A DNA stretch of 64,000 bases from Clostridia bacterium (GTDB taxonomy: Bacteria; Bacillota; Clostridia; Christensenellales; Borkfalkiaceae): contig JAJQAK010000167.1 of assembly GCA_021203845.1 (NCBI GenBank), forward strand, positions 1 to 64,000, read 5' to 3'. The notes below the pieces were generated by a model. It was not told where the DNA came from. It saw nothing but the letters and a program-made list of their open reading frames with translations, and made no database searches. The first letter of the stretch is position 1; each line of letters starts with the position of its first letter. Below, in pieces: positions 1 through 64,000 of this stretch. The position numbers and the translations under genes were made by a program.

Positions 1-265
1 TGCAGCACGTGTACGAGCCGAAAAAGTCCGTGCCGTTGCAAACTATTATGAGGAGTGCGAAGATGAGAACGAAAACCCAGAGGTGGTGGAGGGTTTCCCC
101 CAGGATGAAGTTGTCTATGGCGTATTCCTGGAAAAGTGCGAGGACGGTGTCGCACACCCCGACGAAAACGGTGATTATCATCATCGCGGCGAACATCCCG
201 CGGTACGGCTTTATGTACGGGGAGAGTTTCTTAAGCCCGAAGGCTCCGTTCGTCTTCTTACTCAT
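1..265 (-). CDS. ABC transporter ATP-binding/permease protein, N-terminal part (cut by window edge)
   Basis: Minus-strand translation from ATG at 265: MSKKTNGAFGLKKLSPYIKPYRGMFAAMMIITVFVGVCDTVLALFQEYAIDNF..., typical ABC exporter TMD start; overlaps the 3' end of the upstream ABC gene. Confidence 0.8.
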   Translation of the reverse strand, partial: MSKKTNGAFGLKKLSPYIKPYRGMFAAMMIITVFVGVCDTVLALFQEYAIDNFILGETLHHLWVFVLIFALLIIVCNGTDFFGSYTCC

Positions 266-2069
266 CGCGCGCCTCCCCAAGCTCGTTAGGAAGCGCGGTC
301 TGCGCGTCGTATATCCGTCTGTATCTTCCTCCGAGTGCCATAAGCTCCTCGTGCGTGCCCTCCTCGGCGACTTTTCCGCCTTCCAGAACCACTATGTTGT
401 CCGCGCGCATGACGGAGGATATCCTGTGCGAGATTATTACCGTCGTGACGTTTTCCGCGGCGGAGGGGAGCCTTCCTCTTATCGCCTCGTCCGTCTCGGC
501 GTCCACGGCGGAGAGGGAGTCGTCCAAAATGAGGTACTTTCTCTCCCTCGCGAGGGTCCTCGCCATGCTCACCCGCTGTCTCTGCCCGCCGGAAAGAGTC
601 ACTCCGCGTTCGCCCACGACCGTGTCGTATCCAGCGGGGAAGCCCTCTATGTCCCCGTCCACGCAGGTGGTCCGGGCGCATTCGCGCATCTTTTCGTTCG
701 GAATTTCCCCACACGCGCATATGTTGTCGCGTATGGTCCCCGAAAAAAGGTATCCGTCCTGCATGACGTATCCTATGTTTTCCCGTAAAACGTTCGGCGG
801 GAGCGTGCCCACGTCATCGTCACCTATGTAAATCTTCCCGGAATCTATGGGGTACAGCGCGCAGAGAAGGTTCGCTATAGTGGATTTGCCGGAGCCCGTG
901 CCGCCCAAAATTCCGAGCGTCGTGCCCTCCGGCACCGTGAGATTCAACCCCCGCAGCACAGGGAAGCCCTCCCTGTACCCGAAGGTGACGTTCTCCATGC
1001 GAATGCCGCCGGAAAGCACCCTACGTTCCGAGGAATAGGGTTCTTCTTTTTCGTTCAGAATCTCGCCAATCCTCACCGCCGAGATTCTCGCCCTCGACAT
1101 GTTGGCTATGACGCGTCCAAGCTGCCTCGTGGGCTCGAGGAGCATCGTGTTGTATAGGATGAAGGAGACGAGGTCGCCCGCGGTGAGACTTCCGCGCACG
1201 CAGAAGACCGTCCCCACGGAGATTACGGTGAGAAGCTGGAAGGAGGATATCGCGGCGGAGGAGGTCCAAAAAAGCGACAGCCACCGCTCTATCTTGACCC
1301 AGAGCCCCGTGTAGTACACGTTCTGCTTCTCGAACTTCTCGCTCTCGTACCTTTCCCTCCCGAAGGCACGCACCACCCTTACGCCGGTGTAGTTTTCCTG
1401 CGCCATCGAGGACAGAACTCCTTCTTCTTCGTCGCACTTCATGAAGTGCTTTGCGGCCTTCGTCTGAAATAGCACCGAGTATGCGATCACCGCCGGTATG
1501 AACGCGAAGGCGATGAGCGCGAGCCATACGTTCATGAGGAACATGAATACGAGCGACAGTATGATGAGCGTCACCGTCCTGAAAAGCGAGAGGAAGTCCC
1601 TCGACACGAAATTGGTTATGGCGTCCACGTCGGTCGTGCACCGCTGGATTATGTCCCCCGTCGTACCCCGCGAGAGCGAGGAGAGGGGGAGCTTTCCTAT
1701 GTGTGAAAAAAGCCCCGTCCGGAGGCTTCTCGTCATGCGCTGGGTCGCCACGGTGTTGGAGTGATTCTGCGCGAATGCGAGCGCGGCGTCCGCCGCCGCG
1801 AGAAGGGCTATGACGAGTGCTATAACCCATAGGACATCCCCGAGGCTTTCCCTTCCCCCGAAGAGCCCATCCAAAAGGGTGTAGAGTCCCCCCGATGTGT
1901 CGGCACCCATTATCCTGTCCACGGTGTAGGATATGAGCTGGGGGATGACGGTGGTTATCAAATTGACAATTATCCCACATATAACCGCAAATGCGTAGAG
2001 CCCCGCGCAGTCTCTGAGAAAGGGAGCACACACGCGAAAAACGGATGCGGATTTTCTGTCTTTTGTCAT
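258..2069 (-). CDS. ABC transporter ATP-binding protein/permease (exporter half)
   Basis: 603 aa; six-TM N-terminal region, Walker A GGTGSGKST, signature LSGGQRQRVSMARTLAR, Walker B YLILDDSLSAVD. Confidence 0.95.
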   Translation of the reverse strand: MTKDRKSASVFRVCAPFLRDCAGLYAFAVICGIIVNLITTVIPQLISYTVDRIMGADTSGGLYTLLDGLFGGRESLGDVLWVIALVIALLAAADAALAFAQNHSNTVATQRMTRSLRTGLFSHIGKLPLSSLSRGTTGDIIQRCTTDVDAITNFVSRDFLSLFRTVTLIILSLVFMFLMNVWLALIAFAFIPAVIAYSVLFQTKAAKHFMKCDEEEGVLSSMAQENYTGVRVVRAFGRERYESEKFEKQNVYYTGLWVKIERWLSLFWTSSAAISSFQLLTVISVGTVFCVRGSLTAGDLVSFILYNTMLLEPTRQLGRVIANMSRARISAVRIGEILNEKEEPYSSERRVLSGGIRMENVTFGYREGFPVLRGLNLTVPEGTTLGILGGTGSGKSTIANLLCALYPIDSGKIYIGDDDVGTLPPNVLRENIGYVMQDGYLFSGTIRDNICACGEIPNEKMRECARTTCVDGDIEGFPAGYDTVVGERGVTLSGGQRQRVSMARTLARERKYLILDDSLSAVDAETDEAIRGRLPSAAENVTTVIISHRISSVMRADNIVVLEGGKVAEEGTHEELMALGGRYRRIYDAQTALPNELGEARDE

Positions 2070-2108
2070 GGGTTAATTGTACATGACCCGCCGTTCTTTT
2101 GCAAACGT

Positions 2109-2339
2109 TTGCGCCGCGCGCGGGTCGAAGGGTTGCCGGAGCCGACGTCGGACGGAACATACAGACTGGACAGCGCCCTGTCCAAGGAACAGAAACGCAT
2201 TCTGAACGTATTCGGACTCGACGAGAAGTACGTGAAAAAGCGGGCGCGGCGGAAAGGAGACATCTATGCCGGAAGGAAGAACGAGTCACTGCTGACCCTG
2301 AGACCCCCAAGAAAACAAGCTCCGAAGGCCTCCGAATGA
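2109..2339 (+). pseudogene. Possible transposase C-terminal remnant
   Basis: Short ORF containing DGTYRLDSALSKEQKRILNVFGLDEKYV, reminiscent of IS4/IS1634-type transposase C-termini; followed by AT-rich repeats. Weak evidence. Confidence 0.25.
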
Positions 2340-2568
2340 GGGCTGTCCGGGCCGTTTGAGGTGGCATTTTCTGGAAATTTAGGTATAACGTTTTAAAATA
2401 TCCCTCATATGAGTTTAAAAATATCCTTCTAGCAGCAAGCAAAATATAACGAGAGTGTGGTCATTTTTTCTTCGGCTCTCATCAATGTGTTCACTTAAAA
2501 TTTAAAAATATGATGATGCTCAATTTAAAATTATCGAAAATGAGGAACGGCCACATGTTTCCAGATTA

Positions 2569-2595
2569 GAAAACCCTGCCACAAAACGGCAGGGT
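2569..2595 (-). terminator. Rho-independent terminator downstream of the 2625..3263 gene
   Basis: Minus strand ACCCTGCCG-TTTTG-TGGCAGGGT followed by TTTTC. Confidence 0.75.
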
Positions 2596-2624
2596 CGGAT
2601 ATGATTTGTATTGGTTGTCTCAGG

Positions 2625-3263
2625 CTACCTTGTCTCCATTTTGTCCGATATAGCTCTGTATATTGCCAGGAAGACACTCTGCGCGGCGGACACCGCGTCC
2701 GTGTAGTTCACGGAGGATGAAGATAGGAACGGGAAGTAGAACGGGGTTCTTTCCTCTGACTCGTCAAACGCAATCGACACGGAGAGGGTGGAGACGTTCG
2801 TGAACCTCACGAGGTATTCGTATATTTCATCGGCTCTCATTCCGCGACCGGAGGACGCGTTGCCGATTGTCGTCGCCGTTTTGTTGTTGACGAGCACGAC
2901 GCAGTCGCTCACCTTGTCGAGGTCCGTCACGAAGCTTTCCGTGGGCTTTTCGATGCCGTCCTCACGCACGGCGAGAAAGGTGTATATTTTTCCCGCGGTC
3001 TCGTCTATCACGAGATTCCTTATCTCCACCATACTCGCCACGGACGTGTCGAGGGAGAAAAAGTCGAGAGGAAGCCCTGTCGGCACGCCACACTGGCGTC
3101 TTAACTCGTACACCCTCTCGCGGTCCCCTTTCGTGAGCGCTGATTTCACGGCCACGGTCTTTCTGTTTCTCCTTACGACTATGAACACCCTGGCGACGAC
3201 GAAGATCACTACGGCGATTATCACCGCCACGGAGACAATTATGATGATAGTGTTAGTGTCCAT
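2625..3263 (-). CDS. Hypothetical membrane-anchored protein (paralog-like partner of the next gene)
   Basis: 212 aa; N-terminal TM helix IIIIVSVAVIIAVVIFVVARVFIVV then a soluble domain; 1-bp junction with the 3263..3964 gene. Confidence 0.8.
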   Translation of the reverse strand: MDTNTIIIIVSVAVIIAVVIFVVARVFIVVRRNRKTVAVKSALTKGDRERVYELRRQCGVPTGLPLDFFSLDTSVASMVEIRNLVIDETAGKIYTFLAVREDGIEKPTESFVTDLDKVSDCVVLVNNKTATTIGNASSGRGMRADEIYEYLVRFTNVSTLSVSIAFDESEERTPFYFPFLSSSSVNYTDAVSAAQSVFLAIYRAISDKMETR

Positions 3264-3964
3264 CAGATGTCGTCTTCGTCCTCTTCATCCTCGTCTTCGT
3301 CTTCCTCGCGTTCGACTATGTATCCTCCGCGGAAATTCTCCTCTATTATTGCGTACATCACCGCGAAGAGCTGTTCGCACACGGCCACCTCGAAGTCGAA
3401 CGTCGCCGTCTTGGAGGAGATGAGAGGGAGTACGTACATTCCGGAGGCTTCGTTGTTTCTCGGAAACATGACAGAGAGGAGCGTCACTGTCTTGAGACCG
3501 TTGAATCTGTTGAATATGTCCCTCGCGCCTATGACGGAGGCGGACCCGCCGAGGTCCTTTCCTTCGTTCTCCTTCATGGATTTGCGGACGGACGCTATCT
3601 CTTCGCCTTCCAGAATTATTTTGCAGTCCTGCAGCTCCGTGAAAGGGATGATTTCCCATTTCGGATTGTCCGTTTTTTTGCCGTTTTGCGCGGAGTACGC
3701 CGTAAACATAAGCTTGCGGTCGTTGTCGAAGGAGAGGTTCCTCACGTACGTTATGTCCTTCTTGCTACGGTTGTCCACTATGTAGTAGTCCGTGTCCTTG
3801 TCGACGAAAAGGTTTAGAGAGTCCCTTAACGCGGACACCTTGGCCTCGTAGTCGTTGAGCATTTTTTCGCTCGGACGTTGCATGTTTTTGGAAAGCCGTC
3901 TCGCCCCTATTATCACGACTATGACAATGACTACGGCTATTATGATAAGAAGTATGTTGCTCAT
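3263..3964 (-). CDS. Hypothetical membrane-anchored protein with acidic C-terminal tail
   Basis: 233 aa; N-terminal TM helix, C-terminal EREEDEDEDEEDEDDI. Confidence 0.8.
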   Translation of the reverse strand: MSNILLIIIAVVIVIVVIIGARRLSKNMQRPSEKMLNDYEAKVSALRDSLNLFVDKDTDYYIVDNRSKKDITYVRNLSFDNDRKLMFTAYSAQNGKKTDNPKWEIIPFTELQDCKIILEGEEIASVRKSMKENEGKDLGGSASVIGARDIFNRFNGLKTVTLLSVMFPRNNEASGMYVLPLISSKTATFDFEVAVCEQLFAVMYAIIEENFRGGYIVEREEDEDEDEEDEDDI

Positions 3965-4044
3965 TTCATCGCCTTATCTGCCCGGCATTTTATGTCGCTA
4001 TAATGGTACCACAAACTGAGCCCCATATACAACCCAAAAAGGTA

Positions 4045-4071
4045 AAGAAAAACGCCCGCAAATCGCGGACG
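4045..4071 (-). terminator. Rho-independent terminator
   Basis: Minus strand CGTCCGC-GATTT-GCGGGCG followed by TTTTTCTTT. Confidence 0.7.
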
Positions 4072-4080
4072 TATCGTCAT

Positions 4081-4254
4081 TTATGCCCTATGCCAAATCA
4101 ACATGAACAAGCCGCCGATAAATGAAAAGGCATCGAGTTCAATTTCGGGCACCACGAAAAGGCAAACGAATATTATGGGAACGGCCACCACGGTCAGCGC
4201 GGCGAGGGCTATCGTTCCTATAACCTGTAAAATTACCTTCAATGCTTCCTTCAT
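4081..4254 (-). CDS. Small hydrophobic protein (57 aa)
   Basis: Minus strand MKEALKVILQVIGTIALAALTVVAVPIIFVCLFVVPEIELDAFSFIGGLFMLIWHRA, followed by the terminator at 4045..4071. Confidence 0.55.
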   Translation of the reverse strand: MKEALKVILQVIGTIALAALTVVAVPIIFVCLFVVPEIELDAFSFIGGLFMLIWHRA

Positions 4255-4652
4255 GCTTCACCTCCGCTTAAAATTATGTGTTCTGTCTTCCTTAAAACCT
4301 TACCAACAAATACAATCCGATATTCAGTTTTCATGCCGTCATTATATCACGCCGGCGTCGGGATGGCGCAACCGTCGGTTCAAATTTTCACTTTTTGTAC
4401 TTTTTTCCACCTCGATTTCTTTTCTGTAAAAGTAATACCACGTCGAAAGGGGTTTCAAACGGGCTGAGGAAAAGTTTTTCAAAAAAATAGTGTGTAAACC
4501 CGATGAAGACAAAAAGTTCCGATGCAGTGACACTTTTGTGAGTATTTTTCATTTTATGGAAGGAGATATATTCCGCGGCACGGGCGACGCGGGCCGGATG
4601 ATATTTGTCCCGATTGTCGCATCGCTCCTCGCGGGGAGGAGCCCGAGACTGT

Positions 4653-4673
4653 CCGGGTTTGTCCCGGTTTTTT
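4653..4673 (+). terminator. Terminator-like hairpin in the pyrG upstream region
   Basis: CCGGG-TTTGT-CCCGG-TTTTTT, preceded by the hairpin GCTCCTC-GCGGG-GAGGAGC (4624..4642). Confidence 0.5.
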
Positions 4674-4834
4674 GTTCATATACGGGGTCATGTCTCCGTG
4701 CGGGGCTGTCGACAACATATTGTATTTTTTAAAAAAAGAAAGGCAAAATCTTCTATTAGAATTGCGTACGAGGACGGTGTTGTGGTAAAATTGAAAAGTA
4801 CTTGTTTGAGGGCGAAAAAAATTAGGGGTGAGTT

Positions 4835-6448
4835 ATGGCGAAGTATGTTTTTGTGACGGGCGGCGTGGTATCCGGACTCGGGAAAGGAATAACGGCGGCA
4901 TCTTTGGGGAGGCTTTTGAAGTGCAGAGGATACAAGGTCGCGTCCCAGAAGCTCGACCCGTACCTCAACTTCGACCCGGGCACGATGAACCCCATCCAGC
5001 ACGGCGAGGTGTTCGTGACGGAGGACGGGATAGAGACCGACCTCGACCTCGGGCACTACGAGAGGTTCACGGACGAGAACCTCACGAAGTACGCCAACAT
5101 CACGGCCGGGAAGGTCTACTGGAACGTTATAGACGACGAGAGAAAAGGCAAGTACCAGGGACAGACCATACAGGTCATCCCGCACATCACTAACGAGATC
5201 AAATCGTTTATATACAACGTCGGAAAGGAAAGCGGCGCGGACGTCGTCATAACCGAGATAGGCGGGACGATAGGCGACATAGAGGGGCAGCCCTTCATAG
5301 AGGCCATAAGACAGATAGGCAGGGAAAAGAGGGACGACTGCTGCTACGTGCACGTCACCCTGGTGCCGTACATACACGGAAGCAACGAGTTCAAGACGAA
5401 ACCCACGCAGCACTCCGTCAAAGAGCTCCAGGAGATGGGGATAAACCCGGACATCATAATAACGCGCTCGGAGAAGCCTCTTTCCGACGAGCTCAAAGAC
5501 AAGATAGCGATGTTCTGTAACGTCGACAAGGACTGCGTAATAGACAATCTCACCATGCCGCTCCTTTATGAGTGCCCCATAATGCTGGAAGCGAGCAACT
5601 TATCCGAGATTGTGTGCCGGAAACTTCGCATAGACCCTAGAACCATCGATCTCACGGAGTGGAACGCCATGCTCGAGAACGCACACTCGAGGGACAAGAA
5701 GGTGAGAATAGCCCTCTGCGGCAAGTACGTAAAGCTCCACGACTCGTACCTTTCCGTCTGCGAGGCACTGACGCACGCAGGCTTCGAGAACAGGGCGGAG
5801 ATAGAGATAACCTGGGTCAACACCGACAGGGTAAACGATGAAAACGTCGCGAAAATGCTCAAAGACCCGGACGGCATTCTCGTCCCCGGCGGATTCGGCA
5901 ACAGGGGTACTGAGGGCATGATGGTATGTGCGAAGTACGCGAGGGAGAACAACATACCGTACCTCGGGATATGCCTCGGCATGCAGATAGCGGTGATTGA
6001 AGCCGCGAGAAACCTTCTGGGATACGGGGACGCGAATTCCACGGAGCTCGATCCAAACACGAGGCACAACGTCATAGACATAATGCCTGATCAGAGGGGC
6101 GTGAGGATGGGAGGCACTATGCGCCTCGGCGCGTGCCCGTGCGATGTAAAAGGCGACCTCATGAAGGCGATTTACGGTGTGGAGCACATCTCCGAGCGCC
6201 ACAGACACAGATACGAGTTCAACAACGACTACATAGAGGAGTTCGACCGCGTGGGCATGAAAGTCGGAGGGGTGAACCCGGAAAGAAATCTCGTGGAGGC
6301 CATAGAGATTCCCGCAAACGACTTCTTCATCGGTGTGCAGTTCCACCCGGAGTTCAAGTCGCGTCCGCAAAAGGCGCATCCGCTTTTCCGTGAGTTCATA
6401 AGGGCGGCGCTCGTTTACGAGAAAAAGCAGCAGGAGGTCGCCAGGTGA
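4835..6448 (+). CDS. pyrG: CTP synthase
   Basis: 537 aa; [30 protein letters not shown]-terminal glutaminase motif LGICLGMQ. Confidence 0.98.
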
Positions 6449-7626
6449 AACTCAACAGAAACTACGAGAACATAGATGACAGCTACCTTTTCGTCGAAAT
6501 AGCGAAAAGGGTAGCCGCGTACAAAGAGGTGCACCCGGAGGCCGACGTCATAAGGCTGGGTATCGGGGATGTCACGCTCCCTCTCGCGCCCTGCGTCGTG
6601 GAGGCCGGGGTCAAGGCCGTTGAGGAGATGGGAAGGGCCGAGACTTTTCGCGGATACTCACCGGACAGCCAGGGATATGAGTTTTTGAGGGACGCCATCT
6701 CTAAGTATTATGAGTCCTTCGGGGTTAAGGTCGCCCCCCACGAGATACACGTCTCGGACGGCGCGAAAAGCGACTGCGGGAACATAGTGGACATGTTCGA
6801 CGACGGCAACACGGTCCTGATTCCGGACCCCGTGTACCCCGTCTACATCGACAGCAACGTGATGTCGGGAAGGAAGGTGATTTTCTGCGATGCCACGGAA
6901 GACAACGGCTTCGCCCCCACGCCCGACAAAAAGATTAAATGCGACATCATATACCTCTGCTCCCCCAACAACCCCACGGGCTCGGTTTTGAACTATGAAA
7001 AGCTCAAAGAGTGGGTGGACTATGCGAACTCTCGGGGCGCCGTCATAATATATGACTCCGCGTACGAGGCGTTCATCACGGAGGACGGGGTGCCGAGGTC
7101 GATATTCGCCGTGGAGGGCGCGAGGACGTGCGCGGTGGAGCTCTGCTCCTTTTCCAAGACCGCGGGCTTCACGGGCACGAGGTGCGGCTACACGGTGGTG
7201 CCGGACGAGCTCTGCGGCGGGAAATTCGCTAAGATGTGGGCTCGCCGGCAGTCCACGAAGTACAACGGCACGAGCTATATACAGCAGCGCATGGCCGAGG
7301 CTGCGTACTCGGAGGAAGGCATATCACAGTGCGGGGAAAACATAGCGGTCTACAGAAAGAACGCCAAGGTCATATCGGACGCGCTGGACGAGCTCGGGAT
7401 ATTCTACACCGGCGGCAAGAACTCGCCGTACGTGTGGCTCAAGTGCCCCCAGGGCATGGGAAGCTGGGAGTTTTTCGACTATCTTTTGAAAAACGCGAAC
7501 GTTGTAGGTACCCCGGGCGCGGGGTTCGGGAAAAACGGCGAGGGATACTTCAGGCTGACGGCCTTCGGGTCGGAGAAAAACACCGAAGAGGCGGTAAAAA
7601 GGATAAAAAATCTTCTCGGGACATAG
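6445..7626 (+). CDS. dapL: LL-diaminopimelate aminotransferase
   Basis: 393 aa; [26 protein letters not shown]..., PLP site [19 protein letters not shown] start overlapping the pyrG stop. Confidence 0.95.
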
Positions 7627-7637
7627 GCTTGCTTGCG

Positions 7638-9146
7638 ATGAAGGCTGCGACATACGACAAAGGCGCGGGGATTTTGTGCCACATATCCTCGCTCCCGAAC
7701 AAATACGGCATAGGCTCTCTCGGCCGCGAGGCATACGCTTTCGCCGACATTTTGGTGGATGCCGGGGTGAAGTACTGGCAGGTCCTTCCGGTCGTGCAGA
7801 CGACGTATGGGGATTCTCCGTATCAGTCCGCGTGCTGCGAGAGCGGGAACCCGTATTTCATAGACATTGTAAAGCTAAAAAACGAAGGCCTTCTCACGGC
7901 GTCCGAACTCAAATCCGCCGAGATGCCGGCGGGGGAGATAGACTACGGGCTTTTGTACGAAAGAAGGTACGATGTCCTTCGCAAAGCATACGGCAGGTTC
8001 GACAAAACCACTCCGGACTTTCTGGAGTTCGTGGCAAGCGGGAGATTCGAGGACTATGCCCTCTTTATGTCGCTGAAGTCCGTCTACGACACCACGTTCG
8101 ACAACTTTCCGGAAAAGTTCAAGTTCCGCGATAAAAGCGCGCTCAAAAACTTCAAAGAAGAGGTGTACGACAAAGAGTTCCTTTTCTGGGAGTTTCTGCA
8201 GTACGAGTTCTTCCTCCAGTGGAAAACGTTCAAAACTTATGTGAATGGGCTCGGGATAAAGATAATAGGCGACATTCCCTTATACGTAGCGTACGACTCC
8301 GCGGATGTGTGGGCGAGTCCGGAGCTTTTCAGGCTCGACGGGGATTTGAATCCCGTGGGCCTCGCGGGAGTCCCTCCCGACTATTTTTCCGAGGATGGAC
8401 AGCTTTGGGGAAACCCGCTGTACGACTGGGACTACATGAAAAAGGATGGCTTTTTGTGGTGGTCCCGCCGCATAGAGAATGCGCAGAAACTCTACGACAT
8501 AGTGAGGATAGATCACTTCAGGGGTCTTGACAGGTTCTACGCCGTGCCCACGGGCTCGACGACCGCGAAAGTCGGCGAATGGATTAAGGCCCCGGGGTAC
8601 GAGATGCTCTCCGCGGCGGAAAGGCGTTGCGGGAGTTTAAACGTCATCGCGGAGGATCTGGGACTCATAGATGACGGCGTTTTGGAGCTTTTGGAAAAGA
8701 CGGGTTTTGCCCGCATGAAGGTTCTGCTATTCGCTTTCGACGGGAATCCGGAAAACGAATACCTCCCCGAGTTCATAGGTGAGAACACTGTGTCGTACAC
8801 GGGGACGCACGACAACGACACGGCTCGCGGATTCATAGAGGGCATGGACGCTAAGACCTTTTTAAGGTTCGTCAAGGAGCTCAAAGCGGCCCTCAAAAAG
8901 CAGGGCATATTGTACACGGTAAGAAACAACACGACGTCACTCGTTCGTGCGCTCTGTCTTCTCACGCTTTGCGTGAAGTCCAAGATATCCGTCCTCCCCG
9001 TGCAGGACTGGCTCGCACTGGACGGCTCGTGCCGCATGAACCTTCCCTCTACGGCGAGCGGGAACTGGCGGTTCCGTCTCGGCGCGCTCCCAGGGAAAGG
9101 CGACAGAAATCTTCTCAAAAAGCTCATAGGGGAGTCGGGAAGATAG
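7638..9146 (+). CDS. malQ: 4-alpha-glucanotransferase
   Basis: Start MKAATYDKGAGILCHISSLPNKYGIGSLG; RIDHFRG, YTGTHDNDT motifs; internal start of the 7236..9146 ORF. Confidence 0.95.
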   Translation: MKAATYDKGAGILCHISSLPNKYGIGSLGREAYAFADILVDAGVKYWQVLPVVQTTYGDSPYQSACCESGNPYFIDIVKLKNEGLLTASELKSAEMPAGEIDYGLLYERRYDVLRKAYGRFDKTTPDFLEFVASGRFEDYALFMSLKSVYDTTFDNFPEKFKFRDKSALKNFKEEVYDKEFLFWEFLQYEFFLQWKTFKTYVNGLGIKIIGDIPLYVAYDSADVWASPELFRLDGDLNPVGLAGVPPDYFSEDGQLWGNPLYDWDYMKKDGFLWWSRRIENAQKLYDIVRIDHFRGLDRFYAVPTGSTTAKVGEWIKAPGYEMLSAAERRCGSLNVIAEDLGLIDDGVLELLEKTGFARMKVLLFAFDGNPENEYLPEFIGENTVSYTGTHDNDTARGFIEGMDAKTFLRFVKELKAALKKQGILYTVRNNTTSLVRALCLLTLCVKSKISVLPVQDWLALDGSCRMNLPSTASGNWRFRLGALPGKGDRNLLKKLIGESGR

Positions 9147-9381
9147 TTTCCGGTCGCCGTCGGTTTCGCATGTATGAGGTGGTTTTTCCGATGCGGCTGG
9201 GTGGAGAAGACAAAAAACACGTATATCGTTCTTCATGCTCGGGGTAAGTCCGGGCTCTTGCTTTATTTGCGTGTCTCGCTCCTTCGTGGCGGCCATGTCA
9301 TAAAATCTTTGCAAAAAATAGTGTAAGATCTTTGCAAAATCTTGAATTCGGTTTTTTTAGTATAATGGTACATAGAGGTGA

Positions 9382-9444
9382 ATGGACATGGTATACAAAG
9401 AAAGAATCGCGGATAAGATTTTGAATTATAGAAAGGTGTGCTGA
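9382..9444 (+). pseudogene. N-terminal remnant of an ATP-binding (AAA/DUF4143-type) gene
   Basis: MDMVYKERIADKILNYRKVC* resembles the conserved start (KERIADKIL..K) of DUF4143 ATPases; TATAAT box at 9361. Confidence 0.35.
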
Positions 9445-9489
9445 AGCAAGTCCTGGCTCGATGACGGAATGAAGGCTACGTTGCTTTAA

Positions 9490-9518
9490 TTGACTTTTAT
9501 TGCACAAAATTTTATAAT
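9490..9518 (+). promoter_or_regulatory. SigA-type promoter for the greA-like gene
   Basis: TTGACT (9490-9495), 17-nt spacer, TATAAT (9513-9518). Confidence 0.75.
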
Positions 9519-9611
9519 TCTAAACAGCAACGTTTGTGTGGTTCCCCACAGATTTTGGGAATCACCTTTGTTTATTACTTAAGACGCAAAAAAATTTCAG
9601 AGGTGAAAAAT

Positions 9612-11024
9612 ATGCCGGAACAACAGTTTGACATGACTCAGGAGACCTATGACTCGCTCAAAGAGCAGTTGGACGAACTCATAAAGGTTAGACGCCCGGA
9701 GATAGTCGAGCGTATAAAGGAGGCCAGGGGACACGGAGACCTTTCGGAAAACGCGGAATACGATGCCGCAAGAGAGGAACAACGTTCCAACGAAGGTAAA
9801 ATTGCCGAACTCGAATATCAGATAAAGAACGCGAACATCATAGAAGCCCCTAAGAGCAACATCGAAGTCGGGATCAATTCCGTTGTTAACGTCTTCGATA
9901 TATCGGTGGAAGCGCAATTCGTGGCCAAGGTAAAAAACGAGCTCAACGATGACGTAAAGTCGGAACTTACCGACAGCTATGTATCGCGGGTTTTGGCTGA
10001 CGTTGCCTCTGAGGCCAAGCACAGTGCCAAAGACGAATTGGATGTCACGCTTAGGGATGTCGAGAGCGTGAAATCGGAGTCTGGGAAAGAGAAAAGCACG
10101 AGGGCTGAGATAATCGGCAGGATAGAGAATGCGATAGATGTCAGGGTTGAAGAAATAAAAAAAGACAAGATCGAAGGAATAAGAAAGGAGATAGTCGACG
10201 AGATTATAGATGAGGTCGCCGCGGATGTGGAAATCGAGGCGATAACTGGCGTCAAACCCCCGCAGCCGATAACGGGAAACGATTTCGGTGTCGGAGCGGA
10301 TGCGGACGCCGAGGACGATGTTAAGAGAGAGAAGATGACCGTTGCGGGCGCGGAAACGTGGGTCCAGAAGACGGTAATCAGGAGACTGGAAAACAATCTG
10401 AAGGTCAGGATGAAGGCCGAAGTCGAGAAATCGGAAAAAACTAAACTGAGCGAACGACTTAAGGAGGAAAAACTGCCGGAGGCCGTCAGAAACGAGGAGA
10501 AAGAGAACGGAGGACCGTATACCATAACGTCGGTCACGGACTGCAACGTCATGGAAAACAAGATTTCAATGCAGTCTCCCGTCGGCGCCGCCCTCATGGG
10601 GCATCGTGTGGGAAAGAAGGTCAGTGTCCCCTGTCCGGACGGATCTTCATATGTACTTAGGATTCTGGGCATAAAGATAATCTCCGTCATAACGGTCGTT
10701 GACAAAGACACCGGGGAGGAAAAACGGGAGTACACCGTGACGTCCGCCGAAAATTACGACGGTATGAACAGTAAAGTTCCGGAGGGGTCGGCACTTGCCG
10801 ACGCACTGGTAGGTCACGGAGTCGGTGACAAGGTCTCTGTCCCGAGCGTTAGAGACAAAGCCGGGAAGAGGCCAAAGGAAAAAACCGACATGGGTTCTGT
10901 CGACGAGACATCGGGGGATAACGCCGCGCCCGCGGAAGACGCCCTTGCAGACGTATCCAAGCCCAAGGTCAAGGGAAAAAACAAAGGCAAGACGTGCACA
11001 ATAGAAATAAAGAGCGTTAAGTGA
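9612..11024 (+). CDS. greA: Enlarged GreA-like transcript cleavage factor with insertion and duplicated C-terminal domain
   Basis: N-terminus MTQETYDSLKEQLDELIKVRRPEIVERIKEARGHGDLSENAEYDAAREEQ is canonical GreA; GreA C-terminal domain at YTITSVTDCNVMENKISMQSPVGAALMGHRVGKKVSVP and a second copy at YTVTSAENYDGMNSKVPEGSALADALVGHGVGDKVSVP; directly upstream of lysS. Confidence 0.88.
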   Translation: MPEQQFDMTQETYDSLKEQLDELIKVRRPEIVERIKEARGHGDLSENAEYDAAREEQRSNEGKIAELEYQIKNANIIEAPKSNIEVGINSVVNVFDISVEAQFVAKVKNELNDDVKSELTDSYVSRVLADVASEAKHSAKDELDVTLRDVESVKSESGKEKSTRAEIIGRIENAIDVRVEEIKKDKIEGIRKEIVDEIIDEVAADVEIEAITGVKPPQPITGNDFGVGADADAEDDVKREKMTVAGAETWVQKTVIRRLENNLKVRMKAEVEKSEKTKLSERLKEEKLPEAVRNEEKENGGPYTITSVTDCNVMENKISMQSPVGAALMGHRVGKKVSVPCPDGSSYVLRILGIKIISVITVVDKDTGEEKREYTVTSAENYDGMNSKVPEGSALADALVGHGVGDKVSVPSVRDKAGKRPKEKTDMGSVDETSGDNAAPAEDALADVSKPKVKGKNKGKTCTIEIKSVK

Positions 11025-11025
11025 C

Positions 11026-12561
11026 ATGCAGAGCGATATCAACCAGGAAACGGTCGGCGGGGACGATCAGAACGACGAACAGTCGGAGGAACTTTTGGCG
11101 GAACAGGAGCAGATAAGGCTCCAGAAGCTTGCGAAGCTCCGTGAGGAGGGAAATGACCCTTACGTGAAGACGACGTATGAGGTCACGTCTGACTCCGAGG
11201 CCGTGAAAAGCAGCTTCAGTGAGCTCGAGGGGAAGGATGTTTCCGTCGCCGGACGCATCATGTCGCGCCGCATAATGGGAAAAGCCACGTTCTGCCACAT
11301 ACAGGACAGACACGGGCTTTTGCAGATATACGTAAAGCGAGACGACGTCGGGGAGGAGGCATACGCCTCCTTCAAAAAGGACTACGACATAGGCGATATC
11401 GTGGGAGTTTCCGGATTCGTCTTCAAGACGGGGACTGGCGAGGTCTCCGTACACTGCCGGCACATAGAGATGCTCACGAAAGCGCTCACACCGCTTCCCG
11501 AGAAGATGCACGGGCTCGTCAACACGGACATAAGGTACCGCCGGAGAGAGCTTGACCTCATCGTGAATCCGGACGTAAAGGACACGTTCGTAAAGCGTTC
11601 GCAGATTCTCCGCGAGATACGTGCGTATCTTGACGGCCTCGGATACATAGAGGTGGACACACCGACACTCACGACGTTCGAGATAGGGGCGAACGCGAGG
11701 CCGTTTATGACGCACCACAACGCGCTGGACCTTGATATGTACCTTCGCATAGAGACGGAGCTCTACCTCAAAAGGCTCATAGTCGGGGGGCTCGAGAAGG
11801 TGTACGAGGTGGGCAGGATATTCCGCAACGAGGGGATGGACGCATACCACAACCCTGAGTTCACGTCGATAGAAATGTACCAGGCCTACACCGACTACTT
11901 CGGCATGATGGACATCATAGAGGACCTTTACAGGACGGTCACGAAAAACGTCTGCGGGTCCGAGGTCATAACATATCAGGGCACGGAGATAGACATGGGC
12001 GCGAAATGGCCGAGATACACCATGAGGGAGTATGTCAAAAAAACGTGCGGTGCCGACTACGACGCATGGGGCTCGGACGAGGACGCCCGCGCCAGCGCGA
12101 AGGCTCTCGGATGCCCCGTGCCGGAGGGCGAGAAGGCCACGCGCGGGAACGTCCTTTTGGCACTTTTCGAGGAACTTTGTCAAAGCACGCTCGTGCAGCC
12201 CACGATAATATACGATTACCCCATAGAGAATTCGCCCCTCGCGAAGAGGAAAAAGGGCGATTCCCTTTTCACACAGCGATTCGAGTACTTCGTCTGCGGA
12301 CAGGAGTACGGCAACGCCTTTTCCGAGCTCAACGACCCCATAGATCAGAGGGAGAGGTTCGAAAAACAGGTCGCGCAAAAACGTGCGCAGGATAAAAACA
12401 GCAATGCGAGGGTGGATGAGGACTTCATAAACGCCCTCAAGCTCGGTCTCCCGCCCACGGGAGGACTCGGATTCGGGGTGGACAGGCTCGTCATGCTCCT
12501 TACGGACAGCCCCACGGTTAGGGACGTTCTGCTGTTCCCCACAATGAAACCCAGGAAATAG
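11026..12561 (+). CDS. lysS: Lysine--tRNA ligase (class II)
   Basis: 511 aa; OB-fold plus class II motifs YEVGRIFRNEGMDAYHNPEFTSIEMYQAY, GLPPTGGLGFGVDRLVMLLT. Confidence 0.98.
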   Translation: MQSDINQETVGGDDQNDEQSEELLAEQEQIRLQKLAKLREEGNDPYVKTTYEVTSDSEAVKSSFSELEGKDVSVAGRIMSRRIMGKATFCHIQDRHGLLQIYVKRDDVGEEAYASFKKDYDIGDIVGVSGFVFKTGTGEVSVHCRHIEMLTKALTPLPEKMHGLVNTDIRYRRRELDLIVNPDVKDTFVKRSQILREIRAYLDGLGYIEVDTPTLTTFEIGANARPFMTHHNALDLDMYLRIETELYLKRLIVGGLEKVYEVGRIFRNEGMDAYHNPEFTSIEMYQAYTDYFGMMDIIEDLYRTVTKNVCGSEVITYQGTEIDMGAKWPRYTMREYVKKTCGADYDAWGSDEDARASAKALGCPVPEGEKATRGNVLLALFEELCQSTLVQPTIIYDYPIENSPLAKRKKGDSLFTQRFEYFVCGQEYGNAFSELNDPIDQRERFEKQVAQKRAQDKNSNARVDEDFINALKLGLPPTGGLGFGVDRLVMLLTDSPTVRDVLLFPTMKPRK

Positions 12562-12563
12562 CC

Positions 12564-13889
12564 GTGGCAAAGCTTCACATATATGACGCGATAAATGGCA
12601 GAGCCCACGTGAGTTTCCACATGCCGGGACACAAAGGAACAGAGAACTTTACGAAGTTTTTCCCCGGCGCGGAGATGGATGTCACGGAGCTCTCTTTTTC
12701 CGGTAGCCTTCTGGGCTCGGAAGGGGTGATAGGCCTCGCTCAAAGGGACATCGCCGAAATTTTGGGGGCGAAGGCCTCCTTCATAACGACGGATGGGTCG
12801 ACGAGCGGGATATTCTCCATGCTGTATGTCGCCAAAAGACGCGGCGGAAGGGTGGCGATACCGAGATACTGTCACATGAGCGTCTACAACGCGTGCGCCG
12901 TACTGGGGATTGAACCCGTCATAATGGACTGCGTCGTAAAAGAGGGGGTGCCGCTTCCTCCGTCCGCGGAGGAGATCGAAAAGACGGTCGCGGACTGCGA
13001 GGAGAAAGTGGGAGCCGTCCTGCTGGTCTCCCCCGATTACTACGGCAATATCGCGGACCTTGAGACCGCGAAGGCGCTTTCGGAAAGTTACGGTTTTCTT
13101 CTCATCGTCGACGGGGCACACGGATCGCATCTTTTCGCCGAGGACATATACGCCGGGAGATACGCCGACATGTGGGTCGACGGGACGCACAAATCGCTTC
13201 CGACCCTCACACAGGGCGCGGTCGTGTCCGCGGGGAGAGAGGATCTTACGGAGGCGCTTGAGGAGGCGCTGAACGTGTTCCGCACGTCCTCGCCGAGCTA
13301 TCCCGTCATGGCGTCCGTGGAGTACGGGGTGAAATACCTCGCGGATAACCGCGAAAAACTGGAAAAGGCGAAGATTCTTTCCAAAGACATAGCCGACGCG
13401 CTGTATCCGGTGAAGACTTATCGCGGCGGAGACTGGACAAAGATATGCGTCGATTTCCTGGGTACGGGCTTTGACCCGGGATATGTCGCGAAGTGGCTGG
13501 AACTCTACGGGGTGTACCCGGAGCTTTGCGACGGCAGATACATACTGCTGTATCTGTCCGTCGAAACCACGGAAGCCGACAGGGACAGGCTGGTTCTGGC
13601 CTTCCGCACGATCACGGAAAACTGGAAGTGCCTCGGAGAGTGCAAGGAAAAAGTTTTCGCCTTGCCGAAAAAAGTCTGCGGCTTTCTCGACGCCGTAGGC
13701 GCAAAGAGCGAATACGTGCCATTGGATGTGGCGAAAGGCCGTGTGGCCGCCGCGGTCGCGGGAATCGCACCTCCGTGCATGCCGAGGATTCTTCCGGGGG
13801 AGGAGATTACGGATGACGTCGTTAAGATGCTCGGCGGTAAGGGAAGCTTCGGCATAAAAGATGGGAAGATAAAAGTGGTCAAAGGCTGA
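12564..13889 (+). CDS. Orn/Lys/Arg decarboxylase-family protein
   Basis: 441 aa; HMPGHKG, VDGAHGSHL, DMWVDGTHKSLPTLTQGA (PLP lysine); GTG start. Confidence 0.93.
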   Translation: MAKLHIYDAINGRAHVSFHMPGHKGTENFTKFFPGAEMDVTELSFSGSLLGSEGVIGLAQRDIAEILGAKASFITTDGSTSGIFSMLYVAKRRGGRVAIPRYCHMSVYNACAVLGIEPVIMDCVVKEGVPLPPSAEEIEKTVADCEEKVGAVLLVSPDYYGNIADLETAKALSESYGFLLIVDGAHGSHLFAEDIYAGRYADMWVDGTHKSLPTLTQGAVVSAGREDLTEALEEALNVFRTSSPSYPVMASVEYGVKYLADNREKLEKAKILSKDIADALYPVKTYRGGDWTKICVDFLGTGFDPGYVAKWLELYGVYPELCDGRYILLYLSVETTEADRDRLVLAFRTITENWKCLGECKEKVFALPKKVCGFLDAVGAKSEYVPLDVAKGRVAAAVAGIAPPCMPRILPGEEITDDVVKMLGGKGSFGIKDGKIKVVKG

Positions 13890-14064
13890 TATCCGGCCGT
13901 CGCGGATGCCTATAAAAAGGTTCTTTCTATTGCGTTTTACGTCGCGTTTCTATATATGGGGTCATAATTGAAATGGGCAGACAGCCATGAAGCCGGAGAA
14001 TTTTCCTGTGGGGGGATTGAACTTTGTGTTGATTGTAGTATAATCTCAATCGAAGGAAACAATG

Positions 14065-14755
14065 TATGGATAAATATCTGAATCCGGGGAACGGGAAGTT
14101 CCAGGAAGCTCTGAACACAAAACATACGTCGACAAGTCCGATCTCATAAAGTACACGAACGATGTAATCGATACTTTGGAAAAATATGTCTGTCTGTTCA
14201 GGCCCAGAAGATTCGGAAAAACCGTTGCCGCCTTCTCGACGCCACTACCAAGGCGGACGCGAAAGGTGTCGCCGAGACGCCGGGGAGGATATTTGCGTAT
14301 CTCACGAAAAGGACCGTTTACCCATATGAGAGTTCTTTCGCCGATTTTGTGGACTTTGCGTACATGTCCACGAACGATTATTGCGACATAATACCCGAGG
14401 CTCCGACGGGATGGCTTAAGAAGGCGGATTTCGTCCTGTATCCCAGCCTTCTTCGCGCGAGAGCCGACAGAACGCATCTTCCCGGGATAATAATTGAGCT
14501 CAAAAACGAGAAGTCTGAAAAAAGCCGCTGATCAGATAGAGGGGAAGGGGTACGACGACTACTTCGAGTAGAGGAAGTATCACGGCGACGTCATACACGT
14601 GGGACTGGACTTTCAGAAGATGACGCCGAAGGGAAGGCAGGCACTCGCCGCGACAGAAACTGTTTCGGAAGAAGGCGTGTTTTTCGGCAACGACGCGAAT
14701 CTGAACATACAGTCGAAGAATGTGCATATTTGTGAAATCAGGAAGCACACGATTT
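14065..14755 (+). pseudogene. AAA-ATPase-like/PD-(D/E)XK nuclease family protein, decayed copy A
   Basis: MDKYLNPGNGKFQEALNTK then frameshift to TYVDKSDLIKYTNDVIDTLEKYVCLFRPRRFGKTVAA, large internal deletion, then DIIPEAPTGWLKKADFVLYP...LPGIIIELKNEK and an in-frame stop. Confidence 0.85.
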
Positions 14756-14981
14756 GAATCGGAATACATCACGGGCGGGACGGTGTCGTTCCGCTTTTTT
14801 GGTATCGGAACGCATAGGTCGGGGTCAGTACGCGAGCTCTTTGGAGAAGAATCGTATCGACCCGGCATCGAGTCGGGTTCGGGCACTATTAGGCTCTTTA
14901 GCTCGCTATTCATATTGCTTTTTGGTTGCGGGCTGTGTTATAATTTCGTGTAAGATACAAAAGCGGGTACGTGTTGATAAT

Positions 14982-16688
14982 ATGACACTTGGCAAAGTGG
15001 AAGAAAACATGGGGGCAAATTCCCAAAATTTCATAAAGATTTCGAAGCAGGGATATTACGTCGACAAATCTCTTTTTATCAAAGACCTGGTCGATTCGGG
15101 CGAAGAGGTGACTTTGATAACCAGGCCCAGACGTTTCGGAAAGTCTCTGAATCTTGACATGGTGAGGACTTTTTTTGAAAAAACTGACGAAGACACGTCC
15201 GCTTATTTCAGAGATTTTGAAATTTGGAAATGCGGCAACGAATATACGTCGCTGCAGGGAAAGTTCCCCGTCATATATCTGGATTTTAAAAGCGTGTCGG
15301 AGTCTACCTGGGAGAAGCAGTTCGGATGTTTTAAAAAGGTCATTGCAAACGAATATTTTAGGCATGCAGACGAGTTGCAAGGTTATATTCCAGAGCTTAG
15401 ACTTAAAGTATATAAGCGCATATCGGAAGAAGACGGGACGGAAGCGGACTGCGAGGATTCGATAAGGCTTCTGACGGAGTTGCTTCACAAGAGGTATGGG
15501 ATGGCCCCGATTGTTCTGATAGATGAATATGACGCTCCCATTCAGTCAGCCATTGACCATGATTTTTACACCGAGAACGAAGATTTTATCAGGAACTTTT
15601 TTGCCACGTCCTTTAAAGGGAATCGGGACCTTAACTTCGCCCTTCTCACGGGTGTCAATCAAATCACCGGAGCGGGGCTGTACAGCGGTTTCAACAACGC
15701 AAAAATATATACCGTTTTAGACGACAGATACAGTGAATATTTCGGCTTCACGGGAGATGAAGTCAGAAAACTTTTGCAAGACTTCGGTGCCGCAGAAAAA
15801 TACGACGAGGTCTGTGAATGGTATGATGGATACATTTTCGGACATGAGGAAATTTTCAACCCCATTTCTATTTTGAGCTATGTGACAAATGGGTTCAAAC
15901 CTCACGCATATTGGGTAGCCACATCCGGTCAAACTGTGTTCAAGACGATGATAAGAAAAATCACGAACGAGGTTTTGGACAAGCTGATTGATCTGTCCCT
16001 CGGCAAGTGCATCTCCGTCCCGGTCAAAACCAATCTCACTTATGACGATCTCAATGATGTCAACAATGTGTATTCCGTTCTTTTTATAACAGGGTATATC
16101 AAGTTATACGTTCCCGAAGGGGAAAATTATGAAAAAGAGTTACGTAAAGCCATAGAGTCTGCAAAAGACGATAAAGAGAACAAGTTTAAGCTTGTGAACA
16201 AGGAGATTGCCGAGGCATACGTCAAAGACATTTTGGAATACGCCGAAGGCATGTTCAGATTTGATTTTGTCGATAATCTACAGAATGCCCTGAACAAGAG
16301 AGACATAAATCTCATAGAAAAAGAACTCAAGGAGTATATCTCTGAGTCCGTCAGCTTTTACAACAATCAGGAAAGCCTTTATCACGGCATTGTCCTGGGG
16401 CTACTCAGGACAATGCGTTCGATATATGCCATAACATCTGACAGAGAATCGGGAGAGGGTAGATACGACATAACGGCCGAGCCGCTCCGCGGATTAAACT
16501 CGCTTCCCGGAATCGTGCTTGAGCTCAAAGTTTGCAAAAAGAGAGAGAATTTGTCGAAAAGAGCGAAAGAGGCTCTTGACCAGATTAACAGGAAGGATTA
16601 CGCACGCGACATGGTGACCAGGGGCGTTAAAGACGTCCTAAAGATAGGCATGGCTTTCTACGGAAAGAAAGTTGAGTTCGCGTCGTGA
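14982..16688 (+). CDS. AAA-ATPase-like + PD-(D/E)XK nuclease domain protein, copy B
   Basis: 568 aa; YYVDKSLFIKDL, RPRRFGKSLNLDM, IDEYDAPIQSA, C-terminal GEGRYDITAEPL...GIVLELKVCKK...AKEALDQINRKDYARDM...KIGMAFYGKKV. Own TATAAT at ~14940. Confidence 0.93.
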   Translation: MTLGKVEENMGANSQNFIKISKQGYYVDKSLFIKDLVDSGEEVTLITRPRRFGKSLNLDMVRTFFEKTDEDTSAYFRDFEIWKCGNEYTSLQGKFPVIYLDFKSVSESTWEKQFGCFKKVIANEYFRHADELQGYIPELRLKVYKRISEEDGTEADCEDSIRLLTELLHKRYGMAPIVLIDEYDAPIQSAIDHDFYTENEDFIRNFFATSFKGNRDLNFALLTGVNQITGAGLYSGFNNAKIYTVLDDRYSEYFGFTGDEVRKLLQDFGAAEKYDEVCEWYDGYIFGHEEIFNPISILSYVTNGFKPHAYWVATSGQTVFKTMIRKITNEVLDKLIDLSLGKCISVPVKTNLTYDDLNDVNNVYSVLFITGYIKLYVPEGENYEKELRKAIESAKDDKENKFKLVNKEIAEAYVKDILEYAEGMFRFDFVDNLQNALNKRDINLIEKELKEYISESVSFYNNQESLYHGIVLGLLRTMRSIYAITSDRESGEGRYDITAEPLRGLNSLPGIVLELKVCKKRENLSKRAKEALDQINRKDYARDMVTRGVKDVLKIGMAFYGKKVEFAS

Positions 16689-16847
16689 TTTTCGGACATC
16701 GGTAAGCAAAAGAACGAGAACATGGTTTATGAGTAATAAAACATATCCAATGAGCAACATGAGAAAGACCGCGAAATCTTTCTCTGTCGAATTTTTAAAA
16801 CGCGCCAAAGACTATTCGGCGACATGTATGCAAAGGCGGGACGGGAT

Positions 16848-17477
16848 ATGACGCGCGGAAAATTTGTGACGATTGAGGGTTGCGAAGGCGCGGGCAAGAG
16901 CACGCAGGTGAGACTTCTCTGCGAATGGCTGGACAGTCTCGGCATAGATTATGTTTTCACCCGGGAGCCCGGCGGCTGCAAGACGTCGGAGGCCATACGT
17001 GAGATAATACTTTCCAACGACTATGCCGGCATGGACGCCGGATGCGAGGCTCTTTTGTATGCGGGGGCGAGGCTTCAGAACCTCAGGGACACCGTGGAGC
17101 CGGCCCTTGCCGCGGGAAAGCTGGTCATTTGCGACAGATACGTGGACTCCTCTTTCGCATACCAGGGGTATGCGAGGGGACTCGGCTTCGAGTTCGTGGA
17201 GAGCATAAACAGAAAGGCGTTGGAGGGACACACGCCGGATCTTACGCTGTTTCTCGACATAAGACCCGCCGAGGCTTTTCAGAGAAAGCACGGCGCGGAC
17301 AAAAGCGACAGGATGGAGTGCGAGGGCCTCGCATTCCACGAAAAGGTTTACGAGGGATACAAGGAGGCACAGAGAAGGTTTGAAAGAATCGTCTCCGTCG
17401 ATTGCGGCGGCTCAAAAGAGGAGACCGCCGAGAACATAAAGAAGATACTCACGCAAATGGGCATTGTGGAGGCGTAG
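16848..17477 (+). CDS. tmk: Thymidylate kinase
   Basis: MTRGKFVTIEGCEGAGKSTQVRLLCEWL; FTREPGG; DRYVDSSFAYQG. Confidence 0.96.
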   Translation: MTRGKFVTIEGCEGAGKSTQVRLLCEWLDSLGIDYVFTREPGGCKTSEAIREIILSNDYAGMDAGCEALLYAGARLQNLRDTVEPALAAGKLVICDRYVDSSFAYQGYARGLGFEFVESINRKALEGHTPDLTLFLDIRPAEAFQRKHGADKSDRMECEGLAFHEKVYEGYKEAQRRFERIVSVDCGGSKEETAENIKKILTQMGIVEA

Positions 17478-17480
17478 GCG

Positions 17481-18377
17481 GTGGAAAAGCTCCTTAAGTC
17501 CACAACCGCATACAGGATACTTTCCGGCGACAGACGCTCGGGAAGGCTCTCCCACGCGTACATGCTGCATTTCGGCGACCCGGGGTGTCTGAGGGACGCT
17601 CTGAAGATATTCGCTGCTGAGATGTACGGAGGGGACGAAAAGACAAGCCGCCAGATAACGGAGGAAGTTTTCCAGGACGTCAGGTTTTATCCTGCGCAGG
17701 GAGGGAAACTCTCCGTGGATGACGCGACCGAGATAGTGGACGACGGCGCGATAAAGCCCGTTCGCGGGGACAGGAAGATATACGTCGTGTCGGACTTCGA
17801 CCAGGCGACGGCGCTTTTCCAGAACAAGCTTTTAAAATCCCTCGAGGAGCCGCCGGAAGGGGTGATGTTCCTTCTGGGCGCGGCGTCTCTCGCCCCGGTC
17901 CTCACGACCGTGAGATCGCGTGTAAAGACGCTGGAGATACCGCCGTTTTCGGAAGAGGAGATTTACGCCGCTCTGGAGCGCGAAGGACACTCGGAAAAGA
18001 ACACCGACGCGGCGAGGGCCTCCGGAGGAGTCTTTTCCGCGGCGCGGAACATGGTGAAAGGCGACAGGTACGACGAACTCATTTCGGCCGCGGAGGACGT
18101 TTTCCGCGCCACGAGGGAGAACGCCGGCGAGATAGCGGGTAGATACAAAGATTTCAAATACAGACGCGAGCTTCTGGGCGAGGTGCAGCTTCTCGCGAGG
18201 GACGAGGCCGTGAAAACGGACGAACCTTCCAAGGCGGCGCCGCTTCTAAACCTCTGCGAAAAAATAGACAGGGCCGTGGCGGACGTCAGGTTCAACGTAA
18301 ACTTCTCACAGGTTCTTTTCAATCTCATCCTCACGAAGGTTGAGGACTGCGAAAAGTGGGAGAAACTTCTTAAGTGA
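17481..18377 (+). CDS. holB: DNA polymerase III delta-prime subunit
   Basis: SGRLSHAYMLHFGDPG..., KLLKSLEEPPEGVMFLLGA; position after tmk. Confidence 0.88.
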   Translation: MEKLLKSTTAYRILSGDRRSGRLSHAYMLHFGDPGCLRDALKIFAAEMYGGDEKTSRQITEEVFQDVRFYPAQGGKLSVDDATEIVDDGAIKPVRGDRKIYVVSDFDQATALFQNKLLKSLEEPPEGVMFLLGAASLAPVLTTVRSRVKTLEIPPFSEEEIYAALEREGHSEKNTDAARASGGVFSAARNMVKGDRYDELISAAEDVFRATRENAGEIAGRYKDFKYRRELLGEVQLLARDEAVKTDEPSKAAPLLNLCEKIDRAVADVRFNVNFSQVLFNLILTKVEDCEKWEKLLK

Positions 18378-18404
18378 CGTGCCCTCGCGGCGGAGACATG
18401 GCAT

Positions 18405-19295
18405 ATGATTGTTGATTACGTAGGTGTGAAATTTGACGACGGGGGAAAGGTCTACTATTTCTCCCCGGACGGAGAGGACCTCGAAAAGGGCGATGAGGTG
18501 ATAGTCGAGACCTCAAGAGGCATCGAGTGCGTGACGGTTGTCGTGCCGCACGGAGAGGTGGAGGAAAACACTCTCCCCTCCCCCATGAAACCCATCATAC
18601 GGAAGGCTACGGCGGAGGACAAAGAGACCGTGAGAAGGAACGAGGCGAGGCGCTCCGAGCTCATGAGACTTTTTACCGAGAAAATGGAGAAATACAAACT
18701 TCCCATGAAGCTCGTATCCTGCGAAATAGCGTTCGAAGGGAACAAGGTGACGTACTACTTCTCCTCGGAAAGGAGGGTGGACTTCCGCGACTTCGTGAGG
18801 GATCTTTCGTCCGCCGTGCACATGAGAATAGAGCTCCGCCAGATAGGCATAAGGGACGAGATAAGGATGCTCGGCGGCATAGGCCACTGCGGCAGGGAGT
18901 GCTGCTGTTCGGGCTGCATGATTGACTTCAAGAAGGTCAGCGTCAAAATGGCGAAAAACCAGGGTCTTTCCCTCAACCCCGCGAAGATATCGGGATACTG
19001 CGGGAGGCTGATGTGCTGTCTCGCGTATGAGGACTACTACTATTCCGAGACCTGCAAGAAGATGCCCAAGACCGGCTCGGAGGTATCCACGCCAGATGGT
19101 AAAGGCATAGTCGTGAACGTTGACATGCTCAAGATGCGGGTTAAAGTGAGGATTGCCTCCAACGACTACTTCAAATACGGAGATTACGCGCTGGACGAAG
19201 TTGCACCCACGCACAGACCTGGTGGAAAGCCCAGAGCAGAGACGAAGGAAGACGACGGAGAGGCCTCCGTCGGGGAAGAAAATCTTCCCGAGTGA
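18405..19295 (+). CDS. ricT: PSP1-domain regulatory protein (YaaT/RicT)
   Basis: 296 aa; VDFRDFVRDLSSAVHMRIELRQIGIRDEIRMLGGIGHCGRECCCS; LNPAKISGYCGRLMCCLAYED. Confidence 0.93.
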   Translation: MIVDYVGVKFDDGGKVYYFSPDGEDLEKGDEVIVETSRGIECVTVVVPHGEVEENTLPSPMKPIIRKATAEDKETVRRNEARRSELMRLFTEKMEKYKLPMKLVSCEIAFEGNKVTYYFSSERRVDFRDFVRDLSSAVHMRIELRQIGIRDEIRMLGGIGHCGRECCCSGCMIDFKKVSVKMAKNQGLSLNPAKISGYCGRLMCCLAYEDYYYSETCKKMPKTGSEVSTPDGKGIVVNVDMLKMRVKVRIASNDYFKYGDYALDEVAPTHRPGGKPRAETKEDDGEASVGEENLPE

Positions 19296-19405
19296 GTGAA
19301 GTTCTCAAAATGTTAAAAATTCACAATAAAAATCTTAATCGCGGTTAAGTTTTGTAATTTTCGTACAGAAAATGTTAAAAATCAAAAGAAAATAACAATT
19401 CGTGC

Positions 19406-19434
19406 TTTACACCAAAAATCCGGTGTGCTATAAT
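19406..19434 (+). promoter_or_regulatory. SigA-type promoter of the ferredoxin gene with inverted repeat in the spacer
   Basis: TTTACA, 17-nt spacer CCAAAAATCCGGTGTGC, TATAAT; ACACC/GGTGT arms overlap the -35 and spacer. Confidence 0.6.
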
Positions 19435-19474
19435 TCAACTGTTCAGAAAGAAAATCTTTATGGAGGTAATCGTT

Positions 19475-19645
19475 ATGGCACATGTAATCAGTGACGATTG
19501 TGTAGCTTGTGGTGCATGCGCAGCAACCTGCCCCGTTTCAGCAATATCCGAGGGCGACGGCAAGTACGTCGTAGATCCCGACGTTTGCATTGACTGCGGT
19601 GCGTGCGAGGAAGGATGCCCTACCGGAGCAATCGCTGCAGAATAA
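19475..19645 (+). CDS. 2[4Fe-4S] ferredoxin
   Basis: 56 aa; CVACGACAATCPVSAI and CIDCGACEEGCPTGAI. Confidence 0.96.
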   Translation: MAHVISDDCVACGACAATCPVSAISEGDGKYVVDPDVCIDCGACEEGCPTGAIAAE

Positions 19646-19711
19646 TTTTTCGGTAAATAATTCAGACAAGGTGAGGCACGCGCTTCGCCTTGTTTTGTTT
19701 TGTGTGAGACC

Positions 19712-20410
19712 ATGTCGGATGTTGTTTTGAACGATGGGGAGGCCTTGGAGGACCTTTTCGGGGAGAAGAAAATAATACAGAACAGGAACCTTTACAGGTT
19801 CACGTCGGACAGCGTGATGCTCTCGAGGTTTGTGAGGGGTCGACGCGGCGACGTTGTGGCGGATTTCTGCTCGGGCTCGGGGATAGTGGGCTTCCACTTT
19901 CTCTGCCTCAACCCGGGCATAAAGAGCGTGACGCTTTTCGAGATGCAGGAGAGCCTCTCCTCCATGGCGGAGCGCACCAGGCAGCTCGACGGCTTCGACA
20001 AAGCGAGGGTGGTATGTTCGCGTATACAGGACATAGGCCCAGAGTATTGCGAGAAGTTTTCGCTGATCCTCTGCAACCCGCCGTACGAGACGGAGGGCTT
20101 CGACGGCGTGCCTTTCGAGCTCGCCGCGTGCAGGTGCGAAATCTCCGTGACGCTTAAGGAGATATGCGACATCGCCTCACGGACGCTCAAATACGGCGGG
20201 AAATTCGCCGTGGTCAACAAGGCGTCGAGGCTCGCGGAGCTCATGTACACGCTCAAATGCGCGAAGCTGGAGCCCAAGAGGCTTCAGTTCGTGTCGGGCG
20301 GGGGAAAGGACGAAAGGCCGTATCTCGTAATGTGCGAGGCCGTGAAGGGCGGAAAGACGGGCCTCGAGATACTCCCCGCGAAATTCAACGACGGTACGAA
20401 CGGAGGATAG
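19712..20410 (+). CDS. YabB/TrmN6-like tRNA (adenine-N6) methyltransferase
   Basis: ADFCSGSGIVGFHFL, LILCNPPYE; located between ricT and rsmI as in other Firmicutes. Confidence 0.85.
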   Translation: MSDVVLNDGEALEDLFGEKKIIQNRNLYRFTSDSVMLSRFVRGRRGDVVADFCSGSGIVGFHFLCLNPGIKSVTLFEMQESLSSMAERTRQLDGFDKARVVCSRIQDIGPEYCEKFSLILCNPPYETEGFDGVPFELAACRCEISVTLKEICDIASRTLKYGGKFAVVNKASRLAELMYTLKCAKLEPKRLQFVSGGGKDERPYLVMCEAVKGGKTGLEILPAKFNDGTNGG

Positions 20411-20413
20411 TGT

Positions 20414-21214
20414 ATGGTGTATTTCGTCGCGACTCCCATAGGAAATCTAAAGGACATGACCTACAGGGCGGTGGAGGTGCTGGGTTCCGCCGACGTCGTG
20501 TATTGCGAGGACACGCGGCATTCCGCGACGCTTTTCAATGCGTACGGCATAAAAAAAACGCTCCGCGCGTACCACAAGTTCAACGAGGCCAAAGAGTGCG
20601 ACAGGGTTCTTGAGGAGGCTGCGTCGGGACGTGACATCGCGATAGTGTCGGACGCGGGGATGCCGCTCATATCGGACCCCGGGGCGTATCTCGTGAGAAG
20701 GCTCGCGGAGGAGAAGATACCGTACACCGTCATCCCCGGCGCGTGCGCGTACGTGTCCGCGCTGGTACTCGCGGGTTTCCCCACGGACAGATGCGCGTTC
20801 ATAGGCTTTCTTCCGGAAAAAGAGTCGGAAAGGAAAAATCTTCTGGAAAGGTACAAAGACCTGGACCTCACTTTGTGTGTGTACTCCGCCCCGCAGGACA
20901 TAGACAGGGACGTGTCGTCGATGTACGCGGCCTTCGGTGAAAGACGCGCCTGCGCGGTCCGCGAGATCACCAAGATTCACGAGGAGGCGCTGCCGTTCAA
21001 TCTTTCGGAGGGGCTTACGGGCGAAAAGAGGGGCGAGTATACACTCGTCGTGGAAGGCGCGAGTCCCGTGAACCCACTCTGCTCGCTCACCGTGAGGGAG
21101 CACGTGACGCACTACATTGAGACGGGGCTGGACAAAAAAGAAGCCGTGAAGCGCACGGCGAAAGACAGGGGAGTCCCCAGGGACGATGTTTACAAGGAGG
21201 CCATGGACCTTTGA
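20414..21214 (+). CDS. rsmI: 16S rRNA (cytidine(1402)-2'-O)-methyltransferase
   Basis: VYFVATPIGNLKDMTYRAVEVL, CEDTRHSATLFNAYGI, VSDAGMPLISDPG. Confidence 0.96.
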   Translation: MVYFVATPIGNLKDMTYRAVEVLGSADVVYCEDTRHSATLFNAYGIKKTLRAYHKFNEAKECDRVLEEAASGRDIAIVSDAGMPLISDPGAYLVRRLAEEKIPYTVIPGACAYVSALVLAGFPTDRCAFIGFLPEKESERKNLLERYKDLDLTLCVYSAPQDIDRDVSSMYAAFGERRACAVREITKIHEEALPFNLSEGLTGEKRGEYTLVVEGASPVNPLCSLTVREHVTHYIETGLDKKEAVKRTAKDRGVPRDDVYKEAMDL

Positions 21215-21232
21215 GGTCCGTGAGAAGGATAT

Positions 21233-22267
21233 ATGAAGGAAAATAACACCGCCAAGAAAAACGACGTCAAGACCGGGAGCGTCAGCGACATATACGAGTA
21301 CGAGCAAAAATACGTCAAGAAGGAGAACAGCAAGTCGATAAGGTTCTTTCTGCGGCTCATCATAATAATACTCGCGGTTGCGGTTTTCGCGTGTCTTTTT
21401 TCCGTGGGGTACAGGCTGTACGAAATTTTTGACAACAAATATGTGGGTTACGGCATAGCGGCAATCTTTCTCGTGCTCTACATAGTGCTTTTCATTGTGC
21501 CCGTGGTGAAGATAATGAGGTCCGACTACTTCAAGGTGAACGTCAACTCAGAGACGGCGGGAGAGGCAAAAAGGCACAACAAGAAAGTAAGAGAGGACAT
21601 TGCCAAAAAGATAGTCGACTTCAACGCTGAGGTGGACAACGCGGGCTGGTATGACGGGGAGACCGTGGACAGGCTCGGATACGCCCTCTCCAAGAACGAC
21701 AACGAGGGCATAAAGGAATGTCTCACCGCGCTTTACGGCGGGAGCGTCAAAAAGAGCGCGAGATCCATCATAGCGAAAAGTTCCGTGAAGGCGGGGCTTC
21801 TGTCGGCCATATCCCAGAGCAAGACACTGGACACCGCACTCATCACGGCGGTGAACCTTCAGATGATAAAGGACATAATATTCCTCTACGGATTCCGTCC
21901 CACGGACGCGAGGCTCGTGAGGATATTCGGCGCGGTCATGGCGGACGCCCTGGTAGCGTACGGGCTCGGGAGCATAAACATTGGGAAGGGAGTCGCGAAG
22001 ACCGTCGGCGAGGCGGCGAAAGGAATTCCCGTGCTCGGACAGGCTCTCTCTATACTCGTGGACAGTTCGGTGCAGGGGCTCGTCAACGGCACGCTCACGG
22101 CCGTCATAGGGTTCCAGACCATAAGATACCTCAACTACGAGTACAAGCTCCAGAACATTCTGGACGGCGTGGTGCTGGTGGAAGAAGGGGAAGAGAAGGA
22201 GATATTCGAGGAGCTCGAGGACACGCTGAAAAAGGCCGGAAAGAAGAAATCCACGGCGACGGTGTGA
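21233..22267 (+). CDS. DUF697-like membrane protein
   Basis: 344 aa; two N-terminal TM helices; ALITAVNLQMIKDIIFLYGFRPTDARLVRIFGAVMADALVAYGLG. Confidence 0.75.
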   Translation: MKENNTAKKNDVKTGSVSDIYEYEQKYVKKENSKSIRFFLRLIIIILAVAVFACLFSVGYRLYEIFDNKYVGYGIAAIFLVLYIVLFIVPVVKIMRSDYFKVNVNSETAGEAKRHNKKVREDIAKKIVDFNAEVDNAGWYDGETVDRLGYALSKNDNEGIKECLTALYGGSVKKSARSIIAKSSVKAGLLSAISQSKTLDTALITAVNLQMIKDIIFLYGFRPTDARLVRIFGAVMADALVAYGLGSINIGKGVAKTVGEAAKGIPVLGQALSILVDSSVQGLVNGTLTAVIGFQTIRYLNYEYKLQNILDGVVLVEEGEEKEIFEELEDTLKKAGKKKSTATV

Positions 22268-22358
22268 GATATTTAGCGAAATACCTTGAAAATTTTTTAA
22301 AATATGTTAAACTAGAGGAAAGAAAAGGAAGGAGTCATTTAAATTGCGGAGGTGTTTT

Positions 22359-23931
22359 ATGAGAAGATTTTTAAATCCCCCCATAGACAATTTCACAAGA
22401 TATATAAATGAAAAAATTTTTGTTGATAAGAGCGGAATTATAGACTATACAAACAGTGTCATTGATTCCCTGGACGCTTTTATCTGTGTAAGTCGACCGA
22501 GAAGATTCGGGAAATCGGTTGTCGCAAATATGCTCGTTGCTTACTATGAGTCCGGATGTAAATCTAAAACGCTGTTTAAACACTTGGCCATATCGAAAAC
22601 CAAATTGTTTAAGAAACATCTTAATAAGTATAACGTCATATATATCGATATGGCGGATTATTTTAAATCGGATATAGAGGTGTCCGCCGGGCTTGAAAAA
22701 CTGAAAGACGAACTTGTTGACGAATTTAATAAAGAATACACCGATAGGTCTTTTGACAAAGACAAGATGGTATCCATGTTTAATGAGATATATGAGAGAA
22801 CTAACAGAAAGTTTGTTTTTGTAATTGACGAATGGGATTGTCCGTTTAGACGCAGAGTAGGAGATGTCAAAGGGCAAAAAAAATATTTGGAATTTCTTAA
22901 TGAACTGCTGAAAGAAAAAAATTATGTTGCCTTGGCCTACATGACCGGAATACTTCCCATAAAGAAAACGGGCGATGAATCATCGCTTAACATGTTCAGC
23001 GAGAAGACAATTATAAATGCGTCTCCCCTGCAGGAGTATTTCGGATTCACGGAGTCGGAAGTCAAGAGTCTGTGTGAAAAATTCGGTTGTTCATATGAAG
23101 GTGTCAGGTTTTGGTATGACGGATACACCGTGAACGGAATACAACTTTACAATCCTAGGTCCGTTGTGGAGGCAATCAAATCGGGTGTATTAGAGAACTA
23201 CTGGACTCAGACACAGACTTTTGAGGCGTTACAAAGCTATATAGGTGCGAATTTATTTGGTATTCACGATGCAATAACCACTTTGCTTTCCGGGGAGCAT
23301 ATAAAAATTGATACAACAAAGTTCAAAAACGATATGGTCACTTTTAAATCCGGGGACGACATTCTTACGCTTCTCGTCCATTTGGGATATTTGACCTATG
23401 ATATTGAGACAAAGAAGGTTGGCATACCGAATCATGAGATTTATTCCGAGTTTATGTCCGTTATAACCGATATGGGTTGGGAGGATACCGTGAGGCAGAT
23501 TGAAATCTCGGAAAAAGCCATGGGGGGCAATTCTTGCGAAGGATGAGAAAACCGTTGCTGAAATTGTTGCGGCCGTGCACAGGCAGAAGCCCGTTCTTAA
23601 TGGAAACAAAGAGACGACTTTGTACGAGGTCGTGAACGATGCATTCTTTACCGCTAGAAATTACTATAGTTTGGTTCCTGAAATGCCGGCAGGCGGAGGA
23701 TTTATCGATATATTGTTTATCCCGAATCGTAATACATCGAGACCGATGATGGTAGTTGAACTTAAGAGTAATAGTGTCGACACCGAAAAGACCGCGCTGA
23801 AACAGATTAAGGACAATCATTATACGGAGGCTCTTTCCGGATACAAGGGTAAGATTTTGCTTGTCGGAATAAGTTATAAAACGGAGAGAGAAGAGCATAC
23901 ATGTGTCATAGAAGAGGTGGAGAAGAATTAA
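22359..23931 (+). pseudogene. AAA-ATPase-like/PD-(D/E)XK nuclease family protein, copy C (split by a single frameshift)
   Basis: ATPase part MRRFLNPPIDNFTRYINEKIFVDKSGIIDYTN...VSRPRRFGKSVVANM ends after a G6 run at ~23523-23528; nuclease part WGAILAKDEKTVAEIV...DLFYSLVPEMPAGGGFIDILFIP...MMVVELKSN follows in the next frame. Confidence 0.85.
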
Positions 23932-23983
23932 CGATATCTCTTTAGCTGAGTATGGTACATTCCATGGAACGATATTCTGATGG

Positions 23984-24027
23984 TAAAAATCCGGGCCATG
24001 GTCAAGCCATTGACCATACTCCCGGAC
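23984..24027 (-). terminator. Rho-independent terminator of the tRNA-Arg gene
   Basis: Minus strand TCCGGGAGTATGGTCAATGGCTTGACCATGGCCCGGATTTTT; long stem and T-tract. Confidence 0.8.
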
Positions 24028-24035
24028 TTCTTTTG

Positions 24036-24112
24036 TGGTCTACCTGTGCGGATTCGAACCGCAGATCTTCAGAGTCGGAGTCTGATGTGTTATCCAGCTA
24101 CACTACAGGTAG
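24036..24112 (-). tRNA. tRNA-Arg(CCG)
   Basis: Cloverleaf: acceptor CTACCTG/CAGGTAG, D-stem GTGT/ACAC, anticodon arm TCAGA-CTCCGAC-TCTGA (anticodon CCG), T-arm TGCGG-TTCGAAT-CCGCA, encoded CCA. Confidence 0.95.
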
Positions 24113-24191
24113 ATATCGGAAACATTATAATACCGACAAAACCAATTGGCAACCTGTTGATTGACGAAAATGTATAATTGAGACATCTATA

Positions 24192-25112
24192 ATGGGAAGA
24201 TATTTTAACCCGGGGAACGAAAATTTTCGGAAACATACAGACGGGGATATATATGTCGACGTCCTAGGATATATGAACCAATGTACGAAATGGGAGAGTC
24301 TTTCTCGGATTTTGGACGGACTGTATTCCGAGCTCGTCTAGGAAATAGAAGAGGAATATCCCGATATCGTGCCGGGCAGATACGACACGTTCCCGGACTA
24401 TCTCGACACCGTTTACAAAAAGACGGGGGTTCCCTTTGTGTTCATCCTGGACGAGTGGGACGCGCCCGTACGCGGAACAAAATTTGGCGTTGAGGAGCAG
24501 AAGGAATACTTGGGTCATCTCACCGCTTTGTTCAAGGGTAATGCGTATGCGGCCCTGGTGTACATGACCGGAGTTCTTCCCATAGTAAAGCACGGCAGCC
24601 ACTCGGAGCTGAACATGTTCACAGAGATTTCCATGGTGAACGCCCATGGCTTGCGCGACTACACTGGATTCACGAAAGAGGATGTCATGCGTCTTTGCGA
24701 GGAGCGCGGGAAGCCGTTCGAGAAGGTCAGAAGCCGGTGCGCCGGGTATACCGTGGACGGAATCGTTTTGTACAGCCCGGGGTCGGTGGTATGCGTCGTG
24801 CGGTCACTCGGCGAAGGGACGGACGGCTTTGGGACGTCCGATGACATGTTTGAGGTTTTGGAACCATACATCGGTGTGAACGCACGTTATGTTCGTGACG
24901 TCCTGTCCTACCTCGTCGCGGGGAAGTCCGTCAAAGTCAATGTCAGCGGATTTTCGGGCAACGCCGGACCATTCATGTTTGACGACAACTTTCTGACCCT
25001 TCTCATTCATTTGGGGTATCTGACGTACAACAGAAACACAAAGAGGGCCAGGGCGTCTGACCGGGAAATGAAGGGCAGACTCAAAGGGTTGATAAACAAA
25101 ATCGCCGGATGA
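24192..25112 (+). pseudogene. AAA-ATPase-like family protein, decayed copy D
   Basis: MGRYFNPGNENFRKHTDGDIYVDVLGYMNQ... P-loop segment missing, stops, then VPFVFILDEWDAPVRGTKFGVEEQKEYLGHLTALFKGNAYAALVYMTGVLPIVKHGSHSELNMFTEISMVNAHGLRDYTGFTKEDV; C-terminal nuclease missing. Confidence 0.85.
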
Positions 25113-25160
25113 CGGCGGAATCGGGTATGTCCCGTTTGTGACATTCAGGGAGGATTTTCT

Positions 25161-26372
25161 GTGGAAAAGAAATTCGCGCATCTCGCGGCGCACGACGACG
25201 ACACGGACACAAGGGGGCTCGCCGAGCGCAGCGTCGAGTTGTATAAACACGGGGACGAGGTCAGGGCTCCCTTCGTGAGGGACAGCCACAGAATCCTGCA
25301 CTCCAACGCCTACAGACGTCTCAAACATAAGACACAGGTGTTTTTCAACATAGACAACGACCATGTCTGCACGCGTATGGAGCACGTCGCGCACGTGCAG
25401 TCGGTGAGTGACACCATAGCCTCGTGTCTCGGGCTCAACACGGACCTCACCAGGGCCATCTCAATGGGGCACGATCTGGGACATGCCCCTTTCGGACACG
25501 AGGGCGAGCACGTCCTTTCGGCTCTTTCGGAAAAATATCTTGGGACGCCGTTCTGGCACGAGAGGAACAGTTTGAGGTTCGTGGACCACGTCGAGCTTCT
25601 GGCAGACGACAAGGGCATATTCCGCGGGCTGGACCTCACATACGCCGTGAGGGACGGGATTATTTCGCACTGCGGGGAGAGGGACGACAAATCCTACAAA
25701 CCCAGGGAGGAGAAAATAGACCTCGAGAAGGAGTTTCTGAAGGTCGGTCAGTATGAGCCATACACCTGGGAAGGCTGTATTGTGAAGATATCCGACAGAA
25801 TCGCCTACGTCGGACGCGACATAGAGGATGCGCTGTCCCTCGGATTTTTGGACGAGAAGAAAAAGAAAATGCTTTCCGACAGGCTCGGCGAGACGCTCAC
25901 CACGACGTCCATAATGCGGGTTCTCATTGAGGACATCTGCCGTACCAGCACACCGGAGCACGGGATAGGCTTCAGCGACAGGGGTTCCGAGATGCTCAAC
26001 GCCATAAAAGATTTCAACTACACATATATCTATCTCGACGAAAGGATGGATCATATATCGAAGTACTGCGAACTTGTGCTCAGTGAACTTTTCGACACAT
26101 TTGACCGCATATATGACGGGGGAAACACTATTGAAGCTCTCCTGAAGTCGCATTACGGATACATCGCACCGCCCTTCGCGGAGTATCTCGCGAGATACTG
26201 TTTTCCCGACATAGTGCCGGCCGATTTGCTGAATGGCCGTGTGTACGACAACGAAAAGATATACGGCGGGCTCGGGGACGTTCGCACGTACCGACAGGCC
26301 ATAATAGACTATCTTTCCGGAATGACGGACAGGTTTTCGGTCGAATCGTTCGACTCGCTTCTTCGTTACTGA
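25161..26372 (+). CDS. dgt: dGTP triphosphohydrolase-like HD protein
   Basis: 403 aa; RDSHRILHSNAYRRLKHKTQVF, RMEHVAHVQSVSDTIA, GHDLGHAPFGHEGE. Confidence 0.93.
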   Translation: MEKKFAHLAAHDDDTDTRGLAERSVELYKHGDEVRAPFVRDSHRILHSNAYRRLKHKTQVFFNIDNDHVCTRMEHVAHVQSVSDTIASCLGLNTDLTRAISMGHDLGHAPFGHEGEHVLSALSEKYLGTPFWHERNSLRFVDHVELLADDKGIFRGLDLTYAVRDGIISHCGERDDKSYKPREEKIDLEKEFLKVGQYEPYTWEGCIVKISDRIAYVGRDIEDALSLGFLDEKKKKMLSDRLGETLTTTSIMRVLIEDICRTSTPEHGIGFSDRGSEMLNAIKDFNYTYIYLDERMDHISKYCELVLSELFDTFDRIYDGGNTIEALLKSHYGYIAPPFAEYLARYCFPDIVPADLLNGRVYDNEKIYGGLGDVRTYRQAIIDYLSGMTDRFSVESFDSLLRY

Positions 26373-26535
26373 CCGGCTGGCGTCCGGCTTCCGGGCGGAA
26401 AACACGAAACAATCGCAAAAAAACATCTTGACAAGTTTTAAGGTCGGTTATATAATGACTTTACGACAACTGTCGAAAAAAACTGACTAAAACCTTTGCG
26501 TTTCCGTCGAAGCGCAGTATGACAGGGGATTCAAC

Positions 26536-27339
26536 ATGATTACAGCATTATTGTCGTCGTGGAGCGATTTTTGGGACGATGCAGGAGAATATCTCACGAG
26601 AGAGTGGGGCGGCCTAACCTACTGGATGTGGTTCACAATCGCTATTCTCGTCGTGGTCGCGGTGATTCTCATCGCCGTGTTCGCCGCAAAGGGAAGCAAG
26701 AAACGTAAGCTGGCCGAGGAAGATGTTGCCCAGGCGGAAGAGGAGTTCGTTCCGGAGGAAACTCAGCCCGAGCCCGAAGAAATCCCGTACGTCTACGACA
26801 GCGTTCCGGCATATGAAGCCGAGCCTGAACCTGAACCCGAAACCGTGCCCGAACCCGTTTACGAACAGGAACCCGAGTATGAGCCCGAGCCCGCGTACGA
26901 ACCCGAACCGAAACCCGTCGAAGACGAACGTTCCTGGTACACGAGCTACGTTGACGAGAGCATTTCCGGGGAAGAGGAAGTTCCGGCGGACGAATACGTT
27001 CCCCCCGTCGAAGAGAAGCCCGCTTCCGTCGAAGAAGATGCGTCCGTGCGCGTCTACGTGCAGACGGAGTATGAGCAGAAGCCCGTCGTAGAAAGGACCC
27101 GCGAGACATACTATGAGACCCCGAGAGTCACCGAGAAGGTTTACCACGTCTCCAAGAGACGTCTGGACGGCAAGTGGCAGGTCAAGGCCTCCAAGAGCAC
27201 CAAGGTTATAAGGCTTTTCGATAAATACCGCGACGCCATAGAGTACGCCAAGAAACTCGCCATAAACCAGGGCACGAGAGTCATAATACACAAGGCGGAC
27301 GGGACGTTCAGCAAAATCTCGTTCGACAGCAGACAGTGA
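26536..27339 (+). CDS. Membrane-anchored protein with Pro/Glu repeat linker and C-terminal DUF2188-like domain
   Basis: 267 aa; TM WFTIAILVVVAVILIAVFAA; EPEPEPETVPEPVYEQEPEYEPEPAYEPEP; C-term VYHVSKRRLDGKWQVKASKSTKVIRLFDKYRDAIEYAKKLAINQGTRVIIHKADGTF. Confidence 0.85.
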   Translation: MITALLSSWSDFWDDAGEYLTREWGGLTYWMWFTIAILVVVAVILIAVFAAKGSKKRKLAEEDVAQAEEEFVPEETQPEPEEIPYVYDSVPAYEAEPEPEPETVPEPVYEQEPEYEPEPAYEPEPKPVEDERSWYTSYVDESISGEEEVPADEYVPPVEEKPASVEEDASVRVYVQTEYEQKPVVERTRETYYETPRVTEKVYHVSKRRLDGKWQVKASKSTKVIRLFDKYRDAIEYAKKLAINQGTRVIIHKADGTFSKISFDSRQ

Positions 27340-27376
27340 TATTAATAAAGTGATATAAAGTATGAAAAAACAGGAT

Positions 27377-27409
27377 AGCGCTCCGTGACGGAGCGCTTTA
27401 TGTTTTTTG
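27377..27409 (+). terminator. Rho-independent terminator
   Basis: AGCGCTCCG-TGA-CGGAGCGCT followed by TTATGTTTTTT. Confidence 0.85.
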
Positions 27410-27516
27410 CGTTTTTAGCCATGGCTGTACGGAGAGGGACGTATCCTTAGAACAGTGATTCCCGGTATTGTTTTTTCTGCTTTGTACTGTATAATTGATA
27501 GAAAAGAGAAGTCGCC

Positions 27517-27995
27517 ATGAGCAAATTTCTGAACCCCGGAAACGAAAAATTTCAGATATCGTTAAATTCCAAGATTTACGTTGATTAAACCGGACTCATA
27601 GAATATACTAACGAGTTGATTTCGACGGAACAGCGCTTTTTATGTGTGTCATGGCCCAGAAGGTATGGTAATCCATGGCCGCGAATATGCTAGAAGCTTA
27701 TTATTGCCGTGTATGCGATTCGCATGCCCAGTTTGACGGACTCGCAGGGGACTGGTACGACGGATACATCGTGGAGAACACACCGGAGGATCTGCATATT
27801 TACAACTCGAACTCCGTCGTGAGTTCCCTCCTGGAAGACAAGCTGGAAAATACGAAGATCTGAAACAGTACATACAGACGGACATCGGAGGTCTACATGA
27901 CGTTCTTATCAAACTCATAGGCGGGAAAGAGTACGATCTCAAGACGGAATCCTTTTCAAACGACATCGTTACAACGGACAAGCTCAGCTCCTCTT
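27517..27995 (+). pseudogene. AAA-ATPase-like family protein, decayed copy E
   Basis: MSKFLNPGNEKFQISLNSKIYVD*TGLIEYTNELISTEQRFLCVSWPRRYGN with in-frame TAA, then fragments DWYDGYIVENTPEDLHIYNSNSVVSSLL and LIGGKEYDLKTESFSNDIVT. Confidence 0.85.
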
Positions 27996-28085
27996 TTGAT
28001 TTTTTTCCGTCAAAATCGTTTGAAATCGGGTTAAACTCGTTATATCATATATGCGTAAACAATACGCTTAAGGAGTTTCTACATT

Positions 28086-29177
28086 ATGACTAAAATAGAC
28101 ATTTTTTCCGGATTCCTGGGAGCCGGCAAGACCACGCTCATCAAAAAACTCATAAAGGAAGCCTACAAAGGCGAGCAGGTCGTTCTCATCGAGAACGAGT
28201 TCGGCGAGATAGGCATTGACGGCGGATTTCTGGCGGATGCCGGTATAAAAATCAACGAGCTCAACTCGGGCTGCATCTGCTGCTCGCTTGTCGGCGACTT
28301 CGCCAAGGCGCTCAAGCAGGTAAAAAGTGAGTATTCGCCCGACAGAATAGTCATAGAGCCCTCCGGGGTGGGTAAGCTTTCCGACGTCATCCGCGCAGTG
28401 GAAAGAGCAGAGCTCGAGGACTGCGAGATATCCGGGCTCACGACAGTCGTGGACGCCAACAAGTGCAAACTCTACATGAAGAATTTCGGGGAGTTTTTTT
28501 GCGACCAGGTGGAGACCGCGGCGTGTATAGTGTTCAGCCACGCCGACACTGCGCCCGAGACGAAGCTCGCCGAGGCCGTGAAGCTCGTAAGGGAGCACAA
28601 CGGCAAGGCCACGACAATAACCACCCCGCTGGACGAGATAGACGGGAAAGAAATAATGGCTGCGATAGAGCACAGGGACACGCTTTCGGAGGCCCTCGCC
28701 CAGTTCGAGGAGGAACACAGAAAGGAAAGCGAGGAGCACCATCATCACGATGACGACGACGATGACGACGAGTGCTGCGGCCACGACCACGAACATCATC
28801 ACCATCACCACCATGACGGGGAAGATGAGGACGAGGACGACGATGAGAACGAACATCATCACGACCATGACCACGAGCATCACCACCACCATCATGCGGA
28901 CGAGGTGTTCACGAGCTGGGGCGTGGAGACGGGGAAGAAATATTCCGCTGAAGAGATCGAAAAGATTCTCACCGCCTTCGACGGGAGCGAGAAATACGGC
29001 GTCATACTGAGGGCGAAGGGAATTGTCCCCTCACCGGACGGCAGGTGGCTCCATTTCGACTACATCCCCGGGGAGACGGACATCCGCGAGGGCGCCGCGG
29101 CATACACCGGGAGGGTGTGCGTGATAGGCAGCAACATAGACGAGAAGGCGATTGAGGAGCTTTTGGGCGTCGGGTGA
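28086..29177 (+). CDS. CobW/P47K-type GTPase with long His/Asp-rich metal-binding stretch
   Basis: 363 aa; GFLGAGKTTLIKKL, ELNSGCICCSLVGDF (CXCC), HHHHDDDDDDDECCGHDHEHHHHHHHDGEDEDEDDDENEHHHDHDHEHHHHHH, CobW C-terminal domain. Confidence 0.93.
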   Translation: MTKIDIFSGFLGAGKTTLIKKLIKEAYKGEQVVLIENEFGEIGIDGGFLADAGIKINELNSGCICCSLVGDFAKALKQVKSEYSPDRIVIEPSGVGKLSDVIRAVERAELEDCEISGLTTVVDANKCKLYMKNFGEFFCDQVETAACIVFSHADTAPETKLAEAVKLVREHNGKATTITTPLDEIDGKEIMAAIEHRDTLSEALAQFEEEHRKESEEHHHHDDDDDDDECCGHDHEHHHHHHHDGEDEDEDDDENEHHHDHDHEHHHHHHADEVFTSWGVETGKKYSAEEIEKILTAFDGSEKYGVILRAKGIVPSPDGRWLHFDYIPGETDIREGAAAYTGRVCVIGSNIDEKAIEELLGVG

Positions 29178-29189
29178 CCGGAGGTGTGC

Positions 29190-30143
29190 ATGCCTAAAAA
29201 AAGAGATGTGGAAGTTCTTATGATTCTGGGCTTTCTGGAATCCGGCAAGACGACTTTTTTGCAGGAGACCATGGAGGACCCCAGGACCGACGACGGCGGA
29301 CGCACGCTCCTTCTCGTATGCGAGGAGGGGGAGACGGAGTACAATCCCGGAAAGTTCGCGGTGAAAAACCTCGACACCAGGACCCTTTCCGACAAGGAGG
29401 GGCTCACCGAGCAGTATCTCACCGCGCTCGATAAAGAGTGTCAGCCCACGCAGGTGTACGTCGAGTACAACGGGATGTGGGAGCTCCAGAAGTTCTTCGA
29501 GGCGATGCCGGAGAACTGGATGATAGTCAGCGCGATAGTCTTTTTCGATGCGTCCACGTTCCTTTCGTACAACGCCAACATGAGACAGCTCGTTTACGAC
29601 AAGATTTCCCTGTCGCAGATAGTCGTCCTAAACAGGTTCAAAAATGAGTACGACAGGCTGGAGTACCACAAGGTCCTCCGCGCCGTGTCGAGGCGCATGG
29701 ACATAATATACGAGGACGAGAGCGGGAAGACCGAGAGGGACGACATAGAGGATCCGCTCCCCTACGACATCACCGCGCCCGTCATAGAGATAGAGGACAG
29801 GGACTACGCGTACTTTTACAGGGACGCCGTGGAGAATCCCGGCAACTACGACGGCAGGACGGTCAAGCTCACCGCCATGGCGGAGGTGAAAAAGGGCTTC
29901 CCGCAGGGGATGATCCTCGTCGGAAGGCACATCATGAACTGCTGCGCCGCGGACATTGCGTACAACCCGTTCGCGCTCAAGGGAAAATCCCTCGGAGACA
30001 TAAAGGCCCGGGACTGGCTCAAGGTTACGGCAAAGGTCTCTTACGGGACGTGCCCCCTGTACCGGGGCGACGGACCCATGTTCACGGCCGTGGAGATAAC
30101 CCCCGCGAGTGAGCCGGAGGAAGTGGTCGCGACCTTCTACTGA
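29190..30143 (+). CDS. CobW-like GTPase fused to a DUF1980/TIGR03943 (YcgQ-like) C-terminal domain
   Basis: LMILGFLESGKTTFLQ N-terminal P-loop; C-terminal YFYRDAVENPGNYDGRTVKLTAMAEVKKGFPQGMILVGRHIMNCCAADI...WLKVTAKVSYG resembles the YcgQ C-terminal domain. Confidence 0.75.
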   Translation: MPKKRDVEVLMILGFLESGKTTFLQETMEDPRTDDGGRTLLLVCEEGETEYNPGKFAVKNLDTRTLSDKEGLTEQYLTALDKECQPTQVYVEYNGMWELQKFFEAMPENWMIVSAIVFFDASTFLSYNANMRQLVYDKISLSQIVVLNRFKNEYDRLEYHKVLRAVSRRMDIIYEDESGKTERDDIEDPLPYDITAPVIEIEDRDYAYFYRDAVENPGNYDGRTVKLTAMAEVKKGFPQGMILVGRHIMNCCAADIAYNPFALKGKSLGDIKARDWLKVTAKVSYGTCPLYRGDGPMFTAVEITPASEPEEVVATFY

Positions 30144-30160
30144 AAAAAACTGAATCTTCT

Positions 30161-30195
30161 CCGCCGTGCCGAATCTTAAGGCGCGGCGGTTTTTT
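30161..30195 (+). terminator. Rho-independent terminator
   Basis: CCGCCGTGCC-GAATCTTAA-GGCGCGGCGG-TTTTTT. Confidence 0.85.
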
Positions 30196-30429
30196 GCGTG
30201 TAAAAAAAAAGAAATTTTTCTGCGCATGTACCGATATTTGTGAGTTTTTAACATTTTTTTTGTGTTTTGCAGTACAAATTCACAAAACGTTTCGCGGGGA
30301 ATCAATATCTTGTGGGCTTTGCCTTTCCGGACACCCAGCCGTCCCGGCGGGAAGAGCGTACAATGGATATGCTCTATTTTTAATTCATTAAACAAACGAA
30401 AATTTTGTGAAATTTTCGCGTTCATTTGT

Positions 30430-30458
30430 TTGACACGGCAAAATCCCCTATATATAAT
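30430..30458 (+). promoter_or_regulatory. SigA-type promoter of the S10 operon
   Basis: TTGACA (30430-30435), 17-nt spacer, TATAAT (30453-30458). Confidence 0.85.
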
Positions 30459-30596
30459 AGACATTGTGTGTCTTTGAACGTGTGTATGGGCTGATGCGTG
30501 AAGTTACTTTAAACCGCTTAAAACTTCGGGCGGAAGATAATTTACGCGGACAAATGTGGGGACGCCGATTCCTGCGACTAACCGTGGCCCGCGAAC

Positions 30597-30618
30597 AAGG
30601 CAGTTCAATGCCTTTTTT
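30597..30618 (+). promoter_or_regulatory. Terminator-like hairpin within the S10 operon leader (candidate attenuator)
   Basis: AAGGCA-GTTCAA-TGCCTT-TTTT, enclosed by long-range AACCGTG/CACGGTT pairing. Confidence 0.5.
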
Positions 30619-30690
30619 GTTGCCGGAGCCGCGATACACACGGTTAAGTTGATAGAGCGCGAAACTGTTAGGACAAAGGGAGTTTTCAAA

Positions 30691-30990
30691 ATGGCAAGTC
30701 AGAAGATAAGAATTAGGCTTTCCGCCTACGATCACGAGCTCGTGGACCTCGCCGCGTCGAGGATTGTCGAGACGATGAAAAAGAGCGGCGCACAGATATC
30801 GGGGCCCATCCCCCTTCCCACGCACCGCGAGGTCGTCACCATCCTCCGTTCGCCTCACAAGCACAAGGATTCCAGAGAGCAGTTCGAGCAGAGGACCTAC
30901 AAAAGAATCATAGACATCTACACGCCCAACGCGAGGCTTCTGGACACCGTCCATCTTCCCGCCGGCGTGGACATAAAAATCAAGCTGTAA
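30691..30990 (+). CDS. rpsJ: 30S ribosomal protein S10
   Basis: [44 protein letters not shown]. Confidence 0.98.
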
Positions 30991-31067
30991 CAAGCCGGAA
31001 AGATACTCTATGCGACCGGCGAGAGGGAGTAAGGTATCTATAACAACACATCAGGAGGAACTTTATC

Positions 31068-31718
31068 GTGAATAAAGCAATCATCGGACGCAAAGTCGGT
31101 ATGACGCAGGTTTTCACCCCGGACGGGAAGGTAATCCCCGTGACGGTGGTCGAGGCCGGCCCCTGCCCCGTCGTTCAGATAAAGACCGTGGAAAAGGACG
31201 GCTACTCCGCCGTCAAGCTCGGTTTTCAGGAGACGACGGAAAAGAAGCTGAACAAACCCGACTACGGGCAGTTCAAAAAAGCCGGAGTCACCCCCTGCAG
31301 GGTTCTCAGAGAGTTCAAGCTCGACGGGGCCGACGGCTACAGCGTGGGCGACGTCGTAAAGGCGGACGTCTTCAAGGAACAGGACAGGGTCGACGTCCAC
31401 GGCGTGAGCAAGGGCCACGGATTTTCCGGAGTCATAAAGAGATGGAACCAGAGAAGGCTCAAGATGTCGCACGGCGTCAGCGCCGTACACAGGGAGCCCG
31501 GATCCATGGGAGCGAACAGCTCGCCCTCCAGGGTGTTTAAGAACAAGCGTCTCCCCGGACATTACGGATGCGAAAAGACGACCGTCCTCAACCTCGAGGT
31601 CGTGAGGGTGGACGCGGACAGGAACTTCCTTCTCATAAAAGGCGGTCTCCCCGGTCCCGACGGCTCCGTCGTGACCATCACCGACACGGTGAAGGTTCAC
31701 AAAAAAAAGGAAAAATAG
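31068..31718 (+). CDS. rplC: 50S ribosomal protein L3
   Basis: [32 protein letters not shown]. Confidence 0.98.
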
Positions 31719-31730
31719 GAGGTCTAGACA

Positions 31731-32357
31731 ATGCCCAGCGTTAAAGTATACAGAATGGACGGCACGGAGTCCGGCACTATCGACCTCAGCGAGAAGGTTT
31801 TCGGCGTCGAGTACAACGAGGCCCTCATCCACCAGGCGGTCGTCACCAGACTCGCCAACGAGAGACAGGGGACCAAGGGTACTCTCACGAGATCGGAAGT
31901 CCGCGGCGGCGGAAGGAAGCCCTGGAGACAGAAAGGCACCGGCAGGGCCCGTCAGGGATCCATACGCGCTCCCCAGTGGACGAAGGGCGGCGTGGTTTTC
32001 GCCCCCAAGTCGAGGGACTACTCCAAGGACATGAACAAGAAGGCCAAAAGAGGCGCGCTTCTTTCCGCGCTTTCCAAGAAGGTGTCCGACGGACAGCTTC
32101 TGGTCGTGGAGGAGTTCGCGGTCGAGAACGGCAAGACGAAGGAGATGGTGGCGTTCAAAAACGCGCTCGGCCTCGACAAGAAGGCGCTCCTCGTCATGGA
32201 CAACAACGACGAGAAGGTAATCCTCGCGACGAGGAACATAAAAAGTCTGCAGACGCTCCCCGTACAGCAGATTTCTACGTACGAGGTCGTGTCGAGCGAC
32301 AAGGTCATCCTGACGCGTGAGGCGGTCAAAATGCTCGAGGAGGTCTACGGAGAGTAA
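31731..32357 (+). CDS. rplD: 50S ribosomal protein L4
   Basis: GGGRKPWRQKGTGRARQGSIRAPQWTKGGVVFAP. Confidence 0.98.
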   Translation: MPSVKVYRMDGTESGTIDLSEKVFGVEYNEALIHQAVVTRLANERQGTKGTLTRSEVRGGGRKPWRQKGTGRARQGSIRAPQWTKGGVVFAPKSRDYSKDMNKKAKRGALLSALSKKVSDGQLLVVEEFAVENGKTKEMVAFKNALGLDKKALLVMDNNDEKVILATRNIKSLQTLPVQQISTYEVVSSDKVILTREAVKMLEEVYGE

Positions 32358-32647
32358 TGAAGGCACAGGACATTATTTTGAAACCCCTCCTCACCGAGAA
32401 AGGGTACGACGGCATCACCGACAAGAGATACACATTCATTGTCGCAAAGAACGCCAACAAGATTCAGATAAAGCAGGCCGTGGAGGAGCTTTTCTCCGTG
32501 CAGGTCAAGAGCGTGAACACGCTCGTATACAAAGGTAAGCCCAAGCGCCAGGGAAGGTCCATGGGATACACGTCCGAATACAAAAAGGCGGTCGTCCAGC
32601 TCAGGGACGAGTCGAAGCCCATCGAGTTCTTCAACTCGCTGTCTTAA
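32357..32647 (+). CDS. rplW: 50S ribosomal protein L23
   Basis: [46 protein letters not shown]. Confidence 0.98.
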
Positions 32648-32658
32648 AAGGAGGCATC

Positions 32659-33489
32659 ATGGCAATCAAAAGATATAACCCCACGTCGCCCGCACGCCGT
32701 CTCATGACGGTCAGCGCGTGTGACGATCTGGACGGCGATCAGACGCCGGTGAAGAGTCTGACGCACGACCTCAGGAAACAGGCCGGAAGGAACAACCAGG
32801 GCAAAATTTCCGTCCGTCACCGCGGCGGCGGATGCAAGAGAAGTTACAGAATCATAGACTTCAAGCGCAACAAGGACGGAATCCCCGCAACGGTCAAGGC
32901 CATCCAGTACGATCCCAACCGTTCGGCGAGAATAGCACTTCTCTGCTACGAGGACGGAGAGAAGAGATACATCCTCGCTCCCCTCGGGCTCAAAGTCGGC
33001 GACAAGGTCGTCTCCGGCAAGGGCGCCGACATAAAGGCGGGAAACACCCTCGAGCTCGCGGACATCCCCGTGGGCACCGTGGTCCACGCGATAGAGATGC
33101 AGCCCGGCAAGGGTGCGCAAATAGCGAGGGCCGCCGGGATGAGCGCGCAGATAATGGCCAAGGAAGGCGCGTACGCCACGATAAGGATGCCGTCCGGCGA
33201 GATGAGATACATAAACCTCAAGTGCAGGGCGACCGTGGGACAGGTCGGAAACCTCGACCACGAGATAATCCGCGTGGGCAAGGCGGGCAAGTCGAGATAC
33301 CTCGGCATACGCCCCACCGTCAGAGGTTCTGCGATGAACCCCAACGACCACCCTCACGGCGGCGGCGAAGGGAAACACCCCATAGGGCATCCCGGACCCC
33401 AGACTCCCTGGGGAAGACCCGCGCTCGGTTACAAGACCAGAAAGAAGAAGAATCCCACTTCCAAGTTCATTGTGAAGAGGATAAACTGA
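32659..33489 (+). CDS. rplB: 50S ribosomal protein L2
   Basis: [37 protein letters not shown]. Confidence 0.98.
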
Positions 33490-33505
33490 CGGAGGAAGAA
33501 GACAG

Positions 33506-33784
33506 ATGTCGAGAAGCGTTAAGAAAGGCCCTTACTGCGAAGAGCGCCTGATGTCGAGAATAGTCAAGATGAACGAGACGGGCGAGAAGAAGGTCATAAA
33601 GACATGGTCGCGCGCGTCCACGATATTCCCCGTCATGGTCGGACACACGATAGCCGTATACGACGGCAAAAAGCACGTCCCCGTGTACATCACGGAAGAC
33701 ATGGTGGGCTGCAAGCTCGGCGAGTTCTCCCCCACGAGAACGTTCAAAGGTCATGCGGCGAAGACAGCGAAAGGCAAGAGATAA
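33506..33784 (+). CDS. rpsS: 30S ribosomal protein S19
   Basis: [28 protein letters not shown]. Confidence 0.98.
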
Positions 33785-33795
33785 GGGAGTAAGTC

Positions 33796-34188
33796 ATGGC
33801 AAAGAACACCAGAGAAAAAGCTGAGGCCAGGGAAGAGAAGAGAGACACCCGTCCCAGAGCGGTCGCGAGATACGTCAGAGTTTCCCCCTACAAGGTAAGG
33901 ACGGTCGTGGACCTCATAAGGGGTAAAAGCGTGGAAGAGGCGGAAGGCATCCTCACGTACTGCAACAAGATGTGCGCCGCCGACGTCAAGAAGGTTCTCC
34001 TTTCCGCCGCGGCGAACGCCGAGAACAACCTCGGAATGGACAGAGCCGACCTCATCGTGGCCGAGACGTATGTGGACGCCGGGCCGCAGATGAAGAGGAT
34101 CCGTCCCGTTTCCAAGGGCAGGGCGCACGCGATTCTCAAGAGGTCGTGTCACATAACCGTCATCCTCGACGTCGCCAAAAGGGCGTGA
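33796..34188 (+). CDS. rplV: 50S ribosomal protein L22
   Basis: [46 protein letters not shown]. Confidence 0.98.
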
Positions 34189-34214
34189 TACAAAAGGTGT
34201 AAGGAGAAAAGAAC

Positions 34215-34889
34215 ATGGGACAAAAAGTTAATCCTCACGGTTACAGAGTCGGAGTCACGAAACCCTGGTCCACGCAGTGGTACGCAGAAGGCCCGGATTT
34301 CGCCAAATTCATCAAGGAAGACTACGACATTCGCACCTTTATTAAAAAGAAGTATTACGAGGCGGCGATAAGCAGCATAACGATAGTCAGGGCCGCGAAC
34401 AAGGTCGAGGTCGGAATATCCACCGGACGCCCCGGCGTGCTCATCGGCAAGGGCGGATCCGAGATAGACGTCATAAAAAACGACCTCAAGAAAATCACGA
34501 ACGGAAAAACCATAATCGTTAACGTCAAGAAGATAGACAAGGTCGATCAGGATGCGCAGCTCGTCGCCGAGGCGGTCGCCGCCCAGCTCGAAAAGCGTGT
34601 GTCTTACAGAAGGGCCATGAAGGCTCAGCTGTCCAAGGTATCCAAGAGTGGCGTGAAGGGCGTCAAGATCATGGTCAAAGGCCGTCTCGACGGACGTGAG
34701 ATCTCCGGCAAGGAGGCCTATCACGAGGGGTCGATCCCCCTTCAGACCATCCGTGCGGACATAGACTACGGTTTCGCGGAAGCGCACACCACGTTCGGCG
34801 TGCTTGGCGTGAAGGTCTGGATTTACAAGGGCGAGATACTTCAGAGGGACGGAAAGAAACTTATGATTTCCGACGGAGGCGAAGAGTAG
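34215..34889 (+). CDS. rpsC: 30S ribosomal protein S3
   Basis: [25 protein letters not shown]. Confidence 0.98.
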
Positions 34890-34899
34890 AATCATGTTA

Positions 34900-35319
34900 A
34901 TGCCTAAAAGAGTAAAAAGAAGAATGGTTCACCGCGGCAGAATGAAGGGCACCGCCCACCGCGGAAACAAGGTAGCGTACGGCGATTACGGGCTTGTGGC
35001 TCTCGAGTGTTCGTGGGTCACGTCCAGGCAGATAGAGGCCGCGCGTATCGCGATGACGAGATACGTCAAGCGTGGCGGCAAGGTGTGGATAGACATATTC
35101 CCCAATAAGCCCATAACGAAGAAACCCGCAGAGACCCGCATGGGCTCCGGAAAGGGTTCCGTGGACTACTGGGTGGCCGTCGTGAAGCCCGGCAGGGTCA
35201 TGTTCGAGATGGCGGGCGTCACCGAAGAACAGGCCCGTGAGGCAATGCGTCTCGCGTCGCACAAACTCCCCATAAAGTGCAAGTTTGTCAAGAAAGGCGA
35301 GGAGGGCGTAACAGACTAA
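34900..35319 (+). CDS. rplP: 50S ribosomal protein L16
   Basis: [32 protein letters not shown]. Confidence 0.97.
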
Positions 35320-35513
35320 TGAAAGCGAAAGAGATAGTAAACTTAAGCGACGAGCAACTGCAGGTCACGCTCGACGAGCTTAAGACTGAGCTGTTCAATC
35401 TGCGCTTCCGTCATGCGAGCGGACAGCTTGACAACCCTATGCGCATAAACCTCGTGAAGAAGGACATCGCGAGGGTGAACACGGTAATCCGTTCCAGGCA
35501 GAACAGGGCATAA
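35319..35513 (+). CDS. rpmC: 50S ribosomal protein L29
   Basis: [42 protein letters not shown] overlap with rplP. Confidence 0.97.
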   Translation: MKAKEIVNLSDEQLQVTLDELKTELFNLRFRHASGQLDNPMRINLVKKDIARVNTVIRSRQNRA

Positions 35514-35522
35514 GGAGAGAAC

Positions 35523-35783
35523 ATGGCAGAGAGAACGACTCAGAGGAAGGAAAGAGTGGGAATTGTCGTATCCGACAAGATGGACAAAACGGTGGTAGTC
35601 GCCGTGACGATCCGTTCGCCCCATCCCATATATAAAAAGATAGTTAACAAGACGACGAGATTCAAGGCTCACGACGAGAACAACGAGTGCTCCGTGGGCG
35701 ACAAGGTGAGGATCGTCGAGACGAGGCACCTTTCCAAGGACAAATACTGGAGAGTAGCCGAGATAATAGAGAAAGCCAAATAG
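35523..35783 (+). CDS. rpsQ: 30S ribosomal protein S17
   Basis: [21 protein letters not shown]. Confidence 0.97.
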
Positions 35784-35911
35784 TCGGTCAATTACGGATA
35801 CGAACGCCGTAAAGGTTTGGGCGTTCCTCTGTCCGGGGCTGTGTAAGTGTTTAGCATAAATTCAGGAAGGCATCTTCCGAAAAAGCGAAAAGTACATTTA
35901 GGAGAATTTAT

Positions 35912-36280
35912 ATGATACAGGCTCAGACAAGGCTTAAAGTCGCCGACAACAGCGGTGCGAAGGAGCTTATGTGCATAAAGGTCCTCGGCGGATCGTTCCA
36001 CAAGACCGGCAACATAGGCGACGTCATCGTGTGCTCCGTGAAGTCGGCAGCACCCGGCGGAGCGGTGAAAAAGAAGGAGATAGTCCGCGCCGTCATAGTC
36101 AGGACCAAGAAGGGCGTCAGAAGGAGCGACGGCACGTACATCCGTTTCGACGACAACGCGGCGGTCATAATAAACAATAACAAGGAACCCAGGGGCACCC
36201 GTATCTTTGGACCGATAGCGAGAGAGCTTCGTGAGAAGAACTACATGAAGATAATCTCGCTCGCACCCGAGGTGTTATAA
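35912..36280 (+). CDS. rplN: 50S ribosomal protein L14
   Basis: [27 protein letters not shown]. Confidence 0.98.
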
Positions 36281-36294
36281 TTAGGAGACAGAAG

Positions 36295-36786
36295 ATGAAC
36301 GTAAAATTGAACGACACGGTACTTGTCGTGACCGGCAAATACGCGGGCAAGAAGGGCAAAGTTACGGCCACGAAGCCCAAGACCGGCAAGATAATCGTCG
36401 AGGGCGTCAACATCCAGAAGAAGACCCAGAAGGCCCGCAGGGGCAACGACATCTCCAGGATAATAGAGAGGGAAGGCCCCATCGACGCGTCCAACGTCAT
36501 GGTCATCTGTCCCGAGTGCTCCGCCCCCGTGAGAGTGAAGTACGACGTCACGGGAGACAAGAAGGTCAGAGTCTGCAGAAAGTGCGGCGCCGTACTCGAC
36601 AAGGCTTACGTGAAGAAGAACGCCAAGGACGCCGCGAAAGAGGCGAAACCCGAGAAACGTGTCAGAAAGAGAGCGAGAAAGGCGGAAGCCGGAGCGGCCG
36701 AGGCCGAAGTGAGCGAGACGGAAGAGATTGCCGGGGAAACTGAAGAGACCCCCGTCGAGGCGGAAGCCGAGAAGGAAGAGGAGTAA
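36295..36786 (+). CDS. rplX: 50S ribosomal protein L24 with long C-terminal extension
   Basis: KLNDTVLVVTGKYAGKKGKVTATKPKTGKIIVEGVNIQKKTQK core; acidic tail AEAEVSETEEIAGETEETPVEAEAEKEEE. Confidence 0.96.
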   Translation: MNVKLNDTVLVVTGKYAGKKGKVTATKPKTGKIIVEGVNIQKKTQKARRGNDISRIIEREGPIDASNVMVICPECSAPVRVKYDVTGDKKVRVCRKCGAVLDKAYVKKNAKDAAKEAKPEKRVRKRARKAEAGAAEAEVSETEEIAGETEETPVEAEAEKEEE

Positions 36787-36798
36787 GGGAGGCACGAC

Positions 36799-37467
36799 AT
36801 GGCAGACAAGAAGAAACAGCAGTCAAAAAAGCCCGCCGTCAAGCAGATGGGCAAAGCCGTAAAACCCGTCGAGGCTCCCACCAAGGTTTCCACGGGCGTC
36901 AAGACGAAGGCCAACATAACCGAATCCCCCAACAGGGTGCAGGAAGCCTACAAGAATGAAGTCATCCCCGCACTCATGAAGCAGTTCGGATACAAGAACG
37001 TCATGCAGGTGCCCAAGCTTGAGAAAATAGTCATCAACACGGGGCTCGGCGACATAAAGGACAACGCTAAAGCCATACAGATGTCCATGAACGAGATAAA
37101 GCTCATTTCCGGACAGCAGCCCATTCTCACGAAGGCGAGAAAGTCGGTGGCGAACTTCAAACTTCGTGAAGGCATGACGGTCGGAATAAAGGTGACTCTC
37201 CGCGGGAAGAGGATGTATGAGTTTTACGACAAGCTCATATCCCTCGCGCTTCCGAGAGTGAGGGACTTCAGGGGGCTCAACCCCGACAGTTTCGACGGGA
37301 TGGGCAACTATTCGATGGGACTCAAGGAACAGCTCGTGTTCACGGAGATCACATACGACCAGGTTGAGAAGGTTCGCGGCATGGACATAAGTTTCGTCAC
37401 CACGGCGAAAAGTGACGAGGAAGGCAGAGAGCTTCTGAAGGCGCTCGGTATGCCCTTCAGAAAGTGA
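36799..37467 (+). CDS. rplE: 50S ribosomal protein L5 with basic N-terminal extension
   Basis: Core [35 protein letters not shown]; ~45 extra N-terminal residues [22 protein letters not shown].... Confidence 0.96.
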
Positions 37468-37477
37468 GGTGTGAGAC

Positions 37478-37663
37478 ATGGCAAAAAAGGCAATGGTAAA
37501 CAAACAGCAAAGGCCCCCCAAGTATTCGACGCGTGCGTACACGAGGTGCAGCATCTGCGGTAGACCCCACGCGGTTCTCCGTAAGTACGGCGTCTGCCGT
37601 ATCTGCTTCAGAAACCTCGCCTACAAAGGGGAGATCCCCGGTGTGAGAAAGGCAAGCTGGTAG
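37478..37663 (+). CDS. rpsN: 30S ribosomal protein S14 (zinc-binding type)
   Basis: [38 protein letters not shown]. Confidence 0.97.
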
Positions 37664-37674
37664 GAGGAAAGAAG

Positions 37675-38064
37675 ATGACTGATCCTATTGCAGATATGCT
37701 CACGCGCATCCGTAACGCGATTACGGCGAAAAAGGAGACGGTCGAAGTTCCCGTGTCGAACATGAAGAAGGCCATAGCCGACATCCTGCTCGAGGAAGGG
37801 TACGTCAAAAACGTCAAGTACGTCCAGGACGGCGTTTTCGGCACGATGATAATCACGCTCAAATACGTGGACGGGAAGAACGTCATAAGCGGGCTTTCCA
37901 GGGTGTCCAAACCCGGTCTCCGCATGTATTCCGGCGTCGAGAAAATGCCCAAGGTCCTCGGAGGTCTCGGAATCGCCATACTCTCCACGAACAAAGGGAT
38001 AATGACCGACCGCAACGCCAGAAAGGTAAACGTGGGCGGTGAGGTTCTCTGCTACATTTGGTAA
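37675..38064 (+). CDS. rpsH: 30S ribosomal protein S8
   Basis: [26 protein letters not shown]. Confidence 0.98.
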
Positions 38065-38076
38065 GGAGGGTGTGAC

Positions 38077-38643
38077 ATGGCGAAGATCGAGAAAGAGTCG
38101 AGAATCGGGAAGCTCCCCATCACCCTGCCCGCCGGCGTCACCGTCGAGTACAAAGACGGTGTCTGCACGGTGAAAGGCCCCAAGGGACAGCTTTCGCAAC
38201 AGATTACCGGAAATATAGACATAAAAGTGGAAGGCAGCGAGTGCAAAGTCATAAGATGTGCCGACACGAGAGAGGACATGGCGCTCCACGGACTCTACCG
38301 CGCGCTCGTGAACAACATGGTCACGGGGGTCACGACGGGGTTCGAGAAGAAGCTCAAGATAGCCGGCATGGGCTGGAAGTCCGAGGCCGCGAATGGCAAA
38401 CTCACGCTCCACGTGGGATATTCGCATCCCGTGGTGTTCGAGGCGCCCAAGGGCATATCCATCGTGTGCGAGACGCCCACGCTCATAAAGATATCCGGAA
38501 TCGACAAGGCCGCGGTCGGACAGGTCGCCGCCGACATAAGGAAAGTCAGAAAGCCCGAGCCCTATCACGGATTCGGAATCTCGTACGAAGACGAGATCAT
38601 CCAGCGCAAGGAAGGCAAGACGGGCGCCAAAGGCAAGAAGTAA
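38077..38643 (+). CDS. rplF: 50S ribosomal protein L6
   Basis: SRIGKLPITLPAGVTVEYKDGVCTVKGPKGQL. Confidence 0.98.
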   Translation: MAKIEKESRIGKLPITLPAGVTVEYKDGVCTVKGPKGQLSQQITGNIDIKVEGSECKVIRCADTREDMALHGLYRALVNNMVTGVTTGFEKKLKIAGMGWKSEAANGKLTLHVGYSHPVVFEAPKGISIVCETPTLIKISGIDKAAVGQVAADIRKVRKPEPYHGFGISYEDEIIQRKEGKTGAKGKK

Positions 38644-38736
38644 TTTCCGGACGAGCGGAAGCGTCCGCCGCGCGAATCTCGGCGCGGGGGTCTGCCCGGA
38701 AGAGAATATGCTTGTCTTAATCTTAAGGAGACACGA

Positions 38737-39105
38737 ATGATAACGAAAATCGACAAGAACGAAGAGAGAAAGCACCGTCACGTTAGAGTGAGAAAGAAGA
38801 TCTCGGGGACGGCCGAGACTCCCCGTTTCAGCGTTTACAGGTCATTGAACCACATATACGTGCAGCTGATCGACGACGACGAGGGAAAGACGCTGGCTTC
38901 CGCTTCCACGATGGACAAGGCTCTGAGGGCCGAGGTCGCCGGGAAGACCAAGACGGAAGCGGCCAAGATTGTCGGCAAAGCTGTCGCCGAGAGGGCCATT
39001 AAGAAGGGCATCGAGACGGCCGTGTTCGACAGGGGCGGATACCTTTACACCGGACGCGTTCAGGCTGTGGCGGACGGCGCCAGAGAAGCCGGACTTAAGT
39101 TCTAA
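38737..39105 (+). CDS. rplR: 50S ribosomal protein L18
   Basis: [48 protein letters not shown]. Confidence 0.98.
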
Positions 39106-39117
39106 GGAGTGAAAACT

Positions 39118-39651
39118 ATGGAAGAAAAGAAAGACAGGCCCGCAAGAAAAGGCGCAAGACCTCCCCGCAACGAAGACGACGGACTGGTGAAGAAGCTCAT
39201 ACAGGTCAACAGAATCTCCAAAACGGTCAAAGGCGGCCGTAAAATGCGTTTCGCCGCTCTGATGGTCGTCGGGGACGGAAAGGGCCTCGTAGGATACGGG
39301 CTCGGCAAGAGCAAGGAAGTTCCGGAAGCCATAGACAAGGCCACGGCAAAGGCCAAGAAGAACATGATCAAGGTCAACCTCGCGGGGACGAGCATCCCCC
39401 ACCAGGTAACCGGGGTGTACAGCAAGGGACGCGTGCTCCTCATCCCCGCTCAGGAAGGTACCGGCGTCATAGCCGGAGGTCCCGTCCGTGCCGTGATGGA
39501 GGCCGTCGGAATAACCGATATCCGCACGAAGTCCGTGGGCTCCACGAACCATATCAACTGCGTCAAGGCGGCGGTTCAGGGGTTGTCGCAACTCAAATCT
39601 CCGGAAGAGGTCGCCCGTCTTCGCGGAAAAGACGTCGAGGACCTGACCTAA
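39118..39651 (+). CDS. rpsE: 30S ribosomal protein S5
   Basis: [41 protein letters not shown]. Confidence 0.98.
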
Positions 39652-39665
39652 AAAGGAGGCGAGAG

Positions 39666-39839
39666 ATGCTTAAGGTAACATTGATAAAGAGCGTCGCCAA
39701 CGAGAGGGAGACCATCAAGAAGACGGTCGAGGCTCTCGGGCTTCGCAAGATAAACTCCACGAAGGTGTTCGAGGACGTGCCCTCCGTGAGAGGCGCGCTC
39801 AAGAAAGTCGACTATCTCGTAAAAGTGGAAGAGGTGTGA
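39666..39839 (+). CDS. rpmD: 50S ribosomal protein L30
   Basis: MLKVTLIKSVANERETIKKTVEALGLRKINSTKVFEDVPSVRGALKKVDYLVKVEEV; not in the supplied ORF list. Confidence 0.95.
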   Translation: MLKVTLIKSVANERETIKKTVEALGLRKINSTKVFEDVPSVRGALKKVDYLVKVEEV

Positions 39840-39840
39840 A

Positions 39841-40410
39841 ATGGCAGAGACAGAAGAAAACGACGTAATGAGAGTTGACACTCTGCACCCCGCGGACGGG
39901 TCTTCACACAGAACCAAAAGGGTCGGCAGAGGTATAGGCTCCGGACTCGGCAAGACGTCGGGCCGCGGGCACAAAGGACAGAAGGCACGTTCCGGCGGGC
40001 ACGTACGTCCCGGATTCGAAGGCGGACAGATGCCTCTCGACAGGCGTGTCCCCAAGCGCGGATTCAACAACAAGTGGCGCGTCATATACATGACCATAAA
40101 CGTCGGCCAGCTCGCCGAGGTTCCCGCCGGCACGGTGGTGGACTACGACTATGTGGTCGAGAACGGGCTTGCCAAGAAGGTTCCCGGAAACGTCGGACTC
40201 AAAGTCCTCGGAAACGGAGAGCTCAAGAACGCCATAACCGTGAAGGCGTCCAAGTTCACGGAAAAAGCCAAAGAAATAATCGAGAAGGCCGGCGGAAAGG
40301 CGGAAGTCATCCCCGGGAAAAAGAAGTTCATCAGAGCAAATCTCGAATACAAACTCACGCTCGACGAATATATGGAATCGCGCGGAGAAGGCGGCAGGCA
40401 GGACAACTAA
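39841..40410 (+). CDS. rplO: 50S ribosomal protein L15
   Basis: RVGRGIGSGLGKTSGRGHKGQKARSGGHVRPGFEGGQMPLDRRVPKRGF. Confidence 0.97.
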   Translation: MAETEENDVMRVDTLHPADGSSHRTKRVGRGIGSGLGKTSGRGHKGQKARSGGHVRPGFEGGQMPLDRRVPKRGFNNKWRVIYMTINVGQLAEVPAGTVVDYDYVVENGLAKKVPGNVGLKVLGNGELKNAITVKASKFTEKAKEIIEKAGGKAEVIPGKKKFIRANLEYKLTLDEYMESRGEGGRQDN

Positions 40411-40458
40411 TTTGACCGTGTGCGTTTCCGCTTTGGAAACGCAAGCAGGAGAAAGGCA

Positions 40459-41823
40459 ATGTTTGAAACAATAAAAAATTGTTTTAAGGACAAGGGAATA
40501 CGAAAGAAGATATGGATAACGCTCCTTCTTCTCTTCATATTCAGACTGGGCTGCTATATTCCGGTACCCGGGATAATGTCGACGGAGTTCAGCGAGGCCA
40601 TAACGGGCAACAGCTTTCTGAACCTCATGAGCTCCATAACGGGCGGATCGCTGGAAAACGCTACGCTCTTCGCACTCGGTATAAGTCCTTACATCAACGC
40701 GTCCATAATCATCCAGCTGCTCACGGTCGCGATCCCCGCGTTGGAGAGGTTGTCCAAAGAGGGCGAAGAAGGAAGAAAGAAGATAGCGACCATAACCCGT
40801 TGGGTGACGATAGTTCTCGCTCTCGCGCAGGCCATAGGCATCATAATCAACTACGGCGGACTTTGGGGTTCGGGGGACAATCTCGCGATAAAGCTCTCGT
40901 TCTTCGGTGAGTCTCTCTGGGGTGAGACGGCGGCTAAATGGGTTGCCGGGATATTCCTCTGCGCCGTTTACACGGCGGGTGCCATGCTCGTCATGTGGAT
41001 AGGCGAGAGAATAACCGAGTACGGCGTGAGCAACGGCATATCCATGATCATATTCATAGGTATCCTTTCCACCGCCGGCACGACGCTTCTTTCCAAATTC
41101 ATTGACGCGTTCACTGGCAGCCCCGCGGTTCTTTGGGAGATTTTCGGATTCATAATTCTGACCGTACTGGAGTTTGCGGCGATTGTCACAGTCGACCTTT
41201 CGGAACGAAACATTCCGGTGCAGTACGCGAAACAGGTAAAGGGACGGAAGATGTACGGAGGACAGTCGTCCAAGATCCCGATTAAGATATCGAGTTCCGG
41301 CGTCATGCCTCTGATCTTCGCCTTTGCGATAATCTCGTTTCCCTCGATGCTCGCGGGCCTCTTCTGGCCGGGTTCGAGATTCGACACGGGGTGCACGAAC
41401 TGGTTCTCGGGTTCCTCCCCGTACTGGTACGGACAGCTCATCTACATGGTCACGCTGTGCATCCTGATATTCGCTTTCGCGTTCTTCTATTCGGGCATGC
41501 AGTTCAATCCTGACGACGTGGCCAAGACCATTCAGCAGAACGGCGGGTTCATACAGGGCATAAGGCCCGGGCGGCCGACCGCCGACTACCTGAGAAAGAT
41601 CAACAACCGAATAACGCTCTTTGGGGCCATATACCTTACTTTGGTCGCTCTGATTCCATCGCTTTTGGGCATAATACTGACCGCCCTGGGAATGTCGGAC
41701 GTAACGCTGTTGAGCGTTTGGTCGACGACGGGAATACTCATAGTCGTGTCCGTTGCCATGGAGCTTAACAAACAGCTTGAATCGCAGCTCATGATGAAGA
41801 ACTACAAAGGGTTCCTGAAATAA
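40459..41823 (+). CDS. secY: Preprotein translocase subunit SecY
   Basis: MFETIKNCFKDKGIRKKIWITLLLLFIFRLGCYIPVPGI. Confidence 0.98.
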   Translation: MFETIKNCFKDKGIRKKIWITLLLLFIFRLGCYIPVPGIMSTEFSEAITGNSFLNLMSSITGGSLENATLFALGISPYINASIIIQLLTVAIPALERLSKEGEEGRKKIATITRWVTIVLALAQAIGIIINYGGLWGSGDNLAIKLSFFGESLWGETAAKWVAGIFLCAVYTAGAMLVMWIGERITEYGVSNGISMIIFIGILSTAGTTLLSKFIDAFTGSPAVLWEIFGFIILTVLEFAAIVTVDLSERNIPVQYAKQVKGRKMYGGQSSKIPIKISSSGVMPLIFAFAIISFPSMLAGLFWPGSRFDTGCTNWFSGSSPYWYGQLIYMVTLCILIFAFAFFYSGMQFNPDDVAKTIQQNGGFIQGIRPGRPTADYLRKINNRITLFGAIYLTLVALIPSLLGIILTALGMSDVTLLSVWSTTGILIVVSVAMELNKQLESQLMMKNYKGFLK

Positions 41824-41843
41824 TAAACGACGGGGGAGAAAAT

Positions 41844-42479
41844 ATGAACATAGTGCTTTTGGGAGCACCCGGAGCCGGGAAGGGCACGCAGGCAAGCTTC
41901 ATAAAGAGAAACTTCGGCCTCATCCACATCTCGACGGGCGACATATTCCGTGAAAATCTCAAAAACGGCACGGAGCTCGGCCTCATGGCGAAGAAGTACA
42001 TGGACGCGGGGCAGCTCGTCCCCGACAGCGTCACGTGCGACCTCGTGAAAGACAGACTGCAGGCCGACGACGTCAAGAAACACGGCTGCATGCTCGACGG
42101 GTTCCCCCGCAACATATACCAGGCAGAAGAGCTCGAGAAGTTCTGCAAGGTGGACGCCTGCATAGACCTGGACGTCGCCGTGGACTGTCTCATGGACAGA
42201 ATCTGCGGAAGGAGGGTCTGCTCCGCCTGCCGCGAGAATTACCACATAAGCACCCTCGACGGTGTCACAATCTGTCCCAAGTGCGGCGCGCCTCTCATTC
42301 AGAGGAACGACGACAACCCCGAGACGGTCACGGCGAGACTCGACACGTATTTCTCGCAGACCGCGTACCTTGAGAACTACTACAAGGACAAGGGTAAACT
42401 CGTTAAGATACCGTGCGGGGATCTTTCCCCGGACGAGGTATACCAGAAGATCAAGGCGTATCTTCTCGAGTTGGCATAA
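41844..42479 (+). CDS. adk: Adenylate kinase (zinc lid type)
   Basis: MNIVLLGAPGAGKGTQASFI; CSACRENYH...CPKCGAPL. Confidence 0.98.
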   Translation: MNIVLLGAPGAGKGTQASFIKRNFGLIHISTGDIFRENLKNGTELGLMAKKYMDAGQLVPDSVTCDLVKDRLQADDVKKHGCMLDGFPRNIYQAEELEKFCKVDACIDLDVAVDCLMDRICGRRVCSACRENYHISTLDGVTICPKCGAPLIQRNDDNPETVTARLDTYFSQTAYLENYYKDKGKLVKIPCGDLSPDEVYQKIKAYLLELA

Positions 42480-42480
42480 G

Positions 42481-43227
42481 ATGGTATATCTCAAGACGCC
42501 GGAACAGATCGAGACCATGAGAAAAGTGTGCAAGATTGTGCACGATTCGATTGAGTACGCGGGGGAAAATCTCCGTGCCGGCATGACCACGAGAGAGCTC
42601 GACGCTCTCATCCACAAGTACATCGTCACGTGCGGGGCGAACCCCACGTGTCTCGGATACGAAGGCTATCCCGCCGCGTCGTGCATATCCGTGAACGAGG
42701 TCGTGGTCCACGGAATCCCCGGCGACAGGGTGATAAAGGACGGCGACATAGTCTCGGTGGACGTCTGTGCGGACAAGTACGGTTTCGTGGGAGACAGCGC
42801 GAGAACATTCCTCGTGGGTGACGTCTCCGAGGACAAAAAGAAACTCGTCAAGGTCGCGGAGGAGTGTTTTTGGAAGGCTCTGGAGGGACTCGGGCCCGGG
42901 ACGCCGCTTTTCGACATAGGGGCCGCGGTGCAGGAACACGCGGAGGCCAACGGGTATTCCGTCGTGAGGGCTCTCACGGGGCACGGCATAGGCAGGGAAA
43001 TGCACGAAGACCCCAACGTTCTGAACTACGGCAAGAGGGGCACCGGAATGAGGCTCCGCGCCGGGATGGTCATCTGCATAGAACCCATGATAAACATGGG
43101 GACGTACAAGGTGAACTTCGACAAGCGCGACGGCTGGACGGTAACGACGGCGGACGGAAAACCCTCGGCGCATTACGAGAACACCGTGGCGATAACCGAG
43201 GACGGCTACGACATCTTAACGCTTTGA
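42481..43227 (+). CDS. map: Type I methionyl aminopeptidase
   Basis: MVYLKTPEQIETMRKVCKIVHDSIEYAGENLRAGMTTRELD; GHGIGREMHEDP. Confidence 0.97.
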   Translation: MVYLKTPEQIETMRKVCKIVHDSIEYAGENLRAGMTTRELDALIHKYIVTCGANPTCLGYEGYPAASCISVNEVVVHGIPGDRVIKDGDIVSVDVCADKYGFVGDSARTFLVGDVSEDKKKLVKVAEECFWKALEGLGPGTPLFDIGAAVQEHAEANGYSVVRALTGHGIGREMHEDPNVLNYGKRGTGMRLRAGMVICIEPMINMGTYKVNFDKRDGWTVTTADGKPSAHYENTVAITEDGYDILTL

Positions 43228-43229
43228 GT

Positions 43230-43523
43230 ATGAAAGTGAAAGAGCCGAAAAGAGGCGGGGTGTGTTACAGCCTGCAGGGGAGAGACAAGGGCCGCTGGTA
43301 CGTGATCCTCAAAGTCGAACCCGGGTACGTCTTCGTGACGGACGGAAAGGCAGGGGGTGCGAAAAGCCCCAAAAAGAAAAACTTAAAACACGTGTATCTG
43401 ACGCCACGCGAAGTCGAGCTGCCGGAAAGGGACGACAAGGTGCGCGACAACGAGATTCACAGGGCACTGAAAAACATACTTGAGACAAAAACGGAGGACG
43501 GCGAGTGTCAAAAAACGACGTAA
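43230..43523 (+). CDS. KOW-domain (L14e-like) RNA-binding protein
   Basis: [51 protein letters not shown]; between map and infA as in other Clostridia. Confidence 0.8.
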
Positions 43524-43726
43524 TAGAAGCCGAGGGCAAGGTCATAGAGTGTCTGCCGAACGCGATATTCAAGGTGCAGCTCTCCAACGGGCATGTAATC
43601 ACGGCGTACATTTCGGGAAGACTTCGCATGAACTACATAAGAATCATCGAAGGTGACAACGTGAAGCTGGAAATGAGCCCGTATGATTTGACCAAAGGCA
43701 GAATAACGTGGCGTAGCAAGGGCTGA
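43505..43726 (+). CDS. infA: Translation initiation factor IF-1
   Basis: [48 protein letters not shown] start overlapping the previous gene. Confidence 0.96.
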
Positions 43727-43755
43727 CGATGCTTTAAGTTTTGAAAGGAGATATC

Positions 43756-43872
43756 ATGAAAGTAAGACCTTCTGTAAAACCTATGTGCAATTACTGCAAA
43801 ATCATCAAGAGACACGGGAAAGTCATGGTCATCTGTTCCAAGAACAAGAACCACAAACAGCGCCAGGGCTGA
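43756..43872 (+). CDS. rpmJ: 50S ribosomal protein L36
   Basis: [38 protein letters not shown]; not in the supplied ORF list. Confidence 0.96.
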
Positions 43873-43998
43873 TTCCGAACGTCTAGGGATGCGAAAAAAA
43901 TTTCGTTTGGGCTCCGTCCGGACATTCCGGCGGACGGGGACCGAAGCGGTGGCATAGATTATCAAACATACATTTAATTAACGGAGGAAATAAATCGT

Positions 43999-44373
43999 AT
44001 GGCACGTATTGCCGGTGTAGATTTACCCAGAGAAAAGAGAGTAGAAATCGGCCTTACCTATATATACGGCATAGGGCTGAAGACCTCGCAGCAGATTCTT
44101 GCGGCGACGGGCGTTAATCCCGATACGCGCGTCAAGGATCTCGACGAACAGCAGGTGTCCAAACTTCGTGAGTACATCGACCACAACCTAACCGTGGAAG
44201 GTGAACTCCGCACGAAGGTGTCCATGGACATCAAGAGACTGAGAGAAATCGGATGCTATCGCGGTATCCGCCATAGAAAAGGACTTCCCGTGCGCGGACA
44301 ATCCACCAAGACAAATGCAAGGACGAGGAAGGGTCCCCGTCGTACCGTCGCCAAGAAGAAAGGCGCCAAGTAA
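43999..44373 (+). CDS. rpsM: 30S ribosomal protein S13
   Basis: [26 protein letters not shown]. Confidence 0.98.
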
Positions 44374-44393
44374 GGTAAGGGAGGCAGCTTAAA

Positions 44394-44786
44394 GTGGCAG
44401 CTACAAAGAGAAGAACCGGAAAGAAGAAAATACTCAGAAAGGTTGACAGAGGCCAGGTCCATATCCACGCCAGTTTCAACAACACCATAGTCACCGTGAC
44501 GGACGAAGACGGAAACGCGCTCACGCAGTGTTCCGCCGGTGCCCTGGGATTCCGCGGAAGCAGAAAGAGCACAGCGTTTGCCGCACAGCAGGCATGCGAG
44601 ACGGCCGTGAAAGCCGCGCAGGAGTACGGAATTCGTTCGGCAGAGGTGTTTGTGAAAGGACCCGGACAGGGACGTGAGGCGGCCATTCGCGCGGTCGCGA
44701 CGTGCGGTATCGAGATAACCACCATATCCGACGTCACGCCCATAGCGCACAACGGGTGCAGGCCTCCCAAACGCCGCAGAGTATAA
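44394..44786 (+). CDS. rpsK: 30S ribosomal protein S11
   Basis: [46 protein letters not shown]. Confidence 0.98.
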
Positions 44787-44801
44787 TCGGAGGGGAAAGA
44801 T

Positions 44802-45425
44802 ATGGCAACATACAGAGAAGCGAAATGCCGTCTTTGCAGAAGAGAAGGATGCAAGCTCTTTTTGAAGGGTGACAGATGTTACAGCTCTAAGTGCTCGTTC
44901 GACAGAAGGCCCACGCCTCCCGGACAGCACGGTGCCGGACGTAAGAAGGTTTCCGAATACGGCCAGCAGCTTCGTGAGAAACAAAAGGTCAAGAGAATCT
45001 ACGGCGTGCAGGAGGGTCAGTTTCGCATCTATTACCGCAAGGCGGACAAGATGAAGGGTATAACCGGTGAAAACATGCTGTCTCTTCTCGAGAGAAGGCT
45101 CGACAACGTCATATACCGCATGGGCATAGGCGCAAGCAGGGCGCAGGCCCGTCAGCTCGTCAATCACGGGCACTTCACCGTGAACGGCAAACCCGTGAAC
45201 ATTCCGTCCTACATCGTTAAGGCGGGGGACATCATAGCAGTTAAAGAGAACAAAACCTCCAACAAATATTTTGAGGCGATTAAGACCATGAAGGTGGCAA
45301 ACATGCCCAAGTGGCTGGAGTTTGACCCGGAAAAACTGACGGGAAAGGTTTTGGCGCTGCCTCAGAGAGACGACATCGACAGCCAGATTTCCGAACATAT
45401 GATTGTCGAGCTCTACTCGAAGTAA
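44802..45425 (+). CDS. rpsD: 30S ribosomal protein S4 (zinc type)
   Basis: [44 protein letters not shown]. Confidence 0.98.
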
Positions 45426-45470
45426 TCGTCTGACAAAAAAACTAAATAACTAAGATTTGGGAGGTAGAAT

Positions 45471-46424
45471 ATGATCGAAATGGATATGCCCAGACTCGAC
45501 GTGGAAGAAAACGAGGACAAATCGTACGCGAAGGTCGTCGTGGAGCCTCTTGAAAAGGGATTCGGCCTTACGATAGGCAACTGCCTGAGAAGGATACTTC
45601 TGTCCGCGCTTCCCGGAGCCGCGGCTCAGGGAATCAGATTCATGGACGGAGACGTCAAGCATGAGTTTTCCGCCATCCCCGGAGTCAAAGAGGACGTGAC
45701 GGAGATAATTCTCAACCTCAAGTCCCTGGCCATACGCACGGACGTGAACGAGAAGGACTACACGAAGATAGTCAATCTCTATAAGGAAGGGCCCTGCGAA
45801 GTGACTGCCGCGGACATCGCGCCGGACGCTGAGATAGAGATCATAAACAAAGATCAGCACATATGCTGGATAGACGCAGGCGGCAGGATAAACATGGACA
45901 TTACCATAGGCCGCGGAAGAGGGTACAAGAGTGCCGACCACGCGAAGCGCGAGCTCGTCGATTACATCCCCATCGACTCCATATATACGCCGGTCAAAAA
46001 AGTGAACTACACCGTGGAGAGCACCAGGGTCGGACAGAACACCGATTACGAAAGGCTCATCCTCGAGGTGTCGACGAACGGAGCCTTCAGCGCAAGAGAA
46101 ATCATATCGCTCGCCGCGAAGATAATGCAGGAGCACATAGACCTTTTCGTGGACCTTTCCGATTCCATGAAGGACATCGATGTGCTGGTCAAAACGGAAG
46201 GCGACAAGACGCAGAAGATGCTCAACAAGACCATCGAAGAGATGGGACTTTCCGTCCGTTCTTACAACTGCCTCATGCGTGCGGGCATCCACACGGTTGA
46301 GGATCTGACGAAGAAGACGGAAGAGGATATGATGAAATGCAGAAACCTCGGCAGGAAATCGCTCGACGAGGTGATACAGAAACTTCACATGTTGGGGCTT
46401 TCGCTCGCGACAAAGGAGGACTGA
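45471..46424 (+). CDS. rpoA: RNA polymerase alpha subunit
   Basis: VEPLEKGFGLTIGNCLRRILLSALPG; C-terminal RSYNCLMRAGIHTVEDL. Confidence 0.98.
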   Translation: MIEMDMPRLDVEENEDKSYAKVVVEPLEKGFGLTIGNCLRRILLSALPGAAAQGIRFMDGDVKHEFSAIPGVKEDVTEIILNLKSLAIRTDVNEKDYTKIVNLYKEGPCEVTAADIAPDAEIEIINKDQHICWIDAGGRINMDITIGRGRGYKSADHAKRELVDYIPIDSIYTPVKKVNYTVESTRVGQNTDYERLILEVSTNGAFSAREIISLAAKIMQEHIDLFVDLSDSMKDIDVLVKTEGDKTQKMLNKTIEEMGLSVRSYNCLMRAGIHTVEDLTKKTEEDMMKCRNLGRKSLDEVIQKLHMLGLSLATKED

Positions 46425-46428
46425 AAAA

Positions 46429-46932
46429 ATGGGAAGACTCGGAATGCCTGCTAAACAGAGACAGGCAATGCTTAGAAATCAGGCGTCGGAGCTTTTGTGG
46501 TACGGTAAGATAAAGACCACCGTGTCCAGGGCCAAGGCCGTCCAGCGTTATGTGGAGAAAATAATCACGAAGGCCATCAAGGTGTACGACTCCAACATCG
46601 AATACGAGACCGTCAAGAAGGACTCTAAGGGCAGGGAGATAACCGTCAAGGCCATAAGGGATACCCCCGAGAAACTCGCGGTACGCCGCGCCATTATGGG
46701 GCAGCTTCGTGACCTTCAGGAGGTCAAGGCTTTCAACGAGAAGAAGCTCGACTATAAGAACCGTACGAAGGACATCCAGCACCCTCTCATGGAGAAACTC
46801 TTCAACGAGATTGCGCCCAAGTACGCACATCGCGCCGAGGAGACCGGCCAGGGCGGCGGATACACGAGGATTTATCTTCTCGGACCGAGAAGAGGAGATG
46901 CCGCGGAAGAGGCAATCATAGAGCTCGTATAA
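46429..46932 (+). CDS. rplQ: 50S ribosomal protein L17
   Basis: RLGMPAKQRQAMLRNQASELLWYGKIKTTVSRAKAV. Confidence 0.97.
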   Translation: MGRLGMPAKQRQAMLRNQASELLWYGKIKTTVSRAKAVQRYVEKIITKAIKVYDSNIEYETVKKDSKGREITVKAIRDTPEKLAVRRAIMGQLRDLQEVKAFNEKKLDYKNRTKDIQHPLMEKLFNEIAPKYAHRAEETGQGGGYTRIYLLGPRRGDAAEEAIIELV

Positions 46933-46948
46933 CGAAAAAAAATCATCG

Positions 46949-46975
46949 CGGGGGTTAGAAATAACTCCCGTTTTG
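46949..46975 (+). terminator. Terminator of the ribosomal superoperon
   Basis: CGGGGGTTA-GAAA-TAACTCCCG-TTTT. Confidence 0.85.
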
Positions 46976-46987
46976 CTTGCCCATAAG

Positions 46988-47016
46988 TTGACACGTCGCG
47001 CTGTAAGTGGTAAGAT
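46988..47016 (+). promoter_or_regulatory. SigA-type promoter upstream of the 47071 gene
   Basis: TTGACA (46988-46993), 17-nt spacer, TAAGAT (47011-47016). Confidence 0.75.
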
Positions 47017-47070
47017 TTGTCATAGAATTTTATTACAAATTGACGATTTGTCATATTTTTTGGAGAGAAT

Positions 47071-47994
47071 ATGAATGCACTTTTGGTCGTTACGCGTGAT
47101 TTGCCGGAATGGCTCATGTATGACAGTATATCGCCTACGCGACAGCTCAATCTTCTTTATATAATACTCGATTCGATTTTCATTGTGGCACTCCTCGCGT
47201 TCTTCATATGGAAGAAACGCTACAGAACGCTCATATTCGCGCTCCTGGGCGGCGTCATCTACGTGATAGTGGACTACTGCGGATTCTATCTCGCGAGCCA
47301 TTCAAGAGAAATTTACATATGGTCCGAGGAACTTATGGAATGGCAAGAGGCTTCCGGAGGACAGTATTTCTGGATTCTGTTCTGGATGTCCATGAGTTAC
47401 GGGATAACGAACTTCGCGTTCATGTGGGTCTGCGTGACGAGGGACAAGCTGTGGAAGTACATATTGTTCTTCATTGTAGTGTGGTGGCTCATGATTCCGT
47501 CCATTTCGGAAATCGGTAGCGATGCAACGATATTGACGTATCGCTCCACGGGCGCATACCACAGCTGGATGGCCGTCGCACTGATAGTGTGCTACTTCGC
47601 ACTCGCTGTTTATTTTGTCATCAAGAAGAAGCCAATACGAGAGATTCTGATACTTTTCGTGATAGGTTTCGCGGTGCAGTTCTGCTGGGAGTTCGCGATG
47701 CTCATCAACGGAATAAGGCCCATGAGCTGGGACGGAATGTCTTTAAAGACGCTATTGGTTGACTCCTTGATTGAGACCAACCTCGGAATGCCCGCAGTAT
47801 GGGTAATCTTCATGGTTTGGGATCACTTCATGGACGAGGCCCTGAAGAGACGTCCCGGAAGGCTTCCCGTCGATTTGGAGGCGGAGCAGCTCGTCACCGA
47901 GATGAACGCCGACGGCAGCGTTACGATTGCTTCCGATGACACAGCCGCGGTTCTTTCTGATGATGCAGGAAACGATGGCGACGGACAGAACTGA
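47071..47994 (+). CDS. Polytopic membrane protein of unknown function
   Basis: 307 aa with multiple hydrophobic helices; good RBS, own promoter and terminator. Confidence 0.8.
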   Translation: MNALLVVTRDLPEWLMYDSISPTRQLNLLYIILDSIFIVALLAFFIWKKRYRTLIFALLGGVIYVIVDYCGFYLASHSREIYIWSEELMEWQEASGGQYFWILFWMSMSYGITNFAFMWVCVTRDKLWKYILFFIVVWWLMIPSISEIGSDATILTYRSTGAYHSWMAVALIVCYFALAVYFVIKKKPIREILILFVIGFAVQFCWEFAMLINGIRPMSWDGMSLKTLLVDSLIETNLGMPAVWVIFMVWDHFMDEALKRRPGRLPVDLEAEQLVTEMNADGSVTIASDDTAAVLSDDAGNDGDGQN

Positions 47995-48014
47995 TAAGTC
48001 TTAAAATTATAGGA

Positions 48015-48038
48015 GCCTCGGATATACCGGGGCTTTTT
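48015..48038 (+). terminator. Rho-independent terminator
   Basis: GCCTCGG-ATATA-CCGGGGC-TTTTT. Confidence 0.75.
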
Positions 48039-48128
48039 GGTTGCTGTTTGCGGCTTGCTAAATGTCAGGATTTGGAGTATATTGGTATTGACCGAAGCGG
48101 TTCGGAGAAAAACTTTTAGGAGCGGGAT

Positions 48129-48659
48129 ATGAGATTTTTGATAGCGTCGGACATACACGGGTCCGCAAAGTACTGCAAACTCATGCTAGAGGCCTTCGAG
48201 AGGGAGAAAGCGGACAAGATTCTTCTTTTGGGCGACATACTGTATCACGGTCCCAGAAACGACCTTCCGGAGGGGCACGACCCCAAGAAAGTCGTGGAGC
48301 TTTTGGACGCCTATAATGACAAAATAATCTGCGTGCGCGGCAACTGCGACGCGGAGATCGACAGGGACGTTCTCACGTTCCCCATGTACAGCGACTACGC
48401 ATACGTATACGCCGACGGACTCAACTTCGTGCTGTCCCACGGACACAGGGACGTGCCGCCCATGGGCCCCAAGGATATATACCTCACAGGTCACACGCAC
48501 GTGCCTCTCAACGCCTACGGGGGGTTCTATCATCTCAACCCCGGGTCTGTCGCCCTTCCCAAGGAAGGCAGCGCGCACGGCTACATCCTTTACGCCGACG
48601 GGAAGTTCACGTTCAAGGACATGGAAGGCAATCCGTACGACGAGCTCACGGTAAAATAA
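48129..48659 (+). CDS. yfcE: YfcE-type metallophosphodiesterase
   Basis: MRFLIASDIHGSAKYCKLML; LLLGDILYHGPRNDLPEGH; VRGNCDAEID; LSHGHRDV; TGHTHVP. Confidence 0.93.
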   Translation: MRFLIASDIHGSAKYCKLMLEAFEREKADKILLLGDILYHGPRNDLPEGHDPKKVVELLDAYNDKIICVRGNCDAEIDRDVLTFPMYSDYAYVYADGLNFVLSHGHRDVPPMGPKDIYLTGHTHVPLNAYGGFYHLNPGSVALPKEGSAHGYILYADGKFTFKDMEGNPYDELTVK

Positions 48660-48694
48660 TATGATATAATCATATAAACAAAAGGAGCTTTGCC

Positions 48695-50302
48695 ATGGGA
48701 ATTTATCTGAATCCCGGAAACATCCTTTTTCGGAATCATGTCAGAAATAAAAATTACGTTGACAAGAGCGGTCTTATAGCATGTCTTAATGACTATATGA
48801 CCAATGAAGACAAGAAATGTGTCTGTGTTTCACGTCCCAGACGATTCGGGAAATCCTACGCCGCCGACATGGTTACCGCCTATTATGGGCGTGGGTGTGA
48901 CTCGCATACTCTTTTTGACGCGTCTGAAATTTCCAAAAGCCCTGATTATGAGACGCACATCAATAAGTATGACGTCGTCTATCTTGACGCCTCAAATTTT
49001 TTTCAACAAATGCGTCAGCAACAGGGACTGACGATTTCGCAGAGTGTGCTTAGGTTCATCGAGTTGTTGACCGATGAAATAATGGACGAATACCCCGATG
49101 TATCCAGAGGAAAAGAAGCTTTCAGCGCATATCTGGCGAAAGTGAGCACGTTTTCGGGTACATCGTTTGTTTTTGTGATAGACGAATGGGACGCCGTCTT
49201 CCGTATTTTTAAAGACGACGTCGAGGGACAGAGGGAGTATCTCGGATTTTTAAACTCGCTGTTCAAACAGCAAAGTTACGTTGCTCTCGCCTACATGACG
49301 GGAATTCTTCCAATAAAGAAATACGGGACGCATTCCGCTCTCAACATGTTCAAGGAAATCTCCATGACGAACGCCGATCCCTTGCAGGAATACATGGGCT
49401 TCACGGAAAAAGAGGTGAAGATTCTTTGTAAACGCGCAAAATGCGGAAGAAGGAAAAAGAACGGAATCAAAGAATGGTACAACGGATACACCGTGAACGG
49501 ACTTCGCATATACAATCCTTATGCTGTGGGCGAGGCCATACGCTCGGCGGAACCTCTTCACGGATACTGGACAGCTACCGAGACGTATGAGGCGCTTGAG
49601 GTGTATATCTTGACGAACGCCTACGGAGTTCAGGACAGACTCGTCGACCTTCTCGCAGGTAAACCCGTCGAGGTCAAAACGGACAAATTCACGAACGACA
49701 TGGTGACGTTCAGGAGCTGCGACGACGTTCTCACGCTTCTCATTCATCTCGGGTATCTCACGATGTTCGTAGATGGCGATAAGAAGTATGTCCGCATCCC
49801 CAACCGTGAGATAAGGGAGCAGTTTGTCACGACCATGGTGTCGGACGGTTTCGGCAATTTTGACGAGGCGAGAAAAGATTCGGAGAAAGTCTTCCGGGCG
49901 ACGCTTGACGGTGACGCGGAGACGGTCGCGAAATACGTGCAGATAATTCACCGCAGACGGGCCTCCGGCAGGGAATACCATTACGAGCTCTCGCTGAAAT
50001 ACTGTGTGGAGTTCGCATATCTCGCCGCGGAAGATTTATACAACGTGGTACCCGAGATGCCGGCGGGCGACGGGTTCGCGGACGTCGGATACATACCCGT
50101 AAACGGGCTTAACACAAAGTATCCGCCCATGATAATCGAGCTTAAGGTGAATAAATCCGCGGAAGGCGCCTTGAAACAGGCTTTAGACAAGATGTATCAG
50201 CAATTCCTTTCCGCCTATCACGGACCCGTCATAGTCGTCGGCATAAATTACGATGAAAAGACAAAAGAGCACACCTGCGAGATAAAAAAAGTCCCGGTGT
50301 AG
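48695..50302 (+). CDS. AAA-ATPase-like + PD-(D/E)XK nuclease domain protein, intact copy F
   Basis: 535 aa; MGIYLNPGNILFRNHVRNKNYVDKSGLI, VSRPRRFGKSYAADM, FVIDEWDAVF, EMPAGDGFADVGYIP...PPMIIELKVNK. Confidence 0.94.
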   Translation: MGIYLNPGNILFRNHVRNKNYVDKSGLIACLNDYMTNEDKKCVCVSRPRRFGKSYAADMVTAYYGRGCDSHTLFDASEISKSPDYETHINKYDVVYLDASNFFQQMRQQQGLTISQSVLRFIELLTDEIMDEYPDVSRGKEAFSAYLAKVSTFSGTSFVFVIDEWDAVFRIFKDDVEGQREYLGFLNSLFKQQSYVALAYMTGILPIKKYGTHSALNMFKEISMTNADPLQEYMGFTEKEVKILCKRAKCGRRKKNGIKEWYNGYTVNGLRIYNPYAVGEAIRSAEPLHGYWTATETYEALEVYILTNAYGVQDRLVDLLAGKPVEVKTDKFTNDMVTFRSCDDVLTLLIHLGYLTMFVDGDKKYVRIPNREIREQFVTTMVSDGFGNFDEARKDSEKVFRATLDGDAETVAKYVQIIHRRRASGREYHYELSLKYCVEFAYLAAEDLYNVVPEMPAGDGFADVGYIPVNGLNTKYPPMIIELKVNKSAEGALKQALDKMYQQFLSAYHGPVIVVGINYDEKTKEHTCEIKKVPV

Positions 50303-50391
50303 TTTCCGGGGGAAAGACGAGGCCGGATTGCACCGTTCGGCTTTTCCCATGTCCGTCGAAATTATATGATATAATTTTAATCACTAAAACA

Positions 50392-50425
50392 GGGGCATCT
50401 TCTTTTTTCGGAAGGTGTCCCTTTT
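50392..50425. terminator. Terminator-like hairpin between convergent genes
   Basis: GGGGCATCTTC-TTTTTTCG-GAAGGTGTCCC-TTTT. Confidence 0.5.
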
Positions 50426-50447
50426 ATGTCGTCTATGGCCTTCTGGT

Positions 50448-51368
50448 TTAGTCCGCGGTGGTTTTGAGAAAATCGTGCGTCGCGCTTATGAAATAGTCTT
50501 TGTTCCAGGCGTCGAGCTCGTGTTCGGACCGGATGAAGGGTCTCACGTCGTCTTTCGCCGTATTAAAGCGTATCTCGTTAAATTTCCTGTCGAGAAGCTC
50601 CGTAAGCGAGTCTTTCGTAAGTGTCATGTCGCCGTTTATGTGGCCTGACGCGCGCAGACTGTTTTCCAGAAGTTCCGTGTTCACGAGCGTTCCGCGGGAC
50701 AAAAGGAAGATGTAGTCATATAGGTCTCTTCCCTTGTCGTGGTTTTGGTACCTCTTGAGAGCACCTGTGTCGTCGTCGCCGGTGGACCTTGTCAGTACCG
50801 CGGCGATTTTTGTGGCAAAAAGGGACGGCGCGTCAAGTATGCGAACGGCGTATATTTCGGGCAGAGGATTTCGTTTCAGCTCGTATCCTGCGCCGGTCGG
50901 TGGCTTGACGTTGATTTCGAGCTTGACCCTGATTCTTTCGTTGGCCGCGACGAGGCCGCCGAAGCCCTGCGGATAGAACCACAGTATGTGCTCTCTGGCG
51001 TTTCCTTTGGCGAAGGCGGTTTTGACGTTTCCCTCGTGGGTCTTCTGCTTTTCCTCCATTGTGAAGTTGAAGCCGTACGATTTGAGAAACGACTCCAGCG
51101 GGCCGAAATAGTCGGAGAGGGTGAACGACATATCCGGAGTGAGAAGGGAAAAGTCAAGGTCTTCGGAAAATCTCGTGAGCCTGTGGAATATGCGAAGGGA
51201 TGTTCCCCCGCAAAAGGCCGCCCTGTCGAAGAAATCGGTTTTGGACAGCCCGCAGAGCATAACTTCGTGTATGACCTGGCGCAGGGCGTTCTTTTCGCCT
51301 TGCAGGGTGTCGGATGGGTATCCCTCCAGCATGTCCAGAATGACGCTGTTTGCCATGCCGTCGCTCAT
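50448..51368 (-). CDS. AbiEii-like nucleotidyltransferase toxin (type IV TA family)
   Basis: 306 aa; AAFCGGTSLRIFHRLTRFSEDLDFSLL; 4-nt overlap with the upstream AbiEi-like gene. Confidence 0.88.
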   Translation of the reverse strand: MSDGMANSVILDMLEGYPSDTLQGEKNALRQVIHEVMLCGLSKTDFFDRAAFCGGTSLRIFHRLTRFSEDLDFSLLTPDMSFTLSDYFGPLESFLKSYGFNFTMEEKQKTHEGNVKTAFAKGNAREHILWFYPQGFGGLVAANERIRVKLEINVKPPTGAGYELKRNPLPEIYAVRILDAPSLFATKIAAVLTRSTGDDDTGALKRYQNHDKGRDLYDYIFLLSRGTLVNTELLENSLRASGHINGDMTLTKDSLTELLDRKFNEIRFNTAKDDVRPFIRSEHELDAWNKDYFISATHDFLKTTAD

Positions 51369-51955
51369 GGCGCCACCTCCTTTTTTATGTATTTTGCGAG
51401 ATATGTCAGATTGTTGCTGCGGTATAGGGGACAGAATTTGAGGATGTCGTCCATAGACAGCGAAAAAAAGTCGTCTTCCTCGATTCTGAGGCTTTCGTAC
51501 AGCGTGTAACGGATATCCCTTATGCTTCTTACCGGGGGCATGATGTAGAGTTTGTCACACAGAGCTTTTTCCGCCGTCGCAATCTGGCAGGAGTATTCTC
51601 CGCAACGTTCCAGTCTGTATCCCCAGGGATACGCCGCGTCGGGCACGTCTCTGTAGCTGAAGTTTCCGAAGGCGTTCTCGCAGTATTTTCTCTTTCCCTT
51701 GTGAAAGGTCGCCGACGTAAACGTGTACACGCCTTCCGGGATGAGATCGTACACTCTCAGAGCGTACTCGAACGACAGATATGAGGGGCCGCATATGTAT
51801 CTCGCGAGGTATTTACCGTCCACGCATGAATCGGTCTCGTATATCCCGCGCGTCACGCTTATGATGCTCCCGCTTTTTTCTTCCCTGGCTATTTTGCCGT
51901 AGACGTCGGTATAATCTCTGTACTTTTCTTTAAGTTCTGTCATAAAGAGAAGCAT
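51365..51955 (-). CDS. AbiEi-like antitoxin
   Basis: 196 aa; GIYETD...YLARYICGPSYLSFEYALRVYDLIPEGVYTFTSAT...IATAEKALCDKLY. Confidence 0.85.
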   Translation of the reverse strand: MLLFMTELKEKYRDYTDVYGKIAREEKSGSIISVTRGIYETDSCVDGKYLARYICGPSYLSFEYALRVYDLIPEGVYTFTSATFHKGKRKYCENAFGNFSYRDVPDAAYPWGYRLERCGEYSCQIATAEKALCDKLYIMPPVRSIRDIRYTLYESLRIEEDDFFSLSMDDILKFCPLYRSNNLTYLAKYIKKEVAP

Positions 51956-52112
51956 AACTGCTTATTTCCTCCACTAAATTGTATTTTACACCAGTTTATC
52001 TCGTAAATCAACAAAAAAAATATTATACGGAGACGGGGCGTATATTTACAAGATAAAAACAAAGGGATATGGAGTGGATTTTGGACAATGATGGCCGATT
52101 TGTGGCAAATAC

Positions 52113-52316
52113 ATGTATGTGGCCTTGCGTATATGCGAAAATGACCTTTGGTTCCGTGAAACAGTCCCCATAGCGCACGCGTCGTCGTGGGTACGCGTCA
52201 ACGATGTTGATGTGGACGTCCGGGCTTTTGGATCACATTTCAATTGTGACAGGCAACTCCGCCCCGTCGTGTCAATACGGTTGATGCCGAGAAAATCGTC
52301 TATGAAACGGCGTTGA
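52113..52316 (+). pseudogene. Possible DUF6273-type domain remnant
   Basis: DLWFRETVPIAHASSWVRVNDVDVDVRAFGSHFNCDRQLRPVVSIRL fits the WWLRSPG...V...DGDV...G..V....GVRPALWI pattern; in-frame stop just upstream. Confidence 0.4.
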
Positions 52317-52392
52317 AAATCGTATATTCTTATGGTAAAATGCGGTATGCCGTACGGGGTACGACAAAAACATATATGGAGGAATACATATC

Positions 52393-52839
52393 GTGAATGA
52401 GGGTTCGACTTTTTATAACATAAGAACCGGCAACGCGGTGGCACTTGCCCAGGAATACAGCGAGGCATTGAAAGCGATCAATGGATATTTGCCGATGGAC
52501 AACTCAGTGGAAGCGTTTCAGGGTTTTCTGACGGGGAGTTTTTTGGCATCCGTTTCCAACGTATACGCCGTATACCCTGATAATGTCAACAGGGACGAAT
52601 TTTGTTATCTGTGTCTTTTCCCCCGATACGATCGTTACTCACCTATGACCCCGGGGGTTGTCATTGGAGTTGACATCTGTAAGGAAGAGGGCGAAATGGA
52701 GAAGACGGCGAGAGCGGCCCTTGATAAAATAGACAGATATGGCTGCGATGAATTACTGGAGCATCTCGGAACGCGCCGGATTGACAGATATGGGATGGTT
52801 TATTGCAATCGAAACGTTGTTGCCGTAAAAGGGAATTAG
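52393..52839 (+). CDS. Standalone protein resembling the C-terminal PD-(D/E)XK domain of the AAA/nuclease family, catalytic residues apparently lost
   Basis: 148 aa, GTG start after GGAGG; MTPGVVIGVDICKEEGEMEKTARAALDKIDRYGCDELLEHLGTRRIDRYGMVYCNRNVVAVKGN aligns by eye with LPGIVLELKVCKKRENLSKRAKEALDQINRKDYARDMVTRGVKDVLKIGMAFYGKKVEF of the 14982 gene. Confidence 0.65.
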   Translation: MNEGSTFYNIRTGNAVALAQEYSEALKAINGYLPMDNSVEAFQGFLTGSFLASVSNVYAVYPDNVNRDEFCYLCLFPRYDRYSPMTPGVVIGVDICKEEGEMEKTARAALDKIDRYGCDELLEHLGTRRIDRYGMVYCNRNVVAVKGN

Positions 52840-52902
52840 ACGTCGCGGGTCGTTTCGCCGCAAACGTTAATTGACATGCCGTCCGGCTTGGCCGCAGTTA
52901 TT

Positions 52903-53496
52903 CTACCCTTGTTTTGTTTTTCTTCTTATAAGGCTTGCGAGACAGTTCAGATTGTTGCTGCGGTAAAGTGGGGCGAGTTCTAAAATGTCATTTAAGGACA
53001 GTGCCCAAAAGTCTTCTTCGTATATTCTGAGGTTCTCGAACAGCATGTCGGAAATGTCCTTCATGCTTCTTACTGGCGGCATGATGTAGAGTTTGTCGCA
53101 AAGAGCCTTTTCCGGAGTGGCAATCTGATAAGAATATCCCCCTTCGATGTTCAGCGTGACGCCCCAGGGATACGCGTCAAGGGGGACGTCCCTGTAGCTG
53201 TAGTTACCCCAGGCATTTTTGTAAAGGCGCTGTCTGTTTTTCAAAGTCGTGGCCGACGTGAAGCAGAAGACGCCCTCGGGGATGAGGTCGTACATGCTCA
53301 GAACATATTCGAAAGACAGGTAGGAGGGCCCGCAGATGCTGTCGGCCAAATATTTCCCGTCCGTGTGCCTGTCCGTTTCGTACAATCCGCGTGCGACCTT
53401 TATGAGGTTTCCCTTTCTGACTTCCTGAGCCAGTTTTTCTGACAAGTTCGTATAGTCTTTGTACATTTCTTTGAGCTCAAGCATCGTCAGAATCAT
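52903..53496 (-). CDS. Orphan AbiEi-like antitoxin paralog
   Basis: 197 aa; strongly similar along its length to the 51365..51955 product (GPSYLSFEYVLSMYDLIPEGVFCFTSAT; IATPEKALCDKLYIMPPVRSMKDI); no adjacent AbiEii gene. Confidence 0.85.
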   Translation of the reverse strand: MILTMLELKEMYKDYTNLSEKLAQEVRKGNLIKVARGLYETDRHTDGKYLADSICGPSYLSFEYVLSMYDLIPEGVFCFTSATTLKNRQRLYKNAWGNYSYRDVPLDAYPWGVTLNIEGGYSYQIATPEKALCDKLYIMPPVRSMKDISDMLFENLRIYEEDFWALSLNDILELAPLYRSNNLNCLASLIRRKTKQG

Positions 53497-53556
53497 GTAT
53501 GCAGGCCTCCGTTAATCTATAGAGCGGGTTACCAGAGGAAACCTATGCCTATAGCC

Positions 53557-53613
53557 TTGTTGATTTCCTCGGGATAAATCTATAATATAGCTTTTATTTG
53601 CGGAAATCAACAA
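53557..53613. promoter_or_regulatory. 12-bp perfect inverted repeat flanking the orphan AbiEi promoter
   Basis: TTGTTGATTTCC (53557-53568) ... GGAAATCAACAA (53602-53613). Confidence 0.65.
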
Positions 53614-53689
53614 AAAAATTGGACGAAGGACATTCCCGCCGTAAGTTCTTCCCCCGTGACTATGCGAAAGGCCAAACACACGCAAAAAA

Positions 53690-53718
53690 TTGCTTTTAAC
53701 GCTCAAAGAGTGTATAAT
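53690..53718 (+). promoter_or_regulatory. SigA-type promoter of the dehydrogenase gene
   Basis: TTGCTT (53690-53695), 17-nt spacer, TATAAT (53713-53718), 7 nt before ATG 53726. Confidence 0.7.
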
Positions 53719-53725
53719 GCGGTGC

Positions 53726-54754
53726 ATGGATAATTGGAGTCTAAAAGGGCCGAGGCTTCTCGTGCGGGAGGAGCAGTCCGAGACGGACGTGGCCGACAAT
53801 CAGATAAAGGTTAAAGTGACCCATTCGCTGATATCCAACTTCGACGCCGCCGTTTACGCCGGGGACGAAGAGACGAGTTATCCCGTGACGCTCGGAAGGT
53901 TCGCCACCGGAATTGTCACGGAGGTAGGAAAGGGCTGCGTGGGGATAAGGATGAGCGACACGGAACACTGCAGGGTGTATTTGGACGGCGTGAAGGGCTG
54001 CGGCAAATGCATCGCGTGCAGAAAGGGACGACCCGAGGAGTGCCTTTCGCCGCAGGTGGCGGGGAAGGACACGGACGGGTACCTTCGCGACATAGTCGTA
54101 TGTGAGCCCAAGGATGTCGCGATACTGCCCGACAACATAGACAACGCCGACGCCGTGTGCATAGAGTACGTGGCTCTCGCGGAAAGCGTGCTGGACAAGA
54201 TGGACCTTACCGCCGGCAGCAAGGTCGCGATACTCGGCTGCGGACTTTTGGGGATGGTCATCTCGCAGGTCGCCCAGTATCACAAGTACATTCCCATTAT
54301 GATTGACTACAACCCGGAAACACTAGAGTTCGCGAAAAGATGTGGGATATGTTATGCGTTCGCGGAGGACGACACACTCATGGAGAAGGTGGACGAGGCT
54401 ACGGTGGGGCAGCTTTGCGACGGGGCCGTGCTGGTGCTTTCCGACAGGCCCAACCCATTGGACGCCGTCAAAGTTGTGGCGAAAAACAGAGCGGTCGCCT
54501 TCGCCGGGTTCGTCGTGCCGTCGGTGAACTTCGACATGCGTGAGTTCATAACGCGCGGAATAAGGTCGTTTGCCGTGACGAACGGATACGGATACATAGG
54601 GAGTGCCCTCAACATCATCGCCAACGGCGCCGTGAACATGGATGTGTTCAACAGGGAGATCATATCGGACGCGGACCTTGCGCAGCTTTTCGAGACGAGG
54701 GCGGGAGGCACCCGGCCTCCCAGCAAACTCACGATTTTGAAAATGGTCATGTAA
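53726..54754 (+). CDS. Zinc-type alcohol dehydrogenase-like (MDR) protein
   Basis: MDNWSLKGPRLLVREEQ; structural Zn loop CGKCIACRKGRPEEC; Rossmann VAILGCGLLGMVISQVAQ. Confidence 0.88.
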   Translation: MDNWSLKGPRLLVREEQSETDVADNQIKVKVTHSLISNFDAAVYAGDEETSYPVTLGRFATGIVTEVGKGCVGIRMSDTEHCRVYLDGVKGCGKCIACRKGRPEECLSPQVAGKDTDGYLRDIVVCEPKDVAILPDNIDNADAVCIEYVALAESVLDKMDLTAGSKVAILGCGLLGMVISQVAQYHKYIPIMIDYNPETLEFAKRCGICYAFAEDDTLMEKVDEATVGQLCDGAVLVLSDRPNPLDAVKVVAKNRAVAFAGFVVPSVNFDMREFITRGIRSFAVTNGYGYIGSALNIIANGAVNMDVFNREIISDADLAQLFETRAGGTRPPSKLTILKMVM

Positions 54755-54759
54755 AAATT

Positions 54760-54802
54760 ACGCCCCCGCAGGGTATGTGCTTTGCGGAGGCGTTTTGTTT
54801 TT
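54760..54802. terminator. Terminator hairpin between convergent genes
   Basis: ACGCCCCCGCA...TGCGGAGGCGT followed by TTTTGTTTTT. Confidence 0.75.
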
Positions 54803-55578
54803 CAGATCTCGTACCAGGTGTTTCTCTCGGGGACGAAAGCGCGCATTCCCGGGAAATTCTTTTGGACGGCGGAAAGGAATCTGTCGGTTTTTTTCTCCGT
54901 GGTTATCGGAGGATATGCGTCGTCGAAGTGCGTGAGCATAACGGCCTTGGGGTTCACACGCCTAAGAACGTTCGCTGATTGCTTCGGAAGGTCGGCTCTT
55001 CCCTGGTACGCAAGTGCCAAAAGGTCGGCACCATGGGGATACGATGTTTCCTCATCGAGGTCGCATGAACCGCATACCATTACGGTTTTTTCACTCCCCT
55101 GTATCTCGTACACATATATGTCGGAGGTTATGGGGAACGATTTGTGCGTTCTGAGTATTTTGACGGACCTCGGGAAATGGAAATAGGTTTTCGGGGAGAG
55201 GCCCACGCGCAGCGCGTTGGGGATGTCAAACGACACGTGTTTTCCCTGGTGCACACGTATTCTGAGATTGCCCGTTTCGATTTCGTCGCCGGGCTTCACG
55301 GGCACCATGTCGGTTGTGGAAAATCCGTTTCTGGCCGCGTTGGCGATGCCGTTGCCCGACACGTATATCGGCGTGTCTTCGCTGCCGCGAAAATCGGGAG
55401 CGTCCATAAAATGGTCGAAATGGGGGTGCGTCACGAACACCGCCGAGGCTTTTTTCGCTTCGTCCATCGGAATCGGTTCTTTATATTTCGCGTACGGCAT
55501 GAGATACGGATCGAAAAGTATCCTCGTGTCCGCGTTTTCCAGTATGAGGGTCGCCGTGCCCAGCCACATTACACGCAT
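54802..55578 (-). CDS. MBL-fold metal-dependent hydrolase
   Basis: VMWLGTATLILENADTRILFDPYL; FVTHPHFDHFMDAPDF. Confidence 0.88.
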   Translation of the reverse strand: MRVMWLGTATLILENADTRILFDPYLMPYAKYKEPIPMDEAKKASAVFVTHPHFDHFMDAPDFRGSEDTPIYVSGNGIANAARNGFSTTDMVPVKPGDEIETGNLRIRVHQGKHVSFDIPNALRVGLSPKTYFHFPRSVKILRTHKSFPITSDIYVYEIQGSEKTVMVCGSCDLDEETSYPHGADLLALAYQGRADLPKQSANVLRRVNPKAVMLTHFDDAYPPITTEKKTDRFLSAVQKNFPGMRAFVPERNTWYEI

Positions 55579-55582
55579 AAGT

Positions 55583-58018
55583 TCACTCCACGCTTTTCAG
55601 CGATTCGGTCATGTTTATCTTGGGGATTGAGCGGGAGAAGATGAGGTTTATGAGAAACGCCGCCGCGAGAGATATGAGCGCGGCATAGACGTAGGATACG
55701 GGTTTTACGAAGTAGATGTAGTTCATCAGCTCCACGCTGTTTATGCTCATGACGAGGTACGTCACGGGGTATCCGAGAAAAAGCCCCAGAACCGTCCCTA
55801 TCACGGCAAGAATCATTATCTCGTACAGTAGCGAGAGCGCTATTTTTCGCGAAGATATGCCGAGGACTTTCATCGTCGCGATGTCCCTCGTCCTTTCCTT
55901 TATGTTGAGAAGGGAGAGGTTGTAGACGACCACGACGGAGAGAAGCACGGCGAAGATCATGAGGGTAATTTCCATCGTGGAAAGAGACGATATCCTGTCG
56001 TCTATGTATTCGGAAAGCCCCCTCACCGACGACGCCTGCGTCGTGCCTGCGGCTTCGTTTATCTTATCTATGAGCCCGTCCGCGTCCGTGCCATCCGCGA
56101 CCCTTATGAAGGCCGAGCTCGTCCCGTACAAGCCTTCAAAGGCGTCCGTCTGCAGGAATATCCCCTGGGTTATGGCTGTCTGTAAAATTTCCGTGACCGT
56201 GAACTCGGCACTCTGCCCGCTTCCCGTGAGCATCACGGTGTCGCCCTCGGAAATTCCCAAGGATTTCGCTATCGACTTCGTCATCACGACGTTCCCGTCG
56301 TCCGTGTTGAGGGTCGTCATGGTCATGCCCTCGGACATGTTGTAAACCTTTATGTCTTTGGACGCGGTGTCCGTGCGTATGGTCATGTAGTATATCGTGT
56401 ACGTCTCGACGTCTTCCACGCCGTCTATCTCGAGTGCTTTTTCGACGAAGTTCTCGTTCGTGTACGATGTGGTTATGTCGTAGGTGAACTGCTCGCCGAG
56501 CTCAAGGTCTATAGACCTGTCCACGGTGTCCCCTATGCCGAACGCGCAGACGCAGAGCGCCACGCAGCCCGTTATCCCTATGACGGTCACGAGCGCCCGC
56601 ACGGGCTTTATGAGTATGTTTCTCGATGCCATCTTGACCGACAGGAAGTTTCCGCCGGAAAAGCCTTTCTCTTTCTTCTTTTTCGCATCGCCACTTTGCG
56701 GCTTTTCGGAAGCGAGTGTCACGACCGACTGAAGCGATTCCGCCGTGACATACGCAGGGACGGAGGAAGCCTCCTCCTCTTTCGCCGTTTTTTTGCGGCG
56801 TCTACCCTCGGGAGGGACGGGCCTCATGCTTTCGGCGGGTGACTGCCTCGCGACGTTCATGCACACCGCTATGCTTATGGCGGCGGCGAGGGCCGCTATC
56901 ACAATCACGGCGAGTATGGTCCCCCAGACATGGAACGATGGCAGTGCGGGGAACGTCAGACCGTACACCATTTCGTATTTGAACTTCATGACGCTCGGTA
57001 TGACGAACGGCCCTATCACGGCTCCGAGGACTCCGCCTATGAGGCAGAGAACCGAGCCCATCGAGGCATAGTGCGTCAGAATCTCCCGTGCGGAAAATCC
57101 GAGGCCTTTGAGTGTTCCTATCTCGGTCCTGTCGTCCAAAATGAGTCTGTTCTCGGTCGTGAGTATGACGAAGACGGACACTATGAGGAAGATTATGGGG
57201 AAGACATAGACCATCTTCGTGCTCTGGGATATTTCGGCATCCAGCATGGCGGGAAGCTCCATGGTGGACCTGTCGTATATGAATATGAGGTTGCCGCTGA
57301 TACCCTCGTCGCCGTCGTAATGCGACTGTATCTCGGATTTGAGCGACGCCGCGTCGTCCGTGCGGTAGAGGGCCTGGTTGTAGAAGGGCTTTACTGTGCC
57401 GTCCGGGAACATCGTCTTAATCAGATTTTCCGAGACGCCGAAAGCTTCCGCCAGGGCTTCGACGAGGAGCGGTTCCGCGACTTCCTCTTCGATATAAATC
57501 GCGGAGGTGTTGGAGTCGGACGAGACTTCGCCGAACTCGGCGAAGCCGGAAATCGTCGTGTTGATGACAATCTCCGTCTCCGCGCCGCCGTATTCATAGA
57601 TTATGGCTATTTTCACCTCGGAACCTATGTCGAATCTGTCGGCGGTGGACGCTATGAGCGCTCCGGAGCTGTCGCCCTCCGTGATTGTCGGATGCGATAT
57701 CGTGTCCTCGTCTTCGCAGGCGCCGCCTATGTAGAGCTTGGTGCCCCCGCCGTTCGCGGTGCCTTCCGAATAGAACCTGTACTGCACGCCGTCGGAGACG
57801 CTTTCCAGATATTCCTTCTCTTCGTCCGAGAATGCGTACGCCTGCACGCACACGTCCGCGAGGTTGTGCTTTTCGTAGAAGCCAGTCACCGCTTGGGAGA
57901 GAGTTTTCGTGTTGGACAGAAAGCCGCAGAAGAGTGTGACGGCCAAAAGGGTTATGACTATCATCGACGCGAACTGCAGCCAGTTGTGTCTTATTTCGCG
58001 GAGCGTGAGCCGCTGCAT
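55583..58018 (-). CDS. FtsX-like ABC transporter permease (MacB-type)
   Basis: Start MQRLTLREIRHNWLQFASMIVITLLAVTLFCGFLSN; two FtsX-type TM blocks; the supplied 1061-aa ORF runs too far 5'. Confidence 0.92.
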   Translation of the reverse strand: MQRLTLREIRHNWLQFASMIVITLLAVTLFCGFLSNTKTLSQAVTGFYEKHNLADVCVQAYAFSDEEKEYLESVSDGVQYRFYSEGTANGGGTKLYIGGACEDEDTISHPTITEGDSSGALIASTADRFDIGSEVKIAIIYEYGGAETEIVINTTISGFAEFGEVSSDSNTSAIYIEEEVAEPLLVEALAEAFGVSENLIKTMFPDGTVKPFYNQALYRTDDAASLKSEIQSHYDGDEGISGNLIFIYDRSTMELPAMLDAEISQSTKMVYVFPIIFLIVSVFVILTTENRLILDDRTEIGTLKGLGFSAREILTHYASMGSVLCLIGGVLGAVIGPFVIPSVMKFKYEMVYGLTFPALPSFHVWGTILAVIVIAALAAAISIAVCMNVARQSPAESMRPVPPEGRRRKKTAKEEEASSVPAYVTAESLQSVVTLASEKPQSGDAKKKKEKGFSGGNFLSVKMASRNILIKPVRALVTVIGITGCVALCVCAFGIGDTVDRSIDLELGEQFTYDITTSYTNENFVEKALEIDGVEDVETYTIYYMTIRTDTASKDIKVYNMSEGMTMTTLNTDDGNVVMTKSIAKSLGISEGDTVMLTGSGQSAEFTVTEILQTAITQGIFLQTDAFEGLYGTSSAFIRVADGTDADGLIDKINEAAGTTQASSVRGLSEYIDDRISSLSTMEITLMIFAVLLSVVVVYNLSLLNIKERTRDIATMKVLGISSRKIALSLLYEIMILAVIGTVLGLFLGYPVTYLVMSINSVELMNYIYFVKPVSYVYAALISLAAAFLINLIFSRSIPKINMTESLKSVE

Positions 58019-58035
58019 GATAAGACGCCTTTCTC

Positions 58036-58734
58036 TCACCAGTCTATCTCCTCCACGGCTTTTGGATTTTCCACTTTCTCGTCGCTTATGATGTGTCCGT
58101 CGGAGAGGCGTAGCACCCTGTCGGCGACCTCGGCGAGTTTTGCGTTGTGGGTCACGACGACGACGGTCTTGTCGTTCATTTTGACGAGAGAGAGGAGAAG
58201 CGAGAGTATGGTCTTGCCCGTGGCGGAGTCGAGGGCCCCCGTCGGCTCGTCGCATAGAAGCAGCCTCGGATTTTTGACGACCGCCCGCGCAATCGCCACC
58301 CTCTGCTGTTCGCCGCCGGAAAGCTGGGCGGGGAATTTTTTCGCGCGCGTTTCGAGCCCCACGAGCTTCAGCGCGTCGGCGGCGGTCATGCCGCCCTCGT
58401 CCGCGAGAGCCAGGGACACGTTCTCGAGAGCCGTGAGGTTCCTCATGAGATTGTAGAACTGGAACACGAAACCTATGTCGTTTTTTCTGTACGAGACGAG
58501 CTCTTTTTCCGTGAACTTCACTATGTCTCGGCCCGCGACGACAACCTCGCCCTCCGTCGCGGTGTCCATGCCTCCGAGGACGTTTAGAAGCGTGCTCTTG
58601 CCGCTTCCGGAAGGTCCGAGGACAACCGCGAATTCGCCGAGCTCCAGGGAGAACGACACGTCCTCCAGCGCCGTCACGGCGGTGGTGGAATCTCCGTATA
58701 TCTTTGTAAGGTTCTTTACTTCTATGTTTGCCAT
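58036..58734 (-). CDS. ABC transporter ATP-binding protein (MacB/LolD type)
   Basis: VLGPSGSGKSTLLNVLGGMD; LSGGEQQRVAIARAVVKNPRLLLCDEPTGALDS. Confidence 0.96.
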   Translation of the reverse strand: MANIEVKNLTKIYGDSTTAVTALEDVSFSLELGEFAVVLGPSGSGKSTLLNVLGGMDTATEGEVVVAGRDIVKFTEKELVSYRKNDIGFVFQFYNLMRNLTALENVSLALADEGGMTAADALKLVGLETRAKKFPAQLSGGEQQRVAIARAVVKNPRLLLCDEPTGALDSATGKTILSLLLSLVKMNDKTVVVVTHNAKLAEVADRVLRLSDGHIISDEKVENPKAVEEIDW

Positions 58735-59157
58735 GGCTTCCGCTCCGCCGATTTTTTACCATAACCAATTATAATTCCTTCGACGAAAAAATACAAACCA
58801 TAGGTGCGCCCGCGGGCAAAAATAACCGGAGATGTTCGGGTTGCCGGGAAGCGCATCCCTTAACCCATACGCGCATGAATCGGCACGTTTCCGAAAAAGA
58901 CGCATTGTTGCTCTCGCGATTTGGCGGGGAATATAGTCGATTCACGAGTCCCGGTTTCTGTGCCGCGGCGGGGCCTACTGAAAAGAAGGGGGTTTGGACG
59001 GTAAGGGTGTTGTCCAGGCGGGGGAAATTTCGCGTGTCGTGCGGGTGTCCGGACGCCGTAAATTGGCCTTGTATCGTCAAAAAATTGTTTGACAGAAAAA
59101 TAAGCGGAGTTTATAATTACTCTTGCGTTTGGAAAGACAGCAAATGGAGGTTAGAGC

Positions 59158-59361
59158 ATGAGAGATGACATTCACCCCGAATACCACGAGGTAACCGTCG
59201 TGTGCGCCTGCGGAGCGACGTTCAAGACGGGCACGACAAAAAACGTCGAGACGCTCAAAGTGGATATATGCAACAATTGCCATCCGTTCTACACGGGCAA
59301 ACAGAAGCTTGTGGACACTGGCGGCCGCGTAGATAAATTCAACAAGAGATACAATCTGTAA
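59158..59361 (+). CDS. rpmE: 50S ribosomal protein L31
   Basis: [28 protein letters not shown]...[28 protein letters not shown]. Confidence 0.97.
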
Positions 59362-59414
59362 TTTACGGCCCCGACTGGTAAGGGGCTTAAATTTTTAAAG
59401 AGTACTGACGAAAG

Positions 59415-61229
59415 ATGTCCAAAAAGACCAAGACGAAGAGAATAACGACCTCCGTGGGCGGCCAGGCCGTCATGGAGGGGGTCATGATGTCGGGCAAGAC
59501 GGGCTACGCCACGGCGGTCCGCGATCCGGACGGCGAAATCCAGATGGAGAGCGTGCGCGTGGAAAGTTCCGTTTCGACGCAAAGGGCGAAGAAGGTCCCC
59601 GTGGTGAGGGGAATCGTCGGCCTCTTTACGTCGTTCGGCAGGGGCATCAAGACGCTCATGCGTTCCGGGGACGTCTACGCCGACGACGACTCGGAACCCG
59701 GGAGGGTCGAGAAGTGGTGCGCGGAAAAGCTACACTGCAACCTCTTCGACATCATAACCTACATATCCGTCGTCATAGGGGTGATTCTCGCCGTTGGGAT
59801 ATTCTACGTCGTGCCCCAGATTCTTTTCAACTACATCGTCAGGATAAACTGTCACGAGGCGTGGCACTACGTCCTTCTGGGCGTCGTCAAACTTGCGATT
59901 TTCCTCATCTATCTCGCGCTCATGCTCGCCATACCGTCCATGAGGCGGATGTACAAGTACCACGGCGCGGAGCATAAGACGATAAATTGCTACGAGAGCG
60001 GGAAGGAGCTAACCGTGGACAACGTCATGTCGTCCTCGCGCATCCACGACAGATGCGGCACGTCGTTCCTTTTCATCGTGGTGATAGTGAACATAGTCGT
60101 CTTCTCCCTCATAAACTGGGGGATAGGCATACAGAACATAGAAAGCGGCGTTCTGCAGGTGCTCGCGAGGATAGGCGTGGAGATTGTGCTTTTGCCGATT
60201 CTCATGGGCTTTGGCTACGAGGTGCTCAAGCTTCTCGCGCACTTCCACGGGAAATTCGCCGCGATATTCAAATCTCCCGGGGCTCTCATGCAGAAGGTCT
60301 TCACGACGAGAGAGCCCGACCCCGACATGTGCGAGGTGGCGATAGCCGCGTTCAACGAGGCCATGGCGATGGATGCCGACCCCGCGGTGGAGGAGAAGAA
60401 GTTCGTCACGGCGGGACTTCTGCCCGCGAAACTCGCGGAAACGAAGAAGCTTTTCGCAGAGCACGGTGTGGACGAGAGTGATGCCGAGTGGATATACTCA
60501 CTGGTTCTTCACGTCAAACGCAGCGAGTTCTCCAACGACGTCAAGGTAACTCCGCACGACGCCAAGGACATAAACGCCATAGAGAAAAGACGCCTGGCCG
60601 GCGAGCCCCTCTGGTACATAATGGGCAACACGGATTTCTACGGCTGTAAGATAAAGGTCGACGAAAGGGTTCTCATCCCGAGACCTGAAACCGAGCTTTT
60701 GGCCGAGTCGGTCGCCCAGCTCGCGGAAAAGGGCGACAAAATTCTGGACCTTTGCACGGGGAGCGGGTGCATAGCAATCTCCGTGGCGAAGGCGTGCAGG
60801 AACAAGAACGTGACGGTGACGGCCGCGGACATATCCGAGGCGGCGCTCGACCTTGCCAAGGAGAACGCTGACGAGAACAACGTCGTCGTGAACTTCGTCA
60901 GAAGCGACATGTTCAGCGATCTGCACGGAAGATACAACATAGTAGTCTGCAACCCGCCCTACGTAAAGACGGGCGAGATACAGGACCTTCCGAGGGAGAT
61001 AAAGGACCACGAGCCCGTCATCGCCCTGGACGGAGGGGAGGACGGACTGGAGTTTTACAGGAGGCTCTCCAGGGATGTTTACCGCTACATCGCGAAGGGC
61101 GGAATGCTTCTTCTCGAGTACGGGGAGGGACAGCTTGAGCCCATACTCCACCTTTTCCCCAAACGTCAGTACTTCATTCCCGTGAAGGATCTGTCTGGCA
61201 CGGACAGATTCGTAAGGATAGCGTTTTAG
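59415..61229 (+). CDS. prmC: DUF1385 (YqhQ-like) membrane domain fused to PrmC peptide-chain-release-factor glutamine methyltransferase
   Basis: 604 aa ORF: GGQAVMEGVMM...YKYHGAEHKTINCYE (DUF1385) then GEPLWYIMGNTDFYG...LIPRPETELLAE...CTGSGCIAIS...VVCNPPYV (PrmC). Confidence 0.93.
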   Translation: MSKKTKTKRITTSVGGQAVMEGVMMSGKTGYATAVRDPDGEIQMESVRVESSVSTQRAKKVPVVRGIVGLFTSFGRGIKTLMRSGDVYADDDSEPGRVEKWCAEKLHCNLFDIITYISVVIGVILAVGIFYVVPQILFNYIVRINCHEAWHYVLLGVVKLAIFLIYLALMLAIPSMRRMYKYHGAEHKTINCYESGKELTVDNVMSSSRIHDRCGTSFLFIVVIVNIVVFSLINWGIGIQNIESGVLQVLARIGVEIVLLPILMGFGYEVLKLLAHFHGKFAAIFKSPGALMQKVFTTREPDPDMCEVAIAAFNEAMAMDADPAVEEKKFVTAGLLPAKLAETKKLFAEHGVDESDAEWIYSLVLHVKRSEFSNDVKVTPHDAKDINAIEKRRLAGEPLWYIMGNTDFYGCKIKVDERVLIPRPETELLAESVAQLAEKGDKILDLCTGSGCIAISVAKACRNKNVTVTAADISEAALDLAKENADENNVVVNFVRSDMFSDLHGRYNIVVCNPPYVKTGEIQDLPREIKDHEPVIALDGGEDGLEFYRRLSRDVYRYIAKGGMLLLEYGEGQLEPILHLFPKRQYFIPVKDLSGTDRFVRIAF

Positions 61230-61292
61230 TCAGCATTTTATCTCGCGCTGCACGATGTGCGGCGTTTTTTACAAAAACGCAGGGAGTTTGGA

Positions 61293-62384
61293 ATGGCAGA
61301 AGACAGGATGATACAGAAACTCAAGACCGTGTACGACAGATACGAGGCACTCTCCGCGGATCTCATGAAGCCGGAGGTGATATCGGATTCCGCGCTTTTC
61401 GCGAAGACCGCTAAGGAGCAGTCGGACTGCGAGGAACCCGCGGCCAAATACGCCGAATACGTGGAGGTGGAAAGACAGATGTCGGACGCGGAGGCTGCCG
61501 CGAAAAGTGAGACCGACCCCGACATGAAGGCCCTTCTCGAAGACGAGGTGCAGGTCTGCAAAAAGAAACTTTCCGACCTTCGCGAGGAGATAAAGATCCT
61601 GCTTCTTCCCAAGGACAAGAACGACGACAGGGACTGCATAATGGAGATACGCGGAGGCGCCGGAGGAGACGAAGCCGCGCTTTTCGCGTATGACCTTTAC
61701 AGGATGTACATAAACTACTGCGAGAGACACCGCCTCAAGATAGAGGACGTCGACAAGAACGAGACCGAGCTCGGCGGGATAAAGGAGGTCGTCGTCAGCA
61801 TACAGGGCAGGAACGCTTACAAACAGCTCAAATTTGAAAGCGGCGTGCACAGAGTCCAGAGGGTCCCCGAGACGGAGTCGCAGGGCAGAATACACACGTC
61901 CACGGTGACGGTCGCGGTTCTGCCCGAGGCGGAGGACGTCGACGTCGATATAAAGGACGAGGACATAAGGGTGGATGTGTTCCGTTCCAGCGGCGCGGGC
62001 GGGCAAAAGGTCAACAAGACCGAGACCGCGATACGCATAACGCATTTCCCCACGGGGATAGTCGTGACGTGTCAGGACGAAAGGTCCCAGCTGAAGAACA
62101 AGGAGAAGGCGTTCAAAGTGCTCCGCACCAGACTGTATGACTACTACAGCTCACAAAGCCAGAGTGCGTACGACGAGCACAGAAAGAGCCTCGTTGGCCG
62201 CGGGGACAGGAGCGAGAGAATCCGCACGTACAATTTCCCGCAGGGAAGGGTGACGGACCACAGAATAGGGCTTTCCCTCTACGACATAGACAGTTTCATG
62301 ATGGGGGATTTGGACGAAATGATAGAGGCGCTCACGATAGCCGACAGGGAGGCCAAACTCATGGGCGAGGACCTCGATTCGTAG
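61293..62384 (+). CDS. prfA: Peptide chain release factor 1
   Basis: [48 protein letters not shown]. Confidence 0.98.
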
Positions 62385-62441
62385 GCGGTTTGACACGCAT
62401 CGGATTTCATTGTATAATTTTTCTTAAATTAGCGGGGACAG

Positions 62442-62906
62442 GTGAGCAGGATGCAGGGAAGCAAATCGAGAGAGGACTATTTGGAAGTGATTTTTCTCCT
62501 TTCCAAAGACCTCGCCCACGTACATCAGATAGACATAGCCCGTTACATGGGCGTGTCCCAGCCCGCCGTGGAGAAAGCGGTGAGGCTTCTTGTGTCCTCG
62601 GGCTATCTCAAGATGGACGGACTGCACATCATTCTCACGCCGGAGGGAGAGGAGTATGCGTCGAGAATATACGAACGTCACAGCACCATATGCAATTTTC
62701 TCGCGATGCACGGGGTGGACGAGGACGCCGCTGACAGGGACGCGAGCGAGATAGAACACTTCCTTTCCGACGAATCGTTCGAGATGATGTCCTCGTGGAT
62801 AAGGGAGAACAAAAAAGAAATCGGCTGGGTATGTCCCCTCACGGGTCATATATGCGTCAAAGAAGACTGCGACAACCCGGACTGCGAAAACAGAAGAAGA
62901 GCATGA
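62442..62906 (+). CDS. DtxR/MntR-type metal-dependent transcriptional regulator
   Basis: SREDYLEVIFLLSKDLAHVHQIDIARYMGVSQPAVEKAVRLLVSSGYL; Cys-rich C-terminus. Confidence 0.88.
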   Translation: MSRMQGSKSREDYLEVIFLLSKDLAHVHQIDIARYMGVSQPAVEKAVRLLVSSGYLKMDGLHIILTPEGEEYASRIYERHSTICNFLAMHGVDEDAADRDASEIEHFLSDESFEMMSSWIRENKKEIGWVCPLTGHICVKEDCDNPDCENRRRA

Positions 62907-62908
62907 AA

Positions 62909-62938
62909 AATCCCGCACGTCGTGCGGGACATTTTTTA
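62909..62938. terminator. Bidirectional terminator
   Basis: TCCCGCACG-T-CGTGCGGGA with A- and T-tracts. Confidence 0.8.
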
Positions 62939-62948
62939 CTACGGGTTA

Positions 62949-63143
62949 TCAGCAACCGGGGCATGTCTTGCAGTTTCCGGTGCAGTGCACGGTGCGCTTG
63001 CCGGTGGCGGAATACATGGTGCCGCTCCAGGTTCTTTCCGCGGTGATATTGCAGTTGGGACATATCACTTCGTCCTTGTATGAGGATACGAGTTCCTCGA
63101 AGATTTTTCCGCATTTGGGACATTTATACTGCAATAAAGGCAT
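62949..63143 (-). CDS. FmdB-type zinc ribbon protein
   Basis: 64 aa; MPLLQYKCPKCGKIFEELVSSYKDEVICPNCN. Confidence 0.85.
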   Translation of the reverse strand: MPLLQYKCPKCGKIFEELVSSYKDEVICPNCNITAERTWSGTMYSATGKRTVHCTGNCKTCPGC

Positions 63144-63506
63144 GGCACCGCGCTCCTTACGTTTGATGTTTATATTATACCGCGATTTAAAATTATGGCA
63201 ACAAATTGTCACTGCTCAGTTTGATTTGTGCCATGGTTGGGAGAACAGTGTTAAACATAATGTTTTGTACTGGCCCGTATGCAAGCAAAGAATACCAGTT
63301 GAACTAGGAGAAAATGTCTGGGAGATATTATTTTCGATAACGAACTGCAAAAATTTTTGGTCGAATAGCTGAAGGGAAGGCCGAATCGAATATGAAGTTT
63401 CTTCTTTGACGATGTTGTTTTAGTCATATACACATAAAAAACACATAGAATATATTGACTTTGGCGTGCGTTTGATTTATTGTATAGAAAAAAAGGAGGT
63501 GACATT

Positions 63507-63761
63507 ATGGCACATGTCAATGTTACGATAAGAGTTGACCAGGATCTTAAGGAAAAAGCCGATGCGCTGTATTCGGAGTTTGGAATTACCTTCAATGCTG
63601 CTGTGAACATGTTCTTGAGCCAGTCTGTTCGCGAACAACGAATACCTTTTGAAATTAGAAAGACTGTTCCTGTAACTATGATTTCGGACGAGGAGTTGGA
63701 TAAGATTTCCAAACGGCTTATAGAAAAGGATGCCGAATCATATAAGGAGCTTGCAAAGTGA
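63507..63761 (+). CDS. RelB/DinJ-family antitoxin
   Basis: 84 aa; MAHVNVTIRVDQDLKEKADALYSEFGITFNAAVNMFLSQSVREQRIPFEI. Confidence 0.92.
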   Translation: MAHVNVTIRVDQDLKEKADALYSEFGITFNAAVNMFLSQSVREQRIPFEIRKTVPVTMISDEELDKISKRLIEKDAESYKELAK

Positions 63762-64000
63762 TTTGGGTTGAGAAGGGCCAGATTGTTTCAATGCATAGCG
63801 AACTCATCGAAATATTTGGCGGCATAGATGGGGTGAGAGATGAACGATTCCTCGATTCCGCCCTTGAGGCACCCTTTCTTACGTTCAATGAACGAGCTGT
63901 TTCCTTCGATTATTGAAAAAGCCGCACGTCTTGCATATGGACTGACTTATTTTCATCCGTTTATTGACGGAAACAAACGCATAGGTAAACATGCTTTGGT
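63758..64000 (+). pseudogene. Doc-like (Fic fold) toxin, frameshifted and cut by window edge
   Basis: Frame 1 VIWVEKGQIVSMHSELIEIFGGIDGVRDERFLDSALEAPFLTFNE..., frame 2 ELFPSIIEKAARLAYGLTYFHPFIDGNKRIGK (Fic motif). Confidence 0.8.

Follow-up and report, generated by a model that had tools for sequence, protein, structure and literature searches.

A giant GreA with an interrupted and a second C-terminal domain in a Clostridia bacterium

GreA is normally a small protein, which rescues stalled RNA polymerase (RNAP). In the window analysed here, a stretch of 64,000 nucleotides from a Clostridia bacterium, a much larger protein of this type had been proposed, with an intact coiled-coil tip, a long charged interruption of its C-terminal domain and a second copy of that domain. 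The locus raises the question of whether such a protein is still a GreA, in which order it was enlarged and what its additional segments might do. We conclude that the unusual GreA architecture of the window species is real and well supported, and we suggest a reading in which the additional segments are accessory to a working factor.

Architecture of the giant protein

The claim of a GreA-type protein of about 470 residues holds: the frame at this position (Table 1) passes the Pfam GreA models and both NCBIfam GreA models, scoring 154.1 bits with TIGR01462 (cut-off 139) and 162.2 bits with NF001263 (cut-off 145), and it stays below the GreB equivalog models (76 bits vs 188 and 69.2 vs 171). 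Pfam recognises GreA_GreB_N at residues 8-76 and GreA_GreB in two stretches. The contiguous two-domain layout of about 158 residues is lost, the first C-terminal domain being split and a second copy added; that layout is a trait of size and architecture and no functional criterion of TIGR01462 or NF001263. The gene starts with an ATG preceded by a ribosome-binding site, GAGGTGAAAA, and all its parts have uniform codon usage and three-base periodicity. It occupies the usual greA place upstream of lysS, as stated in the original prediction, and this gene order is common to the window species and its congeners. The promoter-like site upstream matches the consensus at 11 of 12 positions; three such sites were found in the region, with 1.7 expected in shuffles, and its assignment as the promoter of greA is suggestive only. 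We note that elsewhere in the window three proteins (14754-16688, 22344-23546 and 48695-50302) resemble, by eye, an AAA-ATPase-like/PD-(D/E)XK nuclease family.

Table 1. Position of the giant greA, its parts and its flanking features in the window.
Feature	Residues	Positions	Strand	Basis or remark
Promoter-like site TTGACT-17-TATAAT		9490..9518	+	94 bases 5' of greA start codon
Giant greA, 470 aa		9612..11024	+	Open frame; Pfam and NCBIfam GreA models
N-terminal coiled coil (GreA_GreB_N), tip acids D43 and E46	8-76	9633..9839	+	Pfam, 98.5 bits
First strand of first C-terminal domain (VGINSVVNVFD)	83-96	9858..9899	+	Congener alignment
Insert, charged, predicted helical	97-302	9900..10517	+	Congener alignment, AlphaFold
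Rest of first C-terminal domain, RNAP-docking SPVGAAL helix	303-355	10518..10676	+	Pfam
Core of second, diverged C-terminal domain	356-411	10677..10844	+	Pfam, 28.0 bits alone vs 26.9
Charged linker in second domain	412-459	10845..10988	+	AlphaFold; layout in sister species
Last strand of second domain (KTCTIEIKSVK)	460-470	10989..11021	+	Sister alignment; AlphaFold strand 461-469
lysS, 511 aa, normal size		11026..12561	+	ATG one base past greA stop; 520 aa in congener G102

The coiled coil is that of an ordinary GreA. AlphaFold predicts its helices at residues 10-39 and 48-72 with pLDDT above 90, and the tip, GDLSENAEYDAA, is intact with both of its acidic residues, as had been proposed; it is invariant in 56 aligned GreAs. 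In Escherichia coli GreA, the two catalytic acids, D41 and E44, act at the catalytic magnesium, while the globular domain docks on the rim helices of RNAP β′ (PMC7527559). The FKBP-like C-terminal domain with its SPxG docking helix is represented by the first domain, though in split form: residues 303-355 alone score 52.5 bits (Pfam cut-off 26.9), and the serine and proline of the SPVGAAL helix are nearly invariant among the 56 aligned GreAs. S124 and L130 of the E. coli protein, whose mutation nearly abolishes antipause activity (PMC7527559), map to conserved positions in this helix.

Both Pfam and the congener alignment support an interruption of the first C-terminal domain directly after its first strand. 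Its length was put at about 220 charged residues; we find about 206, which replace a β1-β2 turn of about eight residues in the congeners (VTVxD-EEFGEEEV-YTITS). The frame is open over these 206 codons, and codon usage and periodicity match the rest of greA. In the insert (counted over residues 97-299), 36 residues are basic and 49 acidic; glycine and proline are scarce, and cysteine is absent. In an AlphaFold model of moderate overall quality (pTM 0.49), it is predicted to form helices at 114-154, 162-212 and 234-286, each of 41-53 residues and mostly with pLDDT of 60-85. The same model places a strand at 101-108, which we did not accept as β2: it mirrors the alignment supplied, and Pfam puts β2 3' of the insert. 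An extra interaction or a regulatory role of the insert is possible; located inside the docking domain, it could also impair docking.

The profile search of the insert region by itself that had been proposed matched no Pfam domain. More widely, no relatives of the insert were found in Pfam, PHROGs, the PDB, the remainder of its own genome, 92 congeners, phages or plasmids, nor in genome contigs and viral contigs, the scans of which are sensitive to close relatives alone. We rejected three candidate origins. For a known domain, Pfam and the PDB gave no match, and the best one among PHROGs (E 0.13) was not convincing. An origin as a repeat or mobile element does not fit a segment that is single-copy in the genome, has no phage or plasmid relatives and lacks long direct repeats at its ends. 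Descent shared with the congeners would rest on three weak matches in 92 species (best E 0.004, 24% identity), which we took as chance similarity among charged helical proteins. The insert has been seen in a single metagenome assembly and in one of 93 species (the window species and its 92 congeners), and is, as far as these searches reach, an orphan.

The proposed second copy of the C-terminal domain is supported by its score on its own, which passes the PF01272 gathering cut-off (28.0 vs 26.9 bits), and by an orthologous copy in the sister species. Its SPxG motif is lost, the corresponding residues being GSALA in the window species and DSELG in the sister. Since the proline is missing, the second domain probably makes no rim-helix contact of the kind expected of the first. 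A linker of roughly 50 residues ahead of the last strand was correctly foreseen; it occupies some 48 residues, is placed alike in the sister protein and is probably disordered, with predicted pLDDT below 50 at residues 415-456. We found no account of tandem GreA C-terminal domains in the open-access literature.

Order of enlargement and other Gre-type genes

The relatives of the window species make it possible to order these changes. A GreA C-terminal domain was found by search in 87 of the 92 congeners, and the congener GreAs examined in detail have 152-157 residues. Open frames of 667-700 residues in some relatives suggested a GreA-LysS fusion, which we discarded since the frames, read directly, are ordinary (158-176). 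The sister species, Clostridia bacterium BH.B1_2 (JAJQAJ010000096.1), has a GreA of 283 residues in which an uninterrupted first domain is followed by a second domain with the linker; this protein is 57% identical to the giant over the alignment and lacks the insert. Sister species aside, the matches listed for the 92 congeners, and the best ones listed for 257 genomes of the order, are of ordinary size or show no comparable architecture.

In a LysS tree, the window species and BH.B1_2 are sisters (SH-aLRT 100; LysS identity 85%), and their second GreA domains cluster together with a support of 0.97. As the sister has the second domain but not the insert, and the second domains group together, the duplication predates the split of the two species and the insert was acquired afterwards, only by the window species. 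Judged from these sequences, the growth of GreA is stepwise, with the C-terminal domain duplicated first and the insertion following. GreA is among the most size-constrained transcription factors, and here ancestral, intermediate and giant forms coexist in close relatives. They provide a natural set of proteins with which to ask what a secondary-channel factor tolerates and whether a docking domain can bear cargo.

The original prediction had also considered that the giant might be the only GreA of the organism. As worded, this does not stand: the search for another greA, in a genome that is about 93% complete, recovered a Gre-type protein of 162 residues on contig C50 (4866 bp). However, the tip of this paralogue, GKFMLNPEFDAA, has lysine and leucine at the two catalytic acid positions. 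Because the paralogue lost both acids, no GreA with an intact tip, and by sequence no Gre factor with a cleavage-competent tip, was detected in the genome besides the giant. We considered C50 as contamination and rejected it; its tetranucleotide profile correlates with that of the window at 0.82, equal to the highest of the tested genome pieces, which suggests that the contig belongs to the genome of the window species. The genes next to that of the paralogue encode a RecD-like ATPase and a protein whose sequence looks, by eye, TIR-like and UvrD-like.

Two further Gre-type genes were observed in other genomes. One (L152:729-1244, contig G068:C42) joins a hydrophobic, probably membrane-spanning N-terminal part to a GreA-type C-terminal domain (35.1 bits) and has no coiled coil. 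The other (contig G005:C1) is a second, divergent GreA that is 39% identical to the window protein and contains ambiguous bases; this contig may be contamination, because in the tree its LysS sits on a very long branch.

RNA polymerase and the meaning of the additional segments

GreA is not the only enlarged component of the transcription machinery. RpoB of the window species (contig G000:C67, a minus-strand frame of 1717 codons) has 1709 residues, against approximately 1338-1349 in the congeners, because a lobe module of about 65 residues is sixfold and not single; it stands in six tandem copies, with one in the congeners and in the sister. The module has no Pfam model. It carries a TGE motif and has a lobe-type, lineage-specific position as described for BEAN domains, insert domains of RNAP β (PMC11515920), which it resembles. 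In the part of RpoC covered (the C-terminal third runs past the end of the contig and could not be located on another one), there is no rim-helix insertion, and the sole insertion is one of 12 residues at 525-536. The sister (contig G070:C28) has C-terminal tails on RpoB and RpoC that are longer than those of congener G102 by 41 and 71 residues, respectively. NusA, NusG and the genes neighbouring greA are of ordinary size. Genome-wide growth of proteins was considered and rejected: the many insertions of a first pass came mostly from antisense frames, and after cleaning, internal insertions of at least 50 residues remained in two of 49 orthologue pairs, RpoB and GreA, in a set biased by RNAP contigs that were fetched on purpose.

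We favour, with reasonable confidence, a functional GreA whose RNAP-docking half was enlarged stepwise and which carries the insert and the second domain as accessory arms. The second C-terminal domain and its charged linker arose by tandem duplication in the common ancestor of the window species and its sister, and a helix-rich segment of about 206 residues later entered the β1-β2 hairpin of the first domain in the window species alone. The coiled coil and the first C-terminal domain would work like those of an ordinary GreA through the secondary channel, with the tip triggering cleavage of backtracked RNA. The insert and the second domain would lie outside the channel, where they may touch RNAP or a partner and tune binding or recruitment.

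A serious rival is neutral accretion, in which the extra segments are passengers tolerated under weak selection and GreA works despite them; we rate it as a real though lesser possibility. The orphan status of the insert and its presence in one of 93 species fit this explanation, as do the linkers, which are poorly conserved and predicted to be disordered, and the multiplied RpoB modules could mean that in-frame duplications tend to be retained in general. Against it, there is no broad protein bloat, since only RpoB and GreA stand out among the 49 cleaned pairs; the duplicated domain with its linker has persisted from before the divergence of the two species; and the insert has an uninterrupted reading frame and long helices that look amphipathic in the AlphaFold model. 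Our estimates for the two explanations overlap, because a working GreA may carry neutral arms.

It is unlikely that the giant has become a regulator comparable to Gfh1 or Rnk and left cleavage to another factor. In favour of this reading, its docking domain is interrupted, its second domain has diverged, and other roles have been described for Gre paralogues (Gfh1, Rv3788 and Rnk; PMC4598747). Yet the tip acids and the docking motif are kept in the giant and lost in the sole paralogue found, the usual greA place is kept as well, and if one of the two has taken on another role, this is more likely to be the C50 paralogue.

A slightly less probable proposal, which we regard as doubtful, is that GreA and RNAP grew jointly, such that the polymerase, perhaps at its six-module β lobe, is contacted through a new interface made up of the insert and the second domain, and GreA remains tethered to the enzyme or comes under the control of a partner. 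The joint growth is suggestive and is not a statistical result, because the insert was the reason for selecting GreA, and RpoB was retrieved deliberately. The lobe module is presumably not located beside the secondary channel, so that direct contact between GreA and the lobe is speculative. The parallel expansion constitutes a natural experiment on the joint enlargement of a factor and its polymerase. Finally, a misjoining of the insert or the second domain during metagenome assembly or binning is very improbable: the insert does come from a single assembly, but the independent sister assembly has the second domain and linker, the gene is one unbroken frame of uniform codon usage, and no further copy of the insert is present in the genome.

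Comparison with known systems

The giant GreA shares with the canonical protein (E. coli, PDB 1grj) the coiled coil, the GDLxENAEY tip and a single full complement of C-terminal strands with an SPxG helix; canonical GreA has about 156-158 residues, whereas the giant adds the long β1-β2 insert and a second domain with an internal linker. The 283-residue protein of BH.B1_2 is closest, having the same tandem C-terminal domains with a charged linker at the same place, and differs in the absence of the insert. Gfh1, Rv3788 and Rnk likewise combine a coiled coil with a GreA-type C-terminal domain, and a foldseek search matched the giant to the Gfh1 fold; unlike them, the giant has a tip of the GreA type and passes the GreA cut-offs. 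The C50 paralogue, with its acids replaced, is closer than the giant to a non-cleaving factor of the Gfh1 type. As for BEAN domains, the comparable module in the window species is part of RpoB, not of GreA, and is multiplied relative to the congeners. In the NCBIfam families PRK14720 and PRK06330 (906 and 718 positions), a GreA part is also found within a larger protein, but there it is C-terminal (positions 746-828 and 569-658, respectively), whereas the giant has grown within and after its C-terminal domain.
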